Assembly (NCBI RefSeq): GCF_000826645.1
Contig: NZ_JXJP01000013.1
Coordinates: 62,001 to 126,000 of the forward strand
Direction: 5' to 3'
DNA length: 64,000 nucleotides
From: Psychroserpens mesophilus
Lineage (GTDB): Bacteria > Bacteroidota > Bacteroidia > Flavobacteriales > Flavobacteriaceae
The notes beneath the pieces were generated by a model. That model had not been told where the DNA came from and made no database searches. It worked only from the letters and a program-made list of their open reading frames with translations. The position numbers and the translations under genes were made by a program. How positions within the stretch are numbered: position 1 is the first letter of the stretch; each line of letters starts with the position of its first letter. Of the stretch, positions 1 through 64,000 are shown one piece after another.

Positions 1-149
1 TCTAGCTTTTGAGCATCAAGCTCGATTTTCTTTTGTCTGATTTGCTCTAAGTTGCCTGAAGCAATAATATCTTCAACACTTTTATGTTTATCACCTCCAC
101 AAGAGAAAATAAAAAGAGTTATAAATGCAAATGTTATGATTTGTTTCAT
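1..149 (-). CDS. RND efflux periplasmic adaptor lipoprotein, N-terminus only
   Basis: The gene reads leftward and leaves the window, so only about 49 residues are visible. It starts MKQIITFAFITLFIFSCGG, a lipoprotein signal peptide with a lipobox ending in Cys, followed by a charged helical stretch. It lies 14 bases downstream of a TolC-like gene and in the same direction, in the order TetR, outer-membrane factor, this gene. In Bacteroidota that order is usual for RND tripartite efflux operons, where the third gene is the HlyD/AcrA-family adaptor. The adaptor call rests on context and the lipoprotein start; the biotinyl-lipoyl-like and barrel domains would lie outside the window. Confidence 0.6.
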   Translation of the reverse strand, partial: MKQIITFAFITLFIFSCGGDKHKSVEDIIASGNLEQIRQKKIELDAQKL

Positions 150-163
150 TGGGTATGTTTTTG

Positions 164-1486
164 TTAATTGATTGGTGTATTTAGAATGGTTTCTAGTTCA
201 GCCTTAGAGTTAATCACATCTAACATCGCTTGTAAAAACTCTTGTTGTGCAGTATATAGTTGAGTTTGTGCTTGTCTAAGTTCGAAACTAGAACCAATGC
301 CTTCAAAGAATTTAGTTTGATTTTTAGTCTCTATACGTTCAGCAAGATTTAAATTTTCTCTTTTATTTTCGTAATCTTCAATAGCAAACTTGTATTCGCT
401 TTTAGAAGATGCAATTTGTAATTTTATCATCTGCTCGGTTTCGATTAAATCATCTTCAGATTTTTCTAAATTTATTTTGGCACGTTGTGTACGAGCGCTT
501 TTAAGACCAGAACCAAATATTGGAATATCTAAATTTAACCCAAAAGCTGCTGTTCCGACCCATGGCTGACTATTACTAAAAAATCGAAACTTCTCATTAT
601 TGCCTATGTACGATCCTGTAAAAAATCCGCTTAATGTTGGAAGTGATTTACTTTGTTCCAGTTTCACTAAAAGTTCTTTAGATACTTTATTATTTTCTGC
701 AATCTTAAAATCTATGATATTTTTTACATCCTCATTAGTTTCCAAAAGCTCTAATTGCATGTTTTTTAGAGCAAGTGTTTCCAGATTATCTGTTAATATA
801 GTATCACTATTAATGTCTAAACCTAAGGTTATGTTTAACATCTGATAGGACAAATCTTTTAATCTTTTGGTGTTACTTAGATTACTTTTAACGCTTGAAA
901 GTGTGATTTTGAGTTGTTCTACACTTTCTTCTTCTTCTAGTCCGTTTTCATAAATTTTTGTGATATCATTTAAATTTTTTTCTAAGACATCAACATTTCT
1001 TTCGAAAATTTTTAAACTTTCTTCAGCTAATAATACATTTCCGTAAGCATTAATAACAGATTTTCTGACTTCTAAATCGGTTTTTACCTTGGCATTTTCT
1101 GAAATTTCTAAAAACACTTTTGCAGATTGCAGCCCTACAATATAAGATCCATCAAAAATAAGTTGGTTTAAAGTGGCTGAAGGCGTGATATTTTGCTTTG
1201 CACCAATATCTATAAAGCCATCATTATTAAAATCGATTCCAGGAAATTGACGCTCTATATTGTTAATATAGCTTACGTTACCATTTATTTGTGGCAAACC
1301 TGATGCGATGGCTTCCCACTTTTGTTTTATGGCAGCATCTATGTCTCGACTCGCATTTTTAGATTGTCTATTGTTTTCTAAAGCGTAGGCTATAGCTTCT
1401 TCTAGCGACAAACTATTAGAAATTTCCTGAGTATAGCCTATAGACATAGTGATTATACTTATAAATAGAATGAGTGATTGTCTCAT
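164..1486 (-). CDS. TolC-family outer membrane efflux protein
   Basis: The 440-residue protein starts with a Sec signal peptide (MRQSLILFISIITMSIGYTQ) and continues with two long helical, heptad-rich segments separated by shorter strand-rich stretches. This is the two-fold OEP repeat of TolC/OprM proteins, and the length fits. In the family it forms a trimeric outer-membrane barrel with a periplasmic tunnel that docks on an RND or ABC pump. It starts four bases after the TetR gene and ends 14 bases before the adaptor gene, so the three are very probably one transcript. The substrate cannot be told from this gene. Confidence 0.9.
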   Translation of the reverse strand: MRQSLILFISIITMSIGYTQEISNSLSLEEAIAYALENNRQSKNASRDIDAAIKQKWEAIASGLPQINGNVSYINNIERQFPGIDFNNDGFIDIGAKQNITPSATLNQLIFDGSYIVGLQSAKVFLEISENAKVKTDLEVRKSVINAYGNVLLAEESLKIFERNVDVLEKNLNDITKIYENGLEEEESVEQLKITLSSVKSNLSNTKRLKDLSYQMLNITLGLDINSDTILTDNLETLALKNMQLELLETNEDVKNIIDFKIAENNKVSKELLVKLEQSKSLPTLSGFFTGSYIGNNEKFRFFSNSQPWVGTAAFGLNLDIPIFGSGLKSARTQRAKINLEKSEDDLIETEQMIKLQIASSKSEYKFAIEDYENKRENLNLAERIETKNQTKFFEGIGSSFELRQAQTQLYTAQQEFLQAMLDVINSKAELETILNTPIN

Positions 1487-1489
1487 GAT

Positions 1490-2095
1490 TTATGATTGAT
1501 TCTTATTAATAAAATTATTTAATACGGTCATTCCTTTAGTCGTTACGATAGCTCTTAAGTGATACTCGAGATAACTTTCCATGAGATATTCCATAGTATA
1601 TTTTTCTTTTGGAAAAATAGTATCATCCTTAATTCCTGTCATCCCATTAAAATACATTCTGGAAATAAAATCTACATTGATATTTGACCTAAAGAGCTCA
1701 GTATCTACACCTTTTTGAATGCTTTCTTTTACAGATTCATGCATCTTCTCAAATTGTTTAAGATGAAGAATTTGGTATATTTTAGGATAATATTTTTTGA
1801 GTTGAAACTGAGGTGATGTCTTTTCATTTTTCAAATAATTCATCACATACATTTTAATGTCATACAATTCTTCAATAGGATTGTGTGATGCATTACAAAT
1901 ACAATCAATTCCATCACAAATATTCGAAAAGAGGGTAAATGTTACAGCTTCAACTAATTTGGTTTTGTTTTCAAAATGCACGTATATCGTCTTTTTTGAA
2001 ATACCCATTTCACTAGCTATATCATCCATTGTAACACTTTTGAATCCTAAACTTAAAAATAGCTCAGCCGACTTATGTATAATTTGTTCTCTCAT
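1490..2095 (-). CDS. TetR/AcrR-family transcriptional regulator
   Basis: The 201-residue protein has the family's N-terminal helix-turn-helix at about residues 1-48 (TMDDIASEMGISKKTIYVHF), where the GISKKTIY recognition helix is typical. A longer all-helical ligand-binding and dimerisation part without specific similarity that I can name follows. It is the first gene of the efflux operon (TolC-like and adaptor genes follow within a few bases). An inverted repeat just upstream, AGGAAACT-N14-AGTTTCCT, is a good candidate for its own operator. The likely role is a drug- or metabolite-responsive repressor of this operon. Confidence 0.9.
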   Translation of the reverse strand: MREQIIHKSAELFLSLGFKSVTMDDIASEMGISKKTIYVHFENKTKLVEAVTFTLFSNICDGIDCICNASHNPIEELYDIKMYVMNYLKNEKTSPQFQLKKYYPKIYQILHLKQFEKMHESVKESIQKGVDTELFRSNINVDFISRMYFNGMTGIKDDTIFPKEKYTMEYLMESYLEYHLRAIVTTKGMTVLNNFINKNQS

Positions 2096-2117
2096 AATTT
2101 GAGTGCAAATCTACAAC

Positions 2118-2147
2118 AGGAAACTTTAAAAACAAAAATAGTTTCCT
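2118..2147. promoter_or_regulatory. Inverted repeat, candidate TetR operator
   Basis: AGGAAACT and its exact reverse complement AGTTTCCT are separated by 14 bases, 23 bases upstream of the TetR start codon. TetR-family regulators usually bind such palindromes next to their own gene, so this is probably the autoregulatory operator of the efflux operon. It also lies about 40 bases upstream of the promoter of the divergent prenyl synthase gene. Confidence 0.5.
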
Positions 2148-2185
2148 TGGTTTTATGGTTTTTTTAACATATAGTTAAAGTGTGA

Positions 2186-2215
2186 TTGTAGATTTAGGCA
2201 TTTACATTATTTTTG
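2186..2215 (+). promoter_or_regulatory. Bacteroidota-type promoter of the polyprenyl synthetase gene
   Basis: TTG at 2186-2188 and TATTTTTG at 2208-2215 match the -33 TTG and -7 TAnnTTTG elements of the Bacteroidota primary sigma factor, with 19 bases between them. The ATG of the gene starts only four bases after the -7 element, so transcription should begin at or next to the start codon. That would make a leaderless or nearly leaderless mRNA. Confidence 0.55.
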
Positions 2216-2219
2216 TACA

Positions 2220-3194
2220 ATGCAGAACATACAATCTTATCAAGAGGCTTTTTTGAATCATTTGGACACGTTTATAAAGCCTAAAGAACCTACCTCGCTT
2301 TACAATCCGATATATTATATAATTAAGCTTGGAGGTAAACGTTTAAGACCGACTTTAACCTTAATGACTGCTGAAATTTTTGGCTGTGATTATCAAAAAG
2401 CACTTGATGCCGCTTTAAGCGTTGAAGTCTTTCACAATTTTTCTTTGGTTCACGATGATATTATGGATGATGCGCCTTTACGTCGTGGCAAGGAAACCGT
2501 TCATGAAAAATGGGATATCAATACTGGGATACTCTCTGGAGACGCTATGCTTATAATGGCCTATCAGTTGTTTGAAAATTATGAGCCGAAAGTGTTTCAG
2601 AGTTTAGCAAAATTATTCAGCAAAACAGCACTTGAAGTTTGTGAAGGACAACAATATGATGTTGATTTTGAAACGCGTGATGATGTCACCATTCCAGAAT
2701 ATTTAAAAATGATTGAATATAAAACTGCTGTTTTAGTAGGTGCTGCCATGAAAATGGGAGCTATTGTTGCTGAAGCTTCAGAAAGTTGTCAAAATTCGAT
2801 GTATGAATTTGGTAAAAATTTGGGTATCGCATTCCAGTTACAAGATGATTATTTAGATGCTTTTGGCAATCCAGAAACTTTTGGAAAGCAAGTTGGAGGT
2901 GATATTATCGAAAATAAAAAGACTTATCTTTACCTGAATGCTTTAAACTTCTCCAGTGCAGAAGACAAACGACAGTTAGAGCATTTGTACAGTGTAAATC
3001 CGTCTGACCCAAGCGAAAAAATAGATACGGTTAAGCACTATTTTATATCTAGCGGATCGGCAGAAGCCACAAAAAAAGAGATTGAAAATTATACGAAAAA
3101 AGCATTTTCAGTTTTAGAGCATTTGAAAATTTCAGAAGAAAATAAACACATATTAAAGACCTTTGGAACTAATTTAATGACCAGAAATGTATAA
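2220..3194 (+). CDS. Polyprenyl (isoprenyl) diphosphate synthase
   Basis: The 324-residue trans-prenyltransferase condenses isopentenyl diphosphate with an allylic primer. The GGKRLRP motif (about residues 38-44), first aspartate-rich motif DDIMD (79-83) with LRRG after it, second motif DDYLD (209-213) and GGDI are all present, so the Mg-diphosphate site is complete. Phe at the fifth position before the first DD favours a short-chain product such as GGPP or FPP over octaprenyl, but this is an inference. The next gene overlaps it by one base (TAATG), suggesting translational coupling. Confidence 0.92.
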   Translation: MQNIQSYQEAFLNHLDTFIKPKEPTSLYNPIYYIIKLGGKRLRPTLTLMTAEIFGCDYQKALDAALSVEVFHNFSLVHDDIMDDAPLRRGKETVHEKWDINTGILSGDAMLIMAYQLFENYEPKVFQSLAKLFSKTALEVCEGQQYDVDFETRDDVTIPEYLKMIEYKTAVLVGAAMKMGAIVAEASESCQNSMYEFGKNLGIAFQLQDDYLDAFGNPETFGKQVGGDIIENKKTYLYLNALNFSSAEDKRQLEHLYSVNPSDPSEKIDTVKHYFISSGSAEATKKEIENYTKKAFSVLEHLKISEENKHILKTFGTNLMTRNV

Positions 3195-3544
3195 TGCAAT
3201 TACCACAATCGTTTGATGATTTAATCTCAGAAGCTGAAAGTTTAGAGCTCTATTCAAAATTTATACAACAAATTAATAAAGATTTTTTATTGGCAAATAT
3301 TGCTCTTGATTTTGAAGATACCATTTTGCCTTCGAGTTTAAAATATTTGCTTCATGAAATTATATTTAAACTCATACAAGAGAAGTTTGCAGACTACCTC
3401 AACCTCCTTTACATCGTTGATGTTGCTGAACATAAAATAAAACAACTTGATGGCAGTGATACTTTAAAATTATCAGAAGATGTCATGTTTTTAATCTTAC
3501 AACGCGAGTGGCAAAAGGTTTGGTTTCGCCATACATACGCTTAA
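3194..3544 (+). CDS. Small conserved hypothetical protein linked to prenyl synthase
   Basis: The 116-residue protein is acidic and probably all-helical, with no signal peptide or membrane segment. I recognise no catalytic motif. Its start codon shares one base with the stop of the polyprenyl synthetase, so the two are translated from one mRNA. The last four bases overlap the 3' end of the convergent outer-membrane protein gene. Function unknown; the tight coupling suggests a partner role in isoprenoid metabolism, but this is only context. Confidence 0.7.
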   Translation: MQLPQSFDDLISEAESLELYSKFIQQINKDFLLANIALDFEDTILPSSLKYLLHEIIFKLIQEKFADYLNLLYIVDVAEHKIKQLDGSDTLKLSEDVMFLILQREWQKVWFRHTYA

Positions 3545-4098
3545 AATAAAACCCTTACAAAAGGCATATAAGGATCGGCATAAATACTTTTCTCTCTACT
3601 GTAAAGCAAATCGTATCGAATGCCGAAAGTCACATTTCGGTTGCCATAACCTATTCCCATGAACAATGCTGGATACCAGTAATTATCATTTTCAAATCTT
3701 GAATCTTCAAATTTTCGATTAACGTTTAACTGTTCAAATTCAGCAGAGACTTGTAATTCTCTTATCGGATTGTATAATCCAATAACACTAGCACCAAAAA
3801 TTGTAGATTTAAAAAAATTGTCTTGCTTATTGTATGTAGCATTGAGTCCGACACCTGTAGCAAACTTCGAATTAAACTGATACATACCAATTGGAGCTAT
3901 TGTTCCACTAAAAAAACCATCTCCAAAACTCAAGCCAACACTACCTCCAAATCTAACATGATCCCAAAAATTATCAGTATAATCGATATTTTGAGAATCA
4001 ATATCATCCGTATTTTGAGAAAAAGACATTAAAAAGCTGTTCAAAAAAAGCAGAACAATTAGGCAAGTTTTGCCATTTAAAAGTGAGGAAAAATTCAT
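3541..4098 (-). CDS. Small outer-membrane beta-barrel protein
   Basis: The 185-residue protein has an N-terminal signal sequence (about residues 8-27, ending FLMSFSQN) and then alternating aromatic and glycine-rich strands such as FGGSVGLSFGDGFF and MGIGYGNRNVTFGIRYDLLY. It ends in VRVLF, a C-terminal aromatic typical of outer-membrane barrels. From memory, homologues next to odhA in flavobacteria are often labelled alpha-ketoglutarate decarboxylase. Nothing in this sequence supports an enzyme, and the label probably leaked from the neighbouring E1 gene. It is divergent from sucA and convergent with the small gene at 3194-3544. Confidence 0.75.
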   Translation of the reverse strand: MNFSSLLNGKTCLIVLLFLNSFLMSFSQNTDDIDSQNIDYTDNFWDHVRFGGSVGLSFGDGFFSGTIAPIGMYQFNSKFATGVGLNATYNKQDNFFKSTIFGASVIGLYNPIRELQVSAEFEQLNVNRKFEDSRFENDNYWYPALFMGIGYGNRNVTFGIRYDLLYSREKSIYADPYMPFVRVLF

Positions 4099-4166
4099 TA
4101 TCTAAAATTTGAGTTAAATTACATCTATAAATATACCAAAAACACACCTATTTTTAGTAAATGTTG

Positions 4167-4174
4167 TATTTTTG
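4167..4174 (+). promoter_or_regulatory. Candidate -7 element of the sucA promoter
   Basis: TATTTTTG matches the Bacteroidota TAnnTTTG -7 consensus exactly and lies 39 bases before the sucA ATG. I see no clear TTG at the expected -33 spacing, so the call is moderate. Confidence 0.4.
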
Positions 4175-4213
4175 ACTAAATTTTGTTGAAGCGAAAATGA
4201 CTTATACCAAATA

Positions 4214-6970
4214 ATGGATAAATATTCCTTTTTAAACGCAGCACATACAGCATACTTTGCTGATTTATACGAACAATACCAAAAAAATCCTGATTCTATT
4301 GAACCAAGCTGGAGAGCATTTTTCCAGGGTTATGACTTCGGAAGCGAAAGTTATGGAATGGATGGTGAAATTACCGAAGGTGTTACCACACAAATTCCAG
4401 AACATGTTCAAAAAGAATTTCAAGTGGTGAAACTCATCGATGGTTACAGAAATCGAGGTCATTTATTTACAAAGACCAATCCTGTTCGTGAGCGAAGAAA
4501 ATATGCACCAACACTGGAAATTGAGAATTTCGGACTCTCGCAAAGCGATATGGATACCGTATTTTCTGCTGGTGAAATATTAGGCATTGGAAAATCAACA
4601 CTTAAAAATATTGTTGATCACTTAGAAAAAATTTACTGTGAATCGATAGGTGTTGAATACATGTACATCAGAAAGCCTGAAGAAATTCAGTGGATTCAAA
4701 ATAAATTAAACATCAACGACAATCAGCCTAAATTTTCTGCTGAAGAAAAAAAATACATTCTCAAAAAATTAAATGAAGCGGTTTCATTTGAAAGTTTTTT
4801 ACACACGAAGTATGTTGGACAAAAACGTTTCTCGCTGGAAGGAAATGAATCTTTAATTCCTGCGCTTGATTCACTCATTGAGAATGCTGCAAATCATGGT
4901 GTCAAAGAATTTGTAATGGGAATGGCGCATCGTGGTCGTTTGAGTACGCTTACAAATATTTTTGGAAAATCGGCCAAAGACATCTTTAGTGAATTTGATG
5001 GTAAAGATTATGAACAGGAAGTCTTTGATGGTGATGTAAAATACCATTTAGGATGGACGAGTAATCGTGTGACTGATGGTGGAAAACAAATTAACTTAAA
5101 CATTGCTCCTAACCCTTCGCATTTAGAAACTGTTGGAGCTGTTGTTGAAGGTATTGCCAGAGCAAAACAGGATGACAAGTATAGTGAAGATCCTTCACAA
5201 GTACTTCCAATAGTTGTTCATGGAGATGCTGCTATTTCTGGTCAAGGCTTAGTGTATGAAGTCGTTCAAATGGCGCAATTAGATGGCTATAAAACCAACG
5301 GAACGATTCATATTGTCGTGAATAATCAAATTGGATTCACAACCAATTATCTTGATGGTCGTTCAAGTACCTATTGTACAGATGTTGGTAAAGTAACTTT
5401 ATCACCAGTGATGCACGTCAATGCTGATGATGCGGAAGCAGTTGTGCATGCGATGTTATTTGCGCTTCATTTTAGAATGAAATTTAAGCGAGATGTGTTT
5501 ATCGACTTATTAGGTTATAGAAAATATGGTCATAATGAAGGTGACGAACCTCGTTTCACGCAACCTAAATTATACAAAGCCATTTCAAAACATAAAAATC
5601 CGAGAGATATTTATGCTGAGAAACTTATAGCTGAAGGCGTTATCACTAAGGATTACGTTTCAGAATTAGAAAAAGAATACAAAGATAAACTGGAAGTTAA
5701 ATTAGAAGATTCCAGAAAAATAGATAAAACAGTCATCACACCATTTATGGAAGATGAGTGGACAAACTATCATACGGTTGTTGAAGATGAAATGATGCAG
5801 CCTATTGATACTACGTTCCCTAAAGAAGGTTTAGAAAAAATCACAAAAGTGATTTCTAATTTACCTAAAGATAAAAAGTTCATTCGCAAAATAGAACGTC
5901 TAGTGCAATCACGTCAAACCATGTTTGATGAAGATAAATTAGATTGGGCTATGGCTGAACATTTAGCTTATGGTACATTGCTTGAGGAAGGTTACGACGT
6001 TCGTATTTCTGGACAAGATGTAGAGCGTGGAACATTTTCACACAGGCATGCTGTTGTAAAAGTTGAAGATAGTGAAGAAGAAATATTGCTACTCAATCAA
6101 ATTAGTGATACTCAAGGCAAATTCTTTATCTACAACTCATTACTTTCAGAATATGGCGTTGTAGGTTTCGATTATGGTTACGCCATGGCGAGTCCGAAAA
6201 CCTTAGTGATCTGGGAAGCGCAATTTGGTGATTTCAGTAATGGAGCACAAATTATGTTAGACCAATACATTTCTGCTGCTGAAGATAAATGGAAGCTTCA
6301 AAACGGATTGGTGATGTTACTACCTCATGGTTACGAAGGTCAAGGTGCTGAGCATTCTTCTGGTCGTATGGAACGTTACTTACAACTTTGTGCTAAAGAC
6401 AATATGTTTGTAATGGATTGTACAACGCCAGCAAACATGTATCATTTGCTACGTAAACAGATGAAAGCTGAATTTAGAAAGCCTTTAATCGTATTTACAC
6501 CTAAAAGTTTATTACGTCATCCTTTAGTGGTGTCTTCTGTAGATGAATTTGCTAACGGAAGTTTCCAAATGGTTATTGACGACAACTCTGTTAAAGCTGA
6601 TAACGTAAAAACCTTAGTATTTGTTACGGGTAAGTTTTATTACGATTTACTGGAACAACGTGAAGAACTGAAAAGAGATGATGTTGCACTTGTAAGAATA
6701 GAACAACTATTCCCATTACCTGAACAACAAATTAAAGATGCTATTGCTAAATATAAAAATGCCGACGATATTGTCTGGGCTCAGGAAGAGCCAAGAAACA
6801 TGGGAGCTTATAGTCATATCTTAATGCATTTGGAAGAAGCTAAATCATTTAGAGCTGCATCCAGAAGGCCTTATGGAGCTCCTGCTGCTGGTAGTAGTGT
6901 GCGCTCTAAAAAACGTCATCAGGAAGTTATTAATTACGTCTTTGATAAAACTAAAAATAACCAACGTTAG
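4214..6970 (+). CDS. sucA: 2-oxoglutarate dehydrogenase E1 component
   Basis: The 918-residue thiamine-diphosphate enzyme decarboxylates 2-oxoglutarate in the TCA cycle and passes the succinyl group to E2 lipoyl groups. The N-terminal E2-binding segment (ADLYEQYQKNPDSIEPSWRAF) is present. So are the active-site MGMAHRGRLSTL region, the ThDP/Mg motif (GDAAISGQG to NNQIGFTT), the transketolase-like pyrimidine domain (RGTFSHRHAV, SEYGVVGFDYGYA) and LPHGYEGQGAEHSSGRMER. Length fits full bacterial E1o. The sucB gene follows after 65 bases; E3 is not in the window. Confidence 0.97.
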   Translation: MDKYSFLNAAHTAYFADLYEQYQKNPDSIEPSWRAFFQGYDFGSESYGMDGEITEGVTTQIPEHVQKEFQVVKLIDGYRNRGHLFTKTNPVRERRKYAPTLEIENFGLSQSDMDTVFSAGEILGIGKSTLKNIVDHLEKIYCESIGVEYMYIRKPEEIQWIQNKLNINDNQPKFSAEEKKYILKKLNEAVSFESFLHTKYVGQKRFSLEGNESLIPALDSLIENAANHGVKEFVMGMAHRGRLSTLTNIFGKSAKDIFSEFDGKDYEQEVFDGDVKYHLGWTSNRVTDGGKQINLNIAPNPSHLETVGAVVEGIARAKQDDKYSEDPSQVLPIVVHGDAAISGQGLVYEVVQMAQLDGYKTNGTIHIVVNNQIGFTTNYLDGRSSTYCTDVGKVTLSPVMHVNADDAEAVVHAMLFALHFRMKFKRDVFIDLLGYRKYGHNEGDEPRFTQPKLYKAISKHKNPRDIYAEKLIAEGVITKDYVSELEKEYKDKLEVKLEDSRKIDKTVITPFMEDEWTNYHTVVEDEMMQPIDTTFPKEGLEKITKVISNLPKDKKFIRKIERLVQSRQTMFDEDKLDWAMAEHLAYGTLLEEGYDVRISGQDVERGTFSHRHAVVKVEDSEEEILLLNQISDTQGKFFIYNSLLSEYGVVGFDYGYAMASPKTLVIWEAQFGDFSNGAQIMLDQYISAAEDKWKLQNGLVMLLPHGYEGQGAEHSSGRMERYLQLCAKDNMFVMDCTTPANMYHLLRKQMKAEFRKPLIVFTPKSLLRHPLVVSSVDEFANGSFQMVIDDNSVKADNVKTLVFVTGKFYYDLLEQREELKRDDVALVRIEQLFPLPEQQIKDAIAKYKNADDIVWAQEEPRNMGAYSHILMHLEEAKSFRAASRRPYGAPAAGSSVRSKKRHQEVINYVFDKTKNNQR

Positions 6971-7035
6971 ACTATTAAATTCCTTTATTTGGAATTGAAA
7001 ACATATATAAACGCTTAAAATAAAATTATAGAACG

Positions 7036-8316
7036 ATGATTTTAGAAATGAAAGTTCCTTCTCCAGGAGAATCAATTACAGAAGTTGAAATCGCTGAATG
7101 GTTAGTATCAGATGGAGATTATGTTGAAAAAGATCAAGCCATTGCTGAAGTTGATAGCGACAAAGCTACTTTAGAATTACCTGCAGAAGCAAGCGGAACG
7201 ATTACACTTAAAGCTGAAGAAGGTGATGCTGTTGAAGTTGGAGCTGTTGTATGTTTGATCGATACTGCTGCTGAAAAGCCAAGTGGAGAAGCATCAAAAG
7301 ATGTTCCTGAAACTTATAAAGGTGGTGGTGACGAAGGAGGTGCTAATAAGGCAGAAACTAAAGAATTAATGAAGGATTTAGATTCAGGTGCAAAAGAATC
7401 AAATCATGAAAAAGCTCCTAATCCAGCTAATAAAACTTATGCTTCAGGAGTTGCTAGTCCTGCAGCTAAAAAAGTCCTTGCTGAAAAAGGAATTGATGCG
7501 GCTTCGGTTTCTGGAACAGGAAAAGATGGACGTATTACTAAAGATGATGCTGTGAATGCTGTGCCTTCAATGGGAACTCCAACTGGAGGAAACAGAGGAA
7601 CCTCACGTAGCAAAATGTCGATGTTACGTCGTAAAGTTGCTGAGCGTTTAGTGGAAGCTAAAAATACAACTGCCATGTTAACGACCTTTAACGAAGTTGA
7701 CATGTCACCTATTTTTGAATTACGTAAACAATACAAAGAAGACTTTAAAGCGAAGCATGGCGTTGGACTTGGGTTTATGAGTTTCTTCACATTAGCTGTA
7801 GTTCGTGCATTAAAAATGTATCCTGCAGTTAACTCTATGATCGACGGAAAAGAAATGCTAAGTTATGATTTCTGTGACATTAGTATTGCGGTTTCCGGAC
7901 CAAAAGGATTGATGGTTCCTGTAATTAGAAATGCTGAAAACTTAAGTTTCAGAGGTGTTGAAGCTGAAGTAAAGCGTTTGGCTATTCGTGCTCGTGACGG
8001 ACAAATTACTGTTGATGAAATGACAGGAGGAACATTTACTATTTCTAATGGTGGCGTTTTTGGAAGTATGTTATCAACACCAATTATTAATCCGCCTCAA
8101 AGTGGAATTTTAGGTATGCACAACATCGTTGAACGTCCAGTGGCTATTGATGGTAAAGTTGAAATCAGACCAATCATGTTTGTGGCCTTATCTTATGACC
8201 ATAGAATTATTGACGGAAAAGAATCTGTAGGTTTCTTAGTAGCTGTTAAAGAAGCTTTAGAAAACCCAACAGAATTATTAATGGACAACAACATTAAGAA
8301 AGCTTTAGAAATGTAA
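7036..8316 (+). CDS. sucB: 2-oxoglutarate dehydrogenase E2 (dihydrolipoyl succinyltransferase)
   Basis: The 426-residue protein has one N-terminal lipoyl domain with the attachment lysine in DSDKATLEL (Lys43). A Gly/Lys/Glu-rich linker, a peripheral-subunit-binding domain (about residues 135-172, [15 protein letters not shown]) and the acyltransferase core with [11 protein letters not shown], the HxxxDG active site, follow. It transfers the succinyl group from E1 to CoA. It follows sucA in the same direction with 65 bases between and ends before a strong bidirectional terminator, so the two form an operon. Confidence 0.96.
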
Positions 8317-8323
8317 TTTTAAG

Positions 8324-8360
8324 TTGTCATTCCGACAGCGCAAAGCGATGAGGAATCTCT
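8324..8360. repeat. Interspersed repeat-like element (GTCATTCCGACAGCG type)
   Basis: The stretch begins TTGTCATTCCGACAGCG and ends GAGGAATCTC, with ATTCC and GGAAT at its two ends. It sits just after the sucB stop. Short imperfect palindromes beginning GTCATTCCGACAG are scattered between genes in many flavobacterial genomes. I see only one copy in this window, so membership of such a family is from memory. Confidence 0.4.
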
Positions 8361-8406
8361 TAATTCTAATTAATGAGTTTTCGATAAATAATTACTACTT
8401 TAAAAT

Positions 8407-8443
8407 AAAAAGCGTATTCCGAAGATTTGGAATGCGCTTTTTT
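8407..8443. terminator. Bidirectional intrinsic terminator after sucB
   Basis: A hairpin with arms AGCGTATTCC and GGAATGCGCT, an eight-base loop and A/T tracts on both sides ends the sucB transcript on the plus strand and the lipoprotein transcript on the minus strand. A nearly identical hairpin lies at 9017-9052. Confidence 0.85.
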
Positions 8444-8478
8444 ATGCTAACTTATTGCGTAAAAATAGTTAAAAAATA

Positions 8479-8985
8479 TTATGGCGCATATTGAACGTCA
8501 AATCGTCCTTCTGTTATGTTTATTATTTCGCAATCATCTGTAACTGCAGAAAATTCGAAAATTCCAGAAATAATAAAATTGGTTTCGTCTATATTTGTAA
8601 AAGTGATTGTTCCTGCATAGGTATCTTCGATATCGTAAGAGCAATTCTGTGATTCATTATTAATTATAATCATTGAATTATTTACTAGACTGTAATCCAT
8701 ATTTTCTTGCAAAGGTCCATTAGCCAGCAATATCAATGAGATATTTAAATCTGGATTAATGAAGCCACTGCTTATTTGAAGTTGTAATTGTTGATAAAAG
8801 GAACTTACTTGATTTGAATTAGTTATTGATATAGGTGTACCGTTGAGAAGATAGCCAAACATATTTTCACCAGTCTGTGTTGGTGGCGGCAATTGGTCTA
8901 TTGGGTCGTTAGAGTTGTTATCGTCATCATTTTTGCAGCTATAAAACAAAATACTGCATAACATACATATCGCTAATGTTCTCAT
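8479..8985 (-). CDS. Small secreted lipoprotein, function unknown
   Basis: I start the gene at the ATG at 8985, giving 168 residues that begin with a lipoprotein signal (MRTLAICMLCSILFYSCKNDDD). The longer in-frame start at 9027 lies inside a terminator hairpin and would put 14 unlikely residues before the signal peptide. The Cys is followed by an Asp/Asn-rich linker typical of flavobacterial surface lipoproteins, then a strand-rich domain with two Cys (NCSYD and DDCEI). I do not recognise the domain. The gene is isolated between two copies of the same terminator hairpin. Confidence 0.75.
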   Translation of the reverse strand: MRTLAICMLCSILFYSCKNDDDNNSNDPIDQLPPPTQTGENMFGYLLNGTPISITNSNQVSSFYQQLQLQISSGFINPDLNISLILLANGPLQENMDYSLVNNSMIIINNESQNCSYDIEDTYAGTITFTNIDETNFIISGIFEFSAVTDDCEIINITEGRFDVQYAP

Positions 8986-9016
8986 TTTTTGAATTGTTGA
9001 TTTCAATTTATAAATA

Positions 9017-9052
9017 AAAAAGCGCATTCCGAAGATTTGGAATGCGCTTTTT
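9017..9052. terminator. Bidirectional intrinsic terminator, second copy
   Basis: Arms AGCGCATTCC and GGAATGCGCT with the same eight-base loop as the hairpin at 8407-8443; the two differ at one stem base. On the minus strand it follows the 36-aa peptide gene and has a T tract, so it would end that transcript before the lipoprotein gene. Confidence 0.8.
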
Positions 9053-9080
9053 CTCCCTAATAAAAATAACTAACTAATAA

Positions 9081-9191
9081 CTAAAAAAAATTAACAAGAA
9101 TATTTACGGTAATGATTACAACAGCACTAACAATTAAGCCTGTTATAAATATTTTGTTGGTTAGACTTGTTTTGTGTTTCATCGTATCCAT
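9081..9191 (-). CDS. Candidate 36-residue single-span membrane peptide
   Basis: An ATG-to-TAG frame encodes a basic N-terminus (MDTMKHKTSLTNK) and then one hydrophobic span (IFITGLIVSAVVIITVNIL) ending VNFF. The span length and the positive-inside start fit a small membrane peptide. A dedicated terminator hairpin at 9017-9052 follows it on the same strand. Upstream on the same strand is box C at 9365-9380, so it may belong to the response-regulator-controlled set. No Shine-Dalgarno is evident, which is common in Bacteroidota. Homology could not be checked. Confidence 0.45.
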   Translation of the reverse strand: MDTMKHKTSLTNKIFITGLIVSAVVIITVNILVNFF

Positions 9192-9224
9192 TATATTTCG
9201 ATTTAAATTGATTTTTTTTTAAAT

Positions 9225-9327
9225 AAAGCCCTGGGATAAAGATTATCCCAGAACTTTACACCCTATAACTAATTATCTTGTTAATTAAGAGTAATTAGTT
9301 GCTATTCATAATCCCTATATAAATAAC
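9225..9327 (-). ncRNA. Candidate small RNA or mRNA leader, unit C
   Basis: On the minus strand, box C is followed by TTG, 20 bases and GAGTTTTA (rc of 9334-9341), the same promoter spacing as in units A and B. The predicted transcript would hold a hairpin at 9267-9300 (AACTAATTA / TAATTAGTT) and a strong hairpin at 9231-9251 (CTGGGATAA / TTATCCCAG) followed by a weak T-rich stretch. It may end there as a small RNA, or read on as the leader of the 36-aa peptide gene. Transcript ends are estimated. Confidence 0.35.
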
Positions 9328-9364
9328 ATAGTGTAAAACTCGGTAATAAAACCACACAGCGCAA

Positions 9365-9380
9365 TACGTAGAACTACGTA
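9365..9380. promoter_or_regulatory. Box C, 7-2-7 palindrome TACGTAGTTCTACGTA
   Basis: Two inverted heptamers TACGTAG / CTACGTA are separated by two bases. The copy is identical to boxes A and B and is directly followed, on the minus strand, by the TTG of a Bacteroidota-type promoter. NarL-type regulators are known to bind inverted heptamers with this 7-2-7 layout and TAC at the outer ends. Confidence 0.65.
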
Positions 9381-9449
9381 CAAGCCCAAATTTTATTTTT
9401 AAATACCTGAAAAACAACCTGTTATTAAATGTTAAAATTTTAAAGAGCA

Positions 9450-9520
9450 TAAAAAAAGCTCTGAATTGTAAAAACTCAGAGCTTTAATCCTTTATTTCAA
9501 AAGGAAAATTGATTAATAGC
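9450..9520 (-). ncRNA. Candidate small RNA, unit B
   Basis: After box B come TTG (rc of 9553-9555), a 20-base spacer and GAAGTTTG (rc of 9525-9532), a -7 element with one mismatch to TAnnTTTG. The transcript of about 70 nt would contain a small hairpin at 9488-9505 (TCCTTT / AAAGGA) and end at a hairpin at 9455-9485 (AAAGCTCTGA / TCAGAGCTTT) with a run of T on the minus strand. Alternatively, the conserved stretch ATTAATAGC / GCTATTAAT (9512-9541) is itself an RNA hairpin and transcription starts earlier. Confidence 0.45.
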
Positions 9521-9555
9521 AATACAAACTTCGCTATTAATTCAATGCAGCACAA

Positions 9556-9571
9556 TACGTAGAACTACGTA
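9556..9571. promoter_or_regulatory. Box B, 7-2-7 palindrome TACGTAGTTCTACGTA
   Basis: Identical in all 16 bases to boxes A and C and in the same position relative to the following TTG and the GAAGTTTG element of unit B. The three boxes differ in the sequence around them, so their identity points to a selected protein-binding site. Confidence 0.65.
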
Positions 9572-9588
9572 TATTTCGATTTTTTACA

Positions 9589-9657
9589 TAAAAAAACCTT
9601 GAATCAATGACAATTCAAGGCTTTTATTCAATAATTCCCCCTAAAGAATTAATAGCT
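9589..9657 (-). ncRNA. Candidate small RNA, unit A
   Basis: Box A is followed on the minus strand by TTG (rc of 9689-9691), 20 bases and GAAGTTTG (rc of 9661-9668), as in unit B. The predicted transcript of about 70 nt ends at a hairpin at 9597-9620 (CCTTGAAT / ATTCAAGG) followed by seven T. The GAATTAAT-GC / GCTATTAATTC inverted repeat at 9646-9679 is shared with unit B. A ten-codon frame MAKFVELLIL overlaps the conserved block; it might be a leader peptide, but in unit B the ATG is ATA. Confidence 0.45.
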
Positions 9658-9691
9658 CCACAAACTTCGCCATTAATTCTGTATCAAACAA

Positions 9692-9707
9692 TACGTAGAA
9701 CTACGTA
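9692..9707. promoter_or_regulatory. Box A, 7-2-7 palindrome overlapping the regulator stop codon
   Basis: TACGTAGTTCTACGTA; its first heptamer includes the TAG stop of the response-regulator gene. Units A, B and C follow on the same strand, so the regulator gene is itself just upstream of its probable target promoters. Confidence 0.65.
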
Positions 9708-10342
9708 TATTTTGATAAATATGCTTCTTGTTCTTTGGCATAAATTGCAATGCTATTTGCATTAGAAGATAATTCCAATTTTGCCCGAATATGACTTTTA
9801 TGTTTTTCAACCGTTCGGTTAGAGCAACCTATAATCGCACCTATTTCTTTGGCTGTTTTGTTTTTAGCAGTAAGCTGTAACACTCGCAACTCCGTCTCTG
9901 TCAACAATTTTAATTCGTCTGGTAGTTGCTTTATTTCCAAGTATTCAATGAGTTCTGGACTGAAATACGATTTTTCTTCTAAAACATTAGCGATACAATG
10001 TTCTACTTCTTCAATGGCAAATTCTTTTAATATATAACCGTAAATCCCTAATGACTTGGCTTCATTGTAAATCTCTTCGCTTTTTTCAAAAGTGATAATG
10101 ATGATTTTAGTAATTAAGCTTGCTTCTTTACATTTTTGAGCCACCTGTAAACCTGTAAGATATGGCATTTGAATATCTAAAATAGCAATCTCTGGCTTAT
10201 GTGCATTGATGAGAGTAAAGGCTTCTTTTCCGTTTTTTGCACTGGCAATCACATTATATTCTTTTTCAAGAAGGAAATCTTTAAGACCTTTGAGAATTAA
10301 CGGATGGTCATCTGCAATGATTATAGATGTAGGCATTGGCAA
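9701..10342 (-). CDS. NarL/LuxR-family response regulator
   Basis: The 213-residue protein has a receiver domain with the acidic pair DDH (residues 11-13), phospho-acceptor Asp56 in ILDIQMP and Lys106 in YILKEF. A LuxR/NarL-type helix-turn-helix follows at about residues 147-205 (LTETELRVLQLTAKNKTAKEI, SNRTVEKHKSHI). No histidine kinase lies beside it, so its partner kinase is elsewhere. Its stop codon is inside the first of three identical palindromes that match the binding architecture of this family, so I infer that it controls the small transcripts downstream. A second start, two codons later, is also possible. Confidence 0.9.
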   Translation of the reverse strand: MPMPTSIIIADDHPLILKGLKDFLLEKEYNVIASAKNGKEAFTLINAHKPEIAILDIQMPYLTGLQVAQKCKEASLITKIIIITFEKSEEIYNEAKSLGIYGYILKEFAIEEVEHCIANVLEEKSYFSPELIEYLEIKQLPDELKLLTETELRVLQLTAKNKTAKEIGAIIGCSNRTVEKHKSHIRAKLELSSNANSIAIYAKEQEAYLSKYT

Positions 10343-10378
10343 TTAGTATGAGGGATTTTTATAAAGATAAATAAAATC

Positions 10379-10819
10379 TTATAATTTTAGATACAAATAT
10401 TTTTTTTCATAATCGATTACAGCTTTGCCTTTTTTAAGTACATCAGCTCCAATAATACCGTCAACAGGTTTAGAATCATGGTTGACTAAGGCTGTATTTA
10501 CATGTGACAAATTAAAAAGGATAAGCGCAACTTTATCTTTTTTCCACTTGCCAATCTTTAATTTGTTACGCTTGGAAATTTGAGTCAGCATATCTGTAGC
10601 TCCTGCTCCAGCCGCTTTAATATCACTTTCTTTTGCCTTGAGCTTAAAGGTATCTATGGCTTCAAAACCAACACATGAACTTGAGGCTCCAGTGTCTAAA
10701 ATGAACAAACCTTTTTGTCCGTTAATTTTTGCAATTATTTCAAAATGGTTGGTCTTTGTTAAGTGCAATTTTATTTTAGTATATCCTTTATTTAAAAGGA
10801 ATTCCTGCAAGCTTTCCAT
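10379..10819 (-). CDS. Retropepsin-like aspartic protease family protein
   Basis: The 146-residue single-domain protein carries the aspartyl protease motif LFILDTGASSSCV with catalytic Asp42. A second hydrophobic-Gly motif, VDGIIGADVLKKG, lies near the C-terminus, followed by VIDYEKKYLYL. One DTGA motif in one small domain means it would work as a homodimer, as retropepsins do. There is no signal peptide or membrane segment, so it is probably cytoplasmic. It sits 36 bases upstream of the response regulator in the same direction and might share its transcript. Substrate unknown. Confidence 0.8.
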   Translation of the reverse strand: MESLQEFLLNKGYTKIKLHLTKTNHFEIIAKINGQKGLFILDTGASSSCVGFEAIDTFKLKAKESDIKAAGAGATDMLTQISKRNKLKIGKWKKDKVALILFNLSHVNTALVNHDSKPVDGIIGADVLKKGKAVIDYEKKYLYLKL

Positions 10820-10858
10820 ATCAATTACTTTTTTACAAATATAGTCTTATAAAACATT

Positions 10859-10866
10859 TATTTTTG
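10859..10866 (+). promoter_or_regulatory. -7 element just upstream of tatD
   Basis: TATTTTTG matches TAnnTTTG exactly and ends four bases before the tatD ATG, the same spacing seen at the polyprenyl synthetase gene. This predicts a transcript starting at or near the start codon. No convincing -33 TTG is visible. Confidence 0.35.
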
Positions 10867-10870
10867 CATC

Positions 10871-11638
10871 ATGATAATTACAGATACACATACGCACTTA
10901 TACAGTGATGCTTTTAAAGATGATAGAAATGAGATGATTCAACGTGCTTTAGATGCCAACGTATCCCGTTTTTTTATTCCTGCAATAGATTCAACGCATA
11001 CCGAAGCCATGTTTCAACTAGAGGCAGATTATCCAAACCTCATGTTTTTAATGATGGGTTTACATCCAACCTCTGTAAAAGCCAATTATCAAGACGAATT
11101 AAAACACGTTGAAGAGATGCTTGCCAAACGTAAATTTTATGCTGTTGGCGAAATCGGTATTGATTTGTATTGGGAAACCTCAACTTTAGAAATTCAGAAG
11201 AAAGCATTCAAACATCAGATACAATTGGCAAAACGTTATAAATTACCTATTGTGATTCATTGCAGAGAGGCTTTTAATGATATTTTTGAGGTATTAGAAA
11301 CAGAAAAAGACGATGAGCTCTTCGGAATTTTTCACTGCTTTACTGGCACTTTAGAACAAGCGCATCAAGCCATGTCGTATAATATGAAATTAGGCATTGG
11401 TGGTGTGGCAACTTTCAAAAACGGAAAAATAGATCAGTTTTTAAATCAGATTGATCTGAAGCATATTGTTTTAGAAACCGATTCGCCTTATCTCGCGCCA
11501 AAACCATACAGAGGAAAACGCAATGAAAGTTCATATATCACAAAGGTTTTAGAAAAATTGTCTGAAATCTATGGCGTTTCCGAAGAAAAAATTGCCGAAA
11601 TTACAACTCAGAACTCAAAAGAACTATTTAGCATTTAA
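10871..11638 (+). CDS. tatD: TatD-family metal-dependent hydrolase (DNase)
   Basis: The 255-residue TIM-barrel amidohydrolase has the metal ligands of the TatD family: DTHTHLYSD at residues 4-12, GEIGIDLYW with the conserved Glu, IVIHCREAF, GIFHCFTG and the late LETDSPYLAP motif. Family members are Mg-dependent 3'-5' DNases or exonucleases linked to DNA repair and DNA turnover. Length fits. The asparaginase gene begins three bases after the stop, so the two are co-transcribed. Confidence 0.93.
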   Translation: MIITDTHTHLYSDAFKDDRNEMIQRALDANVSRFFIPAIDSTHTEAMFQLEADYPNLMFLMMGLHPTSVKANYQDELKHVEEMLAKRKFYAVGEIGIDLYWETSTLEIQKKAFKHQIQLAKRYKLPIVIHCREAFNDIFEVLETEKDDELFGIFHCFTGTLEQAHQAMSYNMKLGIGGVATFKNGKIDQFLNQIDLKHIVLETDSPYLAPKPYRGKRNESSYITKVLEKLSEIYGVSEEKIAEITTQNSKELFSI

Positions 11639-11640
11639 TC

Positions 11641-12672
11641 ATGTCGCAGTCACAACCTAATATTTTATTAATATATACTGGAGGAACCATTGGTATGATT
11701 AAAGATCCTGATACTGGAGCTTTAAAAGCGTTTGATTTTGAAAACTTACTCGATCGTATTCCAGAATTAAAATTATTAGATTGTGATATCAATACCATTT
11801 CTTTTGACGATCCTATTGATTCTAGCAATATGCATCCAGATTACTGGGTTCAGATTGCCGAAATCATTGAAAAAGCGTACCACAACTTTGATGGTTTTGT
11901 CGTTTTACACGGAAGTGACACGATGAGCTATTCGGCTTCTGCTTTAAGTTTTATGTTTGAAAATTTAGCGAAACCTATCATTTTTACAGGATCGCAATTG
12001 CCTATTGGTGATTTGAGAACAGATGCTAAAGAAAATTTAATCACTTCCATTCAAATGGCATCGCTTCAGAAAAACGGAAGGCCTGTAATTCGCGAAGTCG
12101 GACTCTATTTTGAATACAAACTGTACAGAGGTAACCGTACCACCAAGATTAATGCTGAACATTTTGAAGCTTTCGAATCATTAAATTATCCGCATTTAGC
12201 AGAATCTGGTGTACATCTGAACGTTTCAGAGGATGTTTTATTCAAACCAAATACTAGAAAAAAATTAGTCGTACATAAAATCTTTAACACCAATATTGCG
12301 CTCATAAAGTTATTTCCTGGTATTTCTGAACCCATTTTAGCAAGCATACTAAACACCTCTGACCTTAAAGGTGTGATTTTAGAAACTTATGGCGCTGGAA
12401 ATACCACAACAAGATCATGGTTTATAGATCTTCTGAAACAAACCATCAAAAAAGGAATTCCAATAATAAATGTGACACAATGTTCTGGAGGCAGTGTGAT
12501 GATGGGACAATACGAAACCAGTTCTCAGCTCAAACAAATAGGCTTAGTCTCTGGAAAAGACATCACTACAGAAGCTGCTCTAACCAAATTGATGTTTATG
12601 TTGGGAGAAGATATTTCAATAAAAACATTTAAAACCATTTTTGAAACATCTCTACGTGGCGAAATGAGTTAA
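11641..12672 (+). CDS. ansA: Type I (cytoplasmic) L-asparaginase
   Basis: The 343-residue protein contains both catalytic threonine motifs: LLIYTGGTIGMI near the N-terminus and FVVLHGSDTMSYSAS with the HGSDT signature. GAGNTTTRSW and VTQCSGGSV occur in the C-terminal domain. It converts asparagine to aspartate and ammonia. There is no signal peptide, which fits the cytoplasmic type I form. It is the second gene after tatD, and the next feature is the tRNA-Ser gene 65 bases downstream. Confidence 0.92.
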   Translation: MSQSQPNILLIYTGGTIGMIKDPDTGALKAFDFENLLDRIPELKLLDCDINTISFDDPIDSSNMHPDYWVQIAEIIEKAYHNFDGFVVLHGSDTMSYSASALSFMFENLAKPIIFTGSQLPIGDLRTDAKENLITSIQMASLQKNGRPVIREVGLYFEYKLYRGNRTTKINAEHFEAFESLNYPHLAESGVHLNVSEDVLFKPNTRKKLVVHKIFNTNIALIKLFPGISEPILASILNTSDLKGVILETYGAGNTTTRSWFIDLLKQTIKKGIPIINVTQCSGGSVMMGQYETSSQLKQIGLVSGKDITTEAALTKLMFMLGEDISIKTFKTIFETSLRGEMS

Positions 12673-12737
12673 AAAAAGTAAACTCAAATTTTAAGCATTC
12701 AGAAATTTTACTGTTCTTTGCGCTCACATAATTAAAG

Positions 12738-12825
12738 AGAGAGGTGGCCGAGTGGTCGAAGGCGCACGCCTGGAAAGTGTGTAAACGCCAAAAGCGTTTC
12801 GAGGGTTCGAATCCCTTCCTCTCTG
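12738..12825 (+). tRNA. tRNA-Ser (anticodon GGA)
   Basis: The acceptor stem AGAGAGG pairs with CCTCTCT. The D-arm (TGGCCGAGTGGTCGAAGGC), an anticodon loop with GGA in CGCCTGGAAAG, a long class II variable arm (AAACGCCAAAAGCGTTT) and the T-loop GGGTTCGAATCCC follow. The discriminator is G and CCA is not encoded. The 3' 14 bases are part of a 15-bp direct repeat found again at 32217-32231, so the gene is the insertion target of the mobile element and remains intact at the left junction. Confidence 0.95.
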
Positions 12826-12826
12826 C
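12812..12826 (+). repeat. attL, 15-bp direct repeat of the tRNA-Ser 3' end
   Basis: TCCCTTCCTCTCTGC is identical to 32217-32231 and in the same orientation. It comprises the end of the T-stem, the acceptor 3' strand and one base beyond the tRNA. Tyrosine recombinases of integrative elements commonly use the 3' end of tRNA genes as the core crossover site. Confidence 0.85.
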
Positions 12827-12828
12827 TG

Positions 12829-12877
12829 ATATAAAACCCTATAAATTGATTTTCAATTATTTAGGGTTTTATATTTT
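12829..12877 (+). terminator. Long hairpin after tRNA-Ser, inside the element
   Basis: ATATAAAACCCTA pairs with TAGGGTTTTATAT, with an inner TTGA/TCAA extension, and T's follow. It replaces the native tRNA terminator, which was displaced to 32239-32270 by the insertion. It is also palindromic enough to act on the minus strand. Confidence 0.65.
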
Positions 12878-12881
12878 AAGG

Positions 12882-12903
12882 TTTAGTCCACATTTAGCCC
12901 ACA
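12882..12903 (+). repeat. Tandem 11-bp repeat, candidate integrase arm site (left)
   Basis: TTTAGTCCACA followed directly by TTTAGCCCACA. The same pair (with T for C) occurs at 32057-32078 in the same orientation, so each end of the element has one set. Two tandem copies near each att core fit arm-type binding sites for the N-terminal domain of a tyrosine integrase. Confidence 0.55.
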
Positions 12904-12923
12904 TTAAGTTGGTTTGTTTAAAA

Positions 12924-13889
12924 TTACCCACCCCAGAAGGTAAAAGGATCTGACCATTCATCACCTCCTCCTCCTTCAAAATAAATGTCTTCATAGGAAT
13001 CTTGTTCAGAATAAAAATCATAATTATCATCGTCATATTCTTGTGCCAAAACTTTAATTTTCATCAAATTTAGTTCAAGAGCAAAATAATAATTCTTATT
13101 GCATATTATTTTACTATCCAAGAAAATGCGAGGATCCACTGAAAAATGGGTAAGATTTATAATATAATAAATTAAGTCATCAGGATTTGATTGTAAAATA
13201 TCTATTATTGTTTTTCCTCTATGATTTCCGAAATTCAAAATTTGATTTAATCTATACACTAATAATTTATCCGCATAAAATTCTTCTTTAGTAATAATAC
13301 CTTTTTTAATTTTTTCTTTTAAATCTTCATCTTTCAAACCATAACTTTTATGTCCAAAAGAACTTCTAAGCTGAACTAGTTTATTGTAAAACACATTGTC
13401 ATGTTCTGAAGAGAAATCAGAAGAATTTACTTTAAGTTCACTAATTATAAAATTTAATAATTGTGTATCCGATTCATATTTATAAGGGTAGAAAGATTCA
13501 AAAAATAATTCAATTGAATATAAATCTTTTAAATACTCTTGATCAAAATCATAATTAGGTAATGGAAATAACAAGCTAATTGCAATCCATTTATTATCAT
13601 TTACTTCCATATTTCGAGACATTATACGGACAGGAATGTTACTGGCTAATGGTACTTCTTTTTCTAAAAGATTAAGAATATCCCTATTATAGTATTCTAA
13701 TGCCTTATTATAATCTTTAAGATTAAAGTAACAATCCGCAATGTTTATAGAAATTTCTTTTGATGGACTAAGTTTGTTTAATTTAAAAAGACATTTAAGA
13801 CATTTATCATACTTTTTGTTTTCATAGAATTGCCTCCATGCTTTTGTGAGAGTTGGTACATGATTTGAATTTAAAGAATATTCACTCAT
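12924..13889 (-). CDS. TPR protein with ExoX-C-like segment, element cargo
   Basis: The 321-residue protein has TPR-like helices at about residues 12-75 (SINIADCYFNLKDYNKALEYY). Near 218-252 the stretch LNFGNHRGKTIIDILQ, then YYIINL, resembles the small domain found at the C-terminus of ExoX-type exonucleases (the fGkykGk-tieei pattern). No nuclease domain accompanies it. The C-terminus is very acidic and ends in an odd Gly/Trp tail, GGGGDEWSDPFTFWGG. It is the last gene before the left end of the element and lies downstream of the hsd operon on the same strand. Function unknown; it may be cargo or a defence accessory. Confidence 0.65.
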   Translation of the reverse strand: MSEYSLNSNHVPTLTKAWRQFYENKKYDKCLKCLFKLNKLSPSKEISINIADCYFNLKDYNKALEYYNRDILNLLEKEVPLASNIPVRIMSRNMEVNDNKWIAISLLFPLPNYDFDQEYLKDLYSIELFFESFYPYKYESDTQLLNFIISELKVNSSDFSSEHDNVFYNKLVQLRSSFGHKSYGLKDEDLKEKIKKGIITKEEFYADKLLVYRLNQILNFGNHRGKTIIDILQSNPDDLIYYIINLTHFSVDPRIFLDSKIICNKNYYFALELNLMKIKVLAQEYDDDNYDFYSEQDSYEDIYFEGGGGDEWSDPFTFWGG

Positions 13890-13902
13890 AATTTTTACTT
13901 TT

Positions 13903-14067
13903 CTATGACAACACAGCTTTCTCGCTAATTAAATCTATAATCATTACAATCTTAATTACATCTACGTCATTATTAAACACACCTGTTATCCCTTGATTAT
14001 TTAAATCTGTGAATGGTGTTTCAAACAGGATCTTTCTATCAAGTTTTTGATAGTTAATATTTCCATT
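13903..14067 (-). pseudogene. C-terminal remnant of a lost gene
   Basis: This frame is open for about 53 codons but has no convincing start. It reads like a real protein end: NINYQKLDRKILFETPF, then TDLNNQGITGVF and IDLISEKAVLS, followed by TAG. It overlaps the last bases of the metallopeptidase gene in another frame. The composition is globular, with a regular Leu/Ile pattern, unlike a random reading. I take it as the tail of a gene deleted or replaced when the cargo was exchanged. I cannot name its family. Only its 3' end remains, so it should not be expressed as such. Confidence 0.4.
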
Positions 14068-14767
14068 CTAAATGCTTAAAAGGCAATCTATTTAACTCAT
14101 CTCTGTAAAACCTCCATTTAGGCATAAACTCATTCATATACCCAACAAATATTTCATTATGACTTCTTTCTAATAAATGTACTAACTCATGAATAACGAT
14201 AAACTCAATACATTCTAACGGTTTTTTTGCTAACTCTAAATTGAGCCATATTCGTTTTGCTTTTGTATTGCAAGTACCCCATTTAGTTTTCATCTTTTTA
14301 ACGCCGAACTCATTCGATTTAACACCAATTACTTTTTCCCATTTCGATATTAGTTTTGGTGCAATTTTTTTTAATTCATTGCGATACCACTCTTCTATAA
14401 GTTCAGCTCGTTTTGTTTCTGAAGTATTTGGTCTGATATATAATACAATGGCATTATGTTTTAAAACAACCTGTGGAGGTTGATTACGTTCTATTACTTC
14501 TAATAAATATCGTTTACCCAAAAAGTAGTGACTTTCTTTTGTTAAGTATTCACGTGGCGTTTCTCTTGCTTGATTTTCAAAAATGTTTTGTTGCTTTTTA
14601 ATCCACTTTAATTTATTTAATGCAAAGACACGAATTGTATCTAAATCCATTCGCTTTGGAGCAGAAATACGAACAGCACCATGTGGAGGGTAAACACTTA
14701 AATGGATATTTTCTATATCCTTTTGTTCTACTTCAATTTTAATATTTCCTAATTCAATTTGATCCAT
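14054..14767 (-). CDS. YgjP-type zinc metallopeptidase (M48/SprT-like, DUF45)
   Basis: The 237-residue protein has the zinc motif IVIHELVHLLERSHNEIF (HExxH plus a third His eight residues on). The conserved KMKTKWGTCNTKAKRIWLN stretch before it is typical of the YgjP/WlaX family. These cytoplasmic proteins are frequently encoded inside type I restriction operons; their role there is not established. Its ATG shares one base with the hsdR stop (TAATG), so it is translationally coupled to hsdR and is the last gene of the cargo operon. Confidence 0.88.
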   Translation of the reverse strand: MDQIELGNIKIEVEQKDIENIHLSVYPPHGAVRISAPKRMDLDTIRVFALNKLKWIKKQQNIFENQARETPREYLTKESHYFLGKRYLLEVIERNQPPQVVLKHNAIVLYIRPNTSETKRAELIEEWYRNELKKIAPKLISKWEKVIGVKSNEFGVKKMKTKWGTCNTKAKRIWLNLELAKKPLECIEFIVIHELVHLLERSHNEIFVGYMNEFMPKWRFYRDELNRLPFKHLEWKY

Positions 14768-17700
14768 TAATACTCTCTTTGCTCTCTTATAATATTAAAA
14801 ATTACTTCAACTTTATTTTCCATCCCATAAGGCTCAGGTGGCTCGTTTGCTATATCTATTCCTGTTTCAACTGAATAAGTTGCTAATTGTTTATATATCT
14901 CAGCTTTTATTTCTCTCTCTTTGGGTAAATTACCTCGCCAACCATCTCTTTTTACATTTTTCACAGCACGATCAATTTGCATTGCTAAAACTTCATTTTT
15001 ATCTAAATTATTATACAAAGCTCGTTGTGCAATGGTTACTAATGCTTCTGGTGTTTCTTCGCTTTTGCCTTCATTCACTTTTTTAGCTAATGCTGCAATC
15101 TTTTCTAAATATTCTGCGTAACTAACGGCATTTGCTTTTCGTTCTTTTATTATTTCAGCCAAAAGTTTAGACATTTCACCAAAAAACGCTGGATCTATTA
15201 AATGCTCTTTAATGATCTTTTTTCTAACATTATTTTCGATTGTTTCTGCTATTGCTCCCTGACTAGATTTGATACCTTCAGGCATAGAATTTATAGCATC
15301 TGCAATACCTGATTTAACAATTATATCTAATAAAGGCATATCTGCAAAGGGAGAAATTACTTCAGGCTCATCTGCTTGTATATAAGTATCAATCAAATGA
15401 CGCATATCTGCTTCGTAGGTTTTTAAATCTAATGTTTCGCCACTTGCTTGTCTTATTTCTTCACGTAATTTTAAATAATAGTTTAACTCTTTCTTTATGC
15501 TAATAACTTCAAGTTCTGTATAACCAGCTTCTTCCATTTCATCAGCAATATTTGCATAGGCACGAATTAAGGATACTGTTTTTTTATATAAGGCAGTACG
15601 CTGTGTTTCTCTTGCTTTTAACTCTAATTCAATCTCAGTATTTCCACAGAAATAGTGAATATAAGCTAAGGTGTCTTTTGGAGGAGCAACAGGTTCACAT
15701 AAAATATGTATTTCTTCTAAAGCATTATCCAATCTTTCTTTACCAATTTTCACACGGTCTTGAAGCATAATATCTATGTCTTTAGCTTCAAATTCATCAT
15801 AATCCAAATCGGTAGTATATACTGCAACAGCATTTTCAACCTTTTTAAATAAATCCTTGTAATCTACTATGTAACCAAATTGCTTATCATCGGTATCTAA
15901 TCTATTTACTCTACATATTGCTTGGAATAAGCCATGATCTTGCATACTCTTATCAATGTATAAATATGTGCAACTTGGAGCATCAAAACCTGTCAATAAT
16001 TTAGATACTACAACTAAGAGTTTCATATTAGCAGGCTCATCACTAAACTTTGCTTTTGCCCAATCTTCGTATTGTTCGGTGGTTTTTGAACCTAAAAGGT
16101 CATTGTATAAATTATACATAAACTCTTTTTCAGTTTCTGTACTTGCTCCAGTATCTTCGGTTGTAATATCACTTGTATGCGGACTATATGATGTAACAAT
16201 AGCACATTTGTTTTTTAGAGGTGTTTTCAGAAACAGTTCATAATATCTGCACGCTTCATAAATGGAGCTTGCAACCAAAATTGCATTTCCCCTTTCAGAA
16301 GATAAACGAGGTTTTAAGTTGAAATCAAAAACAATATCTGCTACCACCTTCTCCATTCGAGATCGACTGCTTAACACTTTTTGCATGGTTCCCCATTTCT
16401 TCTTAATCTCAGATTTTTGAAAATCGTTTAAACCTCTTGTTTTAGCTTCAAACCATTCGTCTATTCTTTTTTGAGAAGTTAAACGTTGATCTATATCCCT
16501 TGCTTCATAAACTAAATCTAATATGACACCATCTTCAACTCCCTCATTAAATTTATAGGTATGTATGTACTTACCAAATATTTCTAAACTTGTTTGCTTA
16601 TCTTTCTTTAATAAAGGTGTGCCTGTAAATCCAACAAAAACTGCATTGGGTAACATCGCTTTCATGGTGCGATGTAAGCGACCACTTTGTGTACGATGAC
16701 ACTCATCCACAAATACAAATAGCTCACCTACTGTTTGTGATGGTTGACTTTCTAATTCTTTAATGAATTGATTAAAGTTACCTGTATCTTTTTTTCCAAA
16801 CTTATGAACTAAAGAACATAATAATCTTGGCGTTGGATTACCTAATTTTTGCATTAAATCCTTACCACTTTTAGTGCGATAAATTTTTTCGTCTGCATCT
16901 TTAAACACGCGTTCTATTTGCTTATCTAACTCATCTCGGTCAGTTAAAACAACTACTCTTGCATTTGGATTATTTTCTAAAATCCATTTTGCCAAATATA
17001 CCATCACGATACTTTTGCCACTTCCCTGAGTGTGCCAAATTATACCACCTTCGTAACGATCTATATATTTTTGAGCTTCTTTAATACCGAAATATTGATG
17101 AACTCTTGGAAGTTTTTTAACGCCACCATCAAAGACAATAAAATTGTAGATGATTTCTAAAAAGCGTTTTTTATCGCACATTTTTAATAGGTACTTGTCT
17201 GATATAAGACGACTATTATCTTGAATATCTTCTTTCCATTTTAGATACCATTTTTGTGGCGTTCCTATTGTTCCATAAACCAATCCTTCTGTATCATTAG
17301 CAGAAAATATATACTGTATAGTTGAAAAGAAATTTTTGATAAAACCCTCTTGTTGGTTTACATTGCTTTGTCTTGTAGCTTCACCAATAGGAATTGTACT
17401 TCTTTTTAGTTCTAAAACACCTAATGCAATCCCATTAACATAAATAACTATATCTGGTCTCTTGGTTTTATTGCCTTTTATGGTAACTTCTTCTGCAATT
17501 GCAAAATCATTCTTATCCCAATGTTTCCAATCTATAAAATGTACTTTCTCGGTATTTTTACCAACTTCTGTTTTTATATCTGCACCATAGCGCAATAACT
17601 CATACACATTTTTATTAGTAGTATATAGGCTATCACTAAAATTATTGGCAGTTGTTTTTAGCTCATAAATGGCTTTAGTAATTTGAGCATTATTATATCC

Positions 17701-17856
17701 TTTTTTAATTAAATAGGCTTTTAGATACTCTTCTTCGATATTACTATTCTCTCTATTTTCTTCCCAATTACCTAAATAGGCATAACCTAATGCTGACTGA
17801 AATAATTTTACTACTCTATTTTGAGTGATACGTTCTACACTACCTACTTTACTCAT
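14767..17856 (-). CDS. hsdR: Type I restriction enzyme R subunit (ATP-dependent translocase/nuclease)
   Basis: The 1029-residue protein has a PD-(D/E)xK nuclease (RPDIVIYV with Asp135 and VLELKRS with Glu149/Lys151). Walker A HTQGSGKS (about 275-282), DECH box (384-387), the GFTGTPLL motif III and motif VI region [11 protein letters not shown] of the superfamily 2 motor follow. The helical C-terminal domain binds the MTase core. It cuts DNA lacking host methylation after translocation. It overlaps the preceding DUF262 gene by eight bases and the metallopeptidase by one. All visible catalytic residues are intact. Confidence 0.96.
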
Positions 17857-20266
17857 TCTGATAATTTTTTAATGCATTAGATAAGTCTTCAATAAATTCC
17901 TCTACTGCACTTATGTTTTTAATTGGAATTATTCTCTCTTTTGAGTTGCTAATATATTCGTCAAGAAACTCATTATCCAACTTGCTTTTTAGCTCTATTT
18001 TATATGTTCCTGTTTTATCTTCACCATTTGGATAATAGTAAACTTCAATAAAGTCTCTACCATTATTATTAATAGCAAAAAAAGGAATATTAGTATTAGT
18101 TCTAAAATTATTTACATCGATATATTTAAAGCTAAAACCTTTAAAATCATTGTTCTGTTTTTCAAAATGTAAATACAATATATAAGAATATAAATCTGCG
18201 TGTTTACCGTTATAGGTTTTTTGCTTTATTAAACGAATATCCAAATCGTGATAAAAATCTATAAAAGTTTCATTACAGTATGACATTACTTTAGGATATT
18301 TTATAAAGTACTTTTTCCAATCATATACAATAGAACTATCAATAACATTCTCATTATTTTGAACTACTTGTTTAAATGTTTTAAACGAATAATCATCATC
18401 ATTAGCATTGAATACTTTTCTCCAATTATCATTTCTTGCTCTTAAACTTCCTGCATCATTTTTATTAAACCTAAATTTATTACTAGAGATATGGACAAAA
18501 TAATCACCTTTCATTAACAACTTACGTTGCAATTCCCAATGTTGTTTTTCAATACTTTCATCAAAATAATAAGAAACTCTATCTGCATAAAGATTAAACA
18601 TTTCCAAACTATCTTTGTTTTCGGTTGGCATTAAATTAAATAAGAAGCCTATTTGACCATAGAAGTAATTGTTATTTTCTTGCTTTATTATAGCATCTTT
18701 AAAGCCTTCAATTTTGAAATATTGTAGTTTGACAATTTCTTCTTCTACTTGATTTTTAGCATAGAATGTAATGTTCACATTATCTGATAGCAGGTAATCT
18801 GTTATACTAAATTTATTTTTAGATAATTCTTTTAGCGATTTTATTGCATCTATAAAATTATCTGGATTCTGTATGTAGGTATTGTAAATTAAGTTGCGTG
18901 TAATACGCATCCATTCTTTAAACTTGTATTCTATATCAACCTCTTCAATTGTAGGTATGTCGTTTAAAAACAAGATAAAAGCATAATAATAAACTCTTTC
19001 ATAATAGTCTGTGCTTTTGCTGGCACTTGATAAGAATTTACAAACTATATCGTCATTTTTTGTAAACGGTGATTGATAAATATCTGTGAGCCAATTTTGA
19101 TATACTTCTAAATCATTCTCATTTAAACTATTTAATGTTTTGAATAAGAAGTTTAAAGCTTCTATTGAAAAGAATTGAGTCTCTTTAAAATCTCGTAAAG
19201 CAATGTAGCTATTACTTTTTGTAACTATGCTATCAATAAATTTTCTTTTATTCTCATTCTCTTTTGTTAGGTAATCTAATAAACAAATACTTTTAAAATA
19301 GTTGAAAATTGTATTGTCAACTTCATATTCTTTTTTAGGTTTATACGACCAAAAGAGGTCATACCAATCAGTATCTACTTTATATGCCCAGTTTACCTCA
19401 TTAATTTCTTCCTTAGTTTCTTGTTGTAACCACGCTTTAAAATGTTCAAAATCTGAAAGAGATTTACCTCTGGCATTCATTTTTACATACAATTCATCCG
19501 TTTGTTTTAATTCATCTAAATCCAAAAAGTCAAATTGTATTGTTTTCTGATTTATTAACCTACTCCATAATTCAGCAATGTCTATTTCTTCATCTTTATT
19601 TACTTGTTTATTAATTTCATCTAACATTACAAGCATACCTTTTACGCTTGGGTCACTTAACCAACTGCGCAGAAACCAAGTATTGTTAATTATGCGATTT
19701 GATAAAGCGTCTGTATTAAAATCATCTAGATTTAGTTTATTATCACTATTTGTAATTGCTAAACAAAAATCTGTTGTAGATTTTCTTGTTTTGTAGCCAA
19801 ACCCTTTTAAGACATTAAGTTGTTCAGTAACTTCATCTTTACCCAAGCGTTGTATGATATACCAATGCAGTAAATAAAGTGTTGTTAGTCTTTGTTGACC
19901 ATCTAATGGGATTAATTTAGTATGTGGAATAACTGTACTAATCTCTTTGTTTTGAAGGTTGTATTCAATACCTAAATCCAAACTGTTAGCATAACTTTTT
20001 ACTGCCGTTAGCATAACATTTACAGCTTCTTTGTTACGTTGTAAAATAAGTTCTTGTTCTTTTCCTTCTATCTTACCATATATAAAACCTAAAGAAAGCG
20101 GTTCATCCTCATTTAATGATTTTAAAAGGGATTGCACAAAGTTAACACGGATTTGATTGACTCTTTTTTCGGTTCTTCCTTGGGCATAATCTCTCTGTAT
20201 TACAGGTATTTCAATTTGATGATTCTTTAATAAATCCCAAAACGTATGTATGTGTTTACTCTCCAT
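17849..20266 (-). CDS. DUF262 (GmrS/ParB-like) protein without HNH domain
   Basis: The 805-residue protein has the DUF262 N-terminal motifs: [11 protein letters not shown] (about 20-30), [18 protein letters not shown] (DGQQR at 122-126) and [22 protein letters not shown] (about 263-285). DUF262 is a ParB/sulfiredoxin-like NTPase fold found in GmrSD, SspE and BrxU-type antiphage nucleases. I find no DUF1524 HNH motif in its 500-residue C-terminal part, unlike the adjacent gene. It overlaps the upstream DUF262-HNH gene by 11 bases and hsdR by eight, so it sits firmly inside the restriction operon. Probable role: an NTP-dependent sensor or partner of the HNH protein; this is inference. Confidence 0.85.
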
Positions 20267-22112
20267 CTTTACCTAATTTTAAATTAAAAAAAGAAGCAAA
20301 TGTTTGCGCTATGGCACCTACATACTGTTTTCTGTCCTCATAACCCCAATAACTCATTTGAAAAGTCAATGTATCTTGTGAATAATACTTTAGGAAGATG
20401 TTTTTTGTTGCTAAAGGAATAAAGGCTTTTACTCTCTTATCATTTTTATCTAAATAGCTACCTGCATCTATTTTTAGTAATTTATCTCGCTTACTCACAA
20501 AATTATCATTGTTAAAATGGCTATTAGTAACACCGTCTAACAAGCACAAGTTTTCTAAACTATGTTTGTTAAAAACATCATTTGTTAGGGTCTCTAAACT
20601 ACTCATAACATCCTTTAGCTCCTTTGTAATAGATGCGTGAGTATCTAATGTTTTGATGCAATCATCAATTTCAGAAAAATCAATTGTTATTTCTTGATGC
20701 TCGTTTGCTTTTTTGAAGTTTTCATTTAATGACTTTAAGTCTTTAACCCAATCTACTACTTGTATAACGGTTTCAAATTTTTCAGAATTTTGTGCGTGAA
20801 TATGCTCTAAACTCCAAAATGTAGTTTTAAATAAATGAAAAGGAAAGCGATATGAAAAATCACTATTTTCATAAGAAATCAAATTAAATAAGAGTAAAAT
20901 AGAATGTGTTTGTCTGGGTGTTTCGTAACTTAAATTCTCTAATCGATATTTTTCTGCATCAATATATTTTTCTCTGATGAGTTTAGTAAGGTCTTCTCTA
21001 AATACTGATTTAGAAGTTATCTCTTTATATTGCCCTATGATAGATTTAATATCACTCAATTTTTCATAAATGATAAAACCTATTAGGTGATACAAACTAC
21101 GGTTGTTATACCACTCTAAAAGAATATCATAAGTGTTTTTTACTTCAAACCATTGTAATGGATCTTCTGTAAGGGATGGTGCTTTGTTTTCTTCAATAAA
21201 ATCATCTAAATACTTTCTATAAGCAAAAAGTTTGTCGTTTGATTTATTTGCTTTTTCTTTTACAATATTAAAAAGTAAATCTATACGATTTGCTTGGTCT
21301 TTATCACTATTATCGTTGCTTACAAAATACCAAAAACTATCGTCTTGCAGTTTGTTTTCAATAGCATTCCATTCTTGCGCAAACTGATTTATTTTTAATA
21401 TTTGAAGCTCGTGATTTGTTTCGTTTTTTAGTTGTAATACAAAAAGAGCTTTAATTAACTCTGCTTGTGCTAAATCAATTTTCCCTTGATTGAAGTTAAT
21501 AAAAACCTCTTCCGAAGGTGTATTGCTTACTACATTATACCAAATGACTTTGGTATTATATAACAACTTATCTTTAAAACTATTTAAGTCTATTTGGTTT
21601 CTGTCATTTACCCAATGCCTTATTACGTAGTAAGCCATAAAGAAATGATAATTATCTACATTATCATTTGTTTTGTGAAGCTCTATATAGTTTTCCCAAA
21701 GTGCATTAACCGATTTTTGATTTAGTTCTGTTACCTGCTCTGTTACTGAATGTAAATTATGTATGTCTTTTAAAAAAGTTTCGCTTGCTGTTCTTGTTTT
21801 GTAACTTATTGTAAAGCGCGAAACATCTGTTTTAAGAATATTTTCTTGCTGTAAAATACTTAAAATAATGAATAGAGTTGTACTACGCTGTTGCCCATCT
21901 AATAACTCAAAACAATTTTCTGACAATTCTTTTATCACAATAGGTTGTAGGCAATAAAACCCATTTTTAGAAGCATCAAATTCCTCAATATCGTTCAGTA
22001 ACTCTTCTACCTGACGAATATCCCATTTGTAACCTCTTTGGTATTTTTCTACTACAAAATGATAGTTTTCTAATTGGTGTATAGATTTTAATTCAAATTT
22101 ATTGTCGTTCAA
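20256..22112 (-). CDS. GmrSD-like DUF262 plus DUF1524 (HNH) protein
   Basis: The 618-residue protein has the N-terminal motifs of DUF262: YQRGYKW (24-30), [12 protein letters not shown] (DGQQR at 72-76) and [20 protein letters not shown] (about 205-222). A C-terminal HNH of the DUF1524 type follows: SLEHIHAQN (His437 region), then [16 protein letters not shown] and FVSKRDKL (about 521-545). The whole layout is that of GmrSD-type modification-dependent nucleases. It lies 13 bases after the membrane-protein gene and overlaps the second DUF262 gene by 11 bases. It could attack modified phage DNA or act when the R-M system is inhibited. Confidence 0.88.
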
Positions 22113-22125
22113 ATTAATAGCGGTT

Positions 22126-22617
22126 TTATTCGTTTAATGTAAAAATCTCGTCTTTTTTAGAAATGTAATACGATTTATAACCCTCATTTTTACATTCTTC
22201 AGTCCAAAGATTTTGAATCACTTGACTTCTGCTATAAATATCATTCATTCCTTTATGCCAACTTGCCCAAATTTTGCCATTTATTCTGCCTTCTGAATGC
22301 CAATGGTATTCTTCTGCACAGATATTAAAAAAGTCAATAACTACTCCTGAATACCTCTCTTTCTTTTCTTCTTTCAGCTTTTCCCATTTATCTTCAGGTA
22401 GTCTTGATACTTTATCAATTTTATTATTAATTCTATCATAGCGTTGATTAAACTCTGTAAAGAGTTCTTTCATTAACCTATCTTCTTCAATTTTTGCTGT
22501 TTGTTCAAAATGCTTTATTGAATTTTTATTAAAGCGATGTGTAATTAAACCTCCAAAAAGACCTATAACAAGCGTTACAGCCGAACCAATAATACCGACA
22601 ATTAACTCTATACTCAT
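22126..22617 (-). CDS. Membrane-anchored protein in the restriction operon
   Basis: The 163-residue protein begins with one transmembrane helix (IELIVGIIGSAVTLVIGLFGG, given only in part here), then a basic segment and a helical cytoplasmic domain rich in charged residues. It contains FFNICAEEYHWHSEGRI and IWASWHKGM, a pattern seen in small membrane proteins of uncertain function (DUF4760-like). The ATG overlaps the hsdS stop by four bases (ATGA), so it is coupled to hsdS. A membrane protein next to DUF262 nucleases suggests sensing or abortive-infection functions, but nothing here proves it. Confidence 0.65.
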   Translation of the reverse strand: MSIELIVGIIGSAVTLVIGLFGGLITHRFNKNSIKHFEQTAKIEEDRLMKELFTEFNQRYDRINNKIDKVSRLPEDKWEKLKEEKKERYSGVVIDFFNICAEEYHWHSEGRINGKIWASWHKGMNDIYSRSQVIQNLWTEECKNEGYKSYYISKKDEIFTLNE

Positions 22618-23861
22618 ACCAACCTAATTTTACCCGTTAACAAGTTTTGCATTAGCCCTTGCTTTAGCATTTTATATTTAGATAGCTTTTGTTCTAGTTG
22701 CTCAATGTCAGCATCCATATCAGAAAGTATTGTAGCTATCTCTGTTTGTTCATCTTTTGTTTTTGGTAAAGGAATATCAAATTTTGAAAGTTCTTCCTTT
22801 GTTATTGTTTTTATAATACCACCAGGTGCATTCTCTTTTTCAATTCTAAATTTCTCTTGAATCACAAATGCAAAAAACACCTTATTCATAGGAACTTTAT
22901 AATCAGTAAATATCAATAAAGTCCTATCAACATAGGCATCATATTGGGTAATCGCAATTCTTCCAATAGAACCTTGTAGCGTAATTACAACATTTCCTTT
23001 TTCAACAAATACACTTTTGTCTTTAGCTAAATCACTTATTTTTTGCTTTGTAGTTAATTTAAGACGCATATTTTTATCTACATCGTAAACTTGAACAAAT
23101 GGTGTTCCGTTATTTTCATCATACCATTGTGGCAAACCATAAGGCTGTGGAAAACTACCTCTTCTATATCTTGCTATATCTCCTAGCTTCTTAACCTCCC
23201 AATCTTCTTTAGGTGTTAAAAGTTTTTGCATAGCACCTTGTTTAATAGCTCTTTTTTTAGTGAGTTTTTGCTCTATGGCTTGTATTAAAATATCGGTATC
23301 GCTTAATACTTGGGCTATGGCTTTTTGTTCTGGAAGTGGTGGTAGTGGAAGCTTAACATTGATTAATTGTGTTTTTGAAACTCCAAACACTTTCATTCCA
23401 ACCGCCAGTTGTAACATTTGATTTTTTACGGTTTGAGAATTTAAGAGAATACCTCTAAAATTATCGGCAAGCATAGATTTTTTATCTCTTAATAAATAAG
23501 TATGTAGTCCAGATATGTATTTTTTATTTCCCACACCAAAAACCTCAACGGATTTATTTACACCTGCCAAATCCTCTGATGCATCAACCATAATAACATC
23601 CCCATCACATACAAGTTCATATTTAGCTTGTTCAGAGGTAACATAGTATTTGATACCAGCTTTCAAGTCATATTTAGTATTTGTAATTGCGTGAATAAGT
23701 CCATAATGTATACATCCTACTTCATCATCCTCTGACATTTGAGCCTTGGAATAATTTGAAGTAGAATAAAATGAAAATATTTTATCAAAAGGTACTAAAT
23801 CCCAGTCTTCAGGAATCAAGCCAACTTCAGTTTGTTTAAATTTTGTTTGAGTTAACTCCAT
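22614..23861 (-). CDS. hsdS: Type I restriction-modification specificity subunit
   Basis: The 415-residue protein has two target-recognition domains: residues about 1-175 (VGLIPEDWDLVPF start) and 215-370 (EDWEVKKLGDIARYRRG start). Each is followed by a conserved helix, LPPLPEQKAIAQVLSDTD and TEIATILSDMDADIEQLEQK. The pseudo-repeat of the two halves gives a bipartite recognition site. It sets the sequence methylated by HsdM and cut by HsdR. Overlaps hsdM by ten bases. No inverted partial hsdS copies are seen, so no obvious specificity shuffling. Confidence 0.94.
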   Translation of the reverse strand: MELTQTKFKQTEVGLIPEDWDLVPFDKIFSFYSTSNYSKAQMSEDDEVGCIHYGLIHAITNTKYDLKAGIKYYVTSEQAKYELVCDGDVIMVDASEDLAGVNKSVEVFGVGNKKYISGLHTYLLRDKKSMLADNFRGILLNSQTVKNQMLQLAVGMKVFGVSKTQLINVKLPLPPLPEQKAIAQVLSDTDILIQAIEQKLTKKRAIKQGAMQKLLTPKEDWEVKKLGDIARYRRGSFPQPYGLPQWYDENNGTPFVQVYDVDKNMRLKLTTKQKISDLAKDKSVFVEKGNVVITLQGSIGRIAITQYDAYVDRTLLIFTDYKVPMNKVFFAFVIQEKFRIEKENAPGGIIKTITKEELSKFDIPLPKTKDEQTEIATILSDMDADIEQLEQKLSKYKMLKQGLMQNLLTGKIRLV

Positions 23862-26263
23862 ACAAACCCCATTTTTTGTAAGTGCTTGTTCACTTTGGTT
23901 TCTAAACTCTCTACTTCATCATCAATAAGAGGTAAAGGGTTTTCGTAGCGTTCTGCTAATTCTTTTACACGGTTGGTTAAACGTTGGCTTATGTGTTCTA
24001 TTTCGTCTTTTATCGTGGTTTCTATGGTGTGCATCCACTTATCATCTACTACCAATTGTTTAACCTCGTCTTCTGTTAAGGTTGGGTATTTTGCATAGAG
24101 TTTAGTATCTAACGCTGCCTCTGCTTCTTTAATCTTTTTGTTGGTAGCGGTTTGTTTAGTAAGTAGAGCGATGTATTGCTTCAAGACTTTTAATTCATCA
24201 GCTATGTCTGTTTCGCTTTTTAATTCTTTTATACGAGCATTTATAGTGGCTTTGTTTACTTTTTCCATCTCTCCAAAATAACCATCTTCACTACTGTGTT
24301 CTTCCTCTAATTCGGTTAAGGCATTTGCAATAGTTTCTTTTTCAGCTTGTAAAGTTTCTAACGTTTCTTTTTCAGTTTTAAAATACCGGTTAATCACCAA
24401 GTCTTTAGGTACAAGGTCGCACGTCCAACCTTTATCTACTTTTTTCTTTTGCTTGTTTTCTACTATAATTCTATAAGTTTCAGCTTTCCAACCATCTTGG
24501 GTAATGATGTAACTATCATCTTGCATTATTTCAAACCAATAACTCATCAAATGTTGGTACATATCATAAGGATCTATCAATGCCTTATTGGTGTATTGAT
24601 TTAATAAATTTTCAGATAAGCTATATATTAATTCTTTTGGATTGAAACCTTGTGTTAAAGCTTTGAAAGTAGCTGTCGTTTCTGTTTTCCATTCGGTAAA
24701 TAAACTATCCATTTGCGTACTAAAAGCCACAAACTCTGGATGCTCAAAAATGGTGGTCTTAATATCATCTTTAGGCACTTTTAAACTACTGTAATTTGGT
24801 CTTTTACTTTGGGCAAACAAAGCGCCTTTAACGTTAGGGTACACATCCCAAAAGCGTTGTAGTGCATCTATATCTGCATTTGGAATATCGCCTAATAAAT
24901 GCGCTTCAATATCTTGTATATCTTCAGTTTCTTGGCTTTCTATATATCGTGGGATATTTAGATTAAACTCATTGGTTTCTATCTCTGTAATGGACACCAT
25001 TTTACTAAAACCTGCTATTTGCTGTTGGTTGTTAAATACATCAGCTACTCTATGAATATCTTGCTCACGCAATCGGTTTTTATTACCATCTTTTATATAG
25101 CCTTTACCCGCATCTATCATAAAAATACCTTTTCGATTTTGGGCATTCTCTTTATCTATTAAAATAATACACGCAGGAATACCTGTACCATAAAACAAGT
25201 TAGCAGGTAAACCAATAATACCTTTTATATAACCCTTTTTAATTAAGTTTTTACGAATTTCTGCTTCTGCATTTCCTCTAAACAAAACACCGTGAGGTAA
25301 AATAACAGCGCCTTTACCGTGACGTTTTAATGAGCGTACTATATGTAATAAAAACGCATAGTCTCCATTCTTTACAGGTGGAACACCATAGTCTTGAAAA
25401 CGGTTATAAGGATTGTCCTCCGGTAAGTTTAATCCGTTGCTCCAACGTTTATCACTAAAAGGTGGATTGGCTACTACATAGTCAAAGGTTTTAAGGTTGT
25501 CACCATCTTTGTTTTCAAATAGTGGTTTTGCTAATGTGTTCCCTTGTTTTATTAGTGCAGTTGGTTCGTTGTGTAAAATCATATTCATACGAGCCAAACC
25601 AGAAGTTGCAGAATCTTTTTCTTGTCCGTACAACGTTACTTTACCATTAGCAACATCACTTATTTTTAACAATAGAGAACCTGAACCACAAGCTGGGTCA
25701 TATACTGTTGTTTCGGCAGTGGTTTCTTCTTTATCAATACCAATTATTTTAGCCATTATTCGGCTAACTTCAGCAGGTGTATAGAATTGCCCTTTGCTTT
25801 TTCCGCTTTCGGTAGCAAAGTGACGCATTAAATATTCGTAGGCATCACCTAAAATATCATCCCCTTCGGCTTTGTTTTTACTAAAGTCAAGACTTGGGTT
25901 TTCAAAGATTGCAATTAGATTGGTTAATCTATCTACCATTTCTTTTCCGCTACCTAACTTAGTAACATCGTTAAAGTCTGGCATATCTGCTAACTGGTTT
26001 GCTTCTGCAATTGGAGCAATAATTTTTTTGTTGATTTGGTCTCCAATATCGGTTGAGCCTTTTAAAGCAACCATATCTTTAAAACTGGCACCATTAGGAA
26101 TTGTAATCGGTGCATAGGGTTGACCAGCCCATTTGTCGCTTATATATTTTATAAAGAGCATCACCAATACATAATCTTTGTATTGACTTGCATCCATTCC
26201 GCCTCTTAATTCGTCACAACTTGCCCATAACGAGCTATATAATTCTGATTTTTTTATTGCCAT
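23852..26263 (-). CDS. hsdM: Type I restriction-modification DNA methyltransferase subunit
   Basis: The 803-residue N6-adenine methyltransferase has KGQFYTPAEV (about 157-166), the SAM-binding DPACGSGSLL (189-198) and the catalytic NPPF (266-269). It is about 300 residues longer than classic HsdM. The extension has Lys/Glu-rich coiled coil (about 640-740), as in the long EcoR124-like forms common in Bacteroidota. It is the first gene of the seven-gene cargo operon, which starts after the terminator at 26361-26393. Confidence 0.95.
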   Translation of the reverse strand: MAIKKSELYSSLWASCDELRGGMDASQYKDYVLVMLFIKYISDKWAGQPYAPITIPNGASFKDMVALKGSTDIGDQINKKIIAPIAEANQLADMPDFNDVTKLGSGKEMVDRLTNLIAIFENPSLDFSKNKAEGDDILGDAYEYLMRHFATESGKSKGQFYTPAEVSRIMAKIIGIDKEETTAETTVYDPACGSGSLLLKISDVANGKVTLYGQEKDSATSGLARMNMILHNEPTALIKQGNTLAKPLFENKDGDNLKTFDYVVANPPFSDKRWSNGLNLPEDNPYNRFQDYGVPPVKNGDYAFLLHIVRSLKRHGKGAVILPHGVLFRGNAEAEIRKNLIKKGYIKGIIGLPANLFYGTGIPACIILIDKENAQNRKGIFMIDAGKGYIKDGNKNRLREQDIHRVADVFNNQQQIAGFSKMVSITEIETNEFNLNIPRYIESQETEDIQDIEAHLLGDIPNADIDALQRFWDVYPNVKGALFAQSKRPNYSSLKVPKDDIKTTIFEHPEFVAFSTQMDSLFTEWKTETTATFKALTQGFNPKELIYSLSENLLNQYTNKALIDPYDMYQHLMSYWFEIMQDDSYIITQDGWKAETYRIIVENKQKKKVDKGWTCDLVPKDLVINRYFKTEKETLETLQAEKETIANALTELEEEHSSEDGYFGEMEKVNKATINARIKELKSETDIADELKVLKQYIALLTKQTATNKKIKEAEAALDTKLYAKYPTLTEDEVKQLVVDDKWMHTIETTIKDEIEHISQRLTNRVKELAERYENPLPLIDDEVESLETKVNKHLQKMGFVWS

Positions 26264-26360
26264 TTATTTTTAAATAATTGATATTAATGTAAAAAATAAA
26301 AGTATGAAATCACAAACCAAATACAATGGTTAATTAGGAGTTTTTGCCGAAAGCGTAAAC

Positions 26361-26393
26361 AAAAAAACCGAGCGTTTGGTCGATCTCGGTTTT
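26361..26393 (-). terminator. Intrinsic terminator separating element core and cargo
   Basis: AAAACCGAG pairs with CTCGGTTTT around a 12-base loop, and on the minus strand the hairpin is followed by a run of T. It ends the transcript of the two small genes at 26449-27027, so the hsd operon starting at 26263 should have its own promoter in the 100 bases between. I see no clear -33/-7 pair there. Confidence 0.7.
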
Positions 26394-26448
26394 AAAATGG
26401 AAAATATTGGCGGAAGTATGCTCTTATTTAGTGCAATCAATTTATACT

Positions 26449-26667
26449 TTAAGTATTATCAATTTCTTTGAACGAAGATATTTTCTTCTTACTATCATAA
26501 TAATTATAGTAGGCTGCTAAACCTCCAAGACCTATGATAAAACTGAGTGTTACAACTAATAAAAAATTTGTTTGCTTTAGAGAATCATTTTTCGCCTCAA
26601 CTTTTTTAAATTCAGTGGGAATGTCCTTAACAAAATCCAGTTCGTATGTATTTATAAAATTCTCCAT
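26449..26667 (-). CDS. Small single-span membrane protein of the element
   Basis: The 72-residue protein has a soluble charged N-terminus (about 1-32), one transmembrane segment (FLLVVTLSFIIGLGGLAAYY) and a short Lys-rich end. It follows the 118-aa gene by three bases and precedes a terminator. I do not recognise the family. The position between replication genes and cargo in the element is all that can be said. Confidence 0.6.
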   Translation of the reverse strand: MENFINTYELDFVKDIPTEFKKVEAKNDSLKQTNFLLVVTLSFIIGLGGLAAYYNYYDSKKKISSFKEIDNT

Positions 26668-26670
26668 TAC

Positions 26671-27027
26671 TTAATTTTTAAGTTTAATTATTTTAACCTG
26701 ATTACCTTCAATAAACAAATATGCATAATCGAAAATACAGTTGCATTTTTGCTCACCAATTCTACAAGTATGGGTAATAATCGCAAAATTAAATCCAGCA
26801 CCATATAAAAAATCTAAACTTTTTACGACCTCTTGTTCTCCACCTAAAACCCTTTTAAGTATGTTTCGGTTATTATTTAGAAGTTGGTTTATTTCTTTTG
26901 TTGAGTCTCTCCGCTTTTGGGCTTTAATATTATTATACTTTATTTGGTTCTCACGGTTAGCAAAAACTTGATTGTTTCTTCGTTTGAAGAATGTCTCACC
27001 AGTTAATGGATCTTTAGCAGTGTTCAT
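26671..27027 (-). CDS. Small element-encoded protein, conserved hypothetical
   Basis: The 118-residue basic protein starts NTAKDPLTGETFFKRRNNQVFANRENQIKYNN (shown in part), with a pattern that recurs, as far as I remember, in small proteins of Bacteroidota mobile elements (DPxTGExFxxKRxNQxF). A hydrophobic C-terminal half with four Cys (ITHTCRIG, QKCNCIF) could bind metal or be structural. It is the first of a two-gene unit with the small membrane protein. Function unknown. Confidence 0.6.
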   Translation of the reverse strand: MNTAKDPLTGETFFKRRNNQVFANRENQIKYNNIKAQKRRDSTKEINQLLNNNRNILKRVLGGEQEVVKSLDFLYGAGFNFAIITHTCRIGEQKCNCIFDYAYLFIEGNQVKIIKLKN

Positions 27028-27091
27028 AAGCTTTTTTTTATAAAAATAGGAAGAAGAACATTCAATTCATAAGAAGATTTGCTAACTAAAT

Positions 27092-27115
27092 CTAAGTTAA
27101 TTTATATTAGCTTAG
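27092..27115. promoter_or_regulatory. Inverted repeat upstream of the two small element genes
   Basis: CTAAGTTAAT and ATTAGCTTAG are inverted repeats of ten bases with one mismatch and a four-base spacer, 65 bases upstream of the start at 27027. Possible operator for one of the element's HTH proteins; no direct support. Confidence 0.3.
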
Positions 27116-27186
27116 GTTATTCGACTTTCCATTTAAACAAGATTTAAAATAACATACATTTGGTTTATGTGAAATTGATAAAAAAT

Positions 27187-27238
27187 AACAATGGAAGCTG
27201 GAAAAGCCTTATATAAGGGGCTTCCAACTTCCATTGTT
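27187..27238 (-). terminator. Large hairpin after the primase-helicase gene
   Basis: AACAATGGAAG pairs exactly with CTTCCATTGTT and the stem continues as TGGAA..GCC with GGCTTCCA around a ten-base loop. It starts three bases after the primase stop codon on the minus strand. A weak T-rich stretch follows, so it is probably the terminator of the primase transcript. The length and near-perfect stem are unusual and could instead be a replication or packaging site. Confidence 0.55.
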
Positions 27239-27241
27239 AAA

Positions 27242-29329
27242 TTACTTAGTGTTTAAGGAAAACTGTTCAGTGCTATTATTAATTGGTTCAAGACTATATA
27301 TCATTTCCTTCCCCTGTTTAATTTTAAATAAGTTGTTGGGTGTTTTATTTTTTACAATTTGAATTTTAGTCTCGACAATCTCTTTCAATCTAGTCCTAAT
27401 AATTTTATCACTACAATCAAATTCACGACTTAACAAGGCTAGTAAATCACCACTACTTATTGGTTCATTTAAATTCTCTTCTAAGAATTTAATAACACTA
27501 TCAATTTCAGCTTTTAAATGACGAGAATGAATAACATCTTTAATCTGATCCGAATCAGCCAAAAATAATCCGTTTGATTTTTCACAATACATCAAATAAA
27601 TAGGTTCAAATCTTTTGGTGCTTCTAGCTTTCAAAAAGTTGAGTAAAATTAAATCCGTTGGCTTTCCATTCTTACCCTTTTCAAAACCCAACTGCATAAC
27701 AGTGCTAGATTTATTCATAAGTTCTGTTCCCAAATGTCCTCTTGCTTTATCTATACTGCCTGGGTTCTCGTGAATTAATCCAATAAAAGTGACGTCGTAC
27801 TTATTGATCGCTACATTCATTAAATCAATAAGTTGCATACTATCATCTGATCGGTTAAAATCTTTAATACAATCTGTAACAACATCTAGAATGATTATTA
27901 AATGTCCTTGAAATTTTTGACGAACATAATTTAAATAATCTGTTAGTGCCTTGAAACGGTCTTTTCTAGGGATTTCTAATAAAGATATGTAATCAAGTTG
28001 GCTAGGATTATCGCTTTTGGAGTAACCCGCTTTCTGAAGCATCTGTTGAATTGCATAGGGAAATTGATCCGTTAGATTTCTTTCTGTATCAACATAACAC
28101 ACAGTCGGTTTATTACTAATACTCGTTTTAAAGCCTAGATGATAATTTTCATATTCTTGATGCTTAATAAACACACTACAAAAAGTTTCAGCTAATCTGC
28201 TTTTATGTACACCTGCTTTACCTTGAATTATATTAATTGTTCTAGGGAAAATGATACTCTGCCCGTTTTGGGTTAATATTGGTTCTGTTTTAGCTATTTT
28301 TTCGGACTTACGGTCTGTTAGTGCCTTCTGTGTTTTTAGTAACAAAGGAAGATAACCGTGTAAATTTTCGTCTTTAGAATAATCTTCAATTTCTGACTTT
28401 TTATAATTAAATTCTAAACCAAGTTTAAGTAAATCTGATATATCTTTACCCGATTTTTCTTCCAATTCTTTGGGTAATATCAACCTCTTCAAACCATACT
28501 TTTGAGCTATTTTTTTTGATTGCTCTAAGCCTGTTTCGTCAATATCATAGCAAATGACAACATCTTTAAAACGGAACTTTAAATCACTAATTAATTCCTG
28601 CGTAGGAAGTGCAGTTTCACTATTCAAACTAATAGCAGAATAGTTTGTAGAAAAAAAAGACATTACATCTTTTTCTCCACCTGTGATAAAAACAACATCA
28701 CCTTCATCTGGCAACTGATCTAGTCCAAACACATATCCTTCAGGCTTAACACCTAACCAACTAAATTTATACTTTGGAGAAAAAGGTTGATAAATTTTAT
28801 AACAATCATTACTGATTTTATAAGAATATATTGGGTTGTCTTTCGTTGATTGAACCTTTGAAAATAACCCTTTCTTTAATTTTCTAGTGAAGAAATTAAC
28901 TGGAAACACGTCAAACTTAATTAATGCCTCTTTTTCAATATTGTAAGAATTCCAAAAATTAATATAATCAACACCCCATTCAAAATGACTAATTTCAAGT
29001 AAACTATGATTTGGGTTTTCATTAACTAGATTGAAATCTTGGCTTAATACTTTTAAAGCATCCTTGAAATTAACACCTTTTAGTTTCATAATTAAATCAA
29101 TTACATCACCATCATCTGATGTTGCAAAATCTTTATATCTCCATGTTCCATTATTACCCTTATAAATGTTAAAGGAAGGTGTTTTCTGCTTAACATCTAA
29201 AAATGGATTAGATATTAATTTCCCTTTCTTTAACATTGATGAGTTATGATAAGGTTTTAAATACCTGTTTAGTGCCTCGTAAGAATTTATTTTCGATAAA
29301 ACATCTTCTTTATTATTGTTGACTCCCAT
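27242..29329 (-). CDS. Primase-helicase of the element (TOPRIM plus RecA-like ATPase)
   Basis: The 695-residue protein has three parts. The N-terminal CHC2-like part (about 15-100) includes NGTWRYKDFATSDDGDVIDL. The TOPRIM domain has the acidic motifs ITGGEKDV (about 215-222) and VICYDIDETG (258-267). The RecA/RepA-like ATPase has Walker A IIQGKAGVHKS (about 367-377) and Walker B IIILDVVTD. A winged-helix-like C-terminal end follows. Such proteins start replication of P4-like satellites, plasmids and integrative elements. Small HTH genes lie immediately upstream in the same direction. Confidence 0.85.
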   Translation of the reverse strand: MGVNNNKEDVLSKINSYEALNRYLKPYHNSSMLKKGKLISNPFLDVKQKTPSFNIYKGNNGTWRYKDFATSDDGDVIDLIMKLKGVNFKDALKVLSQDFNLVNENPNHSLLEISHFEWGVDYINFWNSYNIEKEALIKFDVFPVNFFTRKLKKGLFSKVQSTKDNPIYSYKISNDCYKIYQPFSPKYKFSWLGVKPEGYVFGLDQLPDEGDVVFITGGEKDVMSFFSTNYSAISLNSETALPTQELISDLKFRFKDVVICYDIDETGLEQSKKIAQKYGLKRLILPKELEEKSGKDISDLLKLGLEFNYKKSEIEDYSKDENLHGYLPLLLKTQKALTDRKSEKIAKTEPILTQNGQSIIFPRTINIIQGKAGVHKSRLAETFCSVFIKHQEYENYHLGFKTSISNKPTVCYVDTERNLTDQFPYAIQQMLQKAGYSKSDNPSQLDYISLLEIPRKDRFKALTDYLNYVRQKFQGHLIIILDVVTDCIKDFNRSDDSMQLIDLMNVAINKYDVTFIGLIHENPGSIDKARGHLGTELMNKSSTVMQLGFEKGKNGKPTDLILLNFLKARSTKRFEPIYLMYCEKSNGLFLADSDQIKDVIHSRHLKAEIDSVIKFLEENLNEPISSGDLLALLSREFDCSDKIIRTRLKEIVETKIQIVKNKTPNNLFKIKQGKEMIYSLEPINNSTEQFSLNTK

Positions 29330-29331
29330 AG

Positions 29332-29547
29332 TTACAAAATTTTATGACGTTCTATTTCATCAAGTACTTCTTTCAACTTGTAGAATTTCTTGTTTCCAAA
29401 AAGGTAAGGTGTGAGTTTAAATTCACCTTGCTTTTTCCATTTCCAAAGGCTGACCTGCGAAATTGGGGGACTAAATAGCTTTCCTATTTCCTTTAAGCTG
29501 ATATATTCAGCTTCTGGGTTTATTAACCCTTCGTGTAACCACTTCAT
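29332..29547 (-). CDS. Small HTH (MerR/excisionase-like) protein
   Basis: The 71-residue protein has the helix-turn-helix pattern YISLKEIGKLF-SPPISQVSLWKWKKQG and a wing with YLFGNKKFYKLKEV, the same scheme as helix_turn_helix_17/excisionase DNA-binding proteins. It starts ten bases after the upstream HTH gene and ends two bases before the primase-helicase. Likely a DNA-binding regulator or replication accessory factor of the element. Confidence 0.75.
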   Translation of the reverse strand: MKWLHEGLINPEAEYISLKEIGKLFSPPISQVSLWKWKKQGEFKLTPYLFGNKKFYKLKEVLDEIERHKIL

Positions 29548-29557
29548 AACAAAAAAA

Positions 29558-29848
29558 TTAAATGGCTATAATTGCAGCTTCAACTTCGGCTCTCTTATAG
29601 TATACCTTATTGCCTATTCCGTACTTTTTTAGCTTCCCTTTAACTGTCCAATTATGAACAGTGGAGACGTCACATTTTAATATTTTGGCAACTTCATCAC
29701 GAGTAAGATTTTCGTCGGGAGTTTTTGGCTCAAATGAGTTTTTGAGTTCTTCTAATTGGTTTCTTATAATTGAAACCTCATTGGAAACTTTTGCAACAGC
29801 ACTTGGCAAATTGTCAAAAGTTATTGAGTTTGAATTTTGGTTTTTCAT
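29558..29848 (-). CDS. Excisionase-type HTH protein
   Basis: The 96-residue protein has an N-terminal coiled helix (VSNEVSIIRNQLEELKNSF) and a C-terminal helix_turn_helix_17 domain: LTRDEVAKILKCDVSTVHNWTVKGKL, then KKYGIGNKVYYKRAEVEAAI. It matches the Xis-type proteins that accompany tyrosine integrases in Bacteroidota elements. It would bend DNA at the att sites and favour excision, or act as an AlpA-like activator. A cluster of GTAC motifs lies just upstream. Confidence 0.8.
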   Translation of the reverse strand: MKNQNSNSITFDNLPSAVAKVSNEVSIIRNQLEELKNSFEPKTPDENLTRDEVAKILKCDVSTVHNWTVKGKLKKYGIGNKVYYKRAEVEAAIIAI

Positions 29849-29889
29849 TTGCTTAAAATTTATTTGAAAGCAATATCCATTTAATTCAT

Positions 29890-29925
29890 CGGTACTCTCT
29901 CGCGGTACCGTACTGTTTCAGTACT
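29890..29925. promoter_or_regulatory. Cluster of four GTAC palindromes upstream of the excisionase gene
   Basis: GTAC occurs at 29892, 29905, 29910 and 29921, including the palindromes CGGTACCG and CAGTACTG (extended TCAGTACTGA). The cluster is 42-77 bases upstream of the excisionase start and adjoins the end of the 294-aa gene. Candidate operator for an element regulator or for control of excision. Confidence 0.4.
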
Positions 29926-29928
29926 GAT

Positions 29929-30813
29929 TTATTTATATTTATTCATACGCATTGTAAAACTATCTATAATTGAAATACCTTCACTCTCACAGTAATCGAT
30001 TATACTTTGCAATTTCTTTCTGTCTGAAAATATATTTTTGTCATTTTTATTTGAACCATGAATAGATTCTGATATATAGGGTCTAAAGTTTTCATTCCCA
30101 AGCTCTTTTGAAATTGCAGCATAACTAGCGAGATCCCCAACTTGATACCTATTTATAAGACGGTCCATTTCTCCATTAGCAAAAAGTAATCCAACCTGAA
30201 ACCATAACATTTTAGTCTTGTCTCTTTTTTTTGACTTATTGTTTTTTTCTTGATCTGAATTTTCGTCTAGGCTTTTAAAACTATCATCTAACCATTGAAA
30301 ATAATCGAATAGTAATTGAGCATACGCCTCAGACGGTGTTTTTGTTATATCTTGATATTTGTCATTGGGGGATTGGATAAAATCATACCCATCATCGTTT
30401 CCTCCTAAAATCACATTCTTAAAATAATATTGAATGTTTAACAAGTCGTCTAACTCAAATAATACATTCCATTCTTTAGATATTATTTTCTGTGATTGAG
30501 GTATAGGAGCAGATAAAATATTGATGCATTCCTGCTTTTCTATTTCTAACAATTCACCCTTTATTTGAGAGCGATTATAAGATTCTTTAAAATTGACTTT
30601 TAACTTATCCAACCGAAGTTTTATAATTTCGTGAAATATTTCCTTTTGCTTTTTCTTTATTTGATCGACATCTTCATCACTAAAATCATCCCAAGAAACT
30701 AATTCGGGTTTATCTTCTTTATCTTCTTTTTTCTCTTTCCCCTTATAAATGAATTTAGCATATTGAAGAGTCACGTCTCCATCATACCATTCCTTAAACG
30801 TTAGTTTTTTCAT
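29929..30813 (-). CDS. Element protein of unknown function next to the integrase
   Basis: The 294-residue protein is strongly charged, without signal or membrane segment. It begins KKLTFKEWYDGDVTLQYAKF and has a Lys/Asp-rich stretch at about 205-220 (NNKSKKRDKTKMLW) and, after it, FQVGLLFANGEMDRLI. I recognise no domain. It begins three bases after the integrase gene ends, so the two are co-transcribed. From memory, proteins of this style often follow integrases in flavobacterial elements. Confidence 0.6.
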   Translation of the reverse strand: MKKLTFKEWYDGDVTLQYAKFIYKGKEKKEDKEDKPELVSWDDFSDEDVDQIKKKQKEIFHEIIKLRLDKLKVNFKESYNRSQIKGELLEIEKQECINILSAPIPQSQKIISKEWNVLFELDDLLNIQYYFKNVILGGNDDGYDFIQSPNDKYQDITKTPSEAYAQLLFDYFQWLDDSFKSLDENSDQEKNNKSKKRDKTKMLWFQVGLLFANGEMDRLINRYQVGDLASYAAISKELGNENFRPYISESIHGSNKNDKNIFSDRKKLQSIIDYCESEGISIIDSFTMRMNKYK

Positions 30814-30816
30814 AAT

Positions 30817-32040
30817 TTATTCATTTTTTAAATTCTTAAATGCAGTTGCAAGTTGTTTGGACATTGATGTTTGTGTCTTACCTACATATAAAAGAAATGA
30901 AGACTCTGTTTTATGTCCTGTTTGTGACATAATAAGTTCGTTTGGAAGTTTTCCAAAATAATTACTGGCATAAGTTTTCCTTCCAACTTTAGACGAGATT
31001 AACTGCCATTTAGGAAACTTCCCAACTTCTCTTATTTTAGTTTCTTTGTTTTTAAGTGCTCCATCAACCAGACTAGTAAGACCTCCTTCTTTACAAAGAA
31101 CTTTGACGTATTTATTGAATTTAGCAGCACTAATTTTTCTTGGGAAATTACCTCCATTTTTGTCTAGTAAATTTGAAAGCTTTGGAGTAACGAAAACAGA
31201 CATTTTCGTCCCTGTCTTGATTTGTGTAAATTCAATAAACGAATCTTCACCATCAAAACGAATTTGATCTTTAGTAAACTGCATAAAATCAGACACTCGC
31301 TGAGCCGTTTCGCAACAGACAATTAGCCAATCTCTTACATTATTTAAATACTCGAACTCATATTCCTTTTTACATACATTACTATATTCAGTTTCTGTCA
31401 AGAAAATTATTGGAATTTTTTCATTCTTAGACTTAATACTATCTAATTGAAAATGAGTTTCAATCCCATTTTTCCGTGCATGAAGACAAATAGTCTTAAT
31501 GTATCTCACTTTTCTTGCAAAGGTATTTTGAGCTAAATTGTGTTGGTTACAAAACTCTTTAAACTCCTTTATAAAAAGCAAATTAACATCTTTTATGAAA
31601 AATTCTGTCTTTTTGTACAATTCAAACTTTTCAATAAATAATTTATTAGTATTAATTTTGGTGAAAGTTTCGGGTTTAATTATATCCTTTCTGCTTAAAG
31701 CATAATAATCAAAATAATCAACAAGTTTTGTAGGAATATCACCTTGCTTCATTGAAGGGTTTATAAAATCTTTTAGCCAGCTTGAATCAATTACAGAATT
31801 ATTAACGCTTTTATTATAGTGATTTAGTAATTCAGATTTAAATTGTGTTAAGTCTGAATTTAGTTTCTTAAACCCCTCATCTTTTAAATTCTTTGGTCGT
31901 TCTTTAGAGGAACTCCAATCTGATGGATTAATAACAAATTTTGTTTTTGATTTAGCATCTATTGCTCGTCCATCTCTAAATCTAACATAAATACCTGCTG
32001 GACTTTTTTTACTTTGTATATAAAACTTTATTGTCGCCAT
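30817..32040 (-). CDS. Tyrosine recombinase (integrase) of the element
   Basis: I choose the ATG at 32040 (407 residues, MATIKFYIQSKKSPAG). A longer frame to 32079 would translate the repeat TTTAGTCCACA region and is unlikely. The arm-binding N-terminal domain, SAM-like domain and catalytic domain are in the usual order. Visible catalytic residues are Arg248 (ETAQRVSDF), Lys275, Arg354 in VGRKTYAS (Lys takes the usual His place), His376 (SQTGHKT) and Tyr385 (FLLYVG). It catalyses integration and excision between the 15-bp att repeats. It reads inward from the right end. Confidence 0.92.
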   Translation of the reverse strand: MATIKFYIQSKKSPAGIYVRFRDGRAIDAKSKTKFVINPSDWSSSKERPKNLKDEGFKKLNSDLTQFKSELLNHYNKSVNNSVIDSSWLKDFINPSMKQGDIPTKLVDYFDYYALSRKDIIKPETFTKINTNKLFIEKFELYKKTEFFIKDVNLLFIKEFKEFCNQHNLAQNTFARKVRYIKTICLHARKNGIETHFQLDSIKSKNEKIPIIFLTETEYSNVCKKEYEFEYLNNVRDWLIVCCETAQRVSDFMQFTKDQIRFDGEDSFIEFTQIKTGTKMSVFVTPKLSNLLDKNGGNFPRKISAAKFNKYVKVLCKEGGLTSLVDGALKNKETKIREVGKFPKWQLISSKVGRKTYASNYFGKLPNELIMSQTGHKTESSFLLYVGKTQTSMSKQLATAFKNLKNE

Positions 32041-32056
32041 AATACAAATGTAATAT

Positions 32057-32078
32057 TTTAGTCCACATTTAGTCCACA
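32057..32078 (+). repeat. Tandem 11-bp repeat, candidate integrase arm site (right)
   Basis: TTTAGTCCACA is repeated twice without a spacer, immediately upstream of the integrase gene, and matches 12882-12903 at 21 of 22 positions in the same orientation. The location suggests both arm binding and autoregulation of the integrase. Confidence 0.55.
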
Positions 32079-32216
32079 ATTATTGCATTTATTTCAATAC
32101 ACTTCAAGCCGTTTAAATAGTGTTTTAAAATATAAAAAATTGATTTTAAGCGATTTAAAATATAATAAACTTAATAATTAGTGAATTACAAATTAACTGT
32201 ATTTAATAAAAAACAG

Positions 32217-32231
32217 TCCCTTCCTCTCTGC
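32217..32231 (+). repeat. attR, 15-bp direct repeat
   Basis: TCCCTTCCTCTCTGC repeats the end of tRNA-Ser exactly. The bases after it (AAAAGGAAA) lead straight into an intrinsic terminator, as expected for the displaced native 3' flank of the tRNA gene. Confidence 0.85.
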
Positions 32232-32238
32232 AAAAGGA

Positions 32239-32270
32239 AACCTGCAACAAATGTTGCAGGTTTTTTTATT
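32239..32270 (+). terminator. Displaced native terminator of tRNA-Ser
   Basis: AACCTGCAAC pairs with GTTGCAGGTT around a four-base loop, then seven T. It begins eight bases after attR and would have followed the tRNA directly before the element inserted. Confidence 0.85.
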
Positions 32271-32508
32271 CAATTAAATTATTGAACCAAAGGTTCTTAA
32301 TGATTTCTTTGAATGAAAAAATCTACACACCTTTTTTGGTGTGTTAGGTTTCTATGCTTGCTCAAGATTATCTAATTGGGATGGCCGAAGTCAATCCTCA
32401 ACTTAGCGAAGCTAATCCTGAATGTACTAACGATTACTTCAAAAAAATTTAACGTTCTCTTCCTAAAAAACAGAATTAAAAACAAAAGTTTTATTCTATC
32501 TTTAGCTC
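32271..32508. other. Intergenic stretch between attR and umuC
   Basis: No confident gene. It holds a small palindrome GAACCAAAGGTTC (32284-32296), a hairpin ACACACC / GGTGTGT (32325-32344) and a 32-codon frame at 32354-32452 (MLAQDYLIGMAEVNPQLSE start) without an RBS. TATCTTTA at 32497-32504, five bases before umuC, fits a -7 element loosely. Confidence 0.5.
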
Positions 32509-33777
32509 ATGTTCGCACTCGTCGATTGTAATAATTTTTATGCTTCATGTGAACGCGTTTTTCAGCCACAATTCAACAACAAACCTGTTGCCATTTTATC
32601 AAATAATGATGGTTGTGTGATTTCTCGTAGCGATGAAGCCAAAGCTTTGGGTTTACCAATGGGAGCACCTGCATTTAAATATGAAGGGTTTTTCAAAGCG
32701 CATAATATCCGTGTGTTTTCATCAAACTATCCTCTTTATGGCGACATGAGTAATCGTGTGATGTCTATTTTAGAACAATTTACACCAGGTGTAGAAGTCT
32801 ACAGCATTGATGAAGCTTTTTTACAATTTAAAGGATTTGAGGATTATGATTTTAATGCTTATGGCCTTCAGATACGACAACGTGTTTTAAAATGGACAGG
32901 CGTTCCAACATGTGTTGGTATTGCTCCAACTAAAGCTTTGTCTAAAGTTGCTAATAAAATTGCCAGAAAATATCCGAAACAAACCAATGGTGTTTATGTG
33001 ATAGATTCTGAAGACAAACGCGTAAAAGCATTGAAATGGACAAAAATCGAATCGGTTTGGGGTATAGGTCGTGGCTTGCAGAAACGATTAAAATCAAGAC
33101 ACTGTATCAATGCTTATGATTTTACACAACTTAGCGATGAATGGATAAGAACGAATATGGCTGTTGTAGGTCTGCGCTTGAAAAAAGAATTATTGGGCAT
33201 TTCAACATTAGCGTTAGAAGAACCTATTCTACAAAAAAAAGCTATTGCTACAACACCTAGTTTTGAATACACCTATACTGATCTTGATAATTTAAAAGAA
33301 CGCATCTCTACATTTGCGACCAGTTGCTCCGAAAAATTACGCAAGCAACATTCTTGTTGTAATATGATTTATGTATTTATCAAAAATAATAAGCACAATA
33401 GAACAGGGGAAAGATATCAGTCTATGAGTACTATTGTAAATCTGCCTTATGCTACAGACTCCAGCTTAATTATTAGTAAATATGCTACTGAAGCTTTAAA
33501 AGATATTTTTAAAAAAGGCTTACATTACAAAAAAGCAGGTGTTATATTAATGGGATTAGTACCAAAAAACGAGCGACAACTCAACTTATTTACAATTGAA
33601 AACCCGAAACATAAACCTCTCATGAAAACTATCGATCGTATCAATAAAAAATACGAATCACATAAAATAAAATTAGGTAATCAAGATTTGAAACGTACTT
33701 GGAAAATGCGACAAGAACGTTTTTCTTCAAAATACACGACCAATATTAACGAAATACTTACTGTAAAATGTCATTAA
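32509..33777 (+). CDS. umuC: Y-family DNA polymerase V catalytic subunit
   Basis: The 422-residue protein opens with the Y-family motif FALVDCNNFYASCERVF, with its catalytic Asp. It has the second acidic motif VYSIDEAFLQF, the helix-hairpin-helix part (VWGIGRGLQKRLK) and the little-finger domain after about 245. The DUF4113-like C-terminal tail (MKTIDRINKKY, WKMRQERFSSKYTT) is typical of UmuC. It performs error-prone translesion synthesis with UmuD'. umuD overlaps by ten bases, in the order umuC-umuD. It is immediately outside the element and is chromosomal. Confidence 0.93.
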   Translation: MFALVDCNNFYASCERVFQPQFNNKPVAILSNNDGCVISRSDEAKALGLPMGAPAFKYEGFFKAHNIRVFSSNYPLYGDMSNRVMSILEQFTPGVEVYSIDEAFLQFKGFEDYDFNAYGLQIRQRVLKWTGVPTCVGIAPTKALSKVANKIARKYPKQTNGVYVIDSEDKRVKALKWTKIESVWGIGRGLQKRLKSRHCINAYDFTQLSDEWIRTNMAVVGLRLKKELLGISTLALEEPILQKKAIATTPSFEYTYTDLDNLKERISTFATSCSEKLRKQHSCCNMIYVFIKNNKHNRTGERYQSMSTIVNLPYATDSSLIISKYATEALKDIFKKGLHYKKAGVILMGLVPKNERQLNLFTIENPKHKPLMKTIDRINKKYESHKIKLGNQDLKRTWKMRQERFSSKYTTNINEILTVKCH

Positions 33778-34217
33778 AATTCTTAACTCCAAAAAACGCA
33801 CTTGAGTTTTATACTCCAGATGAGACACAATCTCTAGAAATTGTTTTAGCTCAAACAGGTATTTCGGCTGGTTTCCCTTCTCCTGCCGACGATTTTAAAG
33901 AATATAAAATTAGTCTTGACAAAACGTTAGTAAGAAATAAAGAGGCCACATTTTATGCCAGAGTGAGCGGACAATCAATGATTGGAGCTGGATTGGATGA
34001 TGGTGATTTACTGGTTGTTGACAAAAGCTTAGAACCTGTTCACAATAAAATTGCAGTGTGTTTTATTGACGGTGAATTTACCGTAAAGCGTTTAAAAGTC
34101 ACTTCAGAAGGTGTATATCTTCAACCTGAAAACCCAGTTTATGATTCTATTTTAGTTACAGAAAGCAGTGATTTTCAAATCTGGGGAATTGTAACACACG
34201 TAATTAAGAAGCTTTAA
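33768..34217 (+). CDS. umuD: Autoproteolytic subunit of DNA polymerase V
   Basis: The 149-residue S24-family protein has a self-cleavage site, GISAGFPSPA (Ala34-Gly35). It has the catalytic Ser70 in SGQSMIGAG and Lys107 in GEFTVKRLK. After cleavage the UmuD' dimer joins UmuC. No DNA-binding domain precedes the peptidase, so it is UmuD and not LexA. The start codon lies inside the 3' end of umuC, so the two are translationally coupled. Confidence 0.92.
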   Translation: MSLKFLTPKNALEFYTPDETQSLEIVLAQTGISAGFPSPADDFKEYKISLDKTLVRNKEATFYARVSGQSMIGAGLDDGDLLVVDKSLEPVHNKIAVCFIDGEFTVKRLKVTSEGVYLQPENPVYDSILVTESSDFQIWGIVTHVIKKL

Positions 34218-34297
34218 ACCAAAATTAATTTGTTCTTTTTTCAAATTTTATATCTAACAATAGTATATTGTCTATTTAATAGAATTCTACATCAATT

Positions 34298-37200
34298 ATG
34301 AAATATTTAGTTACCGTTTTGTTTATATCGTTTTGTTTGGCTTCCTATAGCCAGGAAAAAATTCCTTATATAGACTATGAAATTGTTTACGCTAAAGTAT
34401 CAGAAAGTGCCAATGAACAGGATTATGACAACGTTCTTGAACAACTAAATACAATCCATAAAAATGATTCTACTTATTGTTCTGTACTCACCACAAAATC
34501 ATATTATCTCATTGCTCAAGAAAAATTTGACGATGCCTTAGACATAACTAATGAAGGATTATCTTCTGATTGTGATCAAACATCGAAACTTTTTCTACTC
34601 ATGAATAAAGGGGTTAGTTATTCAAGTCAAGAGAAATACAGTGACGCACTAACGGTTTATGAAGACGCATTAAAATTATTTCCGAAAAACCCAAAACTTT
34701 GGTATAATAAAGGTATCGCTTTAGAAAATTTAGATGATATTCCTGGAGCAGTAGAAGCTTATCAAAATGCAATTATTTATAATCCCTTATACAGAAATGC
34801 GCATTTACAATTGGGCAACATCTGTTATCGCCAGCAACTTATGGCGCAAGCCTTAATGTGTTTTAATATGAGTTTGCTTTCAGAACCTGATACTGAAAGA
34901 GCGTTTAGCTTGTTAAAATATGTCAATGACATAGTCTCTACAAAAAATGAAAATGAGCCCATTTCAAGTTTAAGTATTTCACCCGATGACGGCGCATTTG
35001 AAAGTATTGATCTTATCTTAAACAACAGAGTCGCATTAAACTCTAATTACAACATAGAAAATAAAATAAAAATCTCTATAGTGAAGCAAAATCATGCGCT
35101 TCTAGAACAGCTAAAAACAATTAAAGCTAATGGTGGTTTTTGGGATAATTATTATATCCCTTTATACCAATGGATCGCTTCTAACGATTATTTTGATAAC
35201 TTTACTTACACCATAAATGCCTCAATAAAAAATGAAGACTACAAGAAAATTATCGAAAAAAACACTGGCAATATAGAAACGTTTGTTGAAGCTTACGTTA
35301 CCAAATGGTTTGGGATTTTTAATGAAAATGCCAATTCAAAACTAACGCATTATTACTATGAAGGTGTTTTTCAAGGAGAAGGAGAAGAAAAAAACGGTGT
35401 TAGTATAGGAGACTGGACTTTTTATAACAACAACGGACAGCTATCAAGCAAAGGTTTTTACAATAATAAGGGAGAACGTGAAAATGAATGGACGTGGTAT
35501 CACGACAATGGAGCTGTAAGAGAAATTGCCATATATAAAGACGGCAAATTAAATGGTAAAAACAAATTATACTACGACGATGGAAAACCATATATATTAG
35601 CTAATTCTAAGAATGATGATTATGATGGCGAATACAAATACTACATTAATAAAGGAGGTTTAAAACAAAAAAAATACTACAAAGAAGGTAAACTTGATGG
35701 TAAGTATTTAGCATTTTTTGATATCGGTGAATCTCTTATTGAGTTTGAAGCAGATTATAAAGAAGATATCATTGTTGGCGATTTTAAGGAGTATTATGCA
35801 AATGGCGATTTGTACTCCACAATTCAATTTGAAAATAACTTAAGAAATGGAAAAGAGATTCAGTATTACTGGAATAAACAAAAATCTTTAGAAGCAAGTT
35901 ATAAAGACGACAAACTCGATGGGCCATACATAACTTATCATACTAACGGAAATAAAAAAGAAGTCGGTCAGTCTGTAAATGGCTTTTTTAACGGATTATG
36001 GCAATCTTTTTACGACGATGGCATTCTAAATAGTGAATACACTTATAGCAACGGACAATTAGATGATCTCTACAAAACTTATGATAGAGACGGTAAATTA
36101 ACGTCTGAATTTCAATACAGAAAAGGAGAAATTATCAGCTATAAATTTTATGATAAATCTGGAAATATCCTTTCCGATAAAAGAAAAAAGGGAGGCGAAT
36201 TTTATTATGAAGGGTATCATCCTAATGGCAATAAAGCTGCAGAAGGTTTATACGACATAAGTGGTGGAAAAGTTGGATACTGGAAATTCTATACGAATAA
36301 CGGGACACTTTCTGAAGAAGGTACTTATGAAAATGATAGTCCGATTGAAACGCATAAAATTTATTATAGCACAGGAGATGTTGAGAGCACTCACGAATAC
36401 AATGCAGAAAACAGTACCAGTTATTATCAGTATTTTTATAAAAGTGGTCAATTGAAATCGCAAGGTTGGTACAAAAATGGTCTAAGGCATGGCGAATGGC
36501 GATACTATTACATTGATGGTGCTCTGGAAGCTATAAATTTTTTCCATAAAGACGATTTGCATGGCACTCAACAATATATGAGTGTTAACGGAAAATTAAA
36601 TCGTGAATCAACGTACGAATATGGCTTACCTATTAAAGATGTTTATTTTAATACAGATGAACAGGCTTTCGAAACCGTTAATTTAAGTACTTCTGATTCT
36701 AAATTTAAACGCATAACACATTACCAAAATGGCAACAAAGAAACAGAAACAGACTTCGTTAATCAGTTAAAACATGGCGCCTACACATTTTACAATTTTA
36801 ATGGTAATGTTGGTATCACAGGAAGTTATCATAATGATGAAATGACTGGTGAATGGACCTGGTATTACGACAACGGAAACGTAAAAAGCACTGCCAATTA
36901 TCGCAATGGTAATTTGCATGGTGAATTAAAAAATTATTTTGAATCTGGACAATTAGAAGATGTCTATTCTTACGAATTTGGTAATCAATCTGGAAAAACC
37001 TTATCCTATCACGAAAACGGTAATCTTTCAATTACTACTGAATATTTAAATGATCAGGAACACTTAAGAAAAGAATTTTACAGTCCATCAGGTAAACTGC
37101 AACTAGTTCGTATTTACAATTATGGCACACTCATTGGTTACACCTATCAGGATTCTAACGGAAACGAAAAAGAAATGATTCCTATTACCAATGAAACCAT

Positions 37201-37573
37201 AAAAATTGAAGCTTTTTATGATAATGGCAAACCGTCAAGAACATTTGAATATGTCAATGGAGACATTCAAGGCGATTACAAAACCTATTATTACAACGGA
37301 CAACTGGAAAGTTTGACGATCTATGATAAAGGCGAAGTTCACGATGTAAATACTACTTACTTCGAAGACGGAAAAATAAGATCAAAAACACATCTGACCT
37401 ATGGCGATAACAATGGTTTAAAAGAGCGATTTTATCCTAATGGTAAACTAAAAGAATCTATTAATTTTTTAAATGATGAAAGACATGGCGAGGCAAAATT
37501 TTATGACGAATCAGGACGTCTTACAAAAACAGAATATTATTCGAATGGCACAGTGTACGCTACAACAAATTAA
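34298..37573 (+). CDS. Large secreted TPR/MORN-variant (YwqK-like) repeat protein
   Basis: The 1091-residue protein has a signal peptide (MKYLVTVLFISFCLASYSQ), TPR repeats at about residues 30-210 (KNPKLWYNKGIALENLDDIPGAVEAY, shown by part LWYNKGIALENL), a linker and then about 27 repeats of 22-25 residues of the MORN-variant type (G-W-Y-NG-L pattern, for example GEWTWYYDNGNVKSTANY). The repeats are those of proteins often labelled YwqK-family antitoxin; nothing suggests toxin neutralisation. It is probably a periplasmic or surface binding scaffold. The next gene's start overlaps its end, so it forms an operon with two DUF3857 proteins. Confidence 0.85.
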   Translation: MKYLVTVLFISFCLASYSQEKIPYIDYEIVYAKVSESANEQDYDNVLEQLNTIHKNDSTYCSVLTTKSYYLIAQEKFDDALDITNEGLSSDCDQTSKLFLLMNKGVSYSSQEKYSDALTVYEDALKLFPKNPKLWYNKGIALENLDDIPGAVEAYQNAIIYNPLYRNAHLQLGNICYRQQLMAQALMCFNMSLLSEPDTERAFSLLKYVNDIVSTKNENEPISSLSISPDDGAFESIDLILNNRVALNSNYNIENKIKISIVKQNHALLEQLKTIKANGGFWDNYYIPLYQWIASNDYFDNFTYTINASIKNEDYKKIIEKNTGNIETFVEAYVTKWFGIFNENANSKLTHYYYEGVFQGEGEEKNGVSIGDWTFYNNNGQLSSKGFYNNKGERENEWTWYHDNGAVREIAIYKDGKLNGKNKLYYDDGKPYILANSKNDDYDGEYKYYINKGGLKQKKYYKEGKLDGKYLAFFDIGESLIEFEADYKEDIIVGDFKEYYANGDLYSTIQFENNLRNGKEIQYYWNKQKSLEASYKDDKLDGPYITYHTNGNKKEVGQSVNGFFNGLWQSFYDDGILNSEYTYSNGQLDDLYKTYDRDGKLTSEFQYRKGEIISYKFYDKSGNILSDKRKKGGEFYYEGYHPNGNKAAEGLYDISGGKVGYWKFYTNNGTLSEEGTYENDSPIETHKIYYSTGDVESTHEYNAENSTSYYQYFYKSGQLKSQGWYKNGLRHGEWRYYYIDGALEAINFFHKDDLHGTQQYMSVNGKLNRESTYEYGLPIKDVYFNTDEQAFETVNLSTSDSKFKRITHYQNGNKETETDFVNQLKHGAYTFYNFNGNVGITGSYHNDEMTGEWTWYYDNGNVKSTANYRNGNLHGELKNYFESGQLEDVYSYEFGNQSGKTLSYHENGNLSITTEYLNDQEHLRKEFYSPSGKLQLVRIYNYGTLIGYTYQDSNGNEKEMIPITNETIKIEAFYDNGKPSRTFEYVNGDIQGDYKTYYYNGQLESLTIYDKGEVHDVNTTYFEDGKIRSKTHLTYGDNNGLKERFYPNGKLKESINFLNDERHGEAKFYDESGRLTKTEYYSNGTVYATTN

Positions 37574-39500
37574 AACTGGTAATTTTCTAACACTACTTCT
37601 ATTGAGTGTTTTCATTCCATGTCATGTTGAAGCTCAGCTTTCGGCAGAATTTGAATTAAACAAAAACAAATATCCCGAATCTCATATTGTGAGATTGTTA
37701 GATGAAGTGGTTATTTCTGTCGCCTTAAAAAATGATGAAATAACTATTGAACAATCGTTTACTGAAGAAGATCTTTATTTGGATAATTCTGCAACGTATG
37801 GTTCTAAAAGAGCACTTAATTTTTCAGCGTTTTTTGAATTAAACTCTGTTGAAGCAACCTCATATGAATTTGATAACGGCAAATATAAAGCCTATAAAGT
37901 GGAAGATTTTATTGAAAAGGATGAATTAGATAATTCATTTCACGATGATACCAAATCTCTCAATTTTATTTTCCCTAAACTTTCAGTAGGTGGAAAAACA
38001 AAATTACAATACTCTGAAAACGTCAAGAACCCACGTTTTTTAAGTCCGATTTACTTCGGTGATTTCTTTCCGATACAAAAGAAAAAAGTCACACTAATTG
38101 CCGATAAAAATATCGAATTTAGATTTCAGGAGTTCAATACAGAGGATTTTGATATTGTCTTCAGCAAAAAAGAAAAAAGAGGAAATATCATTTACACCTG
38201 GGAACTTTCAAATGTAGATCGCTTTAAAAGTGAAGCCAATGTGCCTACTTATAAACGAGTTTTACCTCACATTGTTCCAATTATTACAAATTATAAAATT
38301 GGAGATAAAAAAATAAGTGTTTTAAATGATGTTTCCGATTTGTACTCATGGTATTATTCATTGGTAAAAGACATCAACACTAGTGCACCTGACCCAAAAC
38401 TAGTGGCTTTAGTTAATGATTTAACCAAAGATCAGGAACGTGATATTGAAAAAGTGAGAGCTATTTACTACTGGACTCAAAAAAACATAAAATATATTGA
38501 TTTTGAATATGCTTTAGGCGGCTTTATTCCTCGAGAAGCGAACGATGTATTCAATAAAAAATATGGCGATTGCAAAGACAATTCGAGTATTTTGTACGAA
38601 ATGCTTAAAATTGCCGGATTACAAGGTAACCTTACCTGGATTGGAACGCGAACAATTCCTTACAGCTACAATGAAGTACCTACACCAATTGTTGATAACC
38701 ACATGATTTTATCTATAGACTTAGATGATAAAACCTATTTTCTAGATGCTACTGGTCGTTATTTACCCTTAGAAATGCCCTCGTCTTTTATTCAAGGTAA
38801 AGAAGCGTTAATATCTAAAAGCGAAACTGATTTTGAAATCAAAAAAGTACCAGTTATGGCTCCTGAAACTAATTATTTTAAGGAATATACAGAACTTAGT
38901 ATCGACGGTAAAGAACTACTTGGCACAAGTAAAACTGAGCTAACAGGTTATTATAAAAGAGATTATTTTGTTCAGTTAGAAGATGAAGATACAGACGTAA
39001 AACTCAAAGCGTATTACAACAGAAAACTTCGAAAAGGTAACAACAAATTCTTGGTGGATTCTATTTCTGAAACTAACAAATTTGAATATGACAAAAGCTT
39101 CATTATAGACTACACGTTTAAAATAAGTGATTACATTAAAAATTTAGGAGATGAAATTTATGTTAATCTCAATTTAAATCAAGACCTAGCGTATTATAAA
39201 ACTGAAGAAGACAGAGAAAATGATACCGAAATCAACTACAAATGTTTTTACGATTACAAAACGTCTCTAAACATTCCCGAAGGTTATGCCATTGATTATC
39301 TTCCAGAGAACTTCTCTTTACATAACACGTATTTTGACTTTGACATCGCTTATGAAAACGTTGATGACACTATTATTTATACGCATCAATTGAAAATGAA
39401 ATTTTTAACTCTCAACCCGAAACAACAAAAAGAAGTTAATGCTGCTATTAAAAAAGCAGAAAAAAACTTTAAAGAAGTTGTTGTTCTTAAAAAGCAATAA
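37545..39500 (+). CDS. Secreted DUF3857/transglutaminase-like protein
   Basis: I use the ATG at 37545, which gives a signal peptide (FLTLLLLSVFIPCHVEAQ) after a short basic start. The longer frame from 37473 would add 24 residues without a signal character. The N-terminal DUF3857 part is followed by a transglutaminase-like core with Cys in KKYGDCKDNSSILYEML, His in VDNHMILSIDL and Asp in YFLDATGRYLP, so the triad is complete. A C-terminal strand-rich domain follows. Family members are periplasmic and of unknown substrate. It overlaps the MORN gene by 29 bases. Confidence 0.85.
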   Translation: MAQCTLQQIKTGNFLTLLLLSVFIPCHVEAQLSAEFELNKNKYPESHIVRLLDEVVISVALKNDEITIEQSFTEEDLYLDNSATYGSKRALNFSAFFELNSVEATSYEFDNGKYKAYKVEDFIEKDELDNSFHDDTKSLNFIFPKLSVGGKTKLQYSENVKNPRFLSPIYFGDFFPIQKKKVTLIADKNIEFRFQEFNTEDFDIVFSKKEKRGNIIYTWELSNVDRFKSEANVPTYKRVLPHIVPIITNYKIGDKKISVLNDVSDLYSWYYSLVKDINTSAPDPKLVALVNDLTKDQERDIEKVRAIYYWTQKNIKYIDFEYALGGFIPREANDVFNKKYGDCKDNSSILYEMLKIAGLQGNLTWIGTRTIPYSYNEVPTPIVDNHMILSIDLDDKTYFLDATGRYLPLEMPSSFIQGKEALISKSETDFEIKKVPVMAPETNYFKEYTELSIDGKELLGTSKTELTGYYKRDYFVQLEDEDTDVKLKAYYNRKLRKGNNKFLVDSISETNKFEYDKSFIIDYTFKISDYIKNLGDEIYVNLNLNQDLAYYKTEEDRENDTEINYKCFYDYKTSLNIPEGYAIDYLPENFSLHNTYFDFDIAYENVDDTIIYTHQLKMKFLTLNPKQQKEVNAAIKKAEKNFKEVVVLKKQ

Positions 39501-39503
39501 TAA

Positions 39504-41471
39504 ATGAACTCTAAATTATTAATAACGCTCCTTTGTTTGTTTAGTTTAACAACTGTATTTGCGCAACCCTTTTATGAAAGTTATGACTGGGAAGAAAATC
39601 CTAGCTATTCCAATGAAGGGTTTTCAGAAAAAAGTCTTGCTTCGGTTAAAGAGAAAGTAGTTACCGAATTTTATTTCAATGACGAAGGTGATTTTGTAGA
39701 ATACTTTTTAGAACACAATGTGTATTATTTAAATTCAGACGATGCTATTGAAGGTTACAATAAGATTTATTTACCATATTCTTCCGACTCAAAACTTGAA
39801 GTCACTAAAGCCAGAGTCATTACAAAAGAAGGCACTGTTGTTAATCTTGATGAATCTAAAATCTTAACAGCAACTGATGAAGAAACCAACAGAACCTATA
39901 AGTACTTTGCTTTCGAAGGGATTGAAAAAGGTAGTTTTATTGAATATTATTACGTCGTAAATCGCTATCCGAGTTATAAAGGGAAACGCTTAAACTTTCA
40001 AACTGATTTTCAAAAAAACAATGTCGAATTCGATTTATTTGCACCCAGTAATCTCATTTTTAAATTCAAAAGTTACAATGGCTTGAAAGCCGTTGAAACA
40101 GATACCATTATTGAAACTAAAAATCGCTGGCATTTCAAAATCCCAAGGATTGAAGCTCTTGAAAGGGAAATGTTATCAGCTTATAATGCGCAAAAGAAAT
40201 ACTTAGTTTATGCGCTAGATGAAAACACAGCTACAAATGCAAAAGATATGACATCTTATGCGAGTGTTTCTCAAAACATCTATGATTTTTACAATAAAGA
40301 CACTTCAAAAAAAACGGAATCAGGTCTTAAGAAGTTTTTAAAAGGTATTGATTATGATGCCAACGAAACCGTTGAGCAGAAAATTAAAACTATAGAAACT
40401 TATTTAAAAACCAATATTTATCTTGCAGATGCTGGAAATGAAAAATTGTCCTCGTTAGAAGATATTCTTAAAGATAAAGTTGCCAATGAAAGAGGTATTA
40501 TAAAACTATATGCTGCTATTTTTAAACACATCGGCATCCCTTTTGAATTTGTGTATACCTGCGAACGAAATTATATGTTATTTGACAAGGACTTTGAAGC
40601 TAATAATTTCTTAAATGATCTTCTATTCTATTTTCCAAAGACAAACAAATACATGTCACCTTCAGAAACTGAATCAAGGTATGGGTTTCCACCTGCTTAT
40701 TTAACCGACACCTATGGCCTATTCATAAAAGAAGTTGCTATTGGCGACTTTAAATCTGCTGTGGGCAAAGTTGATTTCATTGCTCCTGTTAAAGCTGAAA
40801 ACACCATTGACAAAATGCTTATTGATGTAAAATTTGACGAAACTGATCTTACGAAAATCAATATTAATTTGGCAAAATCAATGACGGGATATTACGCGCT
40901 TTATATTCATCCATATATGGATTTGATAAAACCCGAAGATAAAGATGATGTTATTGAAAGCTTTGCTAAAAGTCTGGATGAAGATGTTGAGATCTTAGAT
41001 AAAAAGGTGAATAATGAAGATCCTAAATTGTTTGGAGAACAGCCTCTTGAGTTTATTCTTGATTTTAATTCAAGTGCCTTTGTAGAGAAAGCGGGAAAAA
41101 AATATTTATTTAGTGTTGGAGATTTAATTGGTGCTCAAACTGAATTGTATCAGGAAAAAGAACGTAAGCTTCCGGTAGACAGTGAATTTGAAAGGAGCTA
41201 TTTAAGAACCATTTCGATTACCATACCTGAAGGATATTCGGTAGCTAATCTGGATGACATTAACATAAGCAATGCGTATAGCAATGACAATAATGAAAAA
41301 TTAATGAGTTTTGATTCTTCATACACTCTAGATGGAAACACACTTACCATTGTGGCCGATGAACACTATAGAATGAATCATGTCAACATTGATATTTATG
41401 AAGACTACAGAAAGGTAATTAATAGTGCGGCTGATTTCAATAAAATAACGCTTATTCTAGAGCCCAAGTAA
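39504..41471 (+). CDS. Secreted DUF3857 protein with degenerate transglutaminase core
   Basis: The 655-residue paralogue of the preceding protein begins with a signal peptide (MNSKLLITLLCLFSLTTVFAQ) and the same DUF3857 layout. Where the upstream protein has YGDCKDNSSILYEML, this one has KVANERGIIKLYAAIFKHIG, so the catalytic Cys and Asp are missing. The fold is probably kept for binding, possibly as a partner of the active paralogue. It starts three bases after the upstream stop and ends the three-gene operon. Confidence 0.8.
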   Translation: MNSKLLITLLCLFSLTTVFAQPFYESYDWEENPSYSNEGFSEKSLASVKEKVVTEFYFNDEGDFVEYFLEHNVYYLNSDDAIEGYNKIYLPYSSDSKLEVTKARVITKEGTVVNLDESKILTATDEETNRTYKYFAFEGIEKGSFIEYYYVVNRYPSYKGKRLNFQTDFQKNNVEFDLFAPSNLIFKFKSYNGLKAVETDTIIETKNRWHFKIPRIEALEREMLSAYNAQKKYLVYALDENTATNAKDMTSYASVSQNIYDFYNKDTSKKTESGLKKFLKGIDYDANETVEQKIKTIETYLKTNIYLADAGNEKLSSLEDILKDKVANERGIIKLYAAIFKHIGIPFEFVYTCERNYMLFDKDFEANNFLNDLLFYFPKTNKYMSPSETESRYGFPPAYLTDTYGLFIKEVAIGDFKSAVGKVDFIAPVKAENTIDKMLIDVKFDETDLTKININLAKSMTGYYALYIHPYMDLIKPEDKDDVIESFAKSLDEDVEILDKKVNNEDPKLFGEQPLEFILDFNSSAFVEKAGKKYLFSVGDLIGAQTELYQEKERKLPVDSEFERSYLRTISITIPEGYSVANLDDINISNAYSNDNNEKLMSFDSSYTLDGNTLTIVADEHYRMNHVNIDIYEDYRKVINSAADFNKITLILEPK

Positions 41472-41486
41472 AAATTGAACTCAGTA

Positions 41487-41942
41487 TTAAATGGCGCTTT
41501 TATGAAAATTTGAATTATTTGAATTGGCAAATTTCAATGTTGAGATTGCCGATTTCTTATTAGAATCATCCGATTTATAAAAATCAAATATATCGTACTT
41601 AGCCTCTATAATCCTGGCTTGAGTACCATTGATAGCAATGGGTCTGTAAAGTAATGACGGATTGTGTTCTATTAGTTTTAGCCAATCACTCGCAGTGAGA
41701 TTCATTTCCAATTGCTTTCCAAATAATGAAGAAAAGTCCCTTCTAAACAATTCAGAGAAACTAACACCTAACATTGCTGTGATTTCTAACCATATAATAC
41801 CTGAAAGCGATTCCTTGTTTAAGTTAATAATCCTTACCGGACTATCAATATCTCTTACATGAGAAAGTACCTTCAATCCTAAAGGTGAATCTTGAGAGTA
41901 GATATAGATAAGCTGTTTGTTATCTGTTGCTAAAATGCCCAT
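41487..41942 (-). CDS. ArsC/Spx-like thioredoxin-fold protein without cysteine
   Basis: The 151-residue protein has the ArsC-like features FSELFRRDFSSLFGK, LTASDWLKLIEHNPSLLYRPIAINGTQARII (shown here as LLYRPIAING) that follow the arsenate-reductase-like fold. It contains no Cys at all, so the catalytic Cys position (IYIYSQDSPLGL) is Ser/Asp and no reductase activity is expected. A relaxed C-terminal tail is Ser/Asn-rich. It may be a structural or regulatory relative such as a stress regulator. Isolated, reading toward the DUF3857 operon. Confidence 0.65.
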   Translation of the reverse strand: MGILATDNKQLIYIYSQDSPLGLKVLSHVRDIDSPVRIINLNKESLSGIIWLEITAMLGVSFSELFRRDFSSLFGKQLEMNLTASDWLKLIEHNPSLLYRPIAINGTQARIIEAKYDIFDFYKSDDSNKKSAISTLKFANSNNSNFHKSAI

Positions 41943-42023
41943 AATTTTTATTTTTCTCTAAGATATTATGCGATAACAACATGTATTAACTCATTCAAGT
42001 TGGGTTTTAGCTTAAAAACAATA

Positions 42024-42058
42024 ATAACCTCATACAGCTTCTAATTGTATGAGGTTAT
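42024..42058 (-). terminator. Intrinsic terminator of the 249-aa secreted protein gene
   Basis: ATAACCTCATACA pairs with TGTATGAGGTTAT around a nine-base loop. A T-rich stretch follows on the minus strand only, so it serves the gene ending at 42135. Confidence 0.75.
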
Positions 42059-42134
42059 GTTATCTAGCTTTGCTAGTAATCAATTTTAAAGTATTAAATT
42101 TTTGGTGTCAAGGTTTTTAATTTTAAACCACTAC

Positions 42135-42884
42135 TTATGGTATCGTTGCAACAGTTTGTATTGGACTGAATGTATGATATAACGGTATTTCATTAAAAAG
42201 AGTTGAATCATTTGAACTCCTATAAAATTCAGGATTCTTTGATTGCTTATCCATAAATTCTGAAACATCATAGACTTCAAAAACATATAGCCTATTATGT
42301 TTTCCTAGTTTGGTTTTACGTTCTAATTTATTTCTAGCTATTAATTTATCAACCTTTCTCTTGTCTTCTAATTTCATAGTTTTGCTTGAACCAAAATTGT
42401 TATTACATTCATAGACTACCCAATAATAAGAACTTTTATGATGAGGAGGTTTATTGACAACTGCATCCACTAATGAGGCCTTATTAGTTTTAAAATTCAA
42501 GTCGTCATTAGCAGTAATTAATACATTGTTTTTGGCATTTTTGTTTAAAGCTTCCAGTTTTTTGTCATCATGTTTTTCTAAATACAAAACAATATGTTTT
42601 CTTCCCATTCTAACGTTAACGATAAAGTTTCCAATAGGCAATGTTTTTAAATCTATTTTTGTTTTATGACTTTCAATATTAAAAGTTTTAGAATAATCCT
42701 TATTAAATATATCAACTTTACGAATGGTATTGATACTTTCTAAAAGCAGACTGTCGCCTAATTGATTAAGGTTTTGCTTCAAATGTTTTGCTTCGTAGTT
42801 TACATTATGTTGCAACCTAATATTTTGACTATATACAAATATGGTTAAGCACATAAAAAGAGGAGTGAGTATCTTTATATTCAT
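42135..42884 (-). CDS. Secreted hypothetical protein
   Basis: The 249-residue protein has a signal peptide (MNIKILTPLFMCLTIFVYSQ). Next is a segment with FNKDYSKTFNIESHK and TLPIGNFIVNVRMGRKHIVLYLEK, a small immunoglobulin-like pattern seen in flavobacterial secreted proteins. A C-terminal part holds SSYYWVVYECNNNF and two basic stretches. Function unknown. It lies alone before a terminator, with 275 bases of upstream intergenic DNA shared with the PA2169-family gene. Confidence 0.65.
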   Translation of the reverse strand: MNIKILTPLFMCLTIFVYSQNIRLQHNVNYEAKHLKQNLNQLGDSLLLESINTIRKVDIFNKDYSKTFNIESHKTKIDLKTLPIGNFIVNVRMGRKHIVLYLEKHDDKKLEALNKNAKNNVLITANDDLNFKTNKASLVDAVVNKPPHHKSSYYWVVYECNNNFGSSKTMKLEDKRKVDKLIARNKLERKTKLGKHNRLYVFEVYDVSEFMDKQSKNPEFYRSSNDSTLFNEIPLYHTFSPIQTVATIP

Positions 42885-43082
42885 GACATTATCGTTTTAA
42901 AATTAATCTGAATACAAAATTACGTGTACATCGTGTTTAAAACTGACTCAATACATTCGTATTCTAATTCATTAGAATTTTGACTTAGCGTTAGTTGCAT
43001 GTTCTTCAATCCATTTTATCTCTCAAGTGTTATTGAGTCAAAAAACCGTTTAGTTGCATTAATAAAAAATGCATCTAAATTT

Positions 43083-43090
43083 TACATTTG
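43083..43090 (+). promoter_or_regulatory. -7 element upstream of the PA2169-family gene
   Basis: TACATTTG is an exact match to TAnnTTTG, 69 bases before the ATG at 43160. TTG at 43054-43056 is 26 bases upstream, wider than usual. An inverted TGCATT / AATGCA lies between. Confidence 0.4.
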
Positions 43091-43159
43091 AAGCAAACTG
43101 AAAACGATGTAAAGCAGTAAGCATCATTTTTTTTACTGCATAGTATTAAATTATTTATT

Positions 43160-43612
43160 ATGGGAATTTTTTCAGAAAGCACAGAAAAAAAATTAAACGA
43201 ATTACTTGAAAAATCTTATGATGCAGAACAAGGTTTTAAGAAGGCTGCTGAAAATATTGAATCTAACGCACTCCAGAAATTTTTCATGTCTAAAGCCGAA
43301 GAACGTCTTCAATTTAGAAATGAATTAAGGCAAGAAATTGTTGCAAACGGCTGTGACATAACAAAACAAAATGGAAGTATTTCAGGTTTTTTGCACAGAG
43401 CATGGATGGACACAAAGGCATTATTTTCTTCAGAAAATGAAGAAACCATGCTTGAAGAGGTTAGAAATGGTGAAAAAGCAGCGCTAAATGACTATAACGA
43501 AGTTTTAGAAGATCAATTATTGCCTCCTACAACGACCAGCATCTTAAAAAAACAAAGAGACGCCATACAACGTAGTTATGATAAAGCAAATTATTTAGAA
43601 AAAGCTTTGTAA
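43160..43612 (+). CDS. PA2169-family four-helix-bundle stress protein
   Basis: The 150-residue all-helical protein is of the PA2169/DUF2383 type: LNELLEKSYDAEQGFKKAAE, a middle helix MSKAEERLQFRNELRQEI, then LHRAWMDTKALFSSENEETMLEEVRNGE (shown only in part) and a C-terminal helix with QRDAIQRSYDKANYLEKAL. The family is ferritin-like but generally lacks full di-iron ligands and is stress-induced in several bacteria. It stands alone, near regulators and a YciE-like gene with a similar fold, suggesting a general stress cluster. Confidence 0.8.
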   Translation: MGIFSESTEKKLNELLEKSYDAEQGFKKAAENIESNALQKFFMSKAEERLQFRNELRQEIVANGCDITKQNGSISGFLHRAWMDTKALFSSENEETMLEEVRNGEKAALNDYNEVLEDQLLPPTTTSILKKQRDAIQRSYDKANYLEKAL

Positions 43613-43639
43613 TCAAATTATGATCTAATGGACACCACA

Positions 43640-43665
43640 AAAGGACTCCATTAATCGTGTCCTTT
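43640..43665 (+). terminator. Hairpin after the PA2169-family gene
   Basis: AAAGGAC pairs with GTCCTTT around a 12-base loop. There is no T-tract after it, so the terminator call is weak. Confidence 0.3.
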
Positions 43666-43869
43666 GCAGTGAACACTTTGTGACTTAAACAGGCTCATTT
43701 AATAGAAACAAATCTTAAATACTTAGAAAATCATTTTAGAGCGAAAATCTAATAATGCTTATTCATAACACCAGATAATACAAATACCGCTTTTAGGCTT
43801 TTGTATAACTCTATCAGGAATTTCAATAACAAAAGTTAAACATTATCTCAAAGAGAGATTCATTTTAAC

Positions 43870-43877
43870 TAAATTTG
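43870..43877 (+). promoter_or_regulatory. -7 element upstream of the small AraC gene
   Basis: TAAATTTG matches TAnnTTTG, 24 bases before the TTG start at 43901. No clear -33 TTG at the usual spacing. Confidence 0.35.
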
Positions 43878-43900
43878 TTTTAATCAGAAATTCAGCAAGA

Positions 43901-44458
43901 TTGAAAAAAGTATTAATTTCATATGATTATTCGAAAACTTTTGCCTCGATATTAAAGGAGAAGTTAGACGTGTTAAACGTAAATTATATATTGGTTGGAA
44001 ATAACGAAATCTTATTTGATGAGGATTTAAGCAAGACATTACTTGACGAATTGGAATCTATTTTAAAACCATACGCTATTAGCATAATAGACGACAAAAA
44101 TCAGGCATTGGTAGAACGTATTAAATCCGTTATTAGTCATATGTTAGATGATGATCAACCCATTCGTTGTAATACTTCAGATTATTTATCACAAACATTA
44201 AACTATTCCTATGCTTATTTGTCCTCAGTATTTTCTGAAACGACTTATACATCAATCGAAAGTTTTATAATTTTGTGTAAAGTAGATAAAGCCAAAGAAT
44301 TATTATTACGTTCTAATTTAACGTTAACAGAAATAGCTTATCGTTTAAAATATAGTAGCGTAGCGCATTTGTCAAGACAATTTAAAAAAACAACAGGCAT
44401 GACGCCCTCAACTTTCCAACAAATTATTCAAAAAAGGAAAGCATTAATAAACCCTTAA
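43901..44458 (+). CDS. AraC-family transcriptional regulator, short form
   Basis: The 185-residue protein most likely starts at TTG (43901), reading MKKVLISYDYSKTF; no ATG gives a better start. The N-terminal 75 residues look like a small alpha/beta domain with DEDLSKTLLDEL. The C-terminal AraC domain holds both helix-turn-helices (SDYLSQTLNYSYAYLSSVF, LTEIAYRLKYSSVAHLSRQF) and the closing KKTTGMTPSTFQ. It is followed ten bases later by a CheY-like regulator and a histidine kinase and is probably co-transcribed with them. Confidence 0.85.
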   Translation: MKKVLISYDYSKTFASILKEKLDVLNVNYILVGNNEILFDEDLSKTLLDELESILKPYAISIIDDKNQALVERIKSVISHMLDDDQPIRCNTSDYLSQTLNYSYAYLSSVFSETTYTSIESFIILCKVDKAKELLLRSNLTLTEIAYRLKYSSVAHLSRQFKKTTGMTPSTFQQIIQKRKALINP

Positions 44459-44468
44459 ACAGTAAGTT

Positions 44469-44903
44469 ATGCTTAGAGTGTTTTTAACAGACGATGATGA
44501 AGATGATCGTTTATTTTTTCAAGAATCTATAGAGTCTATAGACATAGAAACCGAGTTGGTTTTATTTGAAAATGGAAACGAATTAATGAGTTATCTTAAC
44601 GCTGATGATGCTAAATTGCCTCATTTAATTTTTTTAGATCTTAATATGCCAATAAAAAACGGATTAGAATGTCTTAAGGAAATAAAAAATTCAGATAAAC
44701 TGAAAGATCTTCTTATAGCCATTTATTCTACATCATCTTCTGAAAAAGACATAGAAACCACCTTCGTAAATGGCGCAAACATTTACATTAATAAACCTGA
44801 TAATTTTAATTCATTAAAAACATCTATCGAAAAAGTATTAAAAATCAATTGGCAATACCATACTTCTAACTTAAACCGTGAGACATTTTTATTTCGTATT
44901 TGA
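44469..44903 (+). CDS. Single-domain CheY-like response regulator
   Basis: The 144-residue receiver has the acidic pocket TDDDEDDR (7-14), phospho-acceptor Asp57 in IFLDLNMP, Ser/Thr in IYSTSSSEK and Lys in YINKP. No output domain, as in the Rcp1/CheY group. These are often partners of PAS/phytochrome-like kinases. The ATGA overlap with the kinase gene (4 bases) makes a strongly coupled pair, so phosphotransfer between them is likely. Confidence 0.9.
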   Translation: MLRVFLTDDDEDDRLFFQESIESIDIETELVLFENGNELMSYLNADDAKLPHLIFLDLNMPIKNGLECLKEIKNSDKLKDLLIAIYSTSSSEKDIETTFVNGANIYINKPDNFNSLKTSIEKVLKINWQYHTSNLNRETFLFRI

Positions 44904-47038
44904 TGAAAAGTATTTCAACAATATTACCAAAAACTAAAAAATACAATGTATCTCTCGGAATATCAATTGTTTTACTACTTCTCATTTTCATATTTATAAC
45001 CTTTGAGATTCTTCAACTTCAAAAATCTGGCGAAGTCATTGCTAAAAACATACAGGAAACCAGGAGTCTTCATCAACTCATCTTTAACCTGAAGGATGTT
45101 GAAAGCAATTATTACAAATCAGATCTAACACGATCTTATTTAGATTCCATTGAAACTTCAAATGCATCGTTAATAAAAACTTTAGATCGAAATTATAAAG
45201 TTTATGACAGTTTTTTAATGAATCATAAGGCTTTATATAGCCATTTAAATGTATTCTTATCTTTTGATAACACGACAGAAGACTTGGAACAATCCATATC
45301 ACAATACTTCTCAAAAGGCTCGAAATACAAGCAAGCATTAATTGATGAGCATGAAGAAAAATTAAAATCAGATATCGGACATTTTGTAGCTTTAAACAAA
45401 GCCAAACCTATACTTTTTATTTTAGCATCTTTAATTGCGATGCTGGTAATTATTTTATCTCTTTATAAATTATATATCGCCAAAAAAATAATTAATGAAA
45501 AATCAAGTGTATTAGATTCAATTTTAGAAAACACTAATGATGTTGCCATATTTTACGAGCCTGTTTTCGATGACAACCACAAGCTAAAAGATTTTAGAAT
45601 CACTTACGCCAGTAAAACAAATGCCTTAATCACTGATGTCACTGATAAGAACATTGTAGGCAAAAAGGCCAGCGAATTGTTTCCATTTTTGAAAACGTCT
45701 GATTTATTTGATCAACTAATTTACGCTTTTGAAAACCAGGAAATTTTTGAAAAAGTGATCGAGGTTTCAATAAACAATGAAAACCGAAGTTTTAAAGTAC
45801 GCTATATTCCTGTTGAAACAGGTCTTCAGGTCATAGTCACTGAACTTACTGAACTTTATGCTAACCAGAAAAAATTAGAAACAACAAACAAAGATCTCTA
45901 CCTTAAAAATACACTCTTTCATGAAGCAGAAGAGGTCGCTAAACTTGGTAGTTATGTCTGGTATATGGATGAGGATTTTTCTCAGATGTCTGATAATGTC
46001 TTTAGAATCTTAGGGTTTGAGCCACAGTCATTTCGAATGTCGGCAGAAAAATTTAGAGAGTTTACACATCCTGAAGATTTAATAGAATATGACAATCAAC
46101 TCAAACAGGCTATCGAGAATAGTAAACCCATCAATTTTGTATTTAGAGTTATCACGAATGTCAACCAAATTAAATATTTATATACCAGAGGAGATTTTGG
46201 ACTGCGAGATGGTAAAAAAATTATGGTTGGAGTTATTCAAGATATAACTGAAAATAAAGGGATTGAGCATAAATTAAAATCTAGAAATATTGAATTAACA
46301 CAACGTAATGCAGAATTAGATTCATTTAATCGTGTTGCCAGTCATGACCTTCAGGAACCCTTACGGAAAATTCAAATGTTCATTTCCAGAATAAATGATT
46401 TTGAAGCTGAAAATTTAAGTGAAAAAGTTAAAACTTATTTTTCTAAAATTGAAAAAGCATCTTCCCGAATGCGGAGTCTCATAAACAACTTATTAGCATT
46501 ATCCCGAATTGACAATAAAGATTATGAATATGAATTGGTAGATTTAAATATCGTCCTTAACGAAGTGTTAGATGTTTTCTCTGAAACGATTGATGATCTT
46601 GGTATTCAAATTAAAATTGACAATCTACCCGAAATAAATGCTATTCCTTTTTTAATGGAACAATTATTTACCAATCTTATCGGTAATGCAATTAAGTACA
46701 GATCTACTCAGAAATCAGTTAAAATCATCGTTGAATATTCAAAAGTTCACAGCAAACAAATTCCACAAGAATTCATTAAGACACATACATATTATCACTG
46801 TATTAAAATCATGGACAATGGGATTGGATTTGATCAACAGGAAAATTCAAACATCTTTGAACTATTTCACAGACTTCACAATAAAAATGAATATTCAGGC
46901 ACTGGATTAGGACTGGCAATTTGTAAGAAAATTGTTTTAAAACATCACGGACATATCTATGCTACAGGAATTCCCGCCAAAGGTTCCATTTTTACAATAT
47001 ACCTTCCAAGTGGTAATCTAAAATTACATACCAATTAA
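44900..47038 (+). CDS. PAS-domain sensor histidine kinase
   Basis: The 712-residue membrane kinase has an N-terminal TM (about 18-38), a CHASE3-like helical periplasmic region, a second TM (about 168-190, ILFILASLIAMLVIILSLY) and two PAS domains (about 205-305 and 345-450). The HisKA box is SHDLQEPLRKIQMF, and the HATPase has N-box NLIGNAIKYRS, IMDNGIGFD and GTGLGLAICKKIV. The SHDLQEPL type is typical of kinases paired with Rcp1-like regulators such as the preceding gene. Signal unknown. Confidence 0.92.
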   Translation: MMKSISTILPKTKKYNVSLGISIVLLLLIFIFITFEILQLQKSGEVIAKNIQETRSLHQLIFNLKDVESNYYKSDLTRSYLDSIETSNASLIKTLDRNYKVYDSFLMNHKALYSHLNVFLSFDNTTEDLEQSISQYFSKGSKYKQALIDEHEEKLKSDIGHFVALNKAKPILFILASLIAMLVIILSLYKLYIAKKIINEKSSVLDSILENTNDVAIFYEPVFDDNHKLKDFRITYASKTNALITDVTDKNIVGKKASELFPFLKTSDLFDQLIYAFENQEIFEKVIEVSINNENRSFKVRYIPVETGLQVIVTELTELYANQKKLETTNKDLYLKNTLFHEAEEVAKLGSYVWYMDEDFSQMSDNVFRILGFEPQSFRMSAEKFREFTHPEDLIEYDNQLKQAIENSKPINFVFRVITNVNQIKYLYTRGDFGLRDGKKIMVGVIQDITENKGIEHKLKSRNIELTQRNAELDSFNRVASHDLQEPLRKIQMFISRINDFEAENLSEKVKTYFSKIEKASSRMRSLINNLLALSRIDNKDYEYELVDLNIVLNEVLDVFSETIDDLGIQIKIDNLPEINAIPFLMEQLFTNLIGNAIKYRSTQKSVKIIVEYSKVHSKQIPQEFIKTHTYYHCIKIMDNGIGFDQQENSNIFELFHRLHNKNEYSGTGLGLAICKKIVLKHHGHIYATGIPAKGSIFTIYLPSGNLKLHTN

Positions 47039-47083
47039 GGCTGATTGCCTATTTTAAACCCTGTTTTCTGTAGATTTACCCCT

Positions 47084-47146
47084 ATTCCTGAAATTATATA
47101 ACACAATCCTGAAATTGTGTAACACCGAAGCTGTAATTGCGTTGCA
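47084..47146 (+). repeat. Three tandem 21-bp repeats upstream of the AraC gene
   Basis: Units begin at 47084, 47105 and 47126 and share the core CCTGAAATT-N5-AACAC; units 1 and 2 match at 16-17 of 21 positions, unit 3 is more diverged (CTGTAATT). The 21-bp period equals two helical turns, the spacing of direct AraC-family half-sites. The last unit abuts CATATTTG (47145-47152), close to TAnnTTTG, and the start codon is at 47182. Likely an operator for this or the neighbouring AraC protein. Confidence 0.55.
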
Positions 47147-47181
47147 TATTTGTATCAGAATATTAATCAATCTGAATAATT

Positions 47182-48201
47182 ATGAAAACGATACACATTA
47201 ACTCAACAAAAATTAACGATACTTTTAATTTTTTGACTCAAACACTTGGCGGAGATTATTCTAAAAACTTAAGAGAGCATATTTTAAAAATAGATTCTGA
47301 GATGGCATATGGTTCAATTAGAGGAATGCAATTAAATGGTGGCATTTCTTTTTTACAATTTGACTTAACCTTCAATGAAGATGTCCAATTAATTTTTAAG
47401 TTACCAATTAAAAAGTATTTAAATTTCGCTTATTGTTCGGAAGGAAAATTAGCACATAGATTTAACGAAAATGATAAGAGAGTTGAATTAGAGACTTTTC
47501 AAACAGGTATATTGACTAATATCACTCAAGAACAAAATATAATTTATTTTGAAAAAGACACCTTAGTGACAGCGTCATTCATCAATGTAGATGTAAGTTT
47601 AGATTCCAATAATGGTAACTACATAATCAATCACCAACTTAAAGAACAATTTGTAAATAATTATAATAATGACGTTATAATTGTTGGTTCCCATAACTTG
47701 AAAATTGCTGAACGCATCAAACAATTACAAGCTGTAAGACAAGAGGGTGTTGTAAGAACCTTATTAATTGAAGGGCTAGTAAATGTCATTCTAGCTTTAG
47801 AAATTGAGCAACATAAATTGGATTTAGAACACAAAGAAAATCCTACAGGGAATTTGACTCGAGATGAAATGTCTAAGGTAAAAGACTTAAGCGAGTTTAT
47901 AAACAATTTTCCTGAAACCAATTTAACTGTTATAGAATTGGCTCAAAAGATTGGATTATCGCCATCTAAAATTCAAGAAGGTTTCAAATTGATGCATAAT
48001 ACTACTGTTAACGACTATATTCGTGATGTACGTGTAACGAAATCTGAAGAGTTAATCAAAACAACAGATATGAACATTAGTGAAATTTTATATACACTTG
48101 GATTTTCAAGTAGAAGTTATTTTTCCAAAATTTTTAAAGCTAAATACAATTGTTCTCCGAATCAATACAAAATTCAAAATAGGTTAGCTGTATCAGCCTA
48201 A
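47182..48201 (+). CDS. AraC-family transcriptional regulator, PchR-like long form
   Basis: The 339-residue protein has an N-terminal cupin-like sensing region (about 20-160, FKLPIKKYLNFAYCSEGKL). The C-terminal AraC domain at about 235-335 has TVIELAQKIGLSPSKIQEGF and ISEILYTLGFSSRSYFSKIF, with the closing KYNCSPNQYK. Long forms of this type sense small molecules; the ligand is unknown. The three 21-bp repeats in front of it suggest autoregulation. It is followed by a strong terminator and then the convergent YciE-like gene. Confidence 0.88.
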   Translation: MKTIHINSTKINDTFNFLTQTLGGDYSKNLREHILKIDSEMAYGSIRGMQLNGGISFLQFDLTFNEDVQLIFKLPIKKYLNFAYCSEGKLAHRFNENDKRVELETFQTGILTNITQEQNIIYFEKDTLVTASFINVDVSLDSNNGNYIINHQLKEQFVNNYNNDVIIVGSHNLKIAERIKQLQAVRQEGVVRTLLIEGLVNVILALEIEQHKLDLEHKENPTGNLTRDEMSKVKDLSEFINNFPETNLTVIELAQKIGLSPSKIQEGFKLMHNTTVNDYIRDVRVTKSEELIKTTDMNISEILYTLGFSSRSYFSKIFKAKYNCSPNQYKIQNRLAVSA

Positions 48202-48218
48202 TATATATATGCAATAGT

Positions 48219-48257
48219 AAAAAGCCTCGGAAATAATATTATTTCCGAGGCTTTTTT
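48219..48257. terminator. Bidirectional intrinsic terminator
   Basis: AAAGCCTCGGAAATAAT pairs with ATTATTTCCGAGGCTTT, flanked by A and T runs. It separates the AraC gene (ends 48201) and the convergent YciE-like gene (ends 48306). Confidence 0.9.
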
Positions 48258-48305
48258 TCGTTTTAAGATGTTTTATTTTAGCTAAATAAAAAAGCTAAAG
48301 GAGAA

Positions 48306-48806
48306 TTAAAGGCTGTTAATTGCTCTTTCGTCAGATTGATCACTGTCGATCCTACCAAGCCTATCTATCATATTATAAGCGTGATTAGAGAGATTCTGCA
48401 ATTCTTGTTGCAATTTGATATTATTGAGTTCTCTAGCAAAACGTATCGCTGAATTATAAACCGCAGATTTATACTGGTTAATACGTTCTAAATGACTTAA
48501 AATTCCTGCATCGCTTACGGTATCAGCCTCTAAATAATCATGTGCTTTTTCTACAATAATTTTCACTGCTTTGCAATTAGCATTTAAAACATCAACCTCA
48601 ACTATTTCAGCAAGGGCTTCAAGTTTTTCAATACTTGATTGTACAGTTACCAACTGTGCCTGAAGCGTGTCTTTTAAAGATTCCTTTGTAGTTACTGATT
48701 GAAGTTTAGGCAACAATAATTCACTTTCCTTCTCGATGCACAAAGCATCTGAAAGCTGCTCAATTAGTAAGGGTTTAAAATCGTTTTTCATCATGTTCCT
48801 TTTCAT
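48306..48806 (-). CDS. YciE/YciF-family (DUF892) ferritin-like protein
   Basis: The 166-residue four-helix protein begins LIEQLSDALCIEKESELLLPKL, the opening pattern of DUF892 proteins. The middle helix is QLVTVQSSIEKLEALAEIVEV, and HLERINQYKSAVYNSAIRFARELNN follows (quoted in parts). Family members are stress-induced ferritin-like proteins. The start could be at 48806 or at either of two Met codons at 48794 and 48791; the latter (MKNDFKPLL) looks most like a normal start. Confidence 0.75.
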   Translation of the reverse strand: MKRNMMKNDFKPLLIEQLSDALCIEKESELLLPKLQSVTTKESLKDTLQAQLVTVQSSIEKLEALAEIVEVDVLNANCKAVKIIVEKAHDYLEADTVSDAGILSHLERINQYKSAVYNSAIRFARELNNIKLQQELQNLSNHAYNMIDRLGRIDSDQSDERAINSL

Positions 48807-48973
48807 AAATTTTTGATACCAAAGATAAAGAATTTGAAAGCGTTTTTGAACTTAAACCAAATGAAAACTAACTTATTAAAAATAATTTTTGACGCATCTG
48901 CTCATTGGAAAATTGCACATGGACATACACCAAATACAGATACTAAAAATTTTGAATCAAGCACATAAAAAAA

Positions 48974-48995
48974 CCAACCATAATCTAATGGTTGG
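48974..48995 (-). terminator. Intrinsic terminator of the small lipoprotein gene
   Basis: CCAACCAT pairs with ATGGTTGG around a six-base loop, with seven T on the minus strand. It follows the gene that ends at 49060. Confidence 0.8.
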
Positions 48996-49059
48996 CTTAC
49001 TATTAATCAAATGTTTGGGGATGAGGGACTATTTGACTAATTCAATTTTATATGTCTAA

Positions 49060-49545
49060 TCAATTCTTTTCAAAAACCAGAATGTCAGTTCCACCATTAC
49101 CTCCACTGATATCTATAAGTTCAATTTTGGTAGATGAAACAGAAGTAATATCCCAATCATCATTTAAATCTTCAAAATTATTACTTTCAGGAACTGGGAA
49201 GAAGATATTAAAATCAATATCGTCATCACTACTACTATCATCGCTACTATTACTGTCGTTTGTGACAGACCATGTTCCAGTCAATGAATCAGACCCATTT
49301 GTAGCAATTAGCGAACCATCAGAGTTGAACGTAAACGCATAACCAGTAAAATCTGATGTTTCGTTTTGTCCAGAATCATTAAAATTTGTAATTCTCCAGG
49401 AACCAGATTCAGCTGTGCTTTCTATCTGAGCAATTTGTTGAGTGTTGTTACTAGGGCTTCCTCCATCGTCATCATTTGAACACATTGAAGACATTAAGGA
49501 AAAACCTAACATCACTAATACACCGAAATAAAATCCTTTTTTCAT
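49060..49545 (-). CDS. Single-domain lipocalin-like lipoprotein
   Basis: The 161-residue lipoprotein has a signal and lipobox (FSLMSSMCSNDDD) and an Asp/Ser-rich linker. One domain of about 110 residues follows, with GSWRITNFNDSGQNETSDF, FTFNSDGSLIATNGSDSLTG and the ending DISGGNGGTDILVFEKN. The same domain occurs three times in the adjacent larger lipoprotein. An internal run of Asp/Ser (about 98-111) is a low-complexity insert. Probably surface-exposed; function unknown. It starts 31 bases after the larger gene in the same direction. Confidence 0.8.
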   Translation of the reverse strand: MKKGFYFGVLVMLGFSLMSSMCSNDDDGGSPSNNTQQIAQIESTAESGSWRITNFNDSGQNETSDFTGYAFTFNSDGSLIATNGSDSLTGTWSVTNDSNSSDDSSSDDDIDFNIFFPVPESNNFEDLNDDWDITSVSSTKIELIDISGGNGGTDILVFEKN

Positions 49546-49576
49546 AATTGTTGTTTTTAAGTTTAACTATTTTGTA

Positions 49577-51361
49577 TTAAAGTTTTTGGAGTGTTAAAGT
49601 GTCCGTTCCACCATTTCCACCACTCACATCTTGAATAATAACCTCATTATCTGAAACAGAAATCACATCCCAATCGTCATCATTGAACTCTTCAAAAGGT
49701 AGATCTGTGCCAAAATCAATTGCCAATTGATTTCCATTGCTCAACACCATCCAAGTACCATTGTTAGTGTTAGAACCATTACTGGCAACCACAGTTCCTG
49801 CACTATTAAAGTCTAACTGATAACCTGTATAATTTGATGTTTGATCGTCTGCATCTTCAAAATAGGAAAACACAAACCATAAGCCATCAGATAAAATGTT
49901 GGTCAAATCATCGCTTCCATTTCCACCTTCAAAAGGCGTTCTTTCAAAAGTTAAGAAATCTTCAGAACCATCTCCACCACTAATATCCTTTAACCTAATT
50001 ATGTCATTGGTCACTTCCAAAACATCCCAATCATCTGCTAATTCATCAAGTGGTATACCTGAACCAAAATTTAAATTAAGACCAAGCTCTGTATCGTCAC
50101 CAGAAGATGTTGACCAGGTTCCATTTGTTGCTCCACTGGTATCTGTTGCTGTTGCCGTATTATTAGTAGCAAAATTGAAAACATAATCAGCGAAGTCTGC
50201 TGTTTCATCTGTATCATCAAAATAATAAGTAACGTACCAATCTCCATTAGTTAAAGCATTAACCAAATCTGTATCATTAATGCCTCCATTGCTTGAACAG
50301 TCACTTTCAAATCGTAAACGATCGTCACCTAATCTTAAATCGACTTTCACTTCACCTGGTTCTTGCTCTATTTCATGTAAATTCCATGTGTCATTAAAAT
50401 CGTTTAATCCAGTAACATTAATCACGACATCGATGTTATTTCCTGTACCTGATGCTTGCCATGAACCATTAAAAATATTTGCACCTTGAGTAACGGTCAG
50501 CGTTCCATCGTTATTAAATTCAAAAACGTAGCCTACATAATTGTCTTCAAGATCATTATCACTTCGCTCTAACTTATCTACAGTCCACTCCATACAATCA
50601 GCAAATAACGTTTCAAGATCACTTACAGAACATGAATCACAATCGTCATCATCAAAATCGTTATCATCATCTTCATCACAACTGTCATCGGCAGCTTCAA
50701 TAACTGTTGCCAATTCTTGTATATTGTTGACGATTTGAGTAGTACCATCGGCAAGAACTACTGTAATTGGAAAGCTAATCGTTACAGCAGTATATTGATC
50801 TAGGTCATCAATAAAATCATACATTTCATTGTCATTATTGATATCTACGGTAGATATTAAATCGTTATTCTCGTCAAAAAACGACACCGTTATTGGATAT
50901 TGAAAATCAATACACTCGATATCATCATCATTTTCATTATTGCCTAAACAGGTTGAAGTGTAAGTTGCCAATTCTGAATCTGAATTAACCACTACTGTTG
51001 TAAAATCAACTAATATAATGGTCACTGGATACGAAATGATTACAGAATCTATATCATCATCAAAAAGATCAATAATATGTTCAATATCCTCATAACCATC
51101 ATCATCATTAATGATTAATTCTATTCCATTTACGGTAACTGTTACTGGAAGCTGAACACTTAAACAACTTGCTCCATCAATTATATTGTCATTAGAACCA
51201 TCATTAGATGCTGTTCTACTCATCAGATTTGCTATTGTTGAATTCGCTTCTATAGTATCTTCAATAGGAGGATCGATGCTTAAATCGTCTTCTGTTCTAC
51301 ATGACGTCATTGTAAGTAAAATTGAAAATACGACGAATAAGATTGGTTTAATTGCTTTCAT
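49577..51361 (-). CDS. Multidomain surface lipoprotein with repeated domains
   Basis: The 594-residue lipoprotein (lipobox LLTMTSCRTEDD) has two copies of an N-terminal repeat (about 66-140 and 150-225; LPVTVTVNGIELII and YPITVSFFDENNDLI). Three lipocalin-like repeats of about 110 residues follow, closed by RLRFESD, RLKDISGGDGSEDFLTF and IIQDVSGGNGGTDTLTL. An Asp-rich linker lies at about 230-245. The third repeat is closest to the adjacent single-domain lipoprotein. The two genes form an operon and are divergent from the sigma factor/FecR operon, so they may be among its targets; that is an inference. Confidence 0.78.
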   Translation of the reverse strand: MKAIKPILFVVFSILLTMTSCRTEDDLSIDPPIEDTIEANSTIANLMSRTASNDGSNDNIIDGASCLSVQLPVTVTVNGIELIINDDDGYEDIEHIIDLFDDDIDSVIISYPVTIILVDFTTVVVNSDSELATYTSTCLGNNENDDDIECIDFQYPITVSFFDENNDLISTVDINNDNEMYDFIDDLDQYTAVTISFPITVVLADGTTQIVNNIQELATVIEAADDSCDEDDDNDFDDDDCDSCSVSDLETLFADCMEWTVDKLERSDNDLEDNYVGYVFEFNNDGTLTVTQGANIFNGSWQASGTGNNIDVVINVTGLNDFNDTWNLHEIEQEPGEVKVDLRLGDDRLRFESDCSSNGGINDTDLVNALTNGDWYVTYYFDDTDETADFADYVFNFATNNTATATDTSGATNGTWSTSSGDDTELGLNLNFGSGIPLDELADDWDVLEVTNDIIRLKDISGGDGSEDFLTFERTPFEGGNGSDDLTNILSDGLWFVFSYFEDADDQTSNYTGYQLDFNSAGTVVASNGSNTNNGTWMVLSNGNQLAIDFGTDLPFEEFNDDDWDVISVSDNEVIIQDVSGGNGGTDTLTLQKL

Positions 51362-51473
51362 AATAATTTTATTTATGGTTTAATAGTGTGCCCTTTATTA
51401 TTAAAACAACTCTGTAAAGAAATGTCCCAAGAAAATTATATCTTTCTGTTCTTAAACTTCAAAAATATCGTAA

Positions 51474-51998
51474 TTGGGAACGTCATTACATCAAAATATA
51501 TGTGACAAACTGCGCTTTTCAAAGCTTTATGAAAAGTATGCTCAAAGTTTGAGTAACATCTTGTTTTATAAATATGGTGAATTATTAAATCCATCAGATA
51601 AAGTTCAAGATGCCTTTATTACATTATGGGAGAATTGCGCTAAAGTAAAACCAGAAGCAGCTAAATCTTATTTATATACCGTTGCGAACAATATGATGCT
51701 AAATGAAGTTAAGCATCAAAAAATCATTTTAAAACACCAACAAATAAAACCCAAAGATTATACCAATGAATCTCCAGAATTTGTGTTGCGTAAAAAGGAA
51801 TTTTTAAAACGCTATGAAACTGCATTGTCAAATTTGAAGGAAGAAGAAAGAGTTGCTTTTCTTTTAAGTAAAGTTGACGGGAAAACCCATAAAGAAATTG
51901 CAGACCTTTTGGGCATTACTAAAAAAGTAGCTGAACATAGAATTTACGCAGCTTTCAATAAATTAAAAGAACAGCTTGAAGAACTAAAAAGAAAATAA
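51474..51998 (+). CDS. ECF sigma factor, FecI-like
   Basis: The 174-residue sigma-70 family protein has region 2 (about 18-75, NPSDKVQDAFITLWENC and SYLYTVANNMMLNEVK) and region 4 (about 120-170, LKEEERVAFLLSKVDGKTHKEI, GITKKVAEHRIYAAF, quoted in parts). The start is TTG at 51474, directly after an in-frame TAA. No ATG gives a complete region 2, so the TTG is well supported. It is followed 50 bases later by its anti-sigma partner and a TonB receptor. Confidence 0.88.
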   Translation: MGTSLHQNICDKLRFSKLYEKYAQSLSNILFYKYGELLNPSDKVQDAFITLWENCAKVKPEAAKSYLYTVANNMMLNEVKHQKIILKHQQIKPKDYTNESPEFVLRKKEFLKRYETALSNLKEEERVAFLLSKVDGKTHKEIADLLGITKKVAEHRIYAAFNKLKEQLEELKRK

Positions 51999-52047
51999 TC
52001 TTGGGACAATCGAAACCTTAGTTGTTTTATAAGTATAACCGATAGTT

Positions 52048-52950
52048 ATGGAGAACGAATACTTAATAAAAAAATGGTTGAACAATGACTTAACTGAAGC
52101 TGAAGCAAAAGCCTTTCATGCTTTAAATGATGCTGAATTCTACCAAGAAATCATTGATGAAGCAAATCGTTTTGACGGTGCTACACATGCTAAAGTCAGA
52201 TCTTTTGATGCTATTGACAACCTATTAGAGGCTAAACCATCTAAATTAAATTGGATTAAAACAGCTTCAAAAATTGCAGCTATTTTACTCATTGGTATTG
52301 CAATTTTTACGTTTTTGAGAAAAGATAATATAAACACTTTTGATACTGTTGTTGCTCAAAATGAAACCATCACATTACCAGACAACTCTATTGTAAAATT
52401 AAATGAGTTATCTCAGTTAGAATACAATGCGTCAAACTGGAACAAAGAAAGAACATTATCTTTAAAAGGTGAAGCCTTCTTCGATGTTGAAAAAGGGAAA
52501 CGTTTTGATGTTAATACCGAATCTGGTAAAGTAAGTGTTCTGGGAACCGAATTTAATGTGCTTTCCAGAGACAGTATCTTTAAAGTCTCATGTTATGAAG
52601 GTCTTGTTCAAGTTACTTATCGCAATGAAAATATTAAACTTCCTGCTGGTTCTGAAGTGGTAATAACATCTGGAAATGTGCATCAAACAACGATTACAAT
52701 CGCCGAACCTTACTGGCTTAAAAACATGAGTGTTTTTGAAAATGTGGCTATAGCTAATGTTATTAACGAAATCGAGAAACAGTTTAATGTTGATGTACTA
52801 ATTCAGTTTAATGAAAAAGATTTAATGTTTACTGGAGCCTTTGAACACAACAGCCTCGAAAATGCTCTAAAATCGATCACCAAGCCCCTTAATTTGACCT
52901 ACACAATTCAAAATACTAATGAGGTCATTATAAGGAATGGACAGAACTAA
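52048..52950 (+). CDS. FecR-family anti-sigma regulator
   Basis: The 300-residue protein has a cytoplasmic N-terminal part (MENEYLIKKWLNNDLTEAEA), one transmembrane helix at about 74-90 (AAILLIGIAIFTFL) and the periplasmic FecR domain (NETITLPDNSIVKLNE, GEAFFDVEKGKRF, VSVLGTEFNVLS). It ends in a DUF4974/secretin-like domain. It relays a signal from the TonB receptor's STN domain to the ECF sigma factor. It overlaps the receptor gene by 14 bases. Confidence 0.92.
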   Translation: MENEYLIKKWLNNDLTEAEAKAFHALNDAEFYQEIIDEANRFDGATHAKVRSFDAIDNLLEAKPSKLNWIKTASKIAAILLIGIAIFTFLRKDNINTFDTVVAQNETITLPDNSIVKLNELSQLEYNASNWNKERTLSLKGEAFFDVEKGKRFDVNTESGKVSVLGTEFNVLSRDSIFKVSCYEGLVQVTYRNENIKLPAGSEVVITSGNVHQTTITIAEPYWLKNMSVFENVAIANVINEIEKQFNVDVLIQFNEKDLMFTGAFEHNSLENALKSITKPLNLTYTIQNTNEVIIRNGQN

Positions 52951-55441
52951 TCTTTACATATTTCTGATGTTGTGTATCGTTCCGATTTTTAAATCACAGG
53001 GACAACATACAGACAAGAAAGTTCCTATTACAGAAGTATTGGAACACATCACTAATGAACACGCTATTATTTTTAATTATGAGAGTAGTCTTTTGGAAGA
53101 TGTCACTGTTATTCCTTTACCACAAGATTTGAGTTTGTCTGCAAAAATTAAGAATCTCGAAAAGCAATCTGATTTAATTTTTGAGAAGGTTAGTGATTTA
53201 GTTTATAGCATCTATAGATCGCTGCGATTATGTGGTTATTTAAAAGATTCAGAATTGAATCTACCACTTTTAGGAGCAACAATCAAAAGCAAATCTTCCT
53301 ATGCTTTTACTGATGAGAATGGGTATTTTGAAATCGATTTGAAATCCTCAACCGACTTATTAACCATTAGGCATATTGGCTTCAAAACTATCGAACAAGT
53401 AGCAAGCTTTTTCAATTTAGATAATTGCGAAACAATAGTTATGGCTGAAGAAAAACAAGCCATTAGTCCGATAGTGATTACAGGTTACATTGTAAGAGGT
53501 ATAGACAAAAGGCAAGATGGAAGTACTTCAATTGACTACAGTGAATTTACATTATTGCCTGGACTCATTGAATCTGACGTACTTCAAACTGTGCAAGCAC
53601 TGCCTGGCGTTATGAGTGTTGATGAAACGGTTTCAAATATAAATATTAGAGGAGGCTCACATGATCAAAACTTAATTCTTTGGGATGATATAAAGATGTA
53701 TCAGTCTGGACATTTCTTCGGACTTATTTCTGGATTTAATCCACATATTACGCAAACAGCAACAGTGATTACCAATGGTACTGATGCTTCACTTAGTGAT
53801 GGTGTTTCTGGAACTATCGATATGCAGTCTAATAAACATTTAGAATCAACTTTTAATGGATCTTTTGGAGTTAATCTTTTAAATGCCGACTTGTTTTTAG
53901 ACGTTCCTTTGAATGTAAAGTCTTCAGTTCAAATTGCAGCAAGAAAATCTACCGATGAACTTTTAAGAACTCCAACTTACGAGACTTATTTTGATAGAGT
54001 TACACAAGATACTGAAGCTCAGAACAATGTTGAGAACGTTAGTAATTCAAATCAAGAATTTGATTTTTATGACACATCATTACGATGGCTTTATAAACCC
54101 TCAGATAAAGATGAAATCCGATTAAATTTTATCCTCATAAATAATGAATTAAACTTTGATGAAACAGCAGTGCTTGATGGTAAGCTTGAAACCAGAACAA
54201 GTAATGTTTCTCAAAACAGTATCGCAGGAGGCATCAATTATAAAAGAACTTGGAATTCTAATTTAAGCTCAACATTACACATTTACAACACAGATTACAA
54301 GCTTCAGGCTATAAATGCTAATGTTTTAGCCGAACAACGCTACTTACAAGAAAATACAGTTTCAGAAACTGCAATAAAACTTGAAAATCTATACCAACTC
54401 AACGTATGGAAGTTTATACTAGGCTATAATTTTGTTGAATCTGAAGTTGTTAATCTCAACGATATTGATTTACCAAGATTTGTAAGACGTGATGAAGAAG
54501 TACTAAGAGAGCATGCAGCTTTTGGTCAAGCTTGGTATAATGATTCCAATACAGGTTTATCAATAAGAGGTGGTATTAGAGCAAACTACCTTACTAAATT
54601 TGAAACACTAATAGTTGAGCCAAGACTTGGTATTTTAAAAACTATTGGTAACTATATTGAAGTTGAGGCTTTAGGCGAATTTAAACATCAAAATGTATCA
54701 CAAATCGTCAATTTCCAAAATGACTTTTTAGGGATTGAAAAAAGAAGGTGGCAACCCACAGATAATGATAGTATCCCAATTTTAAGAAGTAAACAAGCCT
54801 CTTTAGGAGTACTCTACAAAAATAAAGGCTGGTTAATAGATGCCAGAGTTTATTATAAACATGTGGATGGTATTACTACGCAAAGTCAAAGTTTCACTAC
54901 TAAATATGAAATAGTAAAAGAAAAAGGCAGCTACGATGCTCTAGGTTTTGAATGTCTTTTCAGAAAAAACTTTAATAACTTCAGTAACTGGCTAAGCTAT
55001 TCTTATATCACAAACACCTACACTTTTGATACGCTTGAAGAGATAGAATTTCCGAGTAATTTTGATATCACACATTCTATTTCTGTTGGAAGTACTTTCA
55101 GTAATGAGCATTGGAACATTTCAGCAGGTCTAAATTACAGAACCGGAAAACCTACGTCAATACCTGAACAAGGAAATGAAATAATTGATGACAACGTAAA
55201 TTTTGACCAAGCAAATACGAATCGATTACAGGATTATTTAAGAATTGATGCTTCTGCTCTCTATAAATTTAAACTGAATAACAGCTTAAGATCAGAAATC
55301 GGAGCTTCAGTTTGGAATATCTCAAATAGAGAAAATGCAATCAATAATTATTATAGAATCAATCAAAATGATGATGTCAATAAGTTCACAAGGTATTCCT
55401 TAGGCTTAACCACCAACGCAGTGGTACGACTTTATTTTTAA
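52937..55441 (+). CDS. TonB-dependent outer membrane receptor with STN domain
   Basis: The 834-residue protein has a signal peptide (FLMLCIVPIFKSQGQ) and an STN domain at about 25-95. A carboxypeptidase-like domain (GATIKSKSSYAFTDENGYF) and the plug follow, with VMSVDETVSNINIRGG and NLILWDDIKMYQ. A large barrel ends in a C-terminal aromatic strand, VVRLYF. The STN domain indicates transmembrane induction through the FecR and FecI neighbours. There is no SusD partner, so the substrate may be iron, peptides or another small ligand rather than a glycan. Confidence 0.93.
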   Translation: MDRTNLYIFLMLCIVPIFKSQGQHTDKKVPITEVLEHITNEHAIIFNYESSLLEDVTVIPLPQDLSLSAKIKNLEKQSDLIFEKVSDLVYSIYRSLRLCGYLKDSELNLPLLGATIKSKSSYAFTDENGYFEIDLKSSTDLLTIRHIGFKTIEQVASFFNLDNCETIVMAEEKQAISPIVITGYIVRGIDKRQDGSTSIDYSEFTLLPGLIESDVLQTVQALPGVMSVDETVSNINIRGGSHDQNLILWDDIKMYQSGHFFGLISGFNPHITQTATVITNGTDASLSDGVSGTIDMQSNKHLESTFNGSFGVNLLNADLFLDVPLNVKSSVQIAARKSTDELLRTPTYETYFDRVTQDTEAQNNVENVSNSNQEFDFYDTSLRWLYKPSDKDEIRLNFILINNELNFDETAVLDGKLETRTSNVSQNSIAGGINYKRTWNSNLSSTLHIYNTDYKLQAINANVLAEQRYLQENTVSETAIKLENLYQLNVWKFILGYNFVESEVVNLNDIDLPRFVRRDEEVLREHAAFGQAWYNDSNTGLSIRGGIRANYLTKFETLIVEPRLGILKTIGNYIEVEALGEFKHQNVSQIVNFQNDFLGIEKRRWQPTDNDSIPILRSKQASLGVLYKNKGWLIDARVYYKHVDGITTQSQSFTTKYEIVKEKGSYDALGFECLFRKNFNNFSNWLSYSYITNTYTFDTLEEIEFPSNFDITHSISVGSTFSNEHWNISAGLNYRTGKPTSIPEQGNEIIDDNVNFDQANTNRLQDYLRIDASALYKFKLNNSLRSEIGASVWNISNRENAINNYYRINQNDDVNKFTRYSLGLTTNAVVRLYF

Positions 55442-55486
55442 ACCAACAACCAAATAACCTAAGAGGTTATCATAAATCTTACGGTC

Positions 55487-58084
55487 ATGAAACAGTTATC
55501 TATTCTTTCGTTTTTTTTACTTACAACTTTTATTCAAGGTCAAATCATTAATTTTACTGATGTTGAACTTAAAAACAAACTGTTATCCGCAAATACAAAT
55601 GTAATTGTTGCTGCTGATAGTAATGGTAGTTACGTTCCTATTGATACAAATGCAGACAATGAAATTGACATTGCAGAAGCTCAAGTGATTTATGAACTGA
55701 ACGTCAGTTCTAGCAATATTACTGATCTCAATGGACTAGAACACTTTACAAATTTAACCCGATTAGAGATAAATTTAAATAACATTTCTGCTTTTGATGG
55801 AACGCCTTTTACTAATTTAGAATATCTCAATTTCAGTAATAATAATTTAACGACAATAAACCTAGCAGGCCTTTCCAATCTACAAATTTTTTGGGCTCAT
55901 GGAAACCCTTTTAGTTCGATCGATGTAAGTTCTCTAAGTGCTCTTGAGTTATTGGACATTAGCTATTGTGACAATCTTACAGGATTAGATGTTAGTAATT
56001 TAACGAATCTCATTGATCTTTTCTGTAGCAGCAATGATACGATGACTAGTTTAAATGTAAATGGATGTAGTGCACTAGAAGATTTATACTGTCAGTATAG
56101 TGCATTGACAAGTTTAGATTTAAGTGGCCTTGCTAACCTGTCGACTATGTTTGCTGAAAACAATAACATCTCTATAATTGATGTCACAGGAGCAGTAAGC
56201 TTAGGGAATATCAATATTGCTTACAACCAAGTATCATCATTAACAGTACACGATTTACCTGTATTACAATCTATTAGCGCAAGTGGAAATATCATTAGCA
56301 ATTTGGATATTCAAAATTGCCCTCTCTTTTTCACACTTGTAATGATTGACAACCAATTAACTACTTTAGATTTATCTAATGTACCTAGCACAGTAATCGT
56401 TGAAGTTGAAAACAATGCTTTAGAAAATTTAATATTGGCAGATGATAATGAAATTTATCAAATCAAATTAGCCAATAATCTCTTAACAGAAATTAATTTG
56501 AATAATTGTACCAACTTAAATTGGGGATCATTTAACAATAATCCAAACTTAGAATCTATTCTTCTTAAAAACGGTAGTATAGAATCACTTTTTAATATTA
56601 ATATAAACAATCTTCCCAGCTTACAATATGTATGTGCAGATGATGACCAATTGAATGCTGTTCAAGCGTGGCTAACCGTTGGTGGTTACGAAAATGTCAA
56701 CATAAATACCTATTGTTCGTTTACTCCTGGTGGTGAATTTTTCGAAATTCAAGGTCAAACGCAATACGATTTTAACAATGATGGATGCTCTATTACAGAT
56801 TCAATGGTTCCGTTTATGACATATAGTATAAATGATGGGACTAATGAAGGGTTTGGCGTTGCCGATAGCACTGGAGTTTATAAAATTCCTGTACAAGCTG
56901 GAACCTACACAATTACTCCTAATGGTTTTGATCCAGCTCTTTATGATGTCACACCACAAAATTTTACAGTAAACTTTCCTCAAGATGCTAATCCTTTGGT
57001 GCAGGACATTTGTGTAGTACCTAACTCTACGACAAATGACTTAGAAACTATTTTAACGCCATTAACTCCTGCTCGACCTGGTTTTGATTCGGATTATCAA
57101 CTCCTAGTGAAAAATGTAGGAAATCAAATCTTAAGTGGTGATGTTACTTTGAGTTATCCTGAGAATTTGATGGTTTTTTTCGATTCTGATTTGCCATTTG
57201 ACACTTCAACAAGCAATAGTTTTACATGGAATTTCACCGATTTAATACCTTTTCAATCATTTTCAGTTCATATTAGCTTTACAGTGAATCCACCTACAGA
57301 CCCTAATTTCCCCGTGAATATTGATGACATTTTAACTTTTGATATTATAGCAAACCCAATATCAGGAGATGCAAATCCCGAAAACAATACCTTCGAATTA
57401 AATCAAACCGTTGTAGGCTCTTACGATCCAAATGATATTCTATGCTTGGAAGGAGAAAACATTCCTGTAAACCAAGTTGGTGAATACGTCCACTATCGTA
57501 TTCGTTTTGAAAATACGGGAACGTTTCCTGCAGAAAATATAGTAGTCAAAAACACAATTGATTTACAAAAATTTGATGTAACAAGTCTTAAGGTTTTAAA
57601 TGGTAGTCATGAATTTGTAACTCGTATAAATGGAGATGAAATAGAGTTTGTTTTTGAAAACATCAACCTTCCTTTCGACGATCAAAATAATGATGGATTT
57701 ATTCTCTATAAAATCAGGACACTTTCTGATTTGATGGAAAGTGAATTCTTTGCAAATAGTGCTGAAATTTATTTCGATTATAATTTCCCTATTCTAACTA
57801 ACAATTATGTCACGGAAATTGGCGAAAGCCTAAGTCTTTCCGAAGTGTCGACATCTGAGAATTTTGTGATCTATCCAAATCCAGCAAAACAATTTTTAAC
57901 GATTACTTCTCAAGATAACATTGAAACTATTCGAATTTTTAACACCCTTGGAAAATTAATTAAGGAGATGAAACCTGATACCTATCATCAAGAACTTATA
58001 ATTTCCGGATTTCAAAGTGGCATCTATTTCATTGAAATACAGTCAGCCCATCACAAAACAATTAAAAAATTTATAAAAATTTAA
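55487..58084 (+). CDS. Secreted LRR protein with type IX secretion sorting domain
   Basis: The 865-residue protein has a signal peptide (QLSILSFFLLTTFIQGQ) and then about a dozen leucine-rich repeats (about 60-400, NLEYLNFSNNNLTTINLAGLS, quoted in part as LEYLNFSNNNLTTI). A Cna-B/SdrD-like domain (TQYDFNNDGCSITDSMV) and a DUF11/DUF7619-like domain with VGSYDPNDILCLEG follow. The C-terminal T9SS type A domain has FVIYPNPAKQFLTI, ending KTIKKFIKI. It should be exported across the outer membrane and anchored. It follows the TonB receptor by 45 bases and is probably its partner or co-regulated. Confidence 0.88.
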   Translation: MKQLSILSFFLLTTFIQGQIINFTDVELKNKLLSANTNVIVAADSNGSYVPIDTNADNEIDIAEAQVIYELNVSSSNITDLNGLEHFTNLTRLEINLNNISAFDGTPFTNLEYLNFSNNNLTTINLAGLSNLQIFWAHGNPFSSIDVSSLSALELLDISYCDNLTGLDVSNLTNLIDLFCSSNDTMTSLNVNGCSALEDLYCQYSALTSLDLSGLANLSTMFAENNNISIIDVTGAVSLGNINIAYNQVSSLTVHDLPVLQSISASGNIISNLDIQNCPLFFTLVMIDNQLTTLDLSNVPSTVIVEVENNALENLILADDNEIYQIKLANNLLTEINLNNCTNLNWGSFNNNPNLESILLKNGSIESLFNININNLPSLQYVCADDDQLNAVQAWLTVGGYENVNINTYCSFTPGGEFFEIQGQTQYDFNNDGCSITDSMVPFMTYSINDGTNEGFGVADSTGVYKIPVQAGTYTITPNGFDPALYDVTPQNFTVNFPQDANPLVQDICVVPNSTTNDLETILTPLTPARPGFDSDYQLLVKNVGNQILSGDVTLSYPENLMVFFDSDLPFDTSTSNSFTWNFTDLIPFQSFSVHISFTVNPPTDPNFPVNIDDILTFDIIANPISGDANPENNTFELNQTVVGSYDPNDILCLEGENIPVNQVGEYVHYRIRFENTGTFPAENIVVKNTIDLQKFDVTSLKVLNGSHEFVTRINGDEIEFVFENINLPFDDQNNDGFILYKIRTLSDLMESEFFANSAEIYFDYNFPILTNNYVTEIGESLSLSEVSTSENFVIYPNPAKQFLTITSQDNIETIRIFNTLGKLIKEMKPDTYHQELIISGFQSGIYFIEIQSAHHKTIKKFIKI

Positions 58085-58124
58085 CTACCATTGAATTCTG
58101 ATGATAGTTTTAGAATTTCTAATT

Positions 58125-58159
58125 AAAAAGAGCTTCAAATTAATCTTGAAGCTCTTTTT
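58125..58159 (+). terminator. Intrinsic terminator after the LRR/T9SS gene
   Basis: AAAAAGAGCTTCAA pairs with TTGAAGCTCTTTTT around a seven-base loop; the ascending stem is A-rich and the descending stem ends in five T. It closes the FecI/FecR/TonB/LRR transcript. Confidence 0.85.
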
Positions 58160-58362
58160 GTACGCTATAATGACTTATTCTCGAACCAATTTATTGATTT
58201 AAAAACTAGTTTATTACATTTATAATCCAATTACGGTTAATTAATACGCATTACTTTTTAAAAACGCGTTTTAATTTGCTGTAAAGCTATAATTCTTAAC
58301 GCTAAGCCATTTGTAATCATTTTTCCACTCTAAATTAAGCTATCTTTAGATTAAAAAGGACT

Positions 58363-59385
58363 ATGAAAAACCCATTATTAGTTTTCAATGAAAATGGTAT
58401 TTATTGTGAACAGGCAAAGGTATATCTTGATCCTTGGCATCCTGTTGATTGTGCTGTTATCACACATGGTCATGCAGATCACAGTCGTTATGGTCATAAA
58501 AAATACATTACACATCATACCAACGTTCCAATTATAAAACATAGATTAGGAGATATCAATGTTAGTGGCAAATCTTATAATGAAACCTTTGTTATCAATA
58601 ACGTTAAATTTTCGCTACATCCTGCTGGTCATATCATTGGAAGTTCACAAATTAGAGTAGAACACCTCGGAGAAGTTTGGGTGTTTTCTGGAGATTATAA
58701 ATTAGAAGATGATGGTATTGCAATTCCTTTTGAACCTGTCAAATGCCATACATTTATTACAGAATGTACTTTTGGGCTTCCCGCATTTAAATGGACACCA
58801 CAGGCTGAAGTATTTAAAAATATAAATCATTGGTGGGCTTCAAATAAAGAAGAAAAGCAAACCTCAATTTTATTTGGATATTCACTGGGAAAAGCGCAAA
58901 GACTCCTAAAGCATTTAAACACAGATATAGGAAAAATTTTCACTCATGGTGCCATCGAAAATATGACAGGGGTTATAAGACCAATGGTTGATTTCCCTGA
59001 AACCACACGAATTACAAGAGAAACTACTAAGCAAGAACTGCTTGGCAATTTAGTTTTGGCTCCACCAAGTGCTCATGGCTCAACGTGGATTCGAAAAATG
59101 GTGCCTTATGTCACAGCTTCTGCCAGTGGATGGATGGCTTTTAGAGGAGCAAGACGTCGTAGAGCGGTTGATAGAGGATTCGTGATGTCTGACCATTGCG
59201 ACTGGCAAGAACTCTTAACAGCTATTGAAGCTACAGGTGCTGAAAAAGTTATTTGTACACATGGTTATACAGAAATTTTTTCGAAATATCTTAGAGAACT
59301 AGGCTATGATGCACGTACTGAAACGACTCAATTTGAAGGTGAGTTATCTGAGTCTGATACTAAGGAAATAAAAGAGGCGGTGTAA
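58363..59385 (+). CDS. Ligase-associated DNA exonuclease (metallo-beta-lactamase fold)
   Basis: The 340-residue MBL/beta-CASP-like protein has VITHGHADHSRYG, the HxHxDH signature for two metals, HPAGHIIGSSQI and SGDYKLEDDG. Toward the end come MSDHCDWQELL and ICTHGYTEIFSKYL. It belongs to the exonuclease of the bacterial ligase-associated repair cluster. A candidate -7 TATCTTTA is at 58341-58348. Its stop overlaps the ligase start by one base. Confidence 0.92.
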   Translation: MKNPLLVFNENGIYCEQAKVYLDPWHPVDCAVITHGHADHSRYGHKKYITHHTNVPIIKHRLGDINVSGKSYNETFVINNVKFSLHPAGHIIGSSQIRVEHLGEVWVFSGDYKLEDDGIAIPFEPVKCHTFITECTFGLPAFKWTPQAEVFKNINHWWASNKEEKQTSILFGYSLGKAQRLLKHLNTDIGKIFTHGAIENMTGVIRPMVDFPETTRITRETTKQELLGNLVLAPPSAHGSTWIRKMVPYVTASASGWMAFRGARRRRAVDRGFVMSDHCDWQELLTAIEATGAEKVICTHGYTEIFSKYLRELGYDARTETTQFEGELSESDTKEIKEAV

Positions 59386-60980
59386 TGAAAAAATTTGCTG
59401 ACTTAATTAGAAAATTAGATAGTACAACAAAAACAACGTTGAAAGTAAAAGCACTTACAAATTATCTTGAGAACGCAACAAATGAAGATCGTGTATGGAC
59501 TATTGCTATTTTGTCACACAGACGACCACCAAGACCTGTTAATACAACCTTACTTAGGCAATGGGCTTCAGAATTATCTAATATACCTCTTTGGCTTTTT
59601 GAAGAATCGTATCATATTGTTGGTGATTTAGCTGAAACAATTGCATTGGTAATCCCAAATTCAACAGGTAAGAGCGATAAATCCTTAACAAAATTCCTAT
59701 CAGAAATGATTGCTCTAAAAAAGGAAGATGATGATTTTAAAAAAAAATATGTAACAGATAATTGGCGCAAATTAAATTACTACGAACGTTTTGTTTTCAC
59801 CAAATTAATCACTGGTGGTTTTAGAATTGGTGTTAGTCAAAAACTTATGACACGCGCTTTATCCAAAGCAACAGGTATAGATGAAGATATTCTCGCTTAT
59901 AAATTAATGGGGAAATGGGATCCCAATACCATTTCATTTGAAGATTTGGTTTTAAAGGAAAACGCTTCCGATTTTTTATCTAAACCTTATCCATTTTATT
60001 TGGCTTATGGCTTAGAAGGCGATGTTTCTAACTTAGGATCTGTTGATGATTGGAGCGTAGAACATAAGTGGGACGGTATTCGTTCTCAAGTTATTATTAG
60101 AGACAATGAAGTTTTTGTTTGGACTCGCGGAGAAGAATTGGTTACCGATAAATATCCAGAATTCCATCCTTTTGCAGATCAGATTCAAAATGGCACTGTT
60201 TTAGACGGCGAAATCTTACCATTTCCTAAAAATGAAATAGGAACATTTAAAGATTTGCAAACGCGAATAGGCAGAAAAACAGTCAGTAAAGCACTTTTAG
60301 AAAAAACACCTGTAATTCTTAAAGTCTATGATCTTTTAGAGTGGAAAGGCAAAGACTTACGTCAAAGGTCTTTTGTTGAAAGAAGAGCTATTCTTAAAGA
60401 CTTCATAAATAATATAAACGCAAAAGATTTACCGATTTACCTTTCAAAAATTGTTAATTGCAATTCTTGGAGTGAAGTCGCAGCGGAAAGAAATCGTGCA
60501 CGCGACATGCGAAGTGAAGGCCTTATGATTAAAAGAAAAAATTCTACTTATCAAGTCGGTCGAAAAAAAGGAGATTGGTGGAAATGGAAAACCGACCCAT
60601 TAACCATAGATGCTGTACTTACGTATGCTATGCGAGGTCACGGAAGACGCTCAAATTTATTCACAGATTATACTTTTGCTTTATGGAATGACAGTGGAGA
60701 AGAACTCGTAACATTTGCAAAAGCTTACTCTGGTCTCACAGATGCAGAATTTAGAAAAGTAGATGCTTGGATTAAAAAAAATACATTAGAACGATTTGGT
60801 CCTGTACGAAGTGTCTCACCAAAATTGGTTTTTGAAATTGCTTTTGAAGGGATTGCTAAATCAACACGACACAAAAGTGGCTATGCAACACGATTCCCTC
60901 GTATTTTGAGATGGCGTCATGATAAGAAAATTGAAGATGCAAATAGTTTAGAAGACTTAGAGATGCTTATACCAATGTAA
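59385..60980 (+). CDS. ATP-dependent DNA ligase (ligase-associated repair cluster)
   Basis: The 531-residue ligase has an N-terminal DNA-binding part and the nucleotidyl-transfer motif SVEHKWDGIRSQV, with the adenylated Lys in KWDG. It has VLDGEILPF, MRSEGLMIKRKNSTYQ and WWKWKTDPLT of the catalytic core. The OB-domain follows. It seals nicks with ATP, distinct from the essential NAD-dependent LigA. It is the second gene of a coupled operon (TAATG upstream and TAAATG downstream). Confidence 0.94.
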   Translation: MKKFADLIRKLDSTTKTTLKVKALTNYLENATNEDRVWTIAILSHRRPPRPVNTTLLRQWASELSNIPLWLFEESYHIVGDLAETIALVIPNSTGKSDKSLTKFLSEMIALKKEDDDFKKKYVTDNWRKLNYYERFVFTKLITGGFRIGVSQKLMTRALSKATGIDEDILAYKLMGKWDPNTISFEDLVLKENASDFLSKPYPFYLAYGLEGDVSNLGSVDDWSVEHKWDGIRSQVIIRDNEVFVWTRGEELVTDKYPEFHPFADQIQNGTVLDGEILPFPKNEIGTFKDLQTRIGRKTVSKALLEKTPVILKVYDLLEWKGKDLRQRSFVERRAILKDFINNINAKDLPIYLSKIVNCNSWSEVAAERNRARDMRSEGLMIKRKNSTYQVGRKKGDWWKWKTDPLTIDAVLTYAMRGHGRRSNLFTDYTFALWNDSGEELVTFAKAYSGLTDAEFRKVDAWIKKNTLERFGPVRSVSPKLVFEIAFEGIAKSTRHKSGYATRFPRILRWRHDKKIEDANSLEDLEMLIPM

Positions 60981-63449
60981 ATGATAAAAAGGAAAGATTT
61001 AGAAAATATCGCACATCATTGGTTTGAACAACAAGACTGGAAACCTTTTCCATTTCAAAGACAAACTTGGACGGCTTTTCTCCAAGGTAAAAATGGGCTA
61101 TTAAACGCACCAACAGGAAGTGGTAAAACTTATGCACTTTGGATTCCGATAGTCTTAGAGTACCTTAAAAGAAATCCAGATTACGCCACTAAAAAACACA
61201 AAGGCTTAATTGCGATTTGGGTAACACCCTTGAGAGCTTTGTCAGTAGAAATTAAACAAGCAACAGAACGATTTGTTGAAGATTTAAATATACCACTTAC
61301 GGTTGGAATTAGATCTGGAGATACATCACAAAAAGAAAGAGCTGCTCAAAAAAGAGCAATGCCTAACTTATTAATTACAACACCAGAGAGTTTGCAATTG
61401 TTATTGGCTTCAAAAGGCTATGATAAAGTGTTTAACAAACTAGTTTCTGTTGTGGTAGATGAATGGCACGAATTGGTAGGCAATAAACGTGGTGTTCAAA
61501 TGACCTTGGCCTTATCGCGATTGAAAACTATTTCGCCTAAATTAAGGATTTGGGGAATTTCAGCAACTATAGGAAATTTAGACGAGGCAAGAGAAATCTT
61601 ACTAGGAATAGACAAAAAAGTGATTGATAATTCCGTTTTAATCAGAGCTAAGATTAACAAAAAAATTGATGTCTTGTCCATCTTACCAAAAACTATTGAT
61701 AGATTCCCATGGCGTGGTCATTTAGGATTGCATTTATTAGACGACATCATTCCCATTCTAAAAAAGAGTAAAACCACACTTATATTTACAAATACGCGAT
61801 CTCAGTGCGAAATTTGGTTTCAAAACATACTAGATCGTTATCCTGAATTTGCGGGTAATATAGCCATGCACCACGGAAGTATAAGTAAAGAAACTCGACT
61901 TTGGGTAGAGTCATCCATTCGTGATGAAAATCTTAAAGTAGTAGTCTGTACCTCGAGTCTTGATTTAGGGGTCGACTTTGCACCAGTAGAGACTATTATT
62001 CAAATTGGTGGACCAAAAGGTGTATCACGATTTATACAACGTGCAGGACGAAGTGGTCATCAACCGGGTCAAACAAGTGTTATTCATTTTCTTCCAACAC
62101 ATGCTATAGAACTAATTGAAGCTTCGGCATTAAGAAAAGCGGTAAAAACTAATGTCGTTGAAGACCGAGTACCACATCTCAATAGTTTTGATGTTTTAGT
62201 ACAATATTTAGTTACGCTAGCAGTATCTGATGGTTTTTTTCCAGATGAGATATTTCCTGAGGTTAAAAGCACCTTTTGCTTTCAATCAATAACCCGAGAA
62301 CAATTTCAGTGGATTCTTAATTTTATTACATTGGGAGGTCAAAGCTTGCAGGCTTATGATGAATATAAACGCGTAGAAATTGAAGCTGATGGGAGATTTA
62401 AAGTAAACAGTAGAAAAGTTGCTATGCGTCATCGTCTTCAAATTGGCACTATTGTGAGCGATGCTGTATTATTAGTCAAGTTCTTAAAAGGTGGTTATAT
62501 TGGATCGATTGAAGAATCATTTGTATCAAAACTAAAACCTGGTGATATATTCACATTTGCAGGTAAGCAATTAGAATTGTTTAGTATAAGAAATATGCAA
62601 GTCTTAGTGAAAAAATCGAAACAGAAGACCTCTAAAATTCCTAGTTGGATGGGAGGTCGAATGAGTTTCTCTTCTGAGATGAGTGATTTGCTGCGTGAAG
62701 AGCTTTATCTTGCAAATATGGAAGAATCCAAAAAATCTAAAGAGCTTGAAATTTTAGAACCTATTTTTACAAGACAAAAGCGTGAAAGCATTATTCCTAA
62801 TAATAATCAGTTTTTGATCGAAACATTTAAAACTCGTGAAGGTTTCCATGCAGTGTTTTATCCCTTTGAAGGTCGTTTTGTACATGAAGCTATGGGAAGT
62901 TTAATTGCCTATCGGGCAAGCTTATTACAACCAATCACATTTACGATAGCTTTTAACGATTATGGTTTTGAATTGCTATCAGACCAACCTATCGATATGC
63001 AAGCGATTTTAGATAATAATTTATTCACTAACGATCATTTAAGAAGCGACCTCGAAAAAAGTATAAATGCTAGCGAAATGGCAAAGCGAAAATTTAGAGA
63101 TATTGCTGTAATTTCTGGACTGGTATTTACAGGGTTTCCAAGTAAATTGGTAAAGAGCAAGCACTTACAATCAAGCGCACAGTTGTTGTTTGGTGTATTT
63201 GAAGATTACGAACCAGACAATTTACTTTATCAGCAGGCTTATAGAGAGACCTTTGAGCATCAATTACAAGAAGGACGTTTGCAATTAGCCATAGAGCGTA
63301 TAAATAATCAGACTGTCATTTGGAAAAATTGCGAGAAACCAACACCATTTTCATTTCCTATTATTACAGATCGACTCAGAGCAAAGTTGTCTTCAGAAAA
63401 ATTAGCAGATAGAATTAAACGAATGACTATTCAGTTAGAGAAATTGTAA
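60981..63449 (+). CDS. Ligase-associated DEXH-box (Lhr-like) helicase
   Basis: The 822-residue superfamily 2 helicase has the Q-motif region PFPFQRQTWTAFLQG, Walker A NAPTGSGKTYALW, the DEWH box in VVVDEWHELVG, SATIGN of motif III and FIQRAGRSGHQPGQ of motif VI. A long Lhr-type C-terminal part follows. It starts directly after the ligase stop and precedes PdeM by 18 bases. In the family it works with the exonuclease, ligase and phosphoesterase in a DNA-damage response whose exact reaction is unresolved. Confidence 0.94.
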   Translation: MIKRKDLENIAHHWFEQQDWKPFPFQRQTWTAFLQGKNGLLNAPTGSGKTYALWIPIVLEYLKRNPDYATKKHKGLIAIWVTPLRALSVEIKQATERFVEDLNIPLTVGIRSGDTSQKERAAQKRAMPNLLITTPESLQLLLASKGYDKVFNKLVSVVVDEWHELVGNKRGVQMTLALSRLKTISPKLRIWGISATIGNLDEAREILLGIDKKVIDNSVLIRAKINKKIDVLSILPKTIDRFPWRGHLGLHLLDDIIPILKKSKTTLIFTNTRSQCEIWFQNILDRYPEFAGNIAMHHGSISKETRLWVESSIRDENLKVVVCTSSLDLGVDFAPVETIIQIGGPKGVSRFIQRAGRSGHQPGQTSVIHFLPTHAIELIEASALRKAVKTNVVEDRVPHLNSFDVLVQYLVTLAVSDGFFPDEIFPEVKSTFCFQSITREQFQWILNFITLGGQSLQAYDEYKRVEIEADGRFKVNSRKVAMRHRLQIGTIVSDAVLLVKFLKGGYIGSIEESFVSKLKPGDIFTFAGKQLELFSIRNMQVLVKKSKQKTSKIPSWMGGRMSFSSEMSDLLREELYLANMEESKKSKELEILEPIFTRQKRESIIPNNNQFLIETFKTREGFHAVFYPFEGRFVHEAMGSLIAYRASLLQPITFTIAFNDYGFELLSDQPIDMQAILDNNLFTNDHLRSDLEKSINASEMAKRKFRDIAVISGLVFTGFPSKLVKSKHLQSSAQLLFGVFEDYEPDNLLYQQAYRETFEHQLQEGRLQLAIERINNQTVIWKNCEKPTPFSFPIITDRLRAKLSSEKLADRIKRMTIQLEKL

Positions 63450-63467
63450 TTTGAATTTCCTTACAAC

Positions 63468-64000
63468 ATGAAAACATTAAAGATAAATTGTAATAATCAG
63501 TCATTCATTTTACATCCTTTTGGTGTTGCATTTTGGGAAGATAAAGAGATGCTATTAATTGCAGATGTACATTTGGGTAAGGTGACACATTTTAGAAAAC
63601 ATGGCAGTGCTGTACCACAAGCATCCATATATCATAATTTTGAACAGTTATCAGTAATTACAGATTATTTTAACCCTAAAACAATATGTTTTCTTGGCGA
63701 TTTGTTTCATAGCTACGTTAACAACGAATGGATTTTATTTAAGGACTGGGTTAAGAAGTTTAATCGGGAAATCGTTCTAATCTCAGGAAACCACGATGTC
63801 ATAGCAACGTCTATGTATGAGGAAATCAATGTCATTGTAAAAAAAGAATGGCTTATCAATGGTTTTCTATTAACACATTATCCAGAATCTAGAAATGATT
63901 TATTTAACTTTTCTGGTCATATCCATCCTGGAATCCGACTACAAGGATTGGGAAAACAGTCTTTAAAGGTGAGTTGTTTTTTGAGAAAAAAACATCAAAT
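63468..64000 (+). CDS. pdeM: Ligase-associated metallophosphoesterase PdeM, 3' end missing
   Basis: The first 177 residues are visible before the window ends. Calcineurin-like metal motifs are present in order: IADVHLGK, FLGDLFHS, ISGNHD, LTHYPES and GHIHPGIR. This is the DNA-damage-response endonuclease/phosphoesterase of the ligase-associated cluster (PdeM). It completes the four-gene set of exonuclease, ligase, helicase and phosphoesterase. The start ATG follows the helicase stop by 18 bases. Confidence 0.9.
   Translation, partial: MKTLKINCNNQSFILHPFGVAFWEDKEMLLIADVHLGKVTHFRKHGSAVPQASIYHNFEQLSVITDYFNPKTICFLGDLFHSYVNNEWILFKDWVKKFNREIVLISGNHDVIATSMYEEINVIVKKEWLINGFLLTHYPESRNDLFNFSGHIHPGIRLQGLGKQSLKVSCFLRKKHQ

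Follow-up and report, generated by a model that had tools for sequence, protein, structure and literature searches.

Several small RNA genes are preceded by a palindromic GacA site, and in Vibrio several related small RNAs, the Qrr sRNAs, are driven by one response regulator, LuxO. NarL and NarP recognize heptamers of the form TACYNMT. Few regulatory RNAs are understood in Bacteroidota, and to our knowledge CsrA/RsmA is absent from this phylum. The Rfp sRNAs of Flavobacterium psychrophilum are described as structured small RNAs with TAnnTTTG promoters (PMC9723704); in Pseudomonas, antibacterial as well as antiviral defence is reported to be coordinated by GacA-RsmY/Z (PMC11888443). These systems are compared here with a locus from Psychroserpens mesophilus that lies in a 64,000-nucleotide stretch of DNA (the window). 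A search of open-licence PMC papers, by titles and abstract openings, found no description of this circuit.

We propose that an orphan NarL/FixJ-type regulator, phosphorylated by a kinase, would bind the 7-2-7 palindrome TACGTAG-NN-CTACGTA as a dimer and that the bound dimer, at about −51 to −36, would activate sigma-A promoters whose −7 element is weak. Its direct products would be two tandem noncoding RNAs, A and B, and RNA C, which in at least some transcripts would continue into a one-helix membrane microprotein. Action of A and B in trans would depend on their 5′ end GCUAUUAAU(U/C), on a GGGA/GGA-bearing hairpin, or on both, and in relatives the same box would bring further genes that vary between strains into the regulon, among them several for phage defence. 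This explanation as a whole, from the regulator-driven array and the microprotein to trans-acting A and B and distal recruitment in relatives, appears probable to us. It would make the circuit's regulon readable from sequence, since it provides sRNA classes together with their candidate regulator, the geometry of the promoter, and a DNA code by which any flavobacterial genome can be searched.

All features of the locus lie on the minus strand, in the order retropepsin-like protease, response regulator, three box-promoter-RNA units, a 36-aa membrane ORF, and an ORF with a below-cut-off match to DUF6252, beyond which lies a convergent gene that we take to be sucB. The regulator (9701..10336, start ATG at 10336) is an orphan of NarL/FixJ type, with a receiver domain (Pfam Response_reg, 1.2e-24) and a LuxR/GerE helix-turn-helix (GerE, 3.4e-13); its sequence contains LDIQMP, presumably the phospho-acceptor motif, and it matches the NarL structure 1a04 at 1.4e-19. 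It is 93% identical to a protein from a metagenome-assembled genome labelled Algicola sp. (L036) and 90% identical to that of the closest isolate, Psychroserpens jangbogonensis (L037). The regulator was matched at an E value of ≤1e-45 in 159 of 397 family genomes. A type I restriction-modification cluster, recognized by PADLOC matches, occupies about 14770 to 21638 of the window on the same strand, a few kilobases upstream of the regulator (positions inferred from ORFs).

An earlier note, made from the letters alone, had described three identical 16-mers here, each followed by a promoter-like arrangement and a small RNA, the first overlapping the stop of a NarL/LuxR regulator. These elements were all recovered. 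The 16-mer TACGTAGTTCTACGTA occurs three times on the minus strand with 0 mismatches, as box A (9692..9707), box B (9556..9571), and box C (9365..9380), and the TAG stop codon of the Response_reg-GerE protein lies inside box A. At ≤3 mismatches there were six matches, which count both strands of a near-palindrome for three boxes; shuffled sequences averaged 0.41, and 0 of 100 reached six. Each box is followed by TTG, 20 bases, and then a −7 element, GAAGTTTG for RNA A (9661..9668; TTG at 9689-9691) and RNA B (9525..9532) and the −7-like GAGTTTTA for RNA C (9334..9341). The −7 element occupies a fixed place, box positions 40 to 47, and box A lies at about −51 to −36 of RNA A. The hairpins with T runs proposed for A and B were present, as was the strong hairpin of C, whose T run is poor (GGGCTTTATTT). 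The tandem small RNAs placed behind the regulator are supported as predicted RNAs.

The architecture agrees with both precedents that the earlier note invoked. As in NarL/NarP sites, inverted heptamers with TAC/GTA ends flank a two-base spacer and the candidate regulator belongs to the same protein family, but the heptamer here is TACGTAG, and binding by this regulator is putative. The TTG and the −7 element, about 20 bases apart, fit the Bacteroidota promoter (TTG and TAnnTTTG); adjoining the regulator the −7 element is mostly GANNTTTR, a variant of the Bacteroidota sigma-A element. The Rfp sRNAs share the family Flavobacteriaceae, the TAnnTTTG promoters, and structured small RNAs with this locus, but the available part of their report describes no regulator-adjacent box array (PMC9723704).

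Conservation of the box and of its spacing to the promoter was assessed in 25 regulator genes of near relatives (own included) and in 50 of 66 database loci. Left out of the counts were 16 nonorthologous database loci (L086-L101), paralogues (L031-L035), a truncated locus (L084), and three duplicates (L036, L037, and L039, equal to L007, L008, and L010). The earlier note had held that boxes missing from relatives that keep the regulator would speak against a link between the two; boxes were mostly present. All 37 nonredundant near loci (Psychroserpens, Gelidibacter, Mangrovimonas, Winogradskyella, Bizionia, and kin) carry boxes ≤1.3 kb behind the regulator, 95 boxes altogether. Among more distant loci, chiefly Aequorivita, a box follows the regulator in 30 of 34, and the pattern search found none in the other 4. 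In all of 20 further loci, chosen by hand from 20 genera among regulator-matching genomes, a box that differs from TACGTANNNNTACGTA at no more than 2 positions lies ≤190 nt from the stop, at ≤21 nt in 18 of them and at 146 nt (L316) and 188 nt (L330) in the remainder. By reading, the sequence behind these boxes is a GCUAUUAAU-type RNA in 13, a start codon or membrane ORF in 5, and ambiguous in 2.

The outer TACGT/ACGTA of the boxes is nearly invariant. The middle four bases vary, with the outer two of these symmetric by eye (G..C or A..T), a pattern that would suit binding by a dimer. Promoter spacing is rigid: TTG stands at box positions 17 to 19 (T in 95, T in 88, and G in 94 of 95 boxes), TT at positions 44 and 45 in 95/95, and TTT at 44 to 46 in 94/95.

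A box centred near −43.5 directly upstream of TTG is in the typical position of an activator site. Activation by a dimer is suggested by three features together: a box centred some 43 bases ahead of the predicted start, the TTG that directly follows it, and −7 elements that deviate from TAnnTTTG. We consider it quite unlikely that the box is instead a repressor or dual-use site, or is mainly bound by another LuxR-type regulator of the same specificity. The latter version draws on three paralogous regulators, 41 to 42% identical (L032, L033, and L035), with TACGT palindromes just downstream, and on 12 genomes that have boxes and no detected orthologue; against it, the box is kept close behind this particular regulator in 20/20 further loci. 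Repression fits poorly with the location of the box directly before TTG and with −7 elements whose departure from TAnnTTTG suggests a need for activation. One genome (G022, L218) has no regulator match at an E value of ≤1e-40, and the 1.4 kb upstream of its box holds the protease gene and no regulator. It retains one exact box, RNA C, and the membrane ORF, and is apparently a natural loss of the regulator from between protease and array.

RNA A (9590..9656; ~67 nt, start predicted) consists of GCUAUUAAUU, a hairpin with a UAGG(G) loop, and an intrinsic terminator, and RNA B (9451..9520; ~70 nt, start predicted) of a single-stranded GCUAUUAAUCAAUU, a hairpin, and an intrinsic terminator. Both classes have good support; the signature of class A is GCUAUUAAUU..UAGGGAGAAUU and that of class B is GCUAUUAAUCAAUU... 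Class A was aligned as 28 sequences and, across genera, as 37, and class B as 27. The 5′ end GCUAUUAAU(U/C) is invariant or nearly so in both classes, and in class B the first 11 nt from the G are invariant among the 27 aligned. Of the 14 pairs in the class A terminator, 11 have changed on both sides, a level that 0 of 500 shuffles attained, with 44 compensatory cells versus 11 in shuffles and 94% pairing versus ≤60% for slid pairings; this covariation is that of the terminator stem, the 5′ hairpin having been misregistered between subgroups by MAFFT. The class B terminator has compensatory change in 8 of 13 pairs. Predicted folds place UAGG(G) in the hairpin loop of class A, followed by GAG/GGA, and AAAGGA in the hairpin arm of class B, whose 5′ stretch is predicted to be unpaired (~0.9).

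Identity with a known RNA family was rejected for the array RNAs: no Rfam family reached its gathering score, the window having only a tRNA and the region nine sub-gathering matches. Covariance-model searches of the own genome gave only weak matches outside the array (E value of 0.001 or worse).

RNA C (9221..9329) is a structured RNA or leader with a strong 3′ hairpin. In an alignment of 20 sequences the consensus fold holds this hairpin only, and subtypes differ much in the 5′ half. Directly behind it lies an ORF that was absent from the earlier sequence-only reading, encoding a 36-aa single-helix membrane microprotein (9081..9191; MDTMKHKTSLTNKIFITGLIVSAVVIITVNILVNFF). Of the 79 loci scanned, 68 are followed by an ORF of 30 to 50 aa with one hydrophobic helix; the 79 include 3 duplicates and the 11 without the ORF include 4 paralogue loci and 1 truncated locus. 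The microprotein is under selection, with a median dN/dS of 0.109 (236 retained pairs among 23 sequences with the 36-aa form), and one Asn is invariant among 14 aligned proteins.

In Aequorivita and kin, the start position of the promoter falls at the microprotein start codon: an ATG-like start stands at box positions 52 to 54 (A in 24, T in 29, and G in 29 of 30), the place of the RNA start in other loci. One promoter position thus seems to begin an sRNA in certain genera and a nearly leaderless mRNA in the rest. Since these genomes have the regulator and the box with a start codon at the RNA start, the RNAs are not essential to the circuit.

The position of this start codon also suits the idea that the protein is the conserved output and that A, B, and C are attenuated 5′ leaders or terminated by-products of it, multiplied by tandem promoter duplication. 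So do the conservation of the microprotein even where no RNA is seen, the poor T run of RNA C, which ends ~30 nt before the ORF, and three loci (L028, L041, and L043) in which an RNA-terminator unit directly precedes the microprotein ORF. We nevertheless judge this unlikely, since A and B have their own boxes and strong terminators and are followed by more box-RNA units, the conservation of their 5′ ends and hairpin exceeds what a by-product needs, and the two classes are present together in the same loci. RNA C itself probably serves the membrane protein as its leader or as a precursor that is partly terminated; the protein could, speculatively, feed back on the sensor.

For RNAs A and B, action in trans is the most likely mode. 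The earlier note had suggested a Qrr-like or peptide-based circuit. The peptide part was abandoned: an ATG ORF of ≥8 aa was present in 0 of 27 class A and 1 of 38 class B RNAs, and a peptide encoded by A or B was rejected in the absence of a conserved ORF. The likeness to Qrr holds in a loose sense only, as several related small RNAs that would answer to one response regulator. The regulator has no AAA+ domain, the promoter is of sigma-A and not sigma-54 type, the RNA sequence is different, and Hfq was matched in 0 of 34 genomes, with 5 of 14 control genomes positive. The RNAs would therefore require an Hfq-independent mode or another binding protein.

An antisense seed, AATTGATTAATAGC, had 23 matches at ≤1 mismatch versus 1 for a reversed control that holds CG and is rarer by composition, and several of the matches are themselves 5′ ends of other transcripts; for these two reasons no antisense target is claimed. 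A wider start-site pattern hardly exceeded its control (27 versus 22). The 14-nt start GCTATTAATCAATT recurs in the own genome at four apparent transcript 5′ ends without a box (L110, L111, L113, and L114, at C5:188124, C5:188337, C71:318848, and C71:509250), in the contexts of a tandem pair of terminated RNAs, the leader of a secreted-protein mRNA, and another terminated RNA.

At nine loci (L011, L014, L016-L018, and L023-L026), an extra class-A-like RNA lies behind a different palindrome, AACAGGTANATATACCT, which is followed by ATTG in 7 of the 9. The other palindrome occupies the same promoter position, so this RNA family may also receive input from a second regulator. The own genome has no match to AACAGGTANATATACCT plus ATTG at 0 to 1 mismatches and two at 2.

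In the window's own genome (3.68 Mb), the 16-mer has no further copy at ≤1 mismatch. Its two 2-mismatch matches lie in what by eye is a ribosomal-protein-like gene (L004) and at a site without TTG behind the box (L005), and this whole-genome search yielded no distal box. The box plus TTG was found in 23/23 genus genomes and 82/397 family genomes; the reversed-pattern control gave 0 among the matches listed. Boxes occur in 70 of 159 genomes with a regulator match versus 12 of 238 without (Fisher p 3e-21, ignoring kinship and including regulator-adjacent boxes), a co-occurrence that is partly due to physical linkage. Among genomes whose regulator position is known, at least 43 have distal boxes, and at least 24 of these genomes have no other boxes than distal ones.

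From the family-genome matches listed, 80 regions were fetched, array sites and remaining singletons being left out. After removal of 13 regulator-adjacent or RNA-array loci and 7 duplicates from 109 distal-site records, 89 sites remained, a few of them in the 12 box-bearing genomes without a detected regulator. A −7 element (.A..TT) lies at the expected distance in 78 of the 89, whereas 24 other shifts gave 0 to 19, so the distal boxes look like real promoters. The paralogous regulators adjoin similar TACGT palindromes, and some distal boxes may therefore be theirs; recruitment by the present regulator is a conjecture from the shared box. Those palindromes have the form ACTACGT....ACGTAGTTTTTGC in two cases (L032 and L033) and a similar one in the third (L035) and are followed by secreted-protein-like genes.

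Among the 75 first ORFs behind distal boxes, 11 matched PADLOC models at ≤1e-20: 3 of 23 in the genus, 3 of 17 in the sampled family, and 5 of 35 remaining ORFs, the last counted from the family rows. At ≤1e-10 the counts were 4 of 23 and 4 of 17 for the genus and sampled family. The models matched were Septu PtuA/PtuB, SIR2 argonaute-type, TIR, bSEFIR, PDC-S15, PDC-M64A, PDC-M49A, Old, and LmuA (Lamassu-like). Pfam, applied to 20 of the 23 genus ORFs, added DUF4231, which we take to be SLATT-like, a GHKL ATPase, a phage-tail-sheath protein, and a DNA/RNA nuclease. Random loci of the own genome gave 0 of 20 at ≤1e-20 and 1 of 20 at ≤1e-10, and ORFs of the window gave at least 4 of 44, from the type I restriction cluster. 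The difference was not significant (Fisher p 0.11 versus random loci and 0.17 to 0.57 with window ORFs), and no defence enrichment among the distal targets is claimed.

These genes nonetheless bear on what the circuit may be for. A Gac/Rsm-like danger or antagonism regulon, in which a threat signal would call up the sRNAs together with variable phage-defence and conflict genes, is possible, and we hold it tentatively. In its favour, distal box promoters do precede defence-type genes, at the frequency given above, and such genes are reported to be controlled in Pseudomonas by a GacA-type regulator with sRNAs (PMC11888443). The locus resembles Gac/Rsm in its NarL/FixJ-type regulator, a palindrome ahead of several small RNA genes, perhaps GGA-containing hairpins in the predicted RNAs, and defence genes among the putative outputs. 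It differs in that the regulator is not a GacA/UvrY equivalog (NF007018, 77 bits versus a cut-off of 280), the RNAs stand in tandem behind the regulator gene, and the defence genes would be direct transcriptional targets. The defence fraction does not exceed its controls significantly (p ≥0.11), two LmuA-type proteins (probably L250 and L261) look orthologous, and the first 10 proteins had been picked by eye before all 23 genus ORFs were scanned. Many of the other first ORFs, moreover, are lipoproteins without known function, and there are ruvB-like genes and small membrane proteins. Somewhat doubtfully, the parts could form a family-wide danger-response circuit whose components are independent of Gac/Rsm, with the regulator box driving a new sRNA family, a microprotein that perhaps provides the sensor feedback, and strain-specific defence or antagonism genes, and with AACAGGTANATATACCT giving this RNA class a further input signal in some species. 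Should the defence link be true, bacteria would have here a second coordinated immune regulon, built independently of the first.

Several further features of the distal sites were observed. The −7 element ends in TTCG in 21 of the 89 promoters, most often as TAACTTCG (for example, at L207, L215, L224, L225, L227, L246, L248, L251, L253-L255, L267, L304-L307, and L310), and some leaders behind such promoters resemble integron attC sites by eye. Boxes with other centres (ATTG and TTTT) precede genes that by eye are ruvB-like in two genera (L280 and L281), where the regulator is possibly different. Four boxes in other genera (L243, L274, L288, and L308) precede membrane proteins of 60 to 68 aa with the common C terminus L(S/A)PTGS. 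In one genome (G389), which has 22 box matches, large lipoprotein-like genes recur behind one and the same box promoter sequence (L232-L234), which suggests an expanded family of surface or antagonism proteins.
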